A stretch of DNA of 40,511 nt from the NCBI GenBank assembly GCA_016201275.1, contig JACQDB010000045.1, forward strand, positions 2,501-43,011, in the 5' to 3' direction. Both the position numbers and the translations under genes were made by a program. This DNA comes from Acidobacteriota bacterium. GTDB lineage: Bacteria > Acidobacteriota > Blastocatellia > UBA7656. The notes under the pieces are model-generated. The model worked only from the letters and a program-made list of their open reading frames with translations. It did not search any database and had not been told where the DNA came from. Shown in pieces: positions 1-40,511 of the stretch (within the stretch, counting starts at the first letter, position 1; every line of letters begins with the position of its first letter).

Positions 1-212
1 CGGGTTAAAATTCCCGAACCGCTAACAACCGTTTGAGTGTGGAGGGACGCATCAGGGTAGCTGAGACCGGTGATGGATATCCGGTTGAATACGTATAGGC
101 CGTCAGATAGGCAAATCCGTCTGACACTAGGCTAAAGCGTAGGACGAAGGCAATAGCCGCTAAAGTCAGTGACCCCAGATGCCAAGAAAATCTTCGGGCA
201 CGAGGTTGTGAT

Positions 213-244
<32 letters not shown>

Positions 245-265
245 GGGTGAGAATCCTAAGGTCCA

Positions 266-323
<58 letters not shown>

Positions 324-374
324 TGCCACATTAGGGTGAAAGCCCGAAGTGGTCGCAGCGAACAGCGTCAGGCG

Positions 375-410
<36 letters not shown>

Positions 411-411
411 G

Positions 412-463
<52 letters not shown>

Positions 464-486
464 GGGTTAGTCGCAAGGCGAAGCTC

Positions 487-524
<38 letters not shown>

Positions 525-536
525 CGGTCCTAAGGT

Positions 537-1224
537 TAAACGCAAGGCTAGCCTTAGTAAAACTTGGCTATATGCTGGGAAGTCTGAGTATCCTACATTA
601 CTCGTCTTTCAAAGAAAGGCAGTGACAATATGATAGGTGCAGATCATCAGCAGGAAAGACTAAAAACCATCGGATGGATTGTAGGCTTTGTGGATGGGGA
701 AGGGTGTTTTTCGATCACTCTTCAAAAATCCTCATCACTGCTTACCGGCTGGCAGGTTTTCCCCGAGTTTGTCGTAACACAAGGGGCAAAAAGTTTGCAA
801 GCCTTATCTGACCTTCAAAAATTCTTCGGATGCGGAAAGATTTTCTGTAATCGTCGCACGGATAATCACAAAGAGGATTTGTATCGTTTTTGTGTTCGTT
901 CGGTGAGCGATTTACAAGAGAAAATAATTCCTTTCTTTCAAGACAATCCACTTAGAACAGCAAAACAACAAGATTTAGAAAAGTTTGTTCAGGTATTGAG
1001 AATGATGAAAGACAGGAAGCATTTGACGTTTGAAGGTTTGAAAGAAATTGCGTTGATTGTCCAAACAATGAATCGCAAGAAGGCATCCAGGTTTTTAGAA
1101 TCCTCAGAGACTATACGCCAGGCATCTTTTAAAAGATGAAGATATAGTCCGAGCTGCATAGCGATATGCAGAGACTGGCAGAAATGATCAGTCCTTTTAA
1201 CTTCGGTTGAAAGTAACAAGTCTG
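537..1224 (+). ncRNA. Group I intron 1 in 23S rRNA (E. coli position 1931)
   Basis: Self-splicing intron inserted after U1931 of 23S. The 5' exon ends CUAAGGU, which pairs over 7 bp with the internal guide GCCUUAG at 551-557 and forms the required U.G wobble at the splice site. The last intron base, 1224, is G. Core elements seen: P7 strands GACTATA at 1109-1115 and TATAGTC at 1143-1149, a P8 hairpin at 1123-1138, and a P9-like hairpin at 1154-1171 with a GCGA (GNRA) tetraloop. The LAGLIDADG gene at 630-1139 fills the segment between the P4/P6 side and P7. From memory, L1931 is a site used by bacterial (Thermotoga) and organellar introns. It lies 8 nt from the I-CeuI intron site. Confidence 0.93.
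630..1139 (+). CDS. LAGLIDADG homing endonuclease, intron 1
   Basis: A 169-residue protein with a single LAGLIDADG motif near residues 17-26 (GFVDGEGCF), typical of homing endonucleases that act as homodimers. By family it would cut intronless 23S genes near position 1931 and drive intron homing. It is clearly homologous to the second intron's enzyme, sharing the motif, a GCG.I turn, the PFF...PLR block and the SETIRQAS tail. The ATG at 630 lies upstream of the conserved intron segment ATCAGCAGG, so its first dozen residues are encoded by intron core. The last residues and the TGA lie in the P7/P8 core. The Shine-Dalgarno is weak and distant, consistent with expression from a pre-rRNA. Confidence 0.9.
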   Translation: MIGADHQQERLKTIGWIVGFVDGEGCFSITLQKSSSLLTGWQVFPEFVVTQGAKSLQALSDLQKFFGCGKIFCNRRTDNHKEDLYRFCVRSVSDLQEKIIPFFQDNPLRTAKQQDLEKFVQVLRMMKDRKHLTFEGLKEIALIVQTMNRKKASRFLESSETIRQASFKR

Positions 1225-1271
<47 letters not shown>

Positions 1272-1512
1272 CGATCTGACGACTGTCTTAACGAGCAGCA
1301 CAGCGAATTTGTAGTTCCGGTGAAGATGCCGGGTACCCGCGTCTAGACGGAAAGACCCCGTGGACCTTTACTATAACTTGATAGTGATTTCGGGCGTTGG
1401 ATGCGTAGGATAGGTGGGAGGCTTTGAGATCGGGCTTTCGGGCTCGGTGGAGCCAACGGTGAAATACCACCCTTCCTGCGCTTGGAATCTAACCTACCTC
1501 CGTCATCCGGAG

Positions 1513-1561
<49 letters not shown>

Positions 1562-1734
1562 ATGTAACGGAGGCGCGCGATGGTTGGCTCAGGGTGTTTG
1601 GAAATCACCTGTAGAGTGCAAAGGCATAAGCCAGCCTGACTGTGAGACAAACAAGTCGAGCAGAGACGAAAGTCGGCCTTAGTGATCCGGCGGTTCCGCA
1701 TGGAAGGGCCGTCGCTCAACGGATAAAAGGTACC

Positions 1735-1880
<146 letters not shown>

Positions 1881-1897
1881 GAACGTCGTGAGACAGT

Positions 1898-2638
1898 TAG
1901 TGACTTAGCTGTCTGTAAACTTGGCTATATGCTGGAAACTCCGTCCTCAAAGAGAAATTCTGAAGAGGTGTAGAATCTGACACTACTCCAAAAGAGTGAA
2001 AATGTGTTCAGTGCGGACAATCAGCAGGGAAGGCTAAACGATGTTGGAGATAGACATTGGAACAGGGAATTATCTAGCTGGTTTTGCCGACGGGGAAGGA
2101 TGTTTTTATATAGGCATTCATCCAACGTCGAATGTATCGCAAGGCTTGCAAGTGGTTCCAGAGTTTCAGGTCAGCCAAAATGAAGAGAGAATTTCGGTGC
2201 TGAAGTTATTTGTTGATGTGCTTGGTTGTGGTTCAATCAAGAAAAACGCACCGGCAGACTCACGCGATAAAACTTATGTTTATGTCGTGAAAAGGCACGA
2301 TGATTTGTTCGAGAGATTGCTCCCGTTCTTCCGACGCTTTCCTTTGCGTTCGGAAAAACATCAAGAGTTTCTCAAGTTCAGTCAAGTGATTGAGATGATG
2401 CACCGCAAAGAGCATCTCGCTGCTGAGAGCTTGAAAAAAATAATTGAGATTGCATTCTCAATGAATGATTCAAAGTATCGCAAGCATAAATTGGCAAATC
2501 TTCTACAATGTTTAGAACCCTCAGAGACTATACGCCAAGCATCTTTATGATGAAGATATAGTCCGAACTGCATAGCGATATGCAGAAGCAAGCAGAAATG
2601 TCTTGCTCGCTCCGAATTTTCGGAGAGGTAACAGAATG
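1898..2638 (+). ncRNA. Group I intron 2 in 23S rRNA (E. coli position about 2604)
   Basis: Second self-splicing intron, inside the peptidyl-transferase loop. The 5' exon ends AGACAGU, which pairs over 7 bp with the guide GCUGUCU at 1908-1914, giving U.G at the splice site. The final intron base, 2638, is G. P7 strands are GACTATA at 2526-2532 and TATAGTC at 2557-2563, and the same CTGCATA-GCGA-TATGCAG hairpin lies at 2568-2585. Core blocks (ACTTGGCTATATGCTGG near 1919-1935, and 2517-2585) are nearly identical to intron 1 while the guide differs, so the two are siblings retargeted to different sites. I place the insertion after U2604 by counting from A2602; it is not the L2593 site. Confidence 0.92.
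2041..2550 (+). CDS. LAGLIDADG homing endonuclease, intron 2
   Basis: A 169-residue single-motif LAGLIDADG protein (AGFADGEGCF near residues 13-22), presumably homodimeric and specific for the 23S site interrupted by this intron. The ATG at 2041 follows a good Shine-Dalgarno (AGGGAAGG) at about 7 nt. It lies just after the conserved AATCAGCAGG core segment, so unlike its sibling it does not read through that segment. The reading frame ends inside P8, and the SETIRQAS tail is encoded by the P7/P3 core. Much of the body has diverged from the intron 1 enzyme, as expected if the two recognise different targets. Confidence 0.91.
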   Translation: MLEIDIGTGNYLAGFADGEGCFYIGIHPTSNVSQGLQVVPEFQVSQNEERISVLKLFVDVLGCGSIKKNAPADSRDKTYVYVVKRHDDLFERLLPFFRRFPLRSEKHQEFLKFSQVIEMMHRKEHLAAESLKKIIEIAFSMNDSKYRKHKLANLLQCLEPSETIRQASL

Positions 2639-2760
2639 TCGGTCCCTATCTGGCGTGGGCGTAGGAGAATTGATGGAATCTGGCCGTAGTACGAGAGGAC
2701 CCGGTTGGACCAACCTCTAGTGTACCAGTTATCGTGCCAACGGTAGCGCTGGGTAGCTAT

Positions 2761-2807
<47 letters not shown>

Positions 2808-3031
2808 AAAGATTAGTTCTCCCTATGAGATCCCTGGAAGACTACCAGGTTGATAGGCTGGGTGTGTAAGTACAGTAATGTATTTAGCTAACCAGTACTA
2901 ATTCGATCCATCGGCTTGATCATAAAGTTTGCTGTTCACATTCTCATCAGCACACTTGATTTTTACGCACTACAATTGCGATATTTTGCCTGTTCAATTA
3001 TCTGAGAACACGCTTTTTGTTCTTTACAGTT

Positions 3032-3149
<118 letters not shown>

Positions 3150-3160
3150 TTAAAATTTGA

Positions 3161-3193
3161 AAAGCTCGCTGGTTTGCATCAGCGGGCTTTTTC
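3161..3193 (+). terminator. Intrinsic terminator after 5S rRNA
   Basis: A 10-bp stem, AAGCTCGCTG at 3162-3171 with CAGCGGGCTT at 3180-3189 (one G.U pair), followed by a T-run continuing to about 3200. It closes the rRNA transcript before tRNA-Leu. Confidence 0.82.
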
Positions 3194-3247
3194 AATTTTT
3201 ACGCGAAGAATTTTCTCAATTGGTTTTCTACTTATTCCAGTTTGTTT

Positions 3248-3253
3248 TATAAT
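3248..3253 (+). promoter_or_regulatory. Candidate -10 box of the tRNA-Leu gene
   Basis: A perfect TATAAT lies 16 nt before the tRNA 5' end and after the rRNA terminator, so the tRNA may have its own promoter. The -35 is poor: TTCTAC at an 18-nt spacer, or TTGGTT at 22 nt. Confidence 0.45.
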
Positions 3254-3269
3254 TCCCTCCGTTCGGTTT

Positions 3270-3353
3270 GCCGGGGTGGCGGAATGGCAGACGCAGAGGA
3301 CTTAAAATCCTCCGACCCAAAAGGTCGTGCGGGTTCGACTCCCGCCCTCGGCA
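3270..3353 (+). tRNA. tRNA-Leu (anticodon UAA)
   Basis: An 84-nt class II tRNA. The acceptor stem GCCGGGG pairs with CCTCGGC (one G.U), with discriminator A. The anticodon arm GAGGA-CTTAAAA-TCCTC gives UAA. A long variable arm and the T-arm GGGTTCGACTCCC are present. CCA is not encoded. A T-run follows directly and a transposable element begins 9 bp after the gene. Confidence 0.95.
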
Positions 3354-3362
3354 TTTTTCTTA

Positions 3363-3715
3363 GTAACTACCCAGATTGGTTGAACATTGCCGGTCGCTTC
3401 GTTGTTGCGCTGTCGGCGCACGGGAGAGCCAAGCCAGCGGTCAGAGGCCTCTGCTCAACGAGAATCGGGGGATTATATTCTCTTCCCCTCCTCTTAGTTT
3501 TTGCGCCAGAGGCGCAGCGGAGATTAGCCCGTGGTAGCGCCACGGGAAGGCACAGGCGGCTTGATGGTCGCGCCCTGAAAGGGTGCAGGAGACTTGTAGC
3601 GTCGCATCTCCTGCACCCTTTCAGGGCGCACAGCGTTTGTCCAACTTGATTCCAGTGCCATAGGCACTGACTAATTTCCTACATCCCTGCGGAGCCAATA
3701 CGGCTGGGTCGTTAC
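3363..3715. mobile_element. IS66-type MITE-like element 1
   Basis: A 353-bp intergenic element with terminal inverted repeats: GTAACTACCCAG on the left, and GTAACGACCCAGCC on the right when read inward. It is flanked by a perfect 8-bp direct repeat, TTTTCTTA, at 3355-3362 and 3716-3723. There is no plausible coding content. The interior is a run of hairpins, including a perfect 22-bp inverted repeat (3570-3591 with 3608-3629) and a GCGCC-N3-GGCGC stem. Termini beginning GTAA and an 8-bp duplication match the IS66 family as I remember it, so a trans-acting IS66 transposase is the likely mover. Confidence 0.85.
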
Positions 3716-3786
3716 TTTTCTTAATGATAGACAGGGAGCGAGGTAAGTTCTCTCCTTGTTTGCACTGCTCGCTCCCGCCCCGACGA

Positions 3787-5136
3787 ATGCTGAACAGAAA
3801 ATGGCATCTCTTTTTTTACCTGCTGGTCGCAATCCTCATTGCCGGGCTGGGCTTCGTAGCGATTCGGAAGCTGGTGGATTTTCCGGTTTATTACGCCGCC
3901 GGGCAATCTCTCTTACACGGCAGAACTGATCTCTATTCTCCTGATTTTGCTCTCGGTCGAGTGATGGACTATCGCTATCCGCCGGTTTTTTTGCTCGCCC
4001 TTGTGCCGCTGTGGCTGCTGCCGTATAAACTTGCAGCTTACCTCTGGTATCTGGCCTCTATTTTGGAAATCATCGGGTGCCTGACTGTTCTGAAAAAATT
4101 AATTTTCCCTCTGCGAGTTTCAAATATCGCTTGGGTCATGCTCGCCTGCGGCCTGTTGCAGTATTTTATTATCATCCTGCATTATGGCAATGCTCATCTT
4201 CTTGCTACCTATTTGCTGTTTGCTGCGCTGTTTTATGGCTTGAAGCATCACGATGGGAAGGCCGCCGTTTTTATGGCTCTGGCGATTTCGATCAAGCTGA
4301 CTCCAGCCTTTCTGCTGCTCTATTTTGTCCTTCACAAGCGCTGGAAATTCCTGAGTCTGGTGGTAAGCTTCGTCGTCATTATCAATCTTTTGCCGGGGTT
4401 GATTCTGGGATTCGCAAAGAACACGCAATTGCTGAACGAGTGGCATAACCATGTGATTGTCAATCAACAATTTCATGAGTTGAATGGGCCCATTAATCTC
4501 TCCCTCAAGGGACAGTTGCAACGCTATCTGACCCCGATTGATTATGGGCAGAGAGTGGATGGCGATAGCAATTATCCAGCGGTCAACATCGCTTCCTTTC
4601 CACGCCAACCGATTGAGGCGATCTGGTTGTGGTTCAGCGGGTTGCTCATTGCCTTTGCGGCGTGGTTGATTTATCAGGGCGGAAGAGCGAAAGCTGAACG
4701 TAGCAGGGAGGAGAATCAAGCGCAGCAAGGACAACTTGCGCCAGAAGCTGTAGCGATCAGCGCTCCGCACGCGCTAGTTGAACTTGGGTTGTTGATTTCG
4801 TTGATGCTTTTGGTCGAACCGCTGACCTCAAAAATTTATTTTATTGCGCTGCTGTGGCCGATCTTTGTGCTGGCGGCGCTGACGTTGGCAAAACCAGCGT
4901 CGCCAAATCACTTCATCAAAGGCGTCCTGATCGTCATTGCGCTGGTGAATTTTGGCTTACCACTGCTACCCGGACGTTGGCTTCAGCGTTGGCTTCTTGT
5001 TCTTGGAGTTGATTTTTATGTGAACCTGTTGGTGTTGGCAGCGCAGTTTTATTATCTGTCTGCTCGGCTCTCTCTTCGTCGTTCAGTTGATGACGAATCG
5101 CAAAGACAATCCCCGTCAACAGCCAGAACATCATGA
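3787..5136 (+). CDS. GT87-like (DUF2029) integral membrane glycosyltransferase
   Basis: A 449-residue polytopic membrane protein with about ten hydrophobic helices. The family uses polyprenyl-phosphate-linked mannose or arabinose to glycosylate cell-envelope lipids or glycans; the substrate here is unknown. Family-like features are the periplasmic-loop segment DFPVYYAAGQSLL near residues 30-42, YRYPPVFLLALVPLWLLP, and a later KLTPAFLLLYF helix. I start at the ATG at 3787 (MLNRKWHLF), which puts the first membrane helix at the usual place; an upstream ATG at 3724 directly abuts a transposon target duplication and would add 21 non-conserved residues. The last 203 bp overlap the convergent O-antigen-ligase-like gene, suggesting a shared polysaccharide function. 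Confidence 0.8.
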   Translation: MLNRKWHLFFYLLVAILIAGLGFVAIRKLVDFPVYYAAGQSLLHGRTDLYSPDFALGRVMDYRYPPVFLLALVPLWLLPYKLAAYLWYLASILEIIGCLTVLKKLIFPLRVSNIAWVMLACGLLQYFIIILHYGNAHLLATYLLFAALFYGLKHHDGKAAVFMALAISIKLTPAFLLLYFVLHKRWKFLSLVVSFVVIINLLPGLILGFAKNTQLLNEWHNHVIVNQQFHELNGPINLSLKGQLQRYLTPIDYGQRVDGDSNYPAVNIASFPRQPIEAIWLWFSGLLIAFAAWLIYQGGRAKAERSREENQAQQGQLAPEAVAISAPHALVELGLLISLMLLVEPLTSKIYFIALLWPIFVLAALTLAKPASPNHFIKGVLIVIALVNFGLPLLPGRWLQRWLLVLGVDFYVNLLVLAAQFYYLSARLSLRRSVDDESQRQSPSTARTS

Positions 5137-6562
5137 CTACCTCGCCATCACCAAAATTGAAATGCACCAGCGAACTGACATTGAAGGCCACCAGCGCGCC
5201 CATCACCCCTAGAACAATTCCCCAGTCATTCCAATTTTTGCGCTCTCGAAGACGGCGATTCAAGCGCCAGATTTCTCGAAAGAAAATCGCCATCATCGCC
5301 GCGTACATCGCCAGTGCCGGTAGCCCCCACCACGTAGCGATTTGCACAATGGTAGAATGGAAATGTCCGGGAGGTAATTTGCCGCCATTATACAACGCAT
5401 ATTTTTCTCGCAGGTATGCGCCGCCTTCACTGCCTTTGCCGATACCTGTCAAAGGGTGATCACGGATTAGCCAGAAGGCTTCGCGCCAGACTTCCAGGCG
5501 ATACTGCGCGCTGTCTTCCTGGGGCGTGAAGATCTTGTCACCACGAGAATGCTTGACCACTACATAAGCCAGCGGCGCAAGCAACACGATTCCCAAAATC
5601 GCCAGCGCGAAAATCTGTTTGCGCGCACTGGCAAACGCCATCACGGTAATGGCCAGCGCCATGCCGGCCAGCGCTGCTCTCGTTGAAGTCAAAATTAATG
5701 CGCCGATGATAAGCAAACCGGATAAGGCCAGCAACAGCGCCTGCCATGATCGCTTGTGGGGAAGGGCCATCAGCAGTCCGCACACCACAGCGGCGATTAA
5801 TTGCAGCACCTCGGCATAGGTTTCATAGTGACTGTAAAATCCTGAGATGCGAAAACTGCGCCCCGGCGATACCGCTATGCCTAAACGCGCTACGCCTTCT
5901 TCAGGGGATTGGCGAATCGCTTTGCGCGAAATGCTGGCTTCTCCCAGCGCTTCATTTCTTTGATAAAGGATGAGCATTCTGCCGCGTTGCGAATCGGCAA
6001 TGCGCGAGAGCTCGTCGAGGGTTTTCACTTTTTGATCGTCGGCTTCCAATATGACATCGCCCTGCTGCAAGCCTTCTTTATCGAAAGGGCTGCCCGCTTC
6101 GATTTGGTCTATATGCAGGCCGCGTCCGATGGCGATTTGTCCGGCGCTATATGCCACGTTGACTAAACAGGAGACAATCAAGGCGAAAATCAGAAACCTG
6201 GCGAAGCGCAGCGATTTGATATTGGCGCTGATGAAATAAAAGGCCAGAAAAAAGGCCGGACTTTTCACGCCTTTCAAACTGGTTTGAAACTCATAAGAGA
6301 AGAAGGAGGAAAGTATGCACCAAGCAAAAAATCCCAGTATCGCTAAATCTATAGGGGTTCGTCGCTGGCGAAATTTTCGCGTCGCGACCATCTCCACGGT
6401 CCATACGAGAAGCCCTAAAACACACGCACCCTGCGTGACGGCTATCGAATGGGGCGCAAACAACACATACATCAACAGCGTGAAAGCGATGATAGGTTGC
6501 GTGATTTTTTCAATCCGTTGAGTGCCCGCATCAGGCTGGGTATAAGCGATTTCATTTATCAA
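4934..6562 (-). CDS. O-antigen ligase/polymerase (Wzy_C) family protein with a PDZ-like insert
   Basis: A 542-residue membrane protein. The N-terminal helices (about 22-140) are followed by a soluble PDZ-like segment at about 145-212 (IDQIEAGSPFDKEGLQQGDVIL), then Wzy_C-type helices with STRAALAGM and the HPLTGIGKG...GHFHS loop. The family transfers or polymerises lipid-linked glycans at the periplasmic face. The PDZ-like insert falls in what should be a periplasmic loop and is unusual for the family; it may recruit a partner or proteolysed substrate. The start is TTG at 6560-6562, supported by AAAGGA about 9 nt upstream. The last helix and the hydrophilic tail lie antisense to the glycosyltransferase 3' end. 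Confidence 0.8.
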   Translation of the reverse strand: MINEIAYTQPDAGTQRIEKITQPIIAFTLLMYVLFAPHSIAVTQGACVLGLLVWTVEMVATRKFRQRRTPIDLAILGFFAWCILSSFFSYEFQTSLKGVKSPAFFLAFYFISANIKSLRFARFLIFALIVSCLVNVAYSAGQIAIGRGLHIDQIEAGSPFDKEGLQQGDVILEADDQKVKTLDELSRIADSQRGRMLILYQRNEALGEASISRKAIRQSPEEGVARLGIAVSPGRSFRISGFYSHYETYAEVLQLIAAVVCGLLMALPHKRSWQALLLALSGLLIIGALILTSTRAALAGMALAITVMAFASARKQIFALAILGIVLLAPLAYVVVKHSRGDKIFTPQEDSAQYRLEVWREAFWLIRDHPLTGIGKGSEGGAYLREKYALYNGGKLPPGHFHSTIVQIATWWGLPALAMYAAMMAIFFREIWRLNRRLRERKNWNDWGIVLGVMGALVAFNVSSLVHFNFGDGEVVMMFWLLTGIVFAIRHQLNDEERAEQTDNKTALPTPTGSHKNQLQEQEANAEANVRVAVVSQNSPAQ

Positions 6563-6756
6563 ATTCAGTATTTCCTTTGCTTTCCCAAAGAGCGCTTGCC
6601 TGAGGAGAAATTATTTTAAGTCGCGGAGAGTGGCAAATCAATGCGCCAATGCTTTTTTTGCGATTTGTCGGAAACCGAATCCCGGAGGCCTGCCGTTCTC
6701 GTTCAAGTGAGAGAGGAACACCGCCACTGATGAACCCCGATGAACATTGATAAAAG

Positions 6757-7199
6757 GTACCTCCCCAGTCGGTTTGAAAATTGCGGGTCGCTTCGTTGTT
6801 GCGCTGTCGGCGCACTGGAGAGCCAAGCCAGCGGTCACAGACCGCTGCTCAACGGGAATGATGGGATTATATTTTCTTCCCCCTCCCTTAGCCAGCGGTC
6901 AGAGACCGCTGCTCAACGGGAATTCGTTTTTGCGCCAGAGGCGCATAGAAGAATAGCTTGTAGGAGCGCCACGGGAATTCGTTTTTGCGCCAGAGGCGCA
7001 GCGGAGATTAGCCCGTGATAGCGCCACGGGGAGGCGAAAGCGGCTTGATGGTCGCGCCCTAAAGGGTGCAAGAGGTTTGCAGCCTCGCCTCTCCTGCACC
7101 CTTTCAGGGCGCGCAGCGTTTGCCCAACATGATTCCAGTGCCTACAGCACGGGCGAATCTCCTGCACCCCTTGCGGGGCAAAGCAGGCTGGGTAGTTAC
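6757..7199. mobile_element. IS66-type MITE-like element 2
   Basis: A 443-bp element flanked by a perfect 8-bp direct repeat, GATAAAAG, at 6749-6756 and 7200-7207. The right end reads GTAACTACCCAGCC inward; the left end is slightly decayed (GTACCTCCCCAG). Its left half is closely similar to element 1 (shared block from 6779, ATTGCGGGTCGCTTCGTTGT). The units CCAGCGGTCA-AGACCGCTGCTCAACGGGAA and TTTTTGCGCCAGAGGCGCA each occur twice, which explains its greater length. It lies between divergent genes. No coding region is credible. Confidence 0.83.
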
Positions 7200-7321
7200 G
7201 ATAAAAGCAGAGCGGAGAGTCCCTGAGTTTTTTCCCGTCGGTGCTTATCGAGATTCATCGCTGGTGATTTCTCAATCTCCGCAAACTGCCTGACCTGGAT
7301 TCAAATCCTCAGCCACGCGGT

Positions 7322-7351
7322 TTGACAAATCGTCTTACGGACTCATAGAAT
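7322..7351 (+). promoter_or_regulatory. Sigma70-type promoter for the barrel-like gene
   Basis: TTGACA at 7322-7327, an 18-nt spacer, then TAGAAT at 7346-7351. It is the best consensus match seen in the window. Transcription would begin near 7358, leaving a 5' leader of about 49 nt before the ATG at 7407. Confidence 0.6.
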
Positions 7352-7406
7352 CGCTTCACCAATGGTCACGATTTCAAAGTTCATGGCGGTGCTGACTCAG
7401 GAATTT

Positions 7407-8267
7407 ATGAAAAATTTGGCGAAACCTTTTGTGCCGGTCGTGCTGTTCATCTGCCTCTGTGGGTTCAGTGTCAAGGCGCAGCAAAAGCCCTTGCTCACCG
7501 AAGACGTAGAGATCATCAAACCCGGCGTCATCCGCATCGAAACCGGTTTCGAGTTTTTACAAGACCAGCGTTTTCCTTTATCCGGTTTGCGCGGCGATGT
7601 GACGAAATTGGCTGATACGCGATTGAGTTTCGGTCTGGCACCCAACGTCGAATTTCAAATCGAATGGACGCTGCAAAACTTTCTTTCGATTAAGAGCCGA
7701 ACGATGACGCCGCTTGATTTGAAGTTGGGCGCGAACCTTCGCGACACCAATGATGTCGGCGATGCGACGTTATGGATGAAAATCAAATTGAAGAATGAAA
7801 CCAAACGCCTGCCTGCTGTGGGCGTGCGCTTCGGTATGCAATTGCCAAATTCCAACGAGACCAGAGGCATCGGCACCAACACCACCAATGTGTTTGGCAT
7901 GATAACCGCTGGCAAACATTTCAACGCTGACCGGCTCAATGTCTTCGGCAATCTTGGCCTGGGCATTTTGCAATCTCCACTCAGCACCTTCTCACAAAAC
8001 GATGTCTTGCTCTACGGCCTTGCGGGTATTTATAAAGTGTCCGACTCGTTCAATCTGGTCGGTGAAGTCAATGGTCGCCACTCAACCCGCAAACGCGCCC
8101 CGCTTGGCACCGAAGATTTTTCCGAAGCCCGCATTGGCGGTCAACTGCGCGCTCTGGGGGTTCGTTGGAACGCTGCTGGAATCTTCGGCTTATCAAAAAA
8201 CGCCCCGAAAACCGGCCTCGCCATTGGCGTCACCTATGATTGGGACGCGTTTACTCCGATTAAGTAA
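7407..8267 (+). CDS. Secreted outer-membrane barrel-like protein
   Basis: A 286-residue protein with a signal peptide (MKNLAKPFVPVVLFICLCGF, likely cleaved after VKA). The rest has alternating amphipathic segments and ends in an aromatic strand near YDWDAFTPIK, as in outer-membrane beta-barrels of the transporter/phenol-degradation (MetA-like) type. I cannot assign a cargo. In-frame ATGs exist at 7362, 7383 and 7407; 7407 gives the cleanest signal peptide and fits the promoter at 7322-7351, which would make 7362 almost leaderless. The gene stands alone, with a small gene 48 bp downstream. The function is inferred from fold-like pattern only. Confidence 0.65.
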   Translation: MKNLAKPFVPVVLFICLCGFSVKAQQKPLLTEDVEIIKPGVIRIETGFEFLQDQRFPLSGLRGDVTKLADTRLSFGLAPNVEFQIEWTLQNFLSIKSRTMTPLDLKLGANLRDTNDVGDATLWMKIKLKNETKRLPAVGVRFGMQLPNSNETRGIGTNTTNVFGMITAGKHFNADRLNVFGNLGLGILQSPLSTFSQNDVLLYGLAGIYKVSDSFNLVGEVNGRHSTRKRAPLGTEDFSEARIGGQLRALGVRWNAAGIFGLSKNAPKTGLAIGVTYDWDAFTPIK

Positions 8268-8315
8268 GCGAGAGGTAGTAAAGACGTGGTGAACCACGCT
8301 TCAGAAGAGGAAAAT

Positions 8316-8495
8316 ATGGATAAGATATCAACGCTGGATTTATCTAACGATCAGGATAAAGAGATTCAGGATGCTATCAATAAATGTGTCACTGAAGTTC
8401 AAAACATCCTTGAGCAAATGGCGAATGGCCAGACAGAAATAGATCGCTTGAAAGCTGAAACACGAGCGATGCTGGCAGAATTGATAGCGGCTTAA
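8316..8495 (+). CDS. Small acidic coiled-coil protein, unknown function
   Basis: A 59-residue hypothetical protein. Most of it (about 12-55) reads as one amphipathic helix with heptad-like spacing (IQDAINKCVTEVQNILEQM). One cysteine, no signal peptide and no membrane segment. The ATG at 8316 has a good Shine-Dalgarno (AGAGG, 5 nt spacing); a start 10 codons earlier lacks one. It follows the barrel gene by 48 bp and may be co-transcribed. It converges on the R3H ATPase gene. Confidence 0.6.
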   Translation: MDKISTLDLSNDQDKEIQDAINKCVTEVQNILEQMANGQTEIDRLKAETRAMLAELIAA

Positions 8496-8554
8496 ATCAT
8501 ACAAAAGGTCTGAACGTCTTGCCCTTGGTCTGCGCTTGCCGGAAAAAACATTTC

Positions 8555-10147
8555 TCAATGCGGGTAAATAATGATGTGTCGTAAAGGCTCCTGGCCTTTG
8601 CTTTTGGAATTGAGGCCGCTGCGCTCTATGTATAGATGTTGCTTGCGGCGTATGTAACTGGGTTGCGCCGACAACTCTACGACGCGACGATTTTCGACTG
8701 CTTCAATCACCGCGTCTTCTACCTCTTGCATCGCCGAAGTTTCATCCGCCGTTTGATTGGCCAACCCGAAAGCGGCGCGCAGAAAATTCTCCATCTGCGT
8801 CAAGGTATTGCTGCGAACCACATGAACTTCGACATCGCGTCCGCGTGCCTCGCGCAGTTTCTGCGATTGCCGTTTGGCGTGCGATTTCAGCGTCAACATG
8901 ATATCCGCTTCGTCTATGTCTCTGGCGATGGTTGCCGAAACGCCCAACTCTTCGATAGCGCGTCCCAGGCGCTCGCGGCTTAACGCATAGGGAAAGATTC
9001 GCAGGACTTTTTTCTTGCCGCCGTTGCCGCCATTCGACAGCTTTTGAAAAGCGCTGCCGCCCTCGGCTTTGAACACCATTGGCTCATCGCGCTCCAGCAA
9101 CTCCAGATTTTTGCCGGGTGGGCGTTCCGGTTGGTGTATAGAGACTTCGCCATCTTGGTGTCGTTCGCGTACTTCGATCTGCGGGATGAAGCCGCGTAAC
9201 ATCTGGTCAACCGCTTTGAGAACATCTTTATGCAGGCTCAACGAATCTTTGTTTTGAATCTCGATCAATACATCGAAGGTTGGCGGCGCTTTGCGTTCCA
9301 AAACTGTTTTCTGGGTGCCGCGTCGTCGCGCCTCTTCATCCGAAAGCGTCACCGCATGAATGCCGCCCACCAAATCCGAAAGCGTCGGATTGATCATTAA
9401 ATTTTCCAGCGTATTGCCATGCACAGTGGCGATCAATTGCACGCCGCGTTCGGCGATGGTGCGCGCCGCCAAGGCTTCCTGTGAAGTGCCGATTTCATCT
9501 ATGACAATCACTTCGGGCATATGATTTTCCACCGCTTCAATCATGATGTCGTGTTGGCGTTCGGGCTGCGGCACCTGCATACGCCGCGCTCGGCCTATGC
9601 CGGGATGCGGCACATCGCCATCCCCGGCGATTTCATTTGAAGTGTCCACAACGATGACGCGCTTTTCCAAATCGTCGGCTAACACTCTGGCGGCTTCACG
9701 CAAAAGGGTGGTTTTGCCGACCCCAGGTTTACCAAGCAGTAGAATACTCTTGCCAGATTCCACCACATCCCTGATGATGTCAACGGTGCCGAAAATGGCG
9801 CGGCCTACGCGACAAGTAAGGCCGACGATTTCGCCGAGCCGGTTGCGTATGGCGGAGATGCGATGCAAAGTGCGCTCGATGCCGGCGCGATTATCGCGCG
9901 TGAAATTGCCGACGCGACTGGCGACAAATTTCAAGTCGTCATGATGAATCGGCGATTCGTTCAAATACATGGCGCGATTGGTATAGCGAGCTTCGGGGAA
10001 ACGGCCTAAATCCAGCACCACTTCGATCAGCGATTCGACATTTCCAGCTTTGAAAATCGCTTCACTGATTGAAGGCGGCAAGACGTTCAGCAGTAAGTCG
10101 AGATTGTCTGTTGATATGTACTCTTTCTGAGCCAAGACCGCCTCCAC
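8555..10147 (-). CDS. SpoIIIAA/Ycf45-like AAA ATPase with C-terminal R3H-like domain
   Basis: A 530-residue cytosolic ATPase. Walker A GKPGVGKTT is at about 139-147 and Walker B VIVIDEIG at about 213-220, followed by RTIAERGVQLIATVHGNT, a stretch typical of the SpoIIIAA/Ycf45 branch related to secretion ATPases. The C-terminus (about 420-510) carries a Jag-like/R3H single-stranded nucleic acid-binding region (VVELSAQPSYIRRKQH). The family is widespread in Acidobacteriota and cyanobacteria and its role is unsettled. The assigned start is GTG at 10145-10147. A TTG four codons inside (10133-10135) has a better Shine-Dalgarno (GGTGGAGG, 5 nt) and may be the true start. The gene points away from the minor pilin operon. 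Confidence 0.85.
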   Translation of the reverse strand: MEAVLAQKEYISTDNLDLLLNVLPPSISEAIFKAGNVESLIEVVLDLGRFPEARYTNRAMYLNESPIHHDDLKFVASRVGNFTRDNRAGIERTLHRISAIRNRLGEIVGLTCRVGRAIFGTVDIIRDVVESGKSILLLGKPGVGKTTLLREAARVLADDLEKRVIVVDTSNEIAGDGDVPHPGIGRARRMQVPQPERQHDIMIEAVENHMPEVIVIDEIGTSQEALAARTIAERGVQLIATVHGNTLENLMINPTLSDLVGGIHAVTLSDEEARRRGTQKTVLERKAPPTFDVLIEIQNKDSLSLHKDVLKAVDQMLRGFIPQIEVRERHQDGEVSIHQPERPPGKNLELLERDEPMVFKAEGGSAFQKLSNGGNGGKKKVLRIFPYALSRERLGRAIEELGVSATIARDIDEADIMLTLKSHAKRQSQKLREARGRDVEVHVVRSNTLTQMENFLRAAFGLANQTADETSAMQEVEDAVIEAVENRRVVELSAQPSYIRRKQHLYIERSGLNSKSKGQEPLRHIIIYPH

Positions 10148-10478
10148 CTCTCACTTGAGCTTCTACATAAAGGGTATGGCTGATTTGAGTGTACTACAAA
10201 TGGTAGTTCTTTGTCATTCCTTTCTCTCTGTGAAAAAGCATCTGCAGGCTTTCCGTATTGCCCTTGCGTCCCTGTGCTTGAGCCTGGCTTCAACTTTTTC
10301 CGCCAACGGAATGTGGTTTGCTCCATAGTGGTTTGGTTCGTTTCAATTTGCCTGAATGCCCCTCTGAATTGATGCCCTCGAACACAGAAATGCCTCTTAA
10401 AATATGAGTTTCTCCTTGATCGGCGTAAGCTCAGGCGGCTGCCGTTGATGAGGAAAAGAATACTGTGTTTGTTACGTT
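10148..10478. other. Divergent intergenic region between the ATPase and the pilin operon
   Basis: 331 bp with no credible gene. It must hold the outward promoters for both sides, but no strong -35/-10 pair stands out. A small palindrome, ACTAC-AAATG-GTAGT, lies at about 10191-10205. There is no terminator-like hairpin. Confidence 0.5.
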
Positions 10479-10994
10479 ATGTTTCGACCTAAGCGCAAAA
10501 CTCTTGCTAATCAGCCATCTGTAAACTCGCACCGAGGCTTCTCGGTGATCGAGATGACGATAGTTTTACTGATCATCGCCATCGTCTCTGCCATCGTCGT
10601 TCCGCAGGTGTTGAATTATCTGCGCCGCTATCGCGTCGGCGTTGCGGCACGCAATATCGCCACCGCCTTGCAGCGCGCCCGCTTTCTGGCGACCTCGAAC
10701 AACCGCCGTGCCGGCATTAATATCGAGGAATTTCGAAGTATTAAAATTGAAGAGTACGATCCCAATGGTCAATTGGAGCCGCAAATCAAAGGCTCCATCA
10801 ATATGCCGGAAGGCGTGTTCATCGCTTCCGATGCTCCCAGTCAAGTTGCTTTCGATGGTCGCGGCGTGATTACGCCAGTGCCGAAAGAGAGTCCCAAAAT
10901 TCGTGTCAATGGTGCCAGCGGATATTTCCATGTCATCACAGTGAATCCAACTGGGCAAGTAACGGTGTCCGCTATCGAACGCGACGAACCTTAA
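10479..10994 (+). CDS. GspH/FimT-family pseudopilin
   Basis: A 171-residue type IV pilin-like minor subunit. The prepilin motif is RG|FSVIEMTIVLLIIAIV, with cleavage after Gly20 and the conserved Glu at mature position +5. Its hydrophobic helix anchors it in the inner membrane before assembly. The remainder matches the small GspH/FimT fold (ATALQRARFLATSNNR after the helix). It opens a run of four pilin-like genes and probably belongs to the priming/tip complex. The ATG at 10479 has no good Shine-Dalgarno (AGGAAAAG is about 20 nt away), but no better in-frame start exists. Confidence 0.88.
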   Translation: MFRPKRKTLANQPSVNSHRGFSVIEMTIVLLIIAIVSAIVVPQVLNYLRRYRVGVAARNIATALQRARFLATSNNRRAGINIEEFRSIKIEEYDPNGQLEPQIKGSINMPEGVFIASDAPSQVAFDGRGVITPVPKESPKIRVNGASGYFHVITVNPTGQVTVSAIERDEP

Positions 10995-11046
10995 AGCTAA
11001 AGCGACTGTGGCATCGCCAGCAGTCGCCAACCGCAGGTGGGAAAGT

Positions 11047-11679
11047 ATGAAGAAAGAAGTAGTCAAAATCACCAACCGGCAGGTCAAACCGGAAGCCGGG
11101 TTGACGCTGGTGGAAGCCTTGTTTGCTATGGCAGTGACGGTCATTGGCCTGGTCAGTCTGGCGGGGATTTTCACCATCGCTATGAAGACCAACGCCAGTT
11201 CGCGCAATTTCACAACCGCGACCACCTTTGCCCAAGACAAACTCGAACAACTAGGCACCATCGCCTTCACGCGATTGGTTGACCCGGCAAAGATGCACAG
11301 CAATCCCAATCAGAAATCGGACAACGAGGCGTTGATTGTCGGCAGTCTGGATGAAGATGTGCGCGGTAAAGATGGCTCGTACTATTCCGATAAAATTATT
11401 CTGGCAACCGCCAATGATATTGAGCCGGAAGGCACCATAACGGTTATCAAACCGGATGGCAGCGCCGAAACGCGCAGACCCGATGGCACCATTTCCAACA
11501 CCAATCCTTTCGGCGCAGACCGCGTCACCTATACGCGCCGTTGGGTCATCATGTCGAGTACGGAAGCGAATCCTGCGAATCGCCGCCTGACCATTGCGGT
11601 TCGCGTCAAAAGTGAAAATGCTCCGGTTGGCAAAACGCCGGAACAGGTTGACCTGTTTACTGTCATGACCAATCAATGA
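11047..11679 (+). CDS. PilV-like minor pilin
   Basis: A 210-residue minor pilin with the prepilin site EAG|LTLVEALFAMAVTVIGLVS. Leu replaces Phe at +1, as often in PilV, and Glu is kept at +5. A C-terminal soluble domain follows. The ATG at 11047 has AGGTGG upstream; an upstream GTG at 11008 would add 13 residues that look non-conserved. The stop overlaps the start of the next gene (ATGA at 11676-11679), so translation is coupled. By order and motif it is the second subunit of the pilin priming set. Confidence 0.85.
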   Translation: MKKEVVKITNRQVKPEAGLTLVEALFAMAVTVIGLVSLAGIFTIAMKTNASSRNFTTATTFAQDKLEQLGTIAFTRLVDPAKMHSNPNQKSDNEALIVGSLDEDVRGKDGSYYSDKIILATANDIEPEGTITVIKPDGSAETRRPDGTISNTNPFGADRVTYTRRWVIMSSTEANPANRRLTIAVRVKSENAPVGKTPEQVDLFTVMTNQ

Positions 11680-13040
11680 AGTCTGCGGTCAAGCGTCCGG
11701 TGTTCGGTGTCTTGAAACACCTAATGGAGATTCAATCAATGAAGGCAAACGGCAAAAGGCAAATGGCAAAGGTGCAGGAAGCACCGCACCCCTGGGCAAA
11801 CGACCACCGGCAAACGACAACGGAAAGCGGCTTTTCGCTGACCGAATTGCTCATTGCTATGATGGTGTTCACCGTTATTATGGGAGCGGTGATGACGCTG
11901 GTGCTGAAGAGCCAGCGCATCTTTACGACGGAACAGAATGCTGCGGAGGTCAATCAAAACGGCAGATTGCTGATTGATTTTCTGACCCGCGACATACAGC
12001 AATCGAAAGAGAATGGCTTGGGCTTGGGAGCGCGTTTCCGCTCGGTCTATTCCAACAATGGCATCGAAGGCAAGACCGATGAAATCACTATCATCTCGTC
12101 CGACACCGAAACCAAAGTTCCCTCCAAAGCCTTGCCGCTGATTCCGGCTTCGACTAGACCTTTCAGCACGGTAGATAAATATGTGGAATTGTTGCCCAAC
12201 AGCGCCGCCAACATAGAGCCGCGTGAAGTCATAGATAGCTTGAAGCCCAATGAAGAATTCATCGTCAGTTCGGTGCTATCGGACGGTTCCGTGCAATTCG
12301 ATTTTCTGAAGATCAGCAGCGCCACGCTGACTCAGGAAGGATTAATCGGATTAAGTTTTCAGCCGGTCGAACATCGCGGCATCGAAGCGGAGATTCCGTT
12401 TGGGCGAGTTTATGAAGGCGGCGCGTTTACTCTGCGTCCGGTCTTCATCAAACGCTACTATGTGGATAAATCCAACCAAGAGCATCCGTCGCTGTCGCTT
12501 TCGATCAACGACAGTGCGCCGATTACCATCGCCAGCAATGTGGTGGCGTTTCAACTGCGTTATTTGCAAACCCGCGCCGGAGCGGTGGATGGCGAATGGG
12601 TCAAACAGCAGTACATCTCCAGCCAGTATCGCACAGAGGCCGTGGAAGTGACGATGACGGCCAAGACCAATGTCGCATCAGATAAAGCGGCAGAACGGTT
12701 GGTGACGTTGGCTACCGTGATTCGTCCCAGAGACGTGCCTTCGGGGGCCTTCGGTTCTTCCAATGGCACCTCGTCGCCGGGTAATCCTGGGGAAGGCGAT
12801 AACGGCGGCAACGGCGGCTATGGCCCCGGCGATGGCAATGGTTTTCCCGGTGATGGCAGCGGGTCTGGCGGCAATGGTTCCGGCGGACGCGGCAATGGCA
12901 GCGGCAACGGTTTTGACAATGGCAACGGCGGTTTCCAGGGAGGCGGATACAATCACGAAACCCGACGCATCGGCAAACAACCGAAACTGGGCGAGCGTTT
13001 GAATGACAATCCTTTCAATAATCGTGAGCGAAAACCATAG
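11676..13040 (+). CDS. PilW-like minor pilin with a Gly/Asn-rich C-terminal tail
   Basis: A 454-residue protein with prepilin motif ESG|FSLTELLIAMMVFTVIMGA at about residue 52; Glu at +5 is kept. The pre-peptide is unusually long and an internal ATG (for example at 11739) may be the true start. The middle has PilW-like strand-rich content. Residues about 365-430 form a low-complexity Gly/Asn/Asp/Pro tract followed by a basic tail. The tract is encoded by repetitive GGC/AAT codons (12780-12950), suggesting slippage-prone growth. It overlaps pilV by 4 bp and lies upstream of the PilX-like gene. Confidence 0.83.
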   Translation: MKSAVKRPVFGVLKHLMEIQSMKANGKRQMAKVQEAPHPWANDHRQTTTESGFSLTELLIAMMVFTVIMGAVMTLVLKSQRIFTTEQNAAEVNQNGRLLIDFLTRDIQQSKENGLGLGARFRSVYSNNGIEGKTDEITIISSDTETKVPSKALPLIPASTRPFSTVDKYVELLPNSAANIEPREVIDSLKPNEEFIVSSVLSDGSVQFDFLKISSATLTQEGLIGLSFQPVEHRGIEAEIPFGRVYEGGAFTLRPVFIKRYYVDKSNQEHPSLSLSINDSAPITIASNVVAFQLRYLQTRAGAVDGEWVKQQYISSQYRTEAVEVTMTAKTNVASDKAAERLVTLATVIRPRDVPSGAFGSSNGTSSPGNPGEGDNGGNGGYGPGDGNGFPGDGSGSGGNGSGGRGNGSGNGFDNGNGGFQGGGYNHETRRIGKQPKLGERLNDNPFNNRERKP

Positions 13041-13130
13041 TAATTATTGTTTTTGATTTCTTGTGACGACGACAAACGGGTGAAGCGCAAGTCGAAGCGA
13101 CGACTTCACCAATGATTCAAGGTGAAAACA

Positions 13131-15296
13131 ATGTGTATGAGTGAAGAGAATACAAGCGCAGCAAACGACAATCCGCAAACGGTCAGACGCCACCGAAAGC
13201 TCTGGCGGCAGCAACGCCGCCAGCGGCGATTTACTCTCAACCTTAGAGCGGCGAAAGAGCAAGGCATGGCGCTGGTCTCCGTTTTGCTGATTATGTCGTT
13301 GATGCTGATGCTAGGGGTTGCCGTCACCTTTACTTCTTTGACCGATAAATCCATCACCGCGAATTTCAAAAATGTAACGAGCGGATTCTATGCTGCCGAA
13401 GCTGGCATCAACAGTTTGCACCGCGCCATACGCAGCGAGAAATTCGTCATCAGTTCTCTGCCTGATCCGCCGGTGGTGCGCCAGGGCGAACCGTCTCTCA
13501 ACGCCAAAGATTTCACCGACACGGCGCAGAAATTGTTATCCACAAAAGAGGAATTTCCCAACAACGCGGCCTACAAAACCAACGTCAAGATCAAAGATAT
13601 ACGCATACCCTATCCGGCCAGCGATACCAATCCGGCGCACGCCAATTTCAAAGTTACCTATATCAGCCCTTTGTATCCGCGTGCCGGACAGGTCGAACCT
13701 TATTCCGTGACCTATGAAGTTGACTCGGTAGGCGAAGGGATTTCCGGCTTAAACGGCCTGGTTACTCTGGTCGAAGAGGGCGTCGTCAATTTCAAGTTGA
13801 TCGCCAAAGCAGAAGGCGGCGGCATTCGCGTAGGCAATTTTTCGGAGTTCGCTTTGTTCATGGATAAATTCAATCCATACAATCCCGAAGGCCCATTCAT
13901 CTATCAAGGGCTAGGCCCCGGTGATCGTTTCGCCGGTCGCGTGCATACCAACGAACGCTTCGGTTTCTGGTCAACGGCTGGCGGTCTGGATGCGCCAACC
14001 TTTCGCGGTCACGTTACCCAATCCTACAAAGAAGCCAGCTACTACAGACACGGCGCAGGCGAGCCGCCGCCACCCATTGATGCCGATTCAGACATCGTGG
14101 GCGGGGTGTTGGTCGCGCCAAAATTTTTAGCCGGATTTGAAAGAGGCGTGGAACCGTTTCCGCCACCAACCAATGCTTTCGATCAGGCACGCGCCGTACT
14201 CGATGGCGGCAGCGCTTTGTCCGCCGGTGCGCCCACCGATGCCGAGTTGCACACGAATTTGCGTGCCGCTGGCGATTTGAATACGGCTTTGAAGGAATCC
14301 AAGAATCCCGATTCTACTACGCCATCGCTGGCCCACGGCGTCTATCTTCCCACTGATGGCGAAACCTTTGTGGGCAGCGGCATCTATGTCATGGGCAACG
14401 CCGATCAGGTGCAGTTGAGCGCCGATCCGGCTGGCAATCGCCAAACCATCAAAGTTACACAAGGCGGAAAAACCACCACTGTCGTCATAGACATTGACGC
14501 CAACACCACAACGATAGACCCGGGCACCGGGGTGACGCGAACGCTGCGCGGGGTACCGTTGGATCATTCGCTGAATAAAAGTCAGGCGCGTTCGGCGGCC
14601 TCGCTCTATGTGTACGGCGACATCAATTCATTAAGAGGGCCGGGGCGGGGTAGCGATGGGCAACCGATACCGGCAATTGATTCCGATTTTTCCATCACCG
14701 TAACCGCAGGCGGAGTGGCAACCGGCAACTCGCGCGCTCCGGTTAGCGGCGGCAGCATCACCTTGACTGGCGACTTGACTTATGAAACGCCGGTGGCCGA
14801 TGCGGCAGGCAATCCGATCAATCAGGACGCGCAAAATGTCTTGGGCATTTTTGCTTCAGGTGGCAACATCAACATTCCCGGCGATGGTCGCGCCCCGGAT
14901 AATTTAACCGTTCATGCCTCCATAGCCGCTTTTGAATTGCACGATGATAATGGTCGCCCGGTCATGGGGCCAAGCGGCACGCCGTTTGGCGGACGCATTC
15001 GCTCCGATGTTTTGAACTATAAGAGCTATCCGAATCGCGGCAGTTTCAATTTAGTCGGCGGCGCGCAATCGAGCAACTACGACAACCTCGGCGTCTATGA
15101 TGGCCAGTGGCACGGCTATGCTTACAAAGGAAAATGGGACGCCCGTTATGATCGCAATCAATCGCCGCCGTTTTATCCGGGCTACATCGTGGACACGGGT
15201 GGGCCGACCGGCGTGCCGATTGTCAAAGCGCAAACCAATTTCCCTCTGGTGACTTCTTACAAGCGGGTTTATTACGGCACTGTGCCGTCAAATTAA
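13131..15296 (+). CDS. PilX-like large minor pilin/tip protein
   Basis: About 721 residues. After a basic leader of about 45 residues comes EQG|MALVSVLLIMSLMLMLGVAVTFTSL, a PilX-type N-terminus with Met at +1 and no Glu at +5, then FYAAEAGIN. The large remainder (about 110-720) is rich in Gly, Asn, Thr and short strands and is probably surface-exposed, perhaps an adhesin or tip domain. The ATG at 13131 has AAGGTG about 8 nt upstream; a GTG at 13122 is possible. The 90-bp gap before it holds an inverted repeat, GGTGAAG at 13079-13085 with CTTCACC at 13104-13110, which could form a leader hairpin. It is the last gene of the pilin operon. Confidence 0.82.
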   Translation: MCMSEENTSAANDNPQTVRRHRKLWRQQRRQRRFTLNLRAAKEQGMALVSVLLIMSLMLMLGVAVTFTSLTDKSITANFKNVTSGFYAAEAGINSLHRAIRSEKFVISSLPDPPVVRQGEPSLNAKDFTDTAQKLLSTKEEFPNNAAYKTNVKIKDIRIPYPASDTNPAHANFKVTYISPLYPRAGQVEPYSVTYEVDSVGEGISGLNGLVTLVEEGVVNFKLIAKAEGGGIRVGNFSEFALFMDKFNPYNPEGPFIYQGLGPGDRFAGRVHTNERFGFWSTAGGLDAPTFRGHVTQSYKEASYYRHGAGEPPPPIDADSDIVGGVLVAPKFLAGFERGVEPFPPPTNAFDQARAVLDGGSALSAGAPTDAELHTNLRAAGDLNTALKESKNPDSTTPSLAHGVYLPTDGETFVGSGIYVMGNADQVQLSADPAGNRQTIKVTQGGKTTTVVIDIDANTTTIDPGTGVTRTLRGVPLDHSLNKSQARSAASLYVYGDINSLRGPGRGSDGQPIPAIDSDFSITVTAGGVATGNSRAPVSGGSITLTGDLTYETPVADAAGNPINQDAQNVLGIFASGGNINIPGDGRAPDNLTVHASIAAFELHDDNGRPVMGPSGTPFGGRIRSDVLNYKSYPNRGSFNLVGGAQSSNYDNLGVYDGQWHGYAYKGKWDARYDRNQSPPFYPGYIVDTGGPTGVPIVKAQTNFPLVTSYKRVYYGTVPSN

Positions 15297-15324
15297 TTCG
15301 CCAACATCAATTGGTGAACAGCAG

Positions 15325-15351
15325 AGGTCGGAGTCTGGTCTCCGGCCTTTT
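15325..15351 (+). terminator. Intrinsic terminator of the pilin operon
   Basis: Stem GGTCGGAG at 15326-15333 with CTCCGGCC at 15340-15347 (one G.U), a 6-nt loop and four T. It lies 29 bp after the PilX-like stop and before the convergent phosphatase gene. Confidence 0.75.
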
Positions 15352-15391
15352 GCTTGCTGGCTGGCTTATGCAAAGGTGTTGCTTGTGGAAT

Positions 15392-16423
15392 TCAATTCAA
15401 GCGGGAAGTCGGTTTGATGGTGTCTTCTTCTTCTTCAATCATGATTTGGCTGATTTCGTAAGGCAAGCGCGGGTCTCTGGGAATGGTCTGTGCGCCCCAG
15501 CGATCATGGGGTTCTGCTTTCGAGACCTCATCGCCGCTGGTTAGCGGCTCGGTTTGATTCAAAGGCATGGTTGCCGTGGACAGTCTGCCGCCGGAAAATT
15601 GCGCGATGATAATCGTAATGTTATCTTCGCCGCCGCGATGATTGGCTAATTCGATCATCGCGTCACAAGCGTCTTTCAAAGACGGCGCGTCATGAATGAT
15701 TTGCCGTATCTCTTCCATGCGAACTTTGTTCGACAACCCGTCGCTGCACAACACGACTATATCCATATCGCGCAGGTCTAATTTATCCACCACGATGTTG
15801 ATATTGGGTGCTGCGCCCAATGCCTGCAAGATGACGTTTTTATAAGTATGACGTTCGGCTTCTTCTTCGGTGATGTGACCGGCTTCGACCAGTTGCCCGA
15901 CCAACGATTGGTCGCGGGTGACTTGTTGTATGCGGCCTTCGCGTATCAGGTAAGCGCGGCTGTCGCCCACTTGCGCGAAAAAGGCGGTGTTGCCTTGCAA
16001 GCCGATGCTGGTAAAAGTCGCGCCCATCCCGGCGTATTCGGGGCGCGATAAACTCTGTTCGTGGATGTGCGTATTGGCCAGTTCCAAGGACAGCCGCAGG
16101 CGTTCATGAAAAGGGAATTTGGAATAGCTGGGGCTGGCCTGAATTTCCAACATCCGATCCCGCACAAAATCTACCGCTAGACTGCTGGCCACTTCACCGG
16201 CCAACGCGCCACCCATGCCATCGCTAACCGCGAACAGCGAACCGTAATGGCTTTGATTAAAGGTCGTCAGTTGAGCGGCGGGTTCGCCTGTGGTGGCGTG
16301 CGGCGTCCAAGTGTCCGCTGTCGAAAGATTGAGAACGAGAAAATTGTCTTCGTTCCCCTGTCGCACTCTGCCCACGTTGGTTTTGGCATACACTGCAATG
16401 TTGAAAGCTAAATCGTCTGACAT
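15392..16423 (-). CDS. PP2C-family serine/threonine phosphatase
   Basis: A 343-residue soluble metal-dependent phosphatase of the Stp1/PrpC type, which removes phosphate from Ser/Thr of kinase substrates. Hallmarks: VGRVRQGNEDNF near residues 17-28, DGMGGALAGE, a GDSRAYL motif, LCSDGLSN and GGEDNITIIIAQ. All expected metal-binding Asp/Gly positions appear intact. An acidic tail of about 60 residues follows the core. There is no transmembrane segment. No Ser/Thr kinase lies in the window, so its partner is elsewhere. It is transcribed alone, converging on the pilin operon. Confidence 0.93.
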   Translation of the reverse strand: MSDDLAFNIAVYAKTNVGRVRQGNEDNFLVLNLSTADTWTPHATTGEPAAQLTTFNQSHYGSLFAVSDGMGGALAGEVASSLAVDFVRDRMLEIQASPSYSKFPFHERLRLSLELANTHIHEQSLSRPEYAGMGATFTSIGLQGNTAFFAQVGDSRAYLIREGRIQQVTRDQSLVGQLVEAGHITEEEAERHTYKNVILQALGAAPNINIVVDKLDLRDMDIVVLCSDGLSNKVRMEEIRQIIHDAPSLKDACDAMIELANHRGGEDNITIIIAQFSGGRLSTATMPLNQTEPLTSGDEVSKAEPHDRWGAQTIPRDPRLPYEISQIMIEEEEDTIKPTSRLN

Positions 16424-16664
16424 ATTTGATTATTAATATCTTCCCAGTTTCTCAATAGCCGATTGAGTCCCTTTATCCATCCCCTAAAGTTTAACTTCAG
16501 TGCCGCTGATTATGCTAAATTTCATCCGTCTTCGCAATCATTCTCCTTCGTCTTTGATTGCTTGCCCAGCGAGTTTCCCCGATTTTGCCAATCCATAGCA
16601 AAACGAAACCCCTGAGCCTTGGTACACAACTTTGATTTGAGGACGCAGAGTTACGGGTTACAAA

Positions 16665-17828
16665 CTAGGCGATTTTATTGAGCGCCTGGTCGAGGTCTGC
16701 AATTAAATCTTCGACATCTTCAATGCCAACCGATAGGCGAACCAGGCCGTCGGTAATGCCCAACCGTGTGCGTTCGCTTGCGGGAACCGAGGCGTGCGTC
16801 ATGGTTGCCGGATGTGAAATCAAAGTTTCGACGCCGCCCAGCGATTCGCCCAAGGTGCAGAGTTTGACGGCTTCCAGCACCCGCCCGGCGTTTTCCAGCG
16901 AACCGGTTTCAAGCGCGAGCATACCGCCAAAACCGCTCATCTGTCGCCGCGCCAACTCGTGCTGCGGATGCGATTTCAAGCCCGGATAATAGACCTTTTT
17001 CACCTGGGGATGTTCAGCCAGAAACTGCGCCACCTGTCTGCCGTTGTCATCGTGTTGGCGCATACGCACCGCCAGCGTTTTCGTGCCGCGCATCACCAGC
17101 CACGAATCCATAGGCGATAAAATCGCCCCCGCTGCATTTTGAATAAAGGCAAGCTGGCGCGCATCCGCTTCATCATTGAGAAGTACCGCGCCGCCAACGC
17201 TGTCGCTATGACCGTTTAAGTATTTGGTGGTCGAGTGCACCACGATGTCCGCGCCCAGTTCGAGAGGGCGTTGAAAATACGGACTCATGAAAGTGTTGTC
17301 CACGACCAGGCGCAAGCCTCTGGGTTTGGTGATTGCGGCAACGGCGCGCAAATCGGTCAATGACATCACCGGATTGGTAGGCGTTTCGACAAAGACCATG
17401 CGGGTTTCAGGTCGCACGGCGTCTTCAACATTCTGCGGCTCGCGGGTGTCAACGTAAGAAAATTCGAGACCGAATTTTTTTAGCACCTTGTCGAATAAAC
17501 GAAAGGTGCCGCCGTAGGTGTTATCACTGACGATGACGTGATCGCCTGTTTGTAACAACGTCATCACGGCGTTGATGGCCGCCATTCCAGAGGCGAAGGC
17601 GAAGCCGGTCTTACCGTTTTCCAACGCCGCTAAATTTTTTTCCAACGCGAGGCGCGTAGGATTTTGTGTGCGTGCGTATTCAAAGCCTTTGTGCTTGCCT
17701 ATGCCTTCCTGTGCATAGGTCGAGGTTTGATAAATTGGAATGCTGACCGCGCCTGTCGTTGGGTCGGGGTCTTGCCCCGCGTGGATTGCCAGGGTCGAAA
17801 ATTTTGCCGGTAAAGTCTTGTCCTTCAT
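16665..17828 (-). CDS. PLP-dependent cystathionine gamma-synthase/gamma-lyase family enzyme
   Basis: A 387-residue Cys/Met-metabolism PLP enzyme. It carries the YARTQNPT motif near 51-58, SGMAA for phosphate binding, Asp178 in DNTF for the pyridine nitrogen, the Schiff-base lysine K202 in STTKYLNGHSD, and GGVETLISHP near the C-terminus. It could act as cystathionine gamma-synthase (metB), beta- or gamma-lyase, or methionine gamma-lyase; sequence alone does not decide. I start at the ATG at 17826-17828 (MKDKTLPAKF). A longer in-frame extension to 18167 reads into the upstream region and a neighbour's start and is not protein-like. I saw no SAM riboswitch upstream. Confidence 0.92.
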   Translation of the reverse strand: MKDKTLPAKFSTLAIHAGQDPDPTTGAVSIPIYQTSTYAQEGIGKHKGFEYARTQNPTRLALEKNLAALENGKTGFAFASGMAAINAVMTLLQTGDHVIVSDNTYGGTFRLFDKVLKKFGLEFSYVDTREPQNVEDAVRPETRMVFVETPTNPVMSLTDLRAVAAITKPRGLRLVVDNTFMSPYFQRPLELGADIVVHSTTKYLNGHSDSVGGAVLLNDEADARQLAFIQNAAGAILSPMDSWLVMRGTKTLAVRMRQHDDNGRQVAQFLAEHPQVKKVYYPGLKSHPQHELARRQMSGFGGMLALETGSLENAGRVLEAVKLCTLGESLGGVETLISHPATMTHASVPASERTRLGITDGLVRLSVGIEDVEDLIADLDQALNKIA

Positions 17829-17977
17829 CTTTGCTACTGTAGCACAAAAGTCCAGCGCTTGTCCGTAGCGAGGGGCCAACTTTGGATTTGCCTCGCGTCG
17901 GTCAAAGCAACGAATCAACCGCAATTCGCAACTCAACCCGCGCCAAAGGCAAAAGACTTTGTGAAACATTGTCGTGA

Positions 17978-18007
17978 TTGAAACGTATGTGCAGATGCCT
18001 GTATAGT
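17978..18007 (+). promoter_or_regulatory. Candidate promoter of the 18112-28286 cluster
   Basis: TTGAAA at 17978-17983, an 18-nt spacer, and TATAGT at 18002-18007, about 105 bp before the ATG at 18112. The position fits the first gene of the long plus-strand cluster. This is consensus matching by eye only. Confidence 0.38.
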
Positions 18008-18111
18008 GACACACAGCTACATTAATTTTTTCATTGCACTGGATACGACTGACTATTTTTGCAAAGGGATTTTCTGCGGAATTTCTTAGGAAACGGAGCC
18101 ATTTCTTCTTT

Positions 18112-20286
18112 ATGCGACATCGTAAACTCTCCTTCATCGTTCTGCTTTTACTTGGCGTTTGCTTCATCGGCTCAATGGTTCAACACAAGGTTTCCGCGCA
18201 GGAAGAACTTGAGCAGGAGCCTGGCGTGTTTCGCTCCGCCAATCTTGAGATGATTGTCAAAGCCGGATTCGGAAATCTGGAAGTCAACCGCTGGTATGAA
18301 GGCTGGACGCCGTTTCGCATCGCGATCACCAATCAGGGAGAGCCGATTACCGGCAAACTTGCTGTCGTCGCCAATGCTTCCAGTCAAAACGCGCAAGGGC
18401 GTGAATTTGTGAAAGCCGTGCAATTGCCCACCGGCTCAAGGCAGTTTCATGAAATCGCCGCTTTCCTTTCTTTCCGTGAAGATGTTGAAGTGCGTCTGGT
18501 CGCCAACGACAAAATCATCGCCACTACGACCTTGAAAATTGATCGTCAATACGGGCAGGATATGCGCGTTGCGGTGATTGATAACGATTCGACGACCTTG
18601 AACAACATCACTAATATGCAGATACCGCTGACCAGCAGCCGTCTGCCCTTTCAAAAAGTCACTGCTGCAAATACGCCGCACTCGGAGCCATTGAGCGAAG
18701 AGCAGGTGCAGCAACAAGCGCAACAATCGGCCCCGCCGCCGCCGCCAGCCAACCCGCGCAGCCGCCGCAATCGCCAAGGCGGCGGTCAAGGAGAACTGGG
18801 TGTTCATCCTGTCGTGATCGCTCCCGAAGAGATGCCGCGAGATTTTGTGGCCTATGATCCAGTAGATGTTGTGGTCATCAATGATGCGCCGCTCAGTCAA
18901 TTGACTGAAGATCAGGCGCGTGCCTTGAAATTGTGGGTGGCCTCCGGCGGCTATTTGATCGTCACCGGCGGCGTGGATGCCGTAGGGCTTCATCGTAGCG
19001 GCCTGGATGCGATTTTACCGGTGGAATTATCCGGCTCGGTAAGCGTTCCTTCCTTGAGCGACCTCACCGATATTTACGGGCCATTCGATACGCCTGCTGC
19101 GTTGCTGGTAATGGATTCGCGTTTGAAACCCGAAGCGCGTGCCCTCATCGGCGTTAAAGAAAAAGCCCTCGTTGCCGAAAGCCGTTATGGTAGCGGGTTG
19201 GTGCGCTTTGTGGCCTACAATCCGAAATTGAATCCGTATCGAAGTTGGACCGCGGCCAGATATCTGTGGAGCGATTTGCTGATGCCTGTGGTGGACGCGA
19301 AACTCAATCAACCGCAGACAGGCCGAATCCGCAGAGCCTCCGGCAATGTGTCGTGGAACGCGCAAAACTTTTTATTCAAACTGGCGAACATCCAACCCAC
19401 CTCCTCGAATTATTTTCTCTTCTTCCTGCTCGTGTATGTGTTGGCTGTTGGCCCGGTGAATTATTTCGCTTTGAAGTATTTGAAAAAGCTCGACCTCGCC
19501 TGGGTGACGATTCCCGCTGTCATCTTCGTGTTCACCCTCGCCAGCGTCCTCATCGCGCAGGTCAAGCGCGGCGGCACGGTCGCCTCCGATATGTCTTATG
19601 TAGAGATGTACCAAGCGGCGGGACTCAAAGAGACCTTGACCGGTTTATTAATTCGACCGGAATCGAAGGGCATCGAAGAAGTGAAGATCGAAGGCCGCGA
19701 TGCTTACGCGGCAGATTCTACGCAGGGGCCGCAGAGCAATGTCACAGGCAATCTCGAAGCCGAACGCGGCGTCGGCAGTTACCTGGTAAAAATGCCGACC
19801 GCCAATATGAACGCTTCGGTGTTGCAGGTGCGCTCGATCAATGAAAAGTCAGCGCCGGTGGTAGCGATGCGTGAAGAAGGCGCTGCGGTGCGTATCAAAA
19901 ACTTGAGCGACGCGCCGTTGACTTACGCTGTCTATGTGAGCGCGGCAGGAATCTCCGATTCGTTTTCGCTCGATGTCGGAGAAGAAAAACTGATAGCCTT
20001 GGGCGTACCCAAAGCCGGGCGCTTTCGCGATTGGTACTTCACACAATTGCCCTTTGACAGCGAGGAGGCCGATTCGCTTGATGGGATGTGGTCAACCATG
20101 AGTCGGGGCGCGGCGAAAAATAACTTGAAAATACAGGGTTTTTTGCAAGATGAACTGATGATTAATGTTTATAAGAATCTGGAGCATCCGATGTTTTGCG
20201 GTTTTGCGGACAAGAGCGCCAATGCGATTCAACTGGAGTCGGTTGCCAAACGGCACGGCAAGTCTTTTTATTTAATCAATCCATAA
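18112..20286 (+). CDS. Large secreted/membrane protein heading the MoxR-ABC cluster, function unknown
   Basis: A 724-residue protein. A signal peptide (about 1-26, ending VSAQ) is followed by a beta-rich exported region. A Gln/Pro-rich linker at about 205-225 comes next. A Rossmann-like segment at about 240-310 (DVVVINDAPLSQLTEDQ...WVASGGYLIVTGG) resembles GATase1-like folds found in MoxR/DUF58 neighbourhoods. Two membrane helices lie at about 433-490 and a final soluble beta domain follows. I do not recognise a catalytic residue. It lies 32 bp upstream of the ABC ATPase, so it probably works with the transporter as an accessory. The ATG at 18112 gives the clean signal peptide. Confidence 0.7.
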   Translation: MRHRKLSFIVLLLLGVCFIGSMVQHKVSAQEELEQEPGVFRSANLEMIVKAGFGNLEVNRWYEGWTPFRIAITNQGEPITGKLAVVANASSQNAQGREFVKAVQLPTGSRQFHEIAAFLSFREDVEVRLVANDKIIATTTLKIDRQYGQDMRVAVIDNDSTTLNNITNMQIPLTSSRLPFQKVTAANTPHSEPLSEEQVQQQAQQSAPPPPPANPRSRRNRQGGGQGELGVHPVVIAPEEMPRDFVAYDPVDVVVINDAPLSQLTEDQARALKLWVASGGYLIVTGGVDAVGLHRSGLDAILPVELSGSVSVPSLSDLTDIYGPFDTPAALLVMDSRLKPEARALIGVKEKALVAESRYGSGLVRFVAYNPKLNPYRSWTAARYLWSDLLMPVVDAKLNQPQTGRIRRASGNVSWNAQNFLFKLANIQPTSSNYFLFFLLVYVLAVGPVNYFALKYLKKLDLAWVTIPAVIFVFTLASVLIAQVKRGGTVASDMSYVEMYQAAGLKETLTGLLIRPESKGIEEVKIEGRDAYAADSTQGPQSNVTGNLEAERGVGSYLVKMPTANMNASVLQVRSINEKSAPVVAMREEGAAVRIKNLSDAPLTYAVYVSAAGISDSFSLDVGEEKLIALGVPKAGRFRDWYFTQLPFDSEEADSLDGMWSTMSRGAAKNNLKIQGFLQDELMINVYKNLEHPMFCGFADKSANAIQLESVAKRHGKSFYLINP

Positions 20287-20318
20287 TTGTGTGACGGCGA
20301 TTTGACCATAGAGGTTTG

Positions 20319-21308
20319 ATGATGATTGAGAATGTGCAAACGGCAAGCGCGGTTGGCGACACGACGCAGCAGACGACCAGCATGATAAAACTGGAAAACG
20401 TCTCGAAGTATTACAAGACCTTTCCGGCAGTCAACAATTTTAATTTCGAGATTGGGCGCGGCGAAGTCTTTGGCTTTATCGGCCCAAACGGCGCGGGCAA
20501 AACCACCACTATCAAAATGCTGGCGACCTTGATGCTGCCCACCGATGGCAAGTTGAGCATAGGCGGTTACGATGTCGTCAAAGAGCCGCACGAGGTGCGC
20601 CGCATCATCGGTTATATGCCCGACAGTTTTGGCGTCTATGAAGATTTGCTGGTGTGGGAATATCTGGATTACTTTGCGGCGTTGTACAAACTCAGCCCTG
20701 CCCAACGCAAACGCGCCACCTCTGATGTTTTGGAATTGACCGACCTGACCACCAAACACGACGCGCAGGTGATGAGTCTTTCCAGAGGCATGAAGCAGCG
20801 CCTTTGCTTGGCGAAAACTTTATTGCACGATCCCGAAGTCTTGTTGCTGGACGAACCGGCATCTGGGCTTGACCCGCACGCACGCATCGAAATAAGGGAA
20901 TTGATACGCGAGCTTTGCCGCATGGGAAAAACCGTGTTGGTGTCTTCGCACATCCTCACGGAGTTGGCGGATTTCTGCACTTCAATCGGCATCGTCGAAG
21001 CCGGGAAATTATTGGCCGCCGGTCGCATAGATGAAATCACGGCGCAGCTTTCCGGCAACGTGATGCTTGAAATCACCGTCAAAGGCGACCCTTCGATAGC
21101 CATAGAAATTTTACAGGAACGCCCAGAAGTGCAGCGCACGACTTGCGACGGACGAGTGATTCGCGCCGAATACACCGGTCAAGCTGATGATGTGGATGAA
21201 CTGCTGGACTACTTGATTCAACGCGGCGTGCGCTTGCTTGGCTTCACTCGTTCGCAGGCTGACCTCGAAGATATTTTCCTGAAGATTACACGCGGCACGG
21301 TGGCTTGA
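20319..21308 (+). CDS. ABC transporter ATP-binding protein (ABC-2 exporter type)
   Basis: A 329-residue nucleotide-binding subunit. Walker A GPNGAGKTT, signature LSRGMKQRL (a variant of LSGGQ), Walker B VLLLDEPASGLDP and the switch histidine in SSHIL are all present. A C-terminal extension of about 90 residues is typical of ABC-2/GldA-like exporters. Consecutive start codons TTG-ATG-ATG lie at 20316-20324. GAGG at 20311-20314 best serves the ATG at 20322, or 20319. The partner permease is at 21977, separated by an acetyltransferase gene. Energises export or membrane remodelling; the substrate is unknown. Confidence 0.9.
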   Translation: MMIENVQTASAVGDTTQQTTSMIKLENVSKYYKTFPAVNNFNFEIGRGEVFGFIGPNGAGKTTTIKMLATLMLPTDGKLSIGGYDVVKEPHEVRRIIGYMPDSFGVYEDLLVWEYLDYFAALYKLSPAQRKRATSDVLELTDLTTKHDAQVMSLSRGMKQRLCLAKTLLHDPEVLLLDEPASGLDPHARIEIRELIRELCRMGKTVLVSSHILTELADFCTSIGIVEAGKLLAAGRIDEITAQLSGNVMLEITVKGDPSIAIEILQERPEVQRTTCDGRVIRAEYTGQADDVDELLDYLIQRGVRLLGFTRSQADLEDIFLKITRGTVA

Positions 21309-21333
21309 GAATTTAGAGTGCTTTGCACCTGAA

Positions 21334-21365
21334 TGTACGGGCGACCACAGAGGGTCGCCCGTACA
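21334..21365. repeat. REP-like palindrome upstream of the GNAT gene
   Basis: A perfect 13-bp inverted repeat (TGTACGGGCGACC at 21334-21346 and GGTCGCCCGTACA at 21353-21365) with a 6-nt loop. Similar GGGCGACC...GGTCGCCC palindromes are dispersed intergenic repeats in many bacteria. It lies between the ABC ATPase stop and the acetyltransferase and has no T-run, so it is not a clear terminator. Confidence 0.75.
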
Positions 21366-21405
21366 AGCAAGCGAAAACTGATGTAGAAGGACGGTTATAT
21401 TAATT

Positions 21406-21990
21406 ATGGAGATAACCACCGCAAGATTAAGTTTGCGTCCCTTGACGCTGGCCGACACCGATGCGATTCATCGAATCTGGATGGATGCAGGGGTGCGGAA
21501 ATATTTATGGGATGACGAAGTGATTAGCAGAGAGACGGCCAGCGATGTCGTGGCAAAGAGTCAGTTGTATATCAACTCGCAGGGCTTCGGTTTGTTCGGC
21601 GTTTATACGCGCTACGAACCTCGCCTGATAGGTTTTTGCGGCTACTGGTTTTTTCACGAGCCGCCGCAATTGGAATTGCTCTACGGCATCAGCACCGATC
21701 AATGGGGCCAAGGCTACGCGGCGGAAGCCGCCGCCGCGATGTTGCGTTATGGCTTTGTTGAGTTGCGCTTTGATGAAGTCACGGCCAGCACCGACGCGGC
21801 CAATGTCGCCTCGCTTCGCGTGCTGGAAAAACTCGGCATGAGCTTTTCCAAACGTCGGGAGTCAAACGGACTGGACACGATTTTTTATGCGCTACAGCGG
21901 CAGTCCTATCACGCTTTGTCCACGCCTTATGCCGTGAAGCGCTTTACGCCGAGCGCAAAGGCGCAAGCGAATATTTATGAGTCAATCTGA
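21406..21990 (+). CDS. GNAT acetyltransferase, RimJ/RimL-like
   Basis: A 194-residue protein of the Acetyltransf_3 type: TTARLSLRPLTLADTDAI at the N-terminus, the acetyl-CoA loop QWGQGYAAEAAAAML, and NVASLRVLEKLGM. It would transfer an acetyl group to an amine; RimJ/RimL relatives modify ribosomal protein N-termini, but many relatives have other substrates. It sits between an ABC ATPase and its permease, with a REP-like palindrome upstream and a weak, distant Shine-Dalgarno, so it may be a late insertion into the transporter pair. Its end overlaps the permease start by 14 bp. Confidence 0.85.
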   Translation: MEITTARLSLRPLTLADTDAIHRIWMDAGVRKYLWDDEVISRETASDVVAKSQLYINSQGFGLFGVYTRYEPRLIGFCGYWFFHEPPQLELLYGISTDQWGQGYAAEAAAAMLRYGFVELRFDEVTASTDAANVASLRVLEKLGMSFSKRRESNGLDTIFYALQRQSYHALSTPYAVKRFTPSAKAQANIYESI

Positions 21991-22831
21991 AACTATGAAA
22001 CTATCGAATCCGATTTTAGTGAAAGAGATGCGTACACGAATGCGCGGCAAACGCGCCTTCATCGTGTTGACCGGCTACATACTGGTGTTGAGCGCCATCA
22101 TCGGCCTGATTTATCTGGTCTTCACCAAAAACGCGCCGCCTTCGATTCTCAACACCGCAGGCCGGGTGTTGTCTGCCGTGTTGATTTATGTGCAGATGGG
22201 CTTGATTTGCCTGATTGCGCCGACCTTCTCTTCAAGCGCCATTTCATCGGAACGCGAACAAGAAACCTTCGGCCTCTTGATTGCCACGCTGGCCAGACCC
22301 TCCACGATTTTAATCGGCAAACTTGGCGCGTCGCTGTCGTACTTGATGTTGACGCTTCTGGGTTCGCTGCCGTTGATTGCCTTGACCTATTCGCTGGGCG
22401 GCGTGGATATGATAGACATTGTGAAATCTTATCTGGTCATGATGGTTGCCGGAGTCACTTTTTGTTCGGTGAGTTTTTACTGGTCAACCTTGATACGGCG
22501 CGGCGTGCTGGCGCAACTTGTCAGTATCGTCACCGTAATTTTTTTGGTTGCGGCAATGCCCGCACTGGCGATGTTTTTAACTTCGCTGGCCATGAATTTT
22601 GCCAATGGGCCGACGACGGGATTTCTCAACGTGACGTTTTTGATGCTCAGAACCAATCCCTTTGCGGCGATTACTTATTTAATTATTCCGGGGGTGCCGA
22701 ACCCGCCCAACAGCGTGTGGTTTCACACGGTTCCGTTGTGGATTACGCAAGTGCTATTCTATGTGGGCTTGACGACCTTGAGTATCTTTCTCAGTTTGCG
22801 ACGTTTGAACAGCGTAAGGAAGTGGTTGTGA
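21977..22831 (+). CDS. ABC-2 type transporter permease
   Basis: A 284-residue protein with six predicted membrane helices and the N-terminal NPILVKEMRTRMRGKRAF segment typical of ABC-2/GldF-like permeases. It pairs with the ATPase at 20319. The alternative ATG at 21995 would remove the overlap with the preceding gene and is equally plausible. The stop and the next start share a base (TGATG at 22829-22833), so the two are translationally coupled. The cargo is unknown; such permeases in MoxR clusters may act in envelope biogenesis or motility. Confidence 0.86.
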   Translation: MSQSETMKLSNPILVKEMRTRMRGKRAFIVLTGYILVLSAIIGLIYLVFTKNAPPSILNTAGRVLSAVLIYVQMGLICLIAPTFSSSAISSEREQETFGLLIATLARPSTILIGKLGASLSYLMLTLLGSLPLIALTYSLGGVDMIDIVKSYLVMMVAGVTFCSVSFYWSTLIRRGVLAQLVSIVTVIFLVAAMPALAMFLTSLAMNFANGPTTGFLNVTFLMLRTNPFAAITYLIIPGVPNPPNSVWFHTVPLWITQVLFYVGLTTLSIFLSLRRLNSVRKWL

Positions 22832-25068
22832 TGGATTCCCTAATCAAGCTCAATGATTTTGCGCGCCGGGTAATGTGGCGCGCCCGTTGGTTGGCGCTAC
22901 AGGATGCCTTGGCGTGGAGCCTGGGTGCTGGCGGCTTCATCGCTGCCGCTTTGATTTTTTATATACGCTGGCAAGCCATACAAACTCCTGTATGGTTGGT
23001 CGCGCTTGTGGTGTTTGCCGCCCTCTTCGGCGCTTTCATTACGCGCTGGTCTATCAATCGAACCAATTCAACCGATGCCGGTTTTTTGATTGATGAACAA
23101 CTCAATCTGGAAGACCGCTTCGCTTCTTCGCAGGCCATATTTGGCCACAGCGATGCGCCCAACGAAGTCGCGCAGGCGTTACTCGAAGACGCTGTTGAAC
23201 GCATTGAAACGGTGAAGCCCGCAACCATTTTGCCGTATCGTTGGCGCGGCTATTATGCTTTGAGTCTGTTGGCGCTTTTGGCTTTGAGCGTTGCCGTGTT
23301 GCTACCGCAAAAAACCTTGCCGGGCGGCGCAGAGATGATTCAGGCGCAGGCCGATATACAAGCGGCTGGCGAAGTGTTGGAACAGACTTCGACGGAGATA
23401 GAAAAATTTGCGCCGCCCGATACGGTGACAGCAAATCTGGCGAAAGAGCAGACGGAATTGGGGCGCAGCCTGCGGCGTTCAACCGACAGCCGTGCCGAAG
23501 CGTTGAAGAAATTGAGTTCGCTCGAAGACCGCATACGCCAGCGTCAAGACGAGTTGAAAAGCACTCGCGCCGATGACATCGTAGCGCTGGCGCAAAGACG
23601 TTTGGGCGCAACCCTCGCACAGATGGGCAAGCCAAATAATCAAGCAGCGGGAGACCAAAAAGCGCAGGCCAGCAACGAGGATTCGTCAACCACAGCGGCC
23701 TCGCAAGATCAAAGCGCGAACCCCAAGTCATCGGCAACGCAACCATCATCTGATAACGCGGGGAAGCCGTCGAGCGGTGAGAAGGTGGCGAAGGCGAGTG
23801 AGAAAAAAAGCGGGAGCGTGGCAGAGCGCAAAGCGCGAGCGACTTCGATAGCACGAAAGGCGCAGGCGTCGTCGAAAGCCTCAATCAATCCGGTAGCGAA
23901 ACAAAACCCGAACGAGGAAAAATCCAAACCGGATGCGGCTAACAACGTCACGGCGCAAACCAATCAAGGCGCTGCGGCGAATCAACCCCCGGCTAAGAAT
24001 GCAGCGGAATCACAGCCAACGAATTCGCAAAAGTCGGCCAAGACGACTTCACCGGATAACTCGATAAGCGCCAAAGAACAGACTGCCGAAAAAACGCAGC
24101 CATCGGCAAAAGATCAATCGCAAAATTCCGGTCAACCCAACCCATCGGAAAATGCCGTAGCGCAAAATCAAACGACCAACAACAAGCCAACGGATCAACC
24201 GGAGAACGAGCAAGCGAAGCAGCAAGAGAACGAGCAAGCCACGCCAGCAAACCAAGGCCAGCCAAAGAATGATGCGACAAATCCGTTTGCCACAGCGGTC
24301 GCTGAACAAACGGCGAAGGCGCTGCCGCAATTATCCGAGCAGCTTTTGAAAAAGGCCGAAGAGTTGCGCGATGGCAAGTTGAGCGCCGAGGATATAAAAC
24401 GGCTGGCGCTTTCTGCCGGTCAACTTGCCAAAGACTTAGCGCCGATTGCCCAATCGAAAGAGTTTCAAAAGAGCCTCGAAGAGTTGGCCAAACAGGTGAA
24501 CCCGAAACAGCTTGAAGAGGTGGCGCGCGCTTTGATGCAGGATGAAAAGTTGCAGCGCGAGTTGCAGGCGGCGGCGAAATTATTAATGGAGAATCGCCAG
24601 GTCAAAGACATGGTTGCCGGATTGACCAAAACCGGAGCCGAAATCGCCAACGATTTTCGCAAGCAAGGCGGCGAAGAGATTGGCAAAGTAAATCCCGACG
24701 CGTCGCCAATGCCGTCACCGAGTGAACCGCTCAAACTTGGAAGCAATCGCAAAAGTAATGAAAAAGGCCAGCAAAATGGCCAATCTCTGCAAGGCACAAA
24801 CACCGCTCGCCGTGAAGCCCAACGAAAACTTGCAGGGCAGGGCAGAGCCGCAACCATCAGCGGACAGCTACAGAACCGCCCCGGCGGCGACTATGTTTTT
24901 TCCGGCGTCAAACCCGACGCGGGGGCGGCACGAGTTCCTTACTCGACGGCCTATCCGCAATATCGTCGGCAGGCCGAACGCACCGTCGAACGCTCGCAAG
25001 TTCCTACGCAGATGCGCTCGATGATTCGCAACTATTTTGACGCTATCAATCCGAATGGCAAAAATTAA
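22831..25068 (+). CDS. Membrane protein with long Ala/Asn/Gln/Lys low-complexity linker
   Basis: A 745-residue protein. Two N-terminal helices (about 25-70) precede a cytoplasmic-like helix and a third membrane segment near 138-155. A coiled-coil region follows (about 165-250), then a hydrophilic low-complexity tract at about 264-486 rich in Ala, Asn, Gln, Ser, Lys and Pro. A helical domain comes next and the end matches VPTQMRSMIRNYFDAI. That ending and the N-terminal layout recall uncharacterised membrane proteins (DUF4175-like) in MoxR/DUF58 clusters, but this is inference. The start at 22831 is set by TGATG coupling; a longer frame back to 22207 only overlaps the permease and is not real. 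Confidence 0.72.
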   Translation: MDSLIKLNDFARRVMWRARWLALQDALAWSLGAGGFIAAALIFYIRWQAIQTPVWLVALVVFAALFGAFITRWSINRTNSTDAGFLIDEQLNLEDRFASSQAIFGHSDAPNEVAQALLEDAVERIETVKPATILPYRWRGYYALSLLALLALSVAVLLPQKTLPGGAEMIQAQADIQAAGEVLEQTSTEIEKFAPPDTVTANLAKEQTELGRSLRRSTDSRAEALKKLSSLEDRIRQRQDELKSTRADDIVALAQRRLGATLAQMGKPNNQAAGDQKAQASNEDSSTTAASQDQSANPKSSATQPSSDNAGKPSSGEKVAKASEKKSGSVAERKARATSIARKAQASSKASINPVAKQNPNEEKSKPDAANNVTAQTNQGAAANQPPAKNAAESQPTNSQKSAKTTSPDNSISAKEQTAEKTQPSAKDQSQNSGQPNPSENAVAQNQTTNNKPTDQPENEQAKQQENEQATPANQGQPKNDATNPFATAVAEQTAKALPQLSEQLLKKAEELRDGKLSAEDIKRLALSAGQLAKDLAPIAQSKEFQKSLEELAKQVNPKQLEEVARALMQDEKLQRELQAAAKLLMENRQVKDMVAGLTKTGAEIANDFRKQGGEEIGKVNPDASPMPSPSEPLKLGSNRKSNEKGQQNGQSLQGTNTARREAQRKLAGQGRAATISGQLQNRPGGDYVFSGVKPDAGAARVPYSTAYPQYRRQAERTVERSQVPTQMRSMIRNYFDAINPNGKN

Positions 25069-25199
25069 TTGGCGGTGACCAAGAGGCCATCAGGTTTTTT
25101 TCTTGACCAAGAAAGCCGCCTTCATCATCGCCTCGGCGCGGCTTCATGTGCTATGGTAGCCCTTTTGCAGCACGACAATTTTTTAGGTTTGGAGAAGAG

Positions 25200-25685
25200 A
25201 TGGATCAAAGAGAGAAAGACCGCTTGCTGAACAATCTGCGTTCGTTGCCCAATGAATTGGCCGATTTGCTTGGCGATCTTGATGACGAGACAATGCGCTG
25301 GCGACCGATTCCCAACAAATGGTCAATCCAGGAAATCATGTGTCACTTGCGCGATATGGAGCGACTGGCTTATCTGGCGCGCTATCGAAAAATTCTCGCC
25401 GAAGAGAATCCGTACTTGGAAAATGTGGATCAGAATCGGCTGGCTTACGACAACGATTATCTCAATCAAGACACCAGCGCGGCGCTCGAAGAATTCAAGA
25501 ACCTTCGCACCGAAACGGTGCGCGCTCTGGCCGCCATTTCGGTTGAAGACTGGTCACGCGCTGGCGTTCATGAAACTGATGGCCGCTTGACCATCGAACA
25601 ACTGGTCAACCGCCAAATCAACGGCAACGACCTCAATCATCTGAATCAGATGAAAGACATCGTGCGCTTGAAAATGCCCTGGTAG
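25200..25685 (+). CDS. DinB-superfamily protein
   Basis: A 161-residue four-helix-bundle protein (DinB/YfiT-like). It contains PNKWSIQEIMCHLRDMERLAY with a metal-site-type histidine, and a later H in NDLNHLNQMKDI. Family members bind a divalent metal and some are thiol S-transferases; the substrate is unknown here. The ATG at 25200 has GGAG 5 nt upstream. It lies 131 bp after the membrane protein and before moxR, on the same strand. Its role in the cluster is not evident. Confidence 0.82.
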   Translation: MDQREKDRLLNNLRSLPNELADLLGDLDDETMRWRPIPNKWSIQEIMCHLRDMERLAYLARYRKILAEENPYLENVDQNRLAYDNDYLNQDTSAALEEFKNLRTETVRALAAISVEDWSRAGVHETDGRLTIEQLVNRQINGNDLNHLNQMKDIVRLKMPW

Positions 25686-25692
25686 TTATTGA

Positions 25693-25756
25693 TTATTGGT
25701 TACTGGGTAGTTGCCTTCAACCAATAACCAGTAACCAATAACCAATAACCAATGAC
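25693..25756. repeat. TAACCAA tandem repeat with inverted copy
   Basis: An arm TTATTGGTTACTGG at 25693-25706 is the exact inverse of CCAGTAACCAATAA at 25728-25741. Further AACCAAT units run to about 25753. It fills the whole moxR leader, where no Shine-Dalgarno is visible, so a hairpin there could affect moxR translation. Confidence 0.7.
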
Positions 25757-25761
25757 TATTT

Positions 25762-26796
25762 ATGCAAACCTTAGGGGAAATCAAAAAGCGTGTAGATAAT
25801 TATGTCGGCAAATTTCGCGCTCTGAAAGCCGAGATCGCCCGCGTCATTGTCGGGCAGGAAGAGATTGTTGATGGTGCTTTGCTGGCCTTGATGGCAGGTG
25901 GTCACGTTTTGTTGGAAGGCGTGCCGGGGCTTGGCAAAACTTTATTGGTGCGGACGCTGGGCGAAACGCTGGGCTTGAAATTTTCGCGTGTGCAGTTCAC
26001 GCCCGATTTAATGCCCGCCGATATAGTTGGCACTAATATTATTGTTGAAGGCGAAAGCGGCGCGAAGATGTTTCAATTTCAACCCGGCCCCGTCTTTACC
26101 AATCTGTTGCTCGCCGATGAAATCAATCGCGCTACCCCGAAAACCCAATCGGCATTGCTCGAAGCCATGCAGGAACGTCAGGTCACTGTGGGTGGCAAGA
26201 CCTATCCGCTCGAAGGGATTTTCTTTGCCTTGGCGACGCAGAACCCTCTGGAGATGGAAGGCACGTACCCTTTGCCGGAGGCGCAACTCGACCGCTTCAT
26301 CTTCAAATTATTAATCAACTATCCGTCGCGCAGCGAATTGATAGAAGTGATGCGTCGCACTACAGGCGAAGGCACGCCGCACGCCGAGCGCCTCGCTTCG
26401 CCCGAAGAATTGCAGGAGATGCGAAGGCTTGTGCGTGAAGTCATCATCGCGCCGCACGTTGAAGAATTGGCCGCCGATATTTTATTGAAGACGCATCCGC
26501 AGACGGACAACATCCCCGAATCGGTGCGCCAGTTCGTGCGCTTCGGTGCAAGTCCGCGTGGCTTGCAGGCGATGGTGTTGACCGCCAAAGCCAGAGCCTT
26601 GCTGGCGGGCAGATACAACGTCAGCAAGAGCGATATACTGGCGGTAGCCAAACCCGCTTTGCGCCATCGCGTGATTTTGAACTTTGAAGGCGAAGCCGCA
26701 GGCATACACATTGATGCACTTCTCAATGACATCATTGCTTCGTTAGCGAAAGAGAAATCTTCGGAGTCACGCGACGGCGATAAGGCGAACGCCTGA
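25762..26796 (+). CDS. moxR: MoxR family AAA ATPase
   Basis: A 344-residue AAA+ chaperone-like ATPase. Walker A GVPGLGKT at 53-60 and Walker B LLLADEIN near 116-122 are intact, followed by the sensor-1 region ATQNPLEMEGTYPLPEAQLDRF. MoxR proteins help mature partner proteins carrying VWA domains. The VWA-containing DUF58 protein of this pair lies downstream, separated by one small gene. The ATG at 25762 has no clear ribosome-binding site because a TAACCAA repeat lies directly before it. It is cytoplasmic. Confidence 0.94.
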   Translation: MQTLGEIKKRVDNYVGKFRALKAEIARVIVGQEEIVDGALLALMAGGHVLLEGVPGLGKTLLVRTLGETLGLKFSRVQFTPDLMPADIVGTNIIVEGESGAKMFQFQPGPVFTNLLLADEINRATPKTQSALLEAMQERQVTVGGKTYPLEGIFFALATQNPLEMEGTYPLPEAQLDRFIFKLLINYPSRSELIEVMRRTTGEGTPHAERLASPEELQEMRRLVREVIIAPHVEELAADILLKTHPQTDNIPESVRQFVRFGASPRGLQAMVLTAKARALLAGRYNVSKSDILAVAKPALRHRVILNFEGEAAGIHIDALLNDIIASLAKEKSSESRDGDKANA

Positions 26797-26829
26797 GCCG
26801 CAAAATTATTTTCAACGAGGAGGGCAAAC

Positions 26830-27315
26830 TTGAAACCATCAATTGTCATAAATAGAAAATCGTTGCGCTTACTCATGAGGCTTTTGTTATTGGTTGTTTT
26901 CGCTTCATCGCTGCTTCATTCGGTAAAGGCCAACGCGCCGCAAAACAAAGATGCGGAAAAACCGTTTGTGGTCGAGTATTATTACAAAACCAAATGGGGC
27001 TTTGCCGATGAATTCATCAGCCTGTTCAAGAAGAATCATTTTCCGGTCTTGAAAAAACAGATGGAATCGGGGCGCATACTGCAAGTGAGCGCCGTCAAAC
27101 CGCGCTATCACAACAGCGAAGACGGGCGCTGGGATTATCGCGTCACGATTGTTTTCAAAAACCTTGCCACCGCTCACGATGCCACCAGTGAAGACGCCAT
27201 CATCAAACAACTCTATCCCGATCAGGCGACCTTCAAACGCGAAGAGCAACGGCGCTTTGAAATTTTATTGGCGCATTGGGACGTGCCGCTCGTGGAAGTC
27301 GAATTGGATAAGTAA
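26830..27315 (+). CDS. Small secreted protein, possibly dimeric alpha-beta barrel-like
   Basis: A 161-residue protein. The N-terminus (about 12-36, RLLMRLLLLVVFASSLLHSVKANA) is a signal peptide or anchor. The rest has the pattern of a ferredoxin-like alpha+beta fold (VEYYYKTKWGFADEFISLFKK...RWDYRVTIVFKNLATAH), reminiscent of antibiotic-monooxygenase/EthD dimers, though I see no cofactor motif. The start codon is TTG, supported by a strong GAGGAGGG at 26816-26823. Its stop overlaps the DUF58 start (TAATG). It is embedded between moxR and DUF58, suggesting a linked role. Confidence 0.65.
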   Translation: MKPSIVINRKSLRLLMRLLLLVVFASSLLHSVKANAPQNKDAEKPFVVEYYYKTKWGFADEFISLFKKNHFPVLKKQMESGRILQVSAVKPRYHNSEDGRWDYRVTIVFKNLATAHDATSEDAIIKQLYPDQATFKREEQRRFEILLAHWDVPLVEVELDK

Positions 27316-28286
27316 TGCCTGCATCAACACTCCTTGACCCGGCCTTTTTACGCAAGCTGGAATTGCTGAGAATTCAAGCGCGCAAGGCTTTCCCTGGCAC
27401 TATGCGTGGCGAACGGCGCTCGACGCGGCGCGGCGCATCCGTAGAGTTCGCCGACTTCCGCAAATACGAAGCGGGCGATGATTTTCGCCATGTGGATTGG
27501 AGCATCTATGCGCGTTTGGAACGTCTGATGCTGCGCCAGTTTGTTGAAGAAGAAGATGTGCGGATAGACATACTCATTGACCAGAGCCGTTCGATGCACT
27601 TCGGTGCGCCGTTGAGCAAATTCGATTTTGCGCGGCGCGCTGCTGCGGCGCTGGCGTTTCTGGCGGTGTCGAGTCTGGATCAAGTCGGCATAGCGACTTT
27701 TGACACGGCGATTCGTTTGCAGAAACGCGCTTCGCGAGGGCGCGGTCATCTGCTTGCCGTGTTGAATTTTTTAGAGTCGCTGGCAAAAACGGAGAAGCCT
27801 TCATCAAGCGACGGTGTTGCTTCCGAGCCAACGGGAAAAATTGCGAAGAGAACTCCGCCGACCAATCAGCGAACCAGTTTGAGCGCGGTGTTGCAGCAGT
27901 ATCAAAGGACGACCGTGCGACCGGGCATCGTCTTTGTGCTTTCGGATTTTCTAGACGAAGACGATTTTCGCTCACCTTTGAAATTATTGGCGCAGCGCAA
28001 ATTTGAAATCAATTTAATACAGGTGTTGGCGGATGAAGAAGTGAATCCGGAAATCGTCGGCGACATTTTGATGGTGGATGCGGAAAGCGGCGCGGAACGC
28101 GAAATCACTGCCAATCCGCGTGCGGTTGCGGCGTATAAAAAAATGCTGGCACAATATACCAAGGCGCTGGAAAATTTCTGCAAAGCCAATGGCTTGGGTT
28201 ATACGTTGGTGCAGGCGAGCGCTTCGTTTGCAGACCTGTTGTTGAAAAATTTGATCGAGAGCCGCATGGCGGGATGCGTTGGGTAA
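27315..28286 (+). CDS. DUF58 protein (VWA-like, MoxR partner)
   Basis: A 323-residue protein. The DUF58 signature is FADFRKYEAGDDFRHVDW at about 45-62. A VWA/MIDAS-like metal site DQSRS (Asp89, Ser91, Ser93) follows, then a VFVLSDF segment near 210. Proteins of this family pair with MoxR ATPases and are thought to act as adaptors in envelope or metal-loading processes. The ATG at 27315 overlaps the previous stop, so translation is coupled. It closes the plus-strand cluster; a degenerate transposable element starts about 35 bp after its stop. Confidence 0.93.
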   Translation: MPASTLLDPAFLRKLELLRIQARKAFPGTMRGERRSTRRGASVEFADFRKYEAGDDFRHVDWSIYARLERLMLRQFVEEEDVRIDILIDQSRSMHFGAPLSKFDFARRAAAALAFLAVSSLDQVGIATFDTAIRLQKRASRGRGHLLAVLNFLESLAKTEKPSSSDGVASEPTGKIAKRTPPTNQRTSLSAVLQQYQRTTVRPGIVFVLSDFLDEDDFRSPLKLLAQRKFEINLIQVLADEEVNPEIVGDILMVDAESGAEREITANPRAVAAYKKMLAQYTKALENFCKANGLGYTLVQASASFADLLLKNLIESRMAGCVG

Positions 28287-28321
28287 TTTGCATCGGAGGC
28301 CTTTGCGGATTGGGTGTCTTG

Positions 28322-28559
28322 GTTTTTGCCAACCCGGTTGAGATTGATGTTAGTTTTTGCGCCGGAGGCGCGTAGGATATGAACCAGTGGTGCAGCCACT
28401 GGGAAGTTGAAAGGCAAGGTATTTCGCGCTCTGAAAGAGCGCAGGAGGTGTGTGTAGCAATCTGCCTCTTGCGTCCCTTCAGGGCGCGAAGCGTTTGAGC
28501 CACGGGATTCCAGCACCTATAGCACTGGCTGATTTCCTCAACCCCTTCGGGGCAATTAC
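28322..28559. mobile_element. Degenerate IS66-type MITE-like element 3
   Basis: It has the same interior hairpin modules as elements 1, 2 and 5: GCGCCGGAGGCGC, CCAGTGGTGCAGCCACTGG, a GCGC-CTGAAAGAGCGC-type stem, and CAGCACCTATAGCACTGG. Both ends are decayed: the left resembles GTTTTTGCCAACCCGG and the right has lost the segment between GGGGCAA and TTAC. No target duplication is detectable. It is probably an older copy. The ends are approximate. Confidence 0.6.
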
Positions 28560-28576
28560 TTTGATTAGGAGTAACT

Positions 28577-29386
28577 TTGCCATTTATCACGATTCCCGAA
28601 TCTCCTCTAAAGCCGCAGCAAAAAGATCTGCAATTGTTTTACCGCGACTATGGCGGCGGCGTTCCGCTGGTGTTTCTGCATGGCGGTTGGGGCTATGAAG
28701 TTTATCCCTTCGATAAACAGATTGCCGCGTTTGCAGAGGATTTCCGCATACTGATTCCCGACCGCACCGGCTATGGACAGTCGCCGCACCTTGATGCGAT
28801 GAGCGCCGATTTTCATCACCATGCCGCTGTAGAGATGCTGCGCTTTCTTGATGCCTTGCATCTTGAACGAGTCTTTTTATGGGGACACAGCGACGGCGCA
28901 GTGATTGCCACGAAGATGGCTTTGCTTGCGCCTACACGATTTTTCGGAGTGATTTTCGAGGCGTTTCATTTCTATAAAGTGAAACCGAGATCACGCGAAT
29001 TTTTCGAGACCATGATGCAAGACCCTGCACAACTGGGTGAGCGCGTCACGCAGGTTCTTGCCGCTGCACACGGCGAAGATTATTGGCAACAGTTGATTCA
29101 ACTCAACGGCATGGCGTGGTTGCAAATCTCCGATCAGAGCCAACATGAAAAAGCCGATTTGTATGACGGGCAACTTTCGCAATTGCAAACTCGCGCCGTC
29201 TTTCTGCACGGCAAACAAGACCCTCGAACCGAAGCCGATGAATTGCAGCAGGTGCAACAACAACTCCCGGATGCGCCGATTCATCTGCTTGACGAAGGCA
29301 AACACAGCCCGCACAGCGAAACGCCAACGGCGGCGGAAACCATCAACCTGGCACGGGCCTTTCTTAAATCGGTGACGCTAAAATAA
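28577..29386 (+). CDS. Alpha/beta hydrolase
   Basis: A 269-residue alpha/beta-hydrolase. The oxyanion segment HGGWG lies near residues 35-39, the nucleophile elbow GHSDG near 108-112 with Ser as nucleophile, an acid residue in the GKQDPRT stretch, and the catalytic His in EGKHSPH near the end. It hydrolyses an ester- or amide-type substrate; specificity is unknown. The start codon is TTG at 28577 after TAGGAG, the third TTG start in this window with a good Shine-Dalgarno. It stands alone, with transposable elements on both sides. Confidence 0.88.
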   Translation: MPFITIPESPLKPQQKDLQLFYRDYGGGVPLVFLHGGWGYEVYPFDKQIAAFAEDFRILIPDRTGYGQSPHLDAMSADFHHHAAVEMLRFLDALHLERVFLWGHSDGAVIATKMALLAPTRFFGVIFEAFHFYKVKPRSREFFETMMQDPAQLGERVTQVLAAAHGEDYWQQLIQLNGMAWLQISDQSQHEKADLYDGQLSQLQTRAVFLHGKQDPRTEADELQQVQQQLPDAPIHLLDEGKHSPHSETPTAAETINLARAFLKSVTLK

Positions 29387-29392
29387 ATTTTT

Positions 29393-29649
29393 GTAACGAC
29401 CCAGCCAGCGCTTGCGGCTGTGCCGCTTTGAGGTGCGGAAAGGCGCAGCCTTTCCGTAAGCTATGCTCCCAACTCTCGCGGCTACGCCGCCCTTGGGCTT
29501 CTGCCTCCAAGCTTTTCTGAGGCGCAGCCTCCTGAGCGGCAGAGCCGCGAAAAAGCAACACCAGCTTAACGGAGAGTCCGAGACTCTCCGCACCTCAAAG
29601 CGGCACAGCCGCACAGCATTCAACTCTCACAACCAGGCTGGGTCGTTAC
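29393..29649. mobile_element. IS66-type MITE-like element 4, long palindrome
   Basis: A 257-bp element bounded by GTAACGACCCAGCC inverted repeats. Including adjacent bases the match is 17 of 17 (29390-29406 with 29636-29652). The flanking octamers AAATTTTT and AAATTCGT match at 6 of 8 positions, a decayed target duplication. The interior differs from the other elements and has a second perfect 26-bp inverted repeat (29414-29439 with 29587-29612), so nearly the whole element can fold as one cruciform. It begins 6 bp after the hydrolase stop. Confidence 0.8.
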
Positions 29650-29760
29650 AAATTCGTACTGAAAAAGTTGAATCATTTTCAAATTCGCCGGAACCCTCGC
29701 TATCATTCGAGCGTAGTTTGACGCGATGCTCGGAATAAATCTTCAAGGAGTCCTCTGTCA

Positions 29761-31194
29761 ATGAAAAAATTTGTCGTCGTGAGCGCTATCATAGCGTTGT
29801 CGGGATTGGTCATGTTGGTTGGCTCCAACATTGGCCAGGCCAACGGCTCAACCGGGAAAAATGTCACCTTCAATAAAGACGTAGCAAAAATTCTCTATAA
29901 AAATTGTGTCGTCTGTCATCGCGCCGATGACATGGCTCCGATGTCTTTGATGAGTTACAAAGAGGCGCGACCGTGGGCGCGTTCGATCAAGGAAAGGGTC
30001 GTCAAAAAAGAGATGCCGCCGTGGCACGCTGATCCCAAGCACGGCGAATTTGCCAATGACCGCCGCTTGACGCAAGACGACATCAACACCATCGTGGCCT
30101 GGGTGGATCAAGGCGCGAAGGAAGGCGACCTCAAAGATTTGCCCAAAGCCCCGGAGTTCGCCGAGAAGTGGCGCAGTGGCAAACCCGATATTATTTTGAC
30201 CATGCCGAATGAATACACGCTCGGCGCAGAAGGCCCGGACGAATATATTTACGCCAAGATTCCGACCAACTTCACAGAAGATGTATGGGTGCAGGCGGTC
30301 GAATCCATTCCCGGCAATCGCAAAATCGTGCATCACATCATCGCCTTTGTGCAGGGGCCGCACCACAATATGAATAGAAGTGCTTTTAGTCCGACCAAAG
30401 AGATGATGGAAAAGATGATGGCGAAGTTGGCCTTCAAAGAGGAAGGCTCGTTGATGCGAACCAAGCCCGATGCGCCGGTCTTCGATAATGGCTGCGCCAC
30501 AGCGGAAGGCGGCGCGGGGATTTTTCTTGATGGCACGGGGCGCGACGAATCCACCGGGATGTTGGGCGGCGAAGCGCCGGGCAGCGATGTGTTTGCGTGG
30601 CCGGTCGGAGCGGCGAAAAAGATTCCCGCCGGTTCGACCATCATTTTACAGATGCACTATGCGCGCAATGGCAAGGTCGAAAAAGACCGCTCCAGCGTTG
30701 GCCTTTATCTGGCCAAGACGCCGCCAACCAGAGAGATGCACACGCAGATGGTGGTCAATTATCACTTCCAGATTCCGCCCGGAGCCGACCATCACGAAGT
30801 CACTGCGTGCTACACCTTCAAGCAAGATGCCCATGTTTATGGCGTGATGCCGCATATGCACCTGCGCGGCAAAGATATGCAGGTGACGGCGTATTATCCC
30901 GACGGGAGTTCGGAAGTGTTAATCAATGTGCCGGACTACAGTTTCAACTGGCAGACCAATTATTATTTGAAGACGCCGAAAGCCATGCCGAAAGGGACGC
31001 GCCTGGAAGTGTTGGCGCATTTCGATAATTCAACCAAGAACAAATTTAATCCCGACCCGACCAAGCCGGTGCGATTCGGCGATCCGACTTACGATGAAAT
31101 GATGATTGGCTTTGTGGATTTCACCAATGACGCGCAGCACCTGAACTTCAAAACCGAAGCGGCAGGCAAAGCGGCGACAGCAAAGAATCAATAA
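29761..31194 (+). CDS. Cytochrome c-copper monooxygenase (PHM-like) fusion
   Basis: A 477-residue exported protein. A signal peptide (about 1-28) is followed by one heme c site, C49-V-V-C52-H53, and the distal MPPWH segment. Residues about 140-460 resemble the two-domain copper type II ascorbate-dependent monooxygenases (PHM/DBH). By comparison from memory with PHM, the first copper would be bound by HH191-192 and H299 (LQMHY), the second by H365/H367 (HMHLRGKDM) and M447 (DEMMIG). All six ligands appear present. The family hydroxylates C-H bonds with O2; here the heme may deliver electrons. The Shine-Dalgarno AAGGAG is about 12 nt upstream. It is transcribed alone and an element starts 6 bp after the stop. 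Confidence 0.85.
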   Translation: MKKFVVVSAIIALSGLVMLVGSNIGQANGSTGKNVTFNKDVAKILYKNCVVCHRADDMAPMSLMSYKEARPWARSIKERVVKKEMPPWHADPKHGEFANDRRLTQDDINTIVAWVDQGAKEGDLKDLPKAPEFAEKWRSGKPDIILTMPNEYTLGAEGPDEYIYAKIPTNFTEDVWVQAVESIPGNRKIVHHIIAFVQGPHHNMNRSAFSPTKEMMEKMMAKLAFKEEGSLMRTKPDAPVFDNGCATAEGGAGIFLDGTGRDESTGMLGGEAPGSDVFAWPVGAAKKIPAGSTIILQMHYARNGKVEKDRSSVGLYLAKTPPTREMHTQMVVNYHFQIPPGADHHEVTACYTFKQDAHVYGVMPHMHLRGKDMQVTAYYPDGSSEVLINVPDYSFNWQTNYYLKTPKAMPKGTRLEVLAHFDNSTKNKFNPDPTKPVRFGDPTYDEMMIGFVDFTNDAQHLNFKTEAAGKAATAKNQ

Positions 31195-31200
31195 TCGGCA

Positions 31201-31456
31201 GTAACGACTCAGCCTGGTTGAAAATTGCCGGTCGCTGAGTTTTGCGCCGGAGGCGCACAAGAAATTAGCCAGTGGGAAAGCCACGGGAAGGCAAAGGGCT
31301 TGACAGTTCGCGCTCTGAAAGCGCGCAGGAGGCTGGCGGCAATCCCTCTCCTGCACCCTTTCAGGGCGCGCAGCGTTTACCCAACTTGGTTCCAGTGCCT
31401 GTCAGCACTGGCTAATCTCCTGCACCCCTGCGGGGCAAATAGCGCTGCGTCGTTAC
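31201..31456. mobile_element. IS66-type MITE-like element 5 with perfect target duplication
   Basis: A 256-bp element with ends GTAACGACTCAGCCTG and, read inward from the right, GTAACGACGCAGCGCT. It is flanked by a perfect 8-bp direct repeat, AATCGGCA, at 31193-31200 and 31457-31464. The interior shares the multi-hairpin body of elements 1-3 (TTTTGCGCCGGAGGCGC, CCAGTGGGAAAGCCACGGG, stems around 31310-31370). No coding potential. The left duplication starts right at the stop codon of the upstream gene. Confidence 0.87.
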
Positions 31457-31482
31457 AATCGGCAAACATTTCTGCATCGCAA

Positions 31483-31522
31483 TGAAAAAAGCGGCGAGGT
31501 TTACCCCTGGCCGCTTTTTTCA
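31483..31522 (-). terminator. Terminator of the phosphorelay operon, containing the stop codon
   Basis: Perfect 13-bp arms TGAAAAAAGCGGC (31483-31495) and GCCGCTTTTTTCA (31510-31522). Read on the minus strand it is a GC-core stem followed by a T-run. The hybrid kinase stop (31501-31503) lies in its loop. It could also terminate plus-strand transcripts. Confidence 0.85.
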
Positions 31523-33363
31523 TGAGAGGGAAGCGCCAGTCCTTCGTGCTTGTGTGTCGCCGTGCTGCATCCGGCATCCAGTACAGCGCGAATTTTCTGC
31601 AACAAGGCGGAGGGGGTAAACGGTTTCTGTATAAAGGCAGAGACCGAATCAACAATGCCATTATAAGTGATGGCCTGATCCATATAACCAGACATAAACA
31701 ATACACGGATATGGGGACACTTCCGGCTGATATGTTCTCTGACCTGTGCGCCACTCATTTGCGGCATCACGACATCGGTAACCAACAAATGAATAGAGTC
31801 TTGATATTGATTGCATAGACTGATCGCTTCATCGCCGCAGGCCGCCACCAGCACCTTGTAGCCCTGACCTTTGAGGACTTCATGAGCGAGCCTTCGTACC
31901 ACCTCTTCGTCTTCGACCAACAGAATCGTTTCCTTGCCGCCGACCACCTCACCGCGACTTTCGGTAAGCGGCAGATCAGGGGCTTGCTCTAGGCAAGGAA
32001 AAAAGAGCTTGAAGGTGGTGCCATGCTGCGTTTGGCTGGTGACCGAGATATAGCCGCCGCTTTGGCGAACGATGCCATAAACCGTAGCCAGTCCCAAGCC
32101 TGTGCCTTTGCCGGTCTCTTTGGTGGTGAAGAAGGGATCAAATATTTTTGACAGATGTTTTTCATCTATGCCACAACCTGTATCGCGAATCGTCAGCAAG
32201 ACGTATTGACCGGGCGGCATCTCGCCGTGGTTAGCCAACTCCTCAGCTTGCAAAGTGACATTGGCGGTCGCCAGAATCAGTTGGCCGCCTTGTGGCATGG
32301 CATCACGGGCATTGACCGCTAGATTGAGAATGACTTGATCCATTTGCGTTGGGTCAACTTTCACTTGGTTGAGGTCGGGGTCTAATGAAAGCACCAGTTC
32401 GATATCTTCGCCGATGATGCGACGCAGCATCGTTTCGAGGTTGATCATAATGAGATTGAGATTGAGGACTCTGGGCTGCAACATCTGTTTGCGGCTAAAG
32501 GCCAGCAACTGGCTGGTCAATTTGGCGGCACGTTGTCCGGCCTGTTCGATCTCCTTCAAGGTGACATAGGTCGAAGCATCTTTTTGGAATTTTTCTAACA
32601 GCAACTGGCTGAAGCCGATGATGGCGGTCAAGATATTATTGAAGTCGTGCGCCACGCCTCCTGCAAGTCTGCCGATGGCCTCCATTTTCTGCGCCTGCAC
32701 CAAGCGCTCTTCGAGTTCCTGGCGTTCGGCGATCTCGGCCAGCAACGCCTCGTTGGTCTGTGCCAACTCCACGGTTCGTAATTTGATTTTCATCTCCAGA
32801 TGATCTTGCGCTTCCTGCAACTGGTGCTGCGCCTGTGTACGTTCGGCGATCTCGGCGACTAAGGCGACGTTGGTTTGAGCTAGTTCTACCGTGCGTTCTT
32901 GCACCAGCCGATCCAGTTCCGCATTGGTATGGCGCAGTGCCAGTTCATTACGCTTGCGCTCGATGGCGTATTGGATGGCGCGTCCCAGCAAAGAACTGTT
33001 GATTTGCCCTTTCACCAGATAGTCCTGAGCGCCTTCTTCGACCGCTTTGATGGCGACGATCTCCTCCTTAAACCCGCTGAGAATAATGATAGGAGTTTCC
33101 GGCGCGTGAGCATTCATTTTGTACAAAGTGCCCAAGCCATCGCTGTCGGGCAGCGACAGGTCAAGCAAAATGACATCAATGCCATTTTCGTCCATCTGCC
33201 GGAGTCCCTGATCCAGACAGTTGCGGTGCATCAGTTCATATTGCGTCTGCCACACCTCCGACAAGGCTTCTTCGACCAGCAAAGCATCGCCGGGATTGTC
33301 TTCCACCAACAAGATGCGGGTCGGCGGCGTCAGCGCGACCTGATTGGTTAATACCTTCTGCAT
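31501..33363 (-). CDS. Hybrid histidine kinase (REC - coiled coil - HisKA - HATPase - REC)
   Basis: A 620-residue cytoplasmic hybrid kinase. An N-terminal receiver (about 15-130, phospho-acceptor Asp68 in LLDLSLPDS) is followed by a long signalling helix at about 135-225. HisKA follows, with His239 in GGVAHDFNN. The HATPase has DTGCGI and GKGTGLGL motifs, and a C-terminal receiver holds the VTDVVMP Asp. The signalling helix contains a duplicated unit (ERTVELAQTN...EIAER twice). The ATG at 33361-33363 has GGAG 5 nt upstream; a longer frame to 33666 is not protein-like. Last gene of the three-gene operon. Confidence 0.93.
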   Translation of the reverse strand: MQKVLTNQVALTPPTRILLVEDNPGDALLVEEALSEVWQTQYELMHRNCLDQGLRQMDENGIDVILLDLSLPDSDGLGTLYKMNAHAPETPIIILSGFKEEIVAIKAVEEGAQDYLVKGQINSSLLGRAIQYAIERKRNELALRHTNAELDRLVQERTVELAQTNVALVAEIAERTQAQHQLQEAQDHLEMKIKLRTVELAQTNEALLAEIAERQELEERLVQAQKMEAIGRLAGGVAHDFNNILTAIIGFSQLLLEKFQKDASTYVTLKEIEQAGQRAAKLTSQLLAFSRKQMLQPRVLNLNLIMINLETMLRRIIGEDIELVLSLDPDLNQVKVDPTQMDQVILNLAVNARDAMPQGGQLILATANVTLQAEELANHGEMPPGQYVLLTIRDTGCGIDEKHLSKIFDPFFTTKETGKGTGLGLATVYGIVRQSGGYISVTSQTQHGTTFKLFFPCLEQAPDLPLTESRGEVVGGKETILLVEDEEVVRRLAHEVLKGQGYKVLVAACGDEAISLCNQYQDSIHLLVTDVVMPQMSGAQVREHISRKCPHIRVLFMSGYMDQAITYNGIVDSVSAFIQKPFTPSALLQKIRAVLDAGCSTATHKHEGLALPSHEKSGQG

Positions 33364-33442
33364 GGTTTCTCCTTTGGCTACGGCTCCGGGTTCGGTCATT
33401 GCTGCCAAGGCGTACTGAGTCGGCGGCAAGCGAAAATCCGAC

Positions 33443-33892
33443 TTACTGCTTGGGCGGCAATTGCACTTTGTTGCCCCAGAACTCTTTAATGGCTTTGACC
33501 GTGGCAAGAAACTGTCGGATGTCCATAGGCTTGACCAAATAGGCATTGGCATGGAGATCGTAAGCCTGGGCAATGCCTTGCTCGGACTGCGACGAGGTAA
33601 AAATAATGACTGGAATGCGGCGCAAATCGGGATGATTTTTAATTTCTTCCAGAACCTCATAGCCATTCATCTTGGGGAGATTCAAATCCAGCAGGATCAA
33701 ATCGGGGCTGATGGCAGCGGCGAATTGACCTTCGCGATAGAGGAAGGCGATGGCCTCAGCCCCGTCTCTGGCGACCGACAGACTCTTGAGTACCTGGCCT
33801 TCTTTAAGGGCTTCTTTGATCAGCAGAACATCACCCGGATTATCTTCCACCATCAATATATCAATGGGCAGCAGATCATTTGGAGTAGTCAT
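33443..33892 (-). CDS. Single-domain response regulator (Rcp1-like)
   Basis: A 149-residue stand-alone receiver. The acidic pair VEDN is near residues 15-18, the phospho-acceptor is Asp69 (LILLDLNLP), Thr/Ser is in FTSSQ, and the final Lys is in LVKPMD. It resembles Rcp1-type regulators that accept phosphate from phytochrome-like kinases, and has no output domain. The start overlaps the kinase gene by 17 bp, and AAGGAGG lies 6-7 nt upstream. It probably relays between the two kinases of the operon. Confidence 0.93.
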   Translation of the reverse strand: MTTPNDLLPIDILMVEDNPGDVLLIKEALKEGQVLKSLSVARDGAEAIAFLYREGQFAAAISPDLILLDLNLPKMNGYEVLEEIKNHPDLRRIPVIIFTSSQSEQGIAQAYDLHANAYLVKPMDIRQFLATVKAIKEFWGNKVQLPPKQ

Positions 33893-36800
33893 TCATGGCC
33901 TCCTTGCGTTCACCGGTTGGTCCCATCAGGGCTGGCAAGGTGAAGTAAAACGTCGCTCCTTTGCCGAGGTCTGATTCGACCCAGATGCGTCCGTGATGGC
34001 GTTCGACGATACGCGCTGCAATCGCCAGCCCCATGCCGGTGCCGGGATATTCTTCGCGGCTGTGCAGGCGTTGAAAGATGACAAAGATGCGCTCTTGAAA
34101 TTGCTTTTTGAGACCGATACCGTTGTCCTGTACCGAAAAAATCCATGCGCTGCCCTTCAGTTTCGCCGAGACATGAATACGCGGCGGCTCTTGGCTGTGG
34201 AATTTAAGGGCGTTGGACAAGAGGTTCTGGAATAACTCGGCGAGTTGAACCTCATCGCCCATCAAGACCGGCAACGGATCAGCGGTGATGACGGCCTCGG
34301 TTTCAGCGATAGCGATTTGCAGGCTGCGTTTGGTATGGGCAAAGAGCGCGTCACAATCGAGCAGTTCAAACGGTTTGCCCTGGGTGCCGATGCGCGCAAA
34401 ATTCAACAGGTCGTTAATCAACTGCTGCATACGTTGCGCGCCATCCACGGCAAAATGAATGTATTGGTCGGCCTTGTCATCGAGCTTGCCTTCATAGCGT
34501 TTGGCGAGCAGTTGCGTGTAGCTGGCCACCATGCGAAGCGGCTCCTGCAAATCATGCGAAGCAACATAAGCGAAACGCTCCAGATCGGCATTCGAGCGCT
34601 CCAACTCGCGAGTCCGTTCGGCAAGCTGTTGCTCGGCGATTTTGCGCTCGACGATTTCACCAATCAAGCGCGCCGAACTTTGCAGCCGCCGTTTGGCCAT
34701 CTCGATGATCGCCGGAGGCCGCGATTCGTAAGCCAACGAACGGCGGCGCAATTCCTCTTCGCTGACTTCGTACTGCGCCGCCAATTGAGCTAGTCTGGCA
34801 GGGTCGTGCGGCGGGTCGCCGTAGCCGAAATTGATCGAGCCGATGATTTCGCCGCCTGCCCGTATCGGCACGGCGTACAGACGTATGCCGCCTTGGCAGG
34901 CAATATCGGTGGGTTGGTTGGTCTGTATGGAGACCAGAGAGGTTTCACTCCAACACGATTCATGGCATTTCCAATTGCCACTGTTGAGCGCCGTGGTATT
35001 GTCCACCTCTCCGCACAGATTGCGCGACGATTGATCCATGAACTGGCACCAGCCGGACGAGAAGATGCCGTGTGCGTAGTCGCCGTTTTTCTCATAGACC
35101 GCCGCCGAGGTTTGCAGCAAATCCAGATAGTCGTTGACGATATTGCTCAGACTCTCTTTGCCGACCGAGCGCAGAATCAGTTGCTCAGTATTTAAAGCCG
35201 TCACATCACCATAAGCAGGCAGGAAAGGCGTCTCCTCGTTCGCCTGTAGCGTTTGATTTTGCGGTTTCAGTTTCAGCATCCATTGAATGCGCCGCAACTC
35301 TTCTTCGGCCTGGCGGCGCTCGGTGATTTCAATATTGATGCCGAGCATACGCAGAGGCTGTCCGTCGGTATCCAAGTAAACCCGCGCTCGCACATCCAGC
35401 CAGTGGATTGTGCCATCCGGCCAGACCACTCGCCACTCGGAAGCCAGATGGCCATCGCCCAGCGCCTGTCGCAGGTCTTCCTGCATCTTGATACGATCTT
35501 CGGGGTAAAGGTAGGCCGCCCAGGCTTCCAGCGTGCCGACGAAGGCTCTGGGTTCCAGTCCATAGAGGGCTTCGAGTTCCTTGGACCAGATATTCACATT
35601 GGTCTGAATGTTCCATTCAAAACTGCCTATGCGCGCTGCCTGCTGGGTCAACTCCAGCCGCTCCTGATTGCGGCGCACGGCTTCTTCGGCAATTTTGAGT
35701 TGGTCAATATCGGTGCAGGTGCCAAACCATTTCACGATGTCGCCCGTGGCGTCGCGCAGCGGCACTCCACGGATGAGAAACCAGTGATAGCTGCCATCAT
35801 ACTGACGCAGCCGACATTCAAGGTCATAAGGCTCGGAATTCTTGGTCGCACGCTCCCAGGCTTCCCACGCTCGTTGTTTATCCTCGGCGTGAAAGGGCGC
35901 GTTCCAGCCGGTGCCATAACTCTCTTCCAGCGACATTCCGGTATAATCCCCCCAGCGTTGATTGAAGTAAATATTCATGCCATCCGGGTTGCATACCCAG
36001 ACCACCTGCGGCACCGCTTCGGCCAGCGTCCGAAAGGCTTCGGCGCTCTCTATCAAAGCGCTTTGCATGGCCTTGCTTGCCTCCTCCGCCGCTTGGCGCT
36101 GCGCGTCGGCTTGATTCAGGGAAGCGGCAGTCCACCAGATCATGGTAGAAAACATGGCGATGGTGGCTGCCCCCATCAACGCAATGCCCAGAGGCGTGTC
36201 ATAAAGGCTGGCCTGTTGCCCCGCCCAGCGCAGCCAGGATAAAAGAATGGGCAAAGCAAAGGCGGCGGGCATCAACCGTCGCGCCATCATTCCGCCCATG
36301 CCGGAACTGTTAATGGTTGTCATGAAGCCTCTGTCGGGATGAGCAGCGAGCATCCCTGCGGCCAGCAGGTAAAAAAAGAGGATCGCGTGAATGGCCATGC
36401 CCCGATGATAGCTCAAGGGCAGTAGCGTGATATCGAGAAAGCCTATGGAGGTAGTCAACAAAATAACGACGACAAGAAGTTGGTAAGGCCAGTAGCGCTG
36501 GGCGATTTGCAAATCGAAAAGCAGCAGACTCAACCCCGCCAGAACAAAATTGACTGCCGTGATTAAGGCCATCCTGCCGGGGTACAGAACCTCCAGATGC
36601 TCTGGAAACAACCATTGATCGAAGCCGGGATTCCAGTTGAATAAATATTCAATAAGCGTAAGCCCACTAATGATGACTATGCTGAGAGCGAGAAGAGTAG
36701 CCAGGCTGCGCTGCACCACAGCCGCTTTCCCCGCCGCCTTGAGTGCCGATGGTGGCAAGCGCAGCCACAAGGACAGCCCCGCGAGGATGAAACATCCCGC

Positions 36801-37055
36801 CGTATTGGGCTTCATAGAGGTGGCGGCGGACAACATACTCTTGAGGCTTTGAATATCGAATTTCCAACCGATCAACACCAGCGAACCGGCGATAACCAGA
36901 AATACGCTAACGAGGCGCGCCAAGCCTCTGGGTCGGGCGTTCAAGGTCAGTCTAGCCGCGTGTGTTTCCCTCATCGTTTTGTCCTCGCCCTGACGGCGCG
37001 AGTCGTCTGCAATCGGAGTGCTGTCAATGGCCTGCGCTTGATCTTCACCCGTCAT
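33876..37055 (-). CDS. Membrane histidine kinase with PAS and PocR-like sensor domains
   Basis: A 1059-residue sensor kinase. About eight membrane helices (about 45-315) are followed by two PAS domains (about 345-465 and 480-600). A PocR-like ligand-binding domain lies at about 640-800, with a Cys-rich WCQFMD...CHESCW pattern. HisKA has His834 in YVASHDLQEPLRM, and the HATPase has DNGIGL and GTGMGLAIAARI. The HDLQEP motif is typical of cyanobacterial phytochrome/Rcp1-type kinases. PocR domains usually sense small organic molecules. The ATG at 37053-37055 has GAGGAG about 8 nt upstream. First gene of the operon. Confidence 0.92.
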   Translation of the reverse strand: MTGEDQAQAIDSTPIADDSRRQGEDKTMRETHAARLTLNARPRGLARLVSVFLVIAGSLVLIGWKFDIQSLKSMLSAATSMKPNTAGCFILAGLSLWLRLPPSALKAAGKAAVVQRSLATLLALSIVIISGLTLIEYLFNWNPGFDQWLFPEHLEVLYPGRMALITAVNFVLAGLSLLLFDLQIAQRYWPYQLLVVVILLTTSIGFLDITLLPLSYHRGMAIHAILFFYLLAAGMLAAHPDRGFMTTINSSGMGGMMARRLMPAAFALPILLSWLRWAGQQASLYDTPLGIALMGAATIAMFSTMIWWTAASLNQADAQRQAAEEASKAMQSALIESAEAFRTLAEAVPQVVWVCNPDGMNIYFNQRWGDYTGMSLEESYGTGWNAPFHAEDKQRAWEAWERATKNSEPYDLECRLRQYDGSYHWFLIRGVPLRDATGDIVKWFGTCTDIDQLKIAEEAVRRNQERLELTQQAARIGSFEWNIQTNVNIWSKELEALYGLEPRAFVGTLEAWAAYLYPEDRIKMQEDLRQALGDGHLASEWRVVWPDGTIHWLDVRARVYLDTDGQPLRMLGINIEITERRQAEEELRRIQWMLKLKPQNQTLQANEETPFLPAYGDVTALNTEQLILRSVGKESLSNIVNDYLDLLQTSAAVYEKNGDYAHGIFSSGWCQFMDQSSRNLCGEVDNTTALNSGNWKCHESCWSETSLVSIQTNQPTDIACQGGIRLYAVPIRAGGEIIGSINFGYGDPPHDPARLAQLAAQYEVSEEELRRRSLAYESRPPAIIEMAKRRLQSSARLIGEIVERKIAEQQLAERTRELERSNADLERFAYVASHDLQEPLRMVASYTQLLAKRYEGKLDDKADQYIHFAVDGAQRMQQLINDLLNFARIGTQGKPFELLDCDALFAHTKRSLQIAIAETEAVITADPLPVLMGDEVQLAELFQNLLSNALKFHSQEPPRIHVSAKLKGSAWIFSVQDNGIGLKKQFQERIFVIFQRLHSREEYPGTGMGLAIAARIVERHHGRIWVESDLGKGATFYFTLPALMGPTGERKEAMNDYSK

Positions 37056-37627
37056 AGCCGGTTCTCCTCATCCGGCGCTGCCGCATAACAAGGCCGGACA
37101 TACTTCGCTGTGAATATATAGAGGCTACATTACACAATAAGGTAATTAGGTCGGATCAGTGCGGATTGAGCCCATCCTACACGGTTACTTCATAACAAGC
37201 AATTGAATTAATCAGTAGCTGGTGCGAGCCTTGAAAAGCTTTTTTCAAAACGATATTCGAGAATTGGAGAGGACTGGAAATCAAGATTCATGATATGAAA
37301 ATTCTCCCACTTCACCCTGCAAAAAGGTGAGGATTCCCCAATGCGCCTGTTAAGCAAGTGAAGAGAACCCTCTGAATATCGCGCTGACCAAGGTCGCGCT
37401 GAGATTCCCAAGCTTACCAACGAAAGGCTTTCACTATTTTTGCGCTACGGACACAGATAACCGCAGACCGCACCAGATTGAATCATCAGGTCATAGGCGA
37501 TAAGGGATGAGCAAACATTTTATGCAAGCAGCATTCCTGTAGAGTGTGCATATGGAAGGGATTGCCTGAGCCGCATCGCAGCTTGAAATTTTATATAGCG
37601 AAGCGGCTACGCACCATTGGTTTGGTT
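37056..37627. other. Intergenic region upstream of the kinase operon
   Basis: 572 bp between the kinase start and the end of the molybdoenzyme gene, both on the minus strand. A TATATA-type box lies at about 37115-37122 and may serve the kinase operon. A 70-codon minus frame at 37208-37420 has no Shine-Dalgarno or recognisable similarity and is not called. No clear terminator is seen for the molybdoenzyme. Confidence 0.4.
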
Positions 37628-39868
37628 TTACGGAAGTCGTTGGATTTCCACCAGCGTGTTGTAATCGGGGATGCCGCATTCGGGGTCACAGTCGCCGCGC
37701 TCTAGTAGCACGTTGCCTTCCGGCCAATGTACCTGCACGTTGCCTGCGGTGATGGGCGCGATGAAACAGCGGCCTCGCCATTCACCCACCGCGCTACGCA
37801 AGATGATCGCGTCGCCGTTTTCCAGTTGCAATCTGCGCGCATCCTCGGCGCTGATCAAAACGTCTTCACGATGTGCGCCGTTCAAAGGGTCAACCTGCTT
37901 TTGTACCATGCTGTTGAATTGTTTGCCGCGCCGCGTGGATAAGCGCAGTTTGCTGTTCGAGGTTTTCGCTTCGAGTTCAAGCGGATAGAAGTTTGCCAAG
38001 CCGCCAGCAGTTTTGAAGCGCGTCACCGGGCTGCCATCTTCGTCAATCTCTTCGCACAAACGTGCGCCGCCCCATTGCACCATATCGCCAGCCTTTCGCA
38101 AATGCTGTATGCCGTCATAGAAAGGAACCGCTACGGCGATTTCATTGCGAATCATTTGCGCGTCATCGAAATGAATTTGGTCTGCAAATTCCGGCTGCGT
38201 TTTTTCGGCAATCCGCATCAGGATTTCCCATTCCGCTTTGGCTTCGCCGATGCGACGGCCTGGGATTTCCGGGCTGAACAAGATACGCCGTTCAGTCGAG
38301 GTCTCGGTGCAGCCGCCGGTTTGCTCGTAGCGCGTTTGGGCAGGCAACAACACCACGGTGTCCAGCGCTTCGACCATCATCTGTGGCGATAACACGATGT
38401 CTTGATGAATCCGCACCGGGACGCGCTCGACCGCCTCGCGCACATAGTTCGGCTCCGGCAAGGTCTCCAGAAAATTTCCACCGATTTGATAAAAGACCTC
38501 CAAAGCATTTTCGTGCGCGGCATCAATCATCTCTACGGCATTCATACCGCGCCACGCCGGAACCGCGAACCCGTACAGTTCGGTGAATTTTTCCGCGCCG
38601 ATGGCATCAACGGCAACGCCGCCGGGAAAGAGGTTCGGCACGGCTCCGACTTCGGCGCTACCTTGCACGCCGGAGTGTCCGCGAATCGGCACCAGGCCGC
38701 AGTGTTTGCGCCCCACAAAGCCGCGAGTCAAGGCCAGATTGGCAATCGCCCGCACATTGGCGACGCCGTTGCGATGTTGCGTGATGCCCATTGACCAGAC
38801 GAAAATTGCTGACTTCGCTTCGCCAAGCAAGCGTGCAAAGCGCAACATCTCTGCGTCTGTGGTGCCGGATAACGATTCCAGCAAAGACGTGGAATAGGCT
38901 CCCACAGCCTGTTTCAAGGCGTCGAAGTTTCTCGTGTGCGCTTTGATGAAGGCATCATCAGTCCACTTATTTTCCATCAGATGTTTGATGACTCCGGCGA
39001 TGAAGGCTTGATCGCCGCCGCTGTTGACTTGAAAAAATTCATCGGCGATGCGCGTGCCGAACAAGGCGCTCTCCAACACCGAAGGAATCCAGTAGCGCTC
39101 CAAGCCCGGCTCGCGGTACGGGTTGATGACGATGACGCGAGTGCCGCGTTTCTTGGCTTCGTAAATATATTTGGTGGTCACCGGTTGATTGTTCGGTGTG
39201 TTGCTGCCGAAGAAAATCAACAGGTCGGTGCCCAGCCAGTCTTGGTAAGAGACCGTCGAAGCGCCTACGCCTATGGTTTGTTTCAAGCCCACGGTGGAGG
39301 GCGAATGACAGATGCGCGAAGCGTTATCAATGTGATTAGTGCCGAGAAAGCGCGCTACTTTCTGCGCGACATAATAGGTTTCATTGGTCAGTCCACGCGA
39401 GGTTAAATAGAAAGCCAGACGCTGCGGGTCGGTGTGGGCGAGGCGTTGCGCGATGTAGTTTGTCGCTTCATCCCAGGTGATGCGCGTGAAACCGCGTTCG
39501 CCTCGGCGGCGCATCATAGGGTAAGGCAGGCGACCCAGATCGCGCAATTCCGCCGCCGATAGTTTTGCCAGTGCGTCGGCATTTTCCAGTCGCTTTACAT
39601 CAAGCGCGGGCATGGTGTTGAGGCGCATCAACTCCAAGCGCACCATGCACAGATGCACGCCATCGAGGGTGAAGTCGTGCAGGCCAGTGGTGCCGAGGGC
39701 GCAACCATCGCACACGCCTTGCGTCAATATGCGCCAGGCAAACGGCAATTCGTCGCGGTTGCGCCAGACGACTTTTGCCATTTCGAGATAGTGATTCGGC
39801 TTGGTGTGGCCTATGCCATTGGGCGCAAGGCCAGCCCAACTCTCTCTGCCCAATTTTCTTTTCGACAT
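37628..39868 (-). CDS. FdhF/YdeP-family molybdopterin oxidoreductase
   Basis: A 746-residue oxidoreductase of the formate-dehydrogenase-like group that uses bis-MGD molybdenum. The N-terminus has C53, C56 (VCDGCALG) and C74 as possible iron-sulfur ligands, fewer than the classic four. The Mo ligand is likely C187 followed by H188 ([11 protein letters not shown]), corresponding to the Sec/Cys-His pair of formate dehydrogenases. Later motifs [10 protein letters not shown] and [13 protein letters not shown] suit the family. No FdhD or electron-transfer partner is adjacent. The start at 39866-39868 (MSKRKLG) is favoured over TTG at 39902-39904. The YdeP subfamily is linked in other bacteria to acid tolerance, but the substrate is unknown. 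Confidence 0.87.
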
Positions 39869-40216
39869 AGTGACATCGTATTGGCGAAAGGCTGGGCGCG
39901 TCAATCGAGGCCGTTGTCAGTACCGCAGACTGTACTGACTGATTTATAGCGAATTTTATTTGTCCCCGACCCTCACACTGAGTTGAGAAGCGGTGTGTGA
40001 CCGCCGCCCAACCGCCACATACTGCTTCTCAATCAATCGCGCACCTCTGCAAGCCGCTATATGCGCGACACACCAAGATTCGGTATGAGCGCCGCGACGC
40101 GATGAACATTCAGACGGTTCGCCAATTTTCATTTCCCGAAGCTTGGTGTGCGCCTCTATAGTGTCTGCTGCACCAAGTGAAGCCGCTATTTCTATTTATG
40201 TTCGGGATAATCCGCC
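39869..40216. other. Intergenic region with small palindromes
   Basis: 348 bp with no gene. An 8-bp perfect palindrome with loop, GTCAGTAC at 39916-39923 and GTACTGAC at 39932-39939. Further inverted pairs: TTGAGAAGC near 39983 with GCTTCTCAA near 40024, and ACACCAAG near 40061 with CTTGGTGT near 40141. It may hold a promoter for the rpn-like gene, but none is clear. Confidence 0.5.
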
Positions 40217-40511
40217 ATGACCGAAATTCACAACCCGCACGACCGCTTTTTCAAAGAAGTCTTTTCGCACCCCGAAGCGGCGGCGGAATTCTTCGCGGCT
40301 TTTCTGCCTTCGCACATCGTCGCCCTGCTCGACCTCGCGAAACTCGAACCGATTAAAGACTCGTTCATTGATCCATCGTTACAGGAGCATCTCTCGGATT
40401 TGATTTATCGCGTGCCGCTCAAACGCGGCAACCAGGCGTACATCTACGCGCTGATTGAACACAAGAGCGCCCCCGACAAATGGGTGGCGGTGCAAATCCT
40501 GCGCTATGAAA
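40217..40511 (+). CDS. Rpn-family recombination-promoting nuclease, 3'-truncated
   Basis: The first 98 codons of a protein of the Rpn/transposase_31 (PD-(D/E)XK) family; the window ends within it. The N-terminus NPHDRFFKEVFSHPEAAAEFF is diagnostic of the family. A likely active site is seen in SDLIYRV (Asp) and ALIEHKS (Glu-His-Lys). The family members studied (RpnA-E) are DNA endonucleases that promote RecA-independent recombination. The ATG at 40217 lacks a strong Shine-Dalgarno. The neighbouring intergenic region is palindrome-rich. Confidence 0.9.
   Translation, partial: MTEIHNPHDRFFKEVFSHPEAAAEFFAAFLPSHIVALLDLAKLEPIKDSFIDPSLQEHLSDLIYRVPLKRGNQAYIYALIEHKSAPDKWVAVQILRYE

Follow-up and report, generated by a model that had tools for sequence, protein, structure and literature searches.

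A non-autonomous transposon family with near-palindromic bodies and likely IS66-type ends in an Acidobacteriota genome

Introduction

ISDge4, a member of the ISBst12 group of the IS66 family in Deinococcus geothermalis, is described in the accessible part of its report as an active element with the ends GTGACTACTCAGCA and GTAACTGCTCAGCA that made an 8-bp repeat (PMC12898284). IS66 ends more generally start with GTAAGCG and are accompanied by 8-bp repeats, according to the part available of PMC11946415. Inverted repeats have also been considered from the side of replication. The available text of PMC8604942 treats homogenisation of the arms together with inversion of the spacer, the inversion having been seen with longer arms, as the signature of template switching, and inverted-repeat arms under template switching are likewise dealt with in PMC8794818, as far as its accessible part goes.

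Here we describe a short repeat, element 4, from a window of 40 511 nucleotides, the whole stretch of Acidobacteriota DNA that was analysed. Compared by eye with the ISDge4 ends given in PMC12898284, the end of element 4 agrees at 10 of 14 positions, the majority end of its family (GTAACTACCCAGCC) at 11 of 14 with each of the two, and a variant end (GTAACTACTCAGCC) at 12 of 14. An 8-bp direct repeat is common to ISDge4 and the family. However, ISDge4 encodes a transposase of 449 aa in that account, while element 4 consists of a gene-less, palindromic body.

Results

Structure of element 4

Element 4 (29393–29649, forward strand) is recognised as a 257-bp MITE copy from the 31 copies of its body (type P), from its ends and from its fold. 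It begins with a terminal inverted repeat of 14 bp, GTAACGACCCAGCC (29393–29406, forward strand), the exact reverse complement of which closes the element on the right (29636–29649, reverse strand). A sequence-only reading of the window had described outer arms of 17 bp, and 29390–29406 is indeed the exact reverse complement of 29636–29652; the family end is the 14 bp of GTAACGACCCAGCC, and the outer TTT/AAA of the longer arms are flank bases within the target duplication. That duplication is decayed, its left copy (29385–29392, AAATTTTT) agreeing with the right one (29650–29657, AAATTCGT) at 6 of 8 positions. The inner repeat of 26 bp reported earlier (29414–29439 with 29587–29612) is exact and in fact measures 27 bp, since the pair 29413/29613 can be added. 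The left inner arm (29413–29439, forward strand) thus pairs perfectly with the right inner arm (29587–29613, reverse strand), and both contain covarying columns, as set out below. The smaller hairpins noted in the interior number five: h1 (29437–29455) and h5 (29571–29589) have 8-bp stems, while h2 (29478–29490), h3 (29519–29531) and h4 (29536–29548) have 5-bp stems.

Folded as single-stranded DNA, element 4 reaches –95.6 kcal/mol, whereas shuffled sequences average –45.97 kcal/mol (z –13.75; 0 of 200 shuffles as good), in keeping with the near-cruciform shape that had been attributed to it. The window holds 19 exact 17-nt inverted-repeat seeds within 300 nt, located in elements 4 and 1, while 20 mononucleotide shuffles of it hold none, indicating that the palindrome is not a product of chance. 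Upstream, an alpha/beta-hydrolase gene stops at 29386; downstream, a gene with weak copper-monooxygenase and cytochrome c matches starts at 29761. Two ORFs of at least 80 aa overlap element 4, and neither has a Pfam match at E 0.1.

Elsewhere in the window, the 23S rRNA gene region (1–3000) contains two LAGLIDADG endonuclease ORFs (630–1139 and 2041–2550; PF00961) with repeated flanks, an arrangement suggestive of a pair of related introns within a single rRNA gene. An A/T-rich inverted repeat of 25 nt, 92% complementary and with 15 nt between its arms, lies at 25685–25749.

One set of ends, two bodies

Within the draft assembly of the same genome (6.84 Mb, 162 contigs), the end 14-mer occurs 99 times with at most one mismatch, and GTAACKACCCAGCC is present in 57 exact copies; reversed controls gave 0 in both cases. 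With 40 of 118 first-look candidates scored, the P body matched at least 90 pieces over the two strands; among the loci examined there are at least 31 distinct copies retaining at least 180 bp of body, element 4 included. These counts are lower bounds, as only part of the P candidates were scored. Other copies of this interior, which the sequence-only reading had proposed to look for, therefore exist, and the outcome it had named as contrary, a single-copy gene remnant, is ruled out by their number together with the lack of a Pfam match.

Ends of the form GTAAC(G/T)ACCCAGCC enclose not only P but also a second body, A, for which at least 46 aligned rows including element 5 were obtained (40 of 172 candidates scored). 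Three A-type elements of the window, all on the forward strand, have the same ends as element 4 and exact 8-bp duplications: element 1 (3363–3715, TTTTCTTA), element 2 (6757–7199, GATAAAAG) and element 5 (31201–31456, AATCGGCA). Element 3 (28350–28560, forward strand, limits approximate) is a decayed A-type body with no ends recognisable by eye. The lengths of A-type elements differ, those of the window ranging from 256 to 443 bp, and small hairpin cassettes recur within them, for example at 6826–6859 and 6890–6923 of element 2, which are 97% alike. Among 163 end-like sites in the loci examined, 62 lead into P, 83 into A and 3 into an insert termed R, and 15 fall below the score limit, some of them A- or P-like by eye. 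R (L012, L013) was considered as a third body under the same ends; judged by eye, it appears to be a further MITE that entered the right end of P at a TA, and it is not counted as a body.

Outside the ends, the similarity between P and A is not above chance (54 of 300 shuffles score as high), with the exception of one 30-bp BLAST piece (E 0.006). Elements 1, 2 and 5 thus bear out the proposal that the same ends surround an unrelated interior, and its extension, that transposition ends have been joined to different bodies, agrees with the 8-bp duplications and with the existence of two multi-copy bodies. Folded with RNA parameters, element 5 reaches –123.2 and element 4 –152.7 kcal/mol; both bodies fold back along nearly their whole length, and the near-cruciform shape is therefore not peculiar to element 4.

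Target duplications and nested insertions

Flanking sequences were compared for 73 candidate end pairs, which include a few alternative pairings of one copy. Exact duplications of 8 bp flank 17 of these pairs, exact duplications of 7 bp one and of 9 bp none. Seven or eight of the eight flanking positions match in 23 of the 73 pairs, compared with a mean of 0.49 and a maximum of 4 when right flanks were shuffled (200 shuffles). Element 4 is a copy of a non-autonomous transposon (MITE), a further one of a known kind: it has perfect 14-bp terminal inverted repeats and a length of a few hundred bp, is dispersed in many copies and contains no transposase gene, and its family makes 8-bp target duplications, of which element 4 itself retains six positions.

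The many small hairpins and the high copy number are also reminiscent of REPIN/BIME-like palindromes spread by a RAYT (Y1) transposase. REPIN/RAYT units are characterised by the lack of a target duplication, whereas the P/A family shows 8-bp duplications as well as 14-bp terminal inverted repeats, and Y1 transposition is not known to make either; we regard this origin as scarcely credible.

In a good part of the other 50 end pairs, with fewer than seven matches, the terminal repeat has been interrupted by insertion of a second repeat. Most often this is G, a 98-bp MITE with the ends GAGCGTGTCGCA, for which 218 first-look candidates were found in the genome and 40 scored (L080–L109) and which often lies inside P/A ends. 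The 6-mers flanking G are identical in 11 of 30 copies and agree at five or six of six positions in 19 of 30, and often read TANNTA; the P/A end contains TAACTA. Twelve P/A copies carry G in the right end, and eight of these show a duplication of at least 7/8 around the whole once G is skipped. That P/A and G move together as one composite unit is disfavoured, because G also occurs alone with its own 6-bp duplication. This, along with the P/A duplication around the whole, indicates nested insertion, and the composite repeats at P/A ends are best read as largely nested insertions of the second MITE.

Assignment of the ends

The end type of the P/A family, GTAACTACYCAGCC, starts with GTAA as in IS66/ISBst12 members, which the 8-bp direct repeat likewise matches. 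IS66 genes were matched in 15 of 78 genomes searched. Among 30 IS66 loci of relatives, five (four elements) have end pairs like GTAATTACTCACGG or GTAACTGCTCACGG, while no end pairs of the P/A kind were found at the remaining ones; the 8-mers flanking these four elements, which come from class relatives, match at only 2, 3, 4 and 6 of 8 positions. The IS66 transposase profiles PF03050 and PF13817 had no match in the genome of element 4, and a DDE_Tnp_IS66 transposase is absent from the element itself, which has no Pfam match. Element 4 is therefore at most a MITE with IS66-type ends and not an IS66 element.

Might the ends instead be those of another transposase family, as yet uncharacterised, whose members likewise generate 8-bp duplications? 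The genome's lack of an IS66 match would be in line with this, as would the fact that the end likeness to IS66 rests on 9 to 12 bases compared by eye. However, three other transposase families searched in the genome gave no element with P/A ends. This applies to the DDE_Tnp_1 genes (PF01609, four matches) and the IS1595-type genes (PF12762, two matches), which we reject as mobilising partners, and to the single Mutator-type match (PF00872), a fragment at a contig end whose flanks were left out of the end scan. We consider a different family unlikely, and the P/A ends, judged from their sequence, are likely IS66-type. On this assignment, we infer that an IS66-family transposase acting in trans mobilised both bodies through the shared 14-bp ends; the partner may have been lost or be missing from the draft assembly.

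One insertion sequence of the same genome (L140) has a DDE_Tnp_1 transposase in a 400-aa frame and the ends CTCGACTTTATCCAT. These differ little from those of a third repeat family (CTCGACTTTGTACA), which may thus have a resident partner.

Distribution outside the genome

The host is very likely an acidobacterium: its best named protein relative is Chloracidobacterium sp. UBA7656 (85%), and other protein matches fall in Acidobacteria and Blastocatellia. The P/A family was not seen outside its own genome in the collections searched. A 23-base pattern of the P core had no exact match in genome_contigs and none in viral_contigs, and neither plasmids nor phages contained a match to element 4. Of 57 relative genomes, two contain the exact 14-mer end, each in a single copy, and none the reversed control; a rough estimate would predict about four occurrences. 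The genome of the nearest named relative has six one-mismatch matches to the 14-mer (control 0), one of them with a loose opposite end within 600 bp, and by eye none leads into a P or A body. Among the open-access papers listed, titles and opening parts of abstracts yielded no earlier report of such an element, and no open-access paper was found that combines ISBst12 and MITE; both are weak evidence of absence.

Matched arms and inverted spacers

The arms and hairpins were analysed in an alignment of 30 P copies. Inner-arm mismatches amount to 40 in the 30 copies, compared with a mean of 58.7 when arms are given shuffled partners (minimum 44, 5000 shuffles), and the inner arms are perfect in 10 of the 30 copies, against 3.3 with shuffled partners (maximum 9). 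The covariation score of the arms is 0.095 compared to 0.068 in shuffles (0 of 500 as high), slid versions giving at most 0.029, and 19 arm cells are changed on both sides, compared to 10.9 (3 of 500 as high). Counted by arm pair, changes on both sides number 7 against 6.7 in shuffles, and one slid version gives 10. The strongest covarying pairs change from U-A to G-C in seven copies and from G-C to U-A in five. The five local hairpins contain three changes affecting both sides, where shuffles give 1.0 and 27 of 500 reach that number. A tree of the P copies, built with the arms left out, is near-star, with 1 of 27 inner branches well supported and a median end branch of 0.12. Relatedness can mimic covariation, and the near-star tree thus makes the shuffle control fairer. 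A tree-based covariation test was not significant, significance being out of reach with only two usable pairs.

Spacers are inverted among the copies as well. The loop triplets of h1 and h5 are present in both orientations, with, by simple count, six and five minority copies, respectively, and no pairs that are merely reversed; the loops of h2–h4, on their 5-bp stems, show no inversion among copies. Two of the 30 copies (L004, L056) carry their entire interior in the opposite orientation between the arms.

The sequence-only reading had taken the perfect match of the arms to imply recent formation or selection. For a recent single-event formation of the perfect palindrome speak the perfect arms of element 4, the 0 consensus changes in its 106 arm, arm-loop and stem sites, and an end branch of 0.055, which is below the median and places it among the less diverged copies. 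Perfect arms are, however, shared by a third of the copies aligned, and element 4 itself departs from the consensus at 10 of 108 unpaired sites and at 4 of 15 loop sites. A recent single event is thus very improbable: element 4 is an aged copy, P copies form an old, star-like tree, and its hairpin shape is a family trait rather than a sign of newness. Of the two earlier options, recent formation is not supported and selection on stems may have contributed, yet the pair is too narrow, arm homogenisation by template switching being a further option. From the pattern as a whole we infer that the inner arms of P are kept matched by template switching between them, which during replication would copy changes from one arm to the other and would sometimes invert a loop or the whole interior.

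Shortened copies

The sequence-only reading had expected arms this symmetric to threaten replication; palindromes as small as element 4 are generally tolerated, and five shorter copies made up of a single long hairpin persist in the genome. Deletions within the palindrome, which that reading had proposed to seek in population data, are present among the copies of this genome. In the five copies, from the loci examined (L026, L065, L068, L073, L083), the left arm is joined straight to h5 and the right arm; each forms one long hairpin with a 3-nt loop. Over 32 positions these hairpins have 1 to 3 mismatches, one of which is the loop where its outer bases are unpaired. L065, at 123 bp, retains an exact duplication, and L068 does not (4 of 8). 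A copy of 83 bp (L074) likewise has an exact duplication. In addition, the alignment, inspected by eye, shows single hairpins missing wholly or partly: h3 is deleted in L072 and L058, h4 in L064, and h2 in part in L076 and L057.

Constraint on the stems

Variation was mapped onto a structure set by hand from element 4 for 28 copies, the two inverted ones being left out. Non-majority cells make up 2.8% of arm stems and 2.8% of local stems, compared to 13.9% of unpaired sites, 13.7% of arm loops, 31.1% of hairpin loops and 14.4% of ends. With the RNA fold of element 4 as the structure, the values are 5.8% for paired sites, 16.8% for other unpaired sites and 23.6% for hairpin loops, an approximately threefold contrast. 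Depending on the structure used, variation in P stems is therefore three- to fivefold lower than at unpaired sites, a contrast that alignment error in the unpaired parts may inflate. In body A the contrast nearly vanishes (paired 9.6%, unpaired 11.4%, hairpin loops 33.9%), which argues against a general rule. Private changes are found in 37 of 2751 stem cells and 62 of 2928 unpaired cells, and so are about 1.6 times rarer in stems.

By our reasoning, homogenisation alone would let paired stems change at a near-neutral pace, so something held the stems. Because the private changes are less skewed, the constraint appears to fall mainly on copies that went on to multiply. The low variation of P stems relative to unpaired sites indicates that structure probably mattered during the spread of the P copies; the folded shape of the body would then count while copies spread.

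The same low stem variation could arise if the string of hairpins has a role for the host once inserted, such as terminating transcripts or stabilising RNA, and selection in place keeps the stems. Elements 4 and 5 each begin 6 bp past a stop codon, and among the 29 copies with a duplication of at least 6/8, 21 have no open frame of at least 110 codons touching either edge, as a host role would have it. Yet the nearest long ORFs of these 29 copies present 32 tails and 26 heads, which does not support a bias to gene 3' ends. The other eight copies have a long open frame at one edge or, in two cases, at both, and some may therefore be located within genes; most insertions, though not all, lie outside long open frames. 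Terminator-like sites in 29300–29800 number 2 against 0.8 (sd 1.0) in shuffles, and with private changes so little rarer in stems, most of the constraint seems to predate insertion. A host role is accordingly quite unlikely in our judgement, and constraint during spread is the reading that we prefer.

Discussion

Two points are of interest here: a single set of ends carries two palindromic bodies unrelated to each other, and one genome preserves a record of arm homogenisation and inversion. We consider it probable that element 4 is a MITE copy with ISBst12/IS66-type ends that was mobilised in trans, whose arms were matched by template switching and whose fold mattered in its spread. Dozens of diverged palindromic copies in a single genome constitute a natural record of inverted-repeat evolution in bacteria, in which each copy can be scored for the match of its arms, for inverted loops or interiors and for lost hairpins. 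If the constraint on stems during spread holds, MITE bodies would not be passive filler.

A bolder reading, to which we give only tentative credence, is that IS66-type ends carry two unrelated near-palindromic bodies whose stems were selected in spread, so that the fold is a working part of the mobile unit, its perfection serviced by template switching. Were this true, the folded body could, for example, assist in transposition itself, in evading host control or during a single-stranded stage.

Among described MITEs, QMITE2 of Coxiella burnetii resembles element 4 in being short, lacking a transposase and having terminal repeats, and further in its direct repeats of 7–9 bp and its stable fold of the whole element, as presented in the accessible part of a review of prokaryotic MITEs (PMC10969869); its ends differ from those of element 4. 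The words IS66, hairpin and nested are absent from that review. With regard to the arms, the systems in the available text of PMC8604942 and PMC8794818 share with the P copies both arm homogenisation and inversion of the spacer between the arms. Those systems, however, are yeast coding genes and RNA genes, whereas the arms described here belong to dispersed copies of a transposon.
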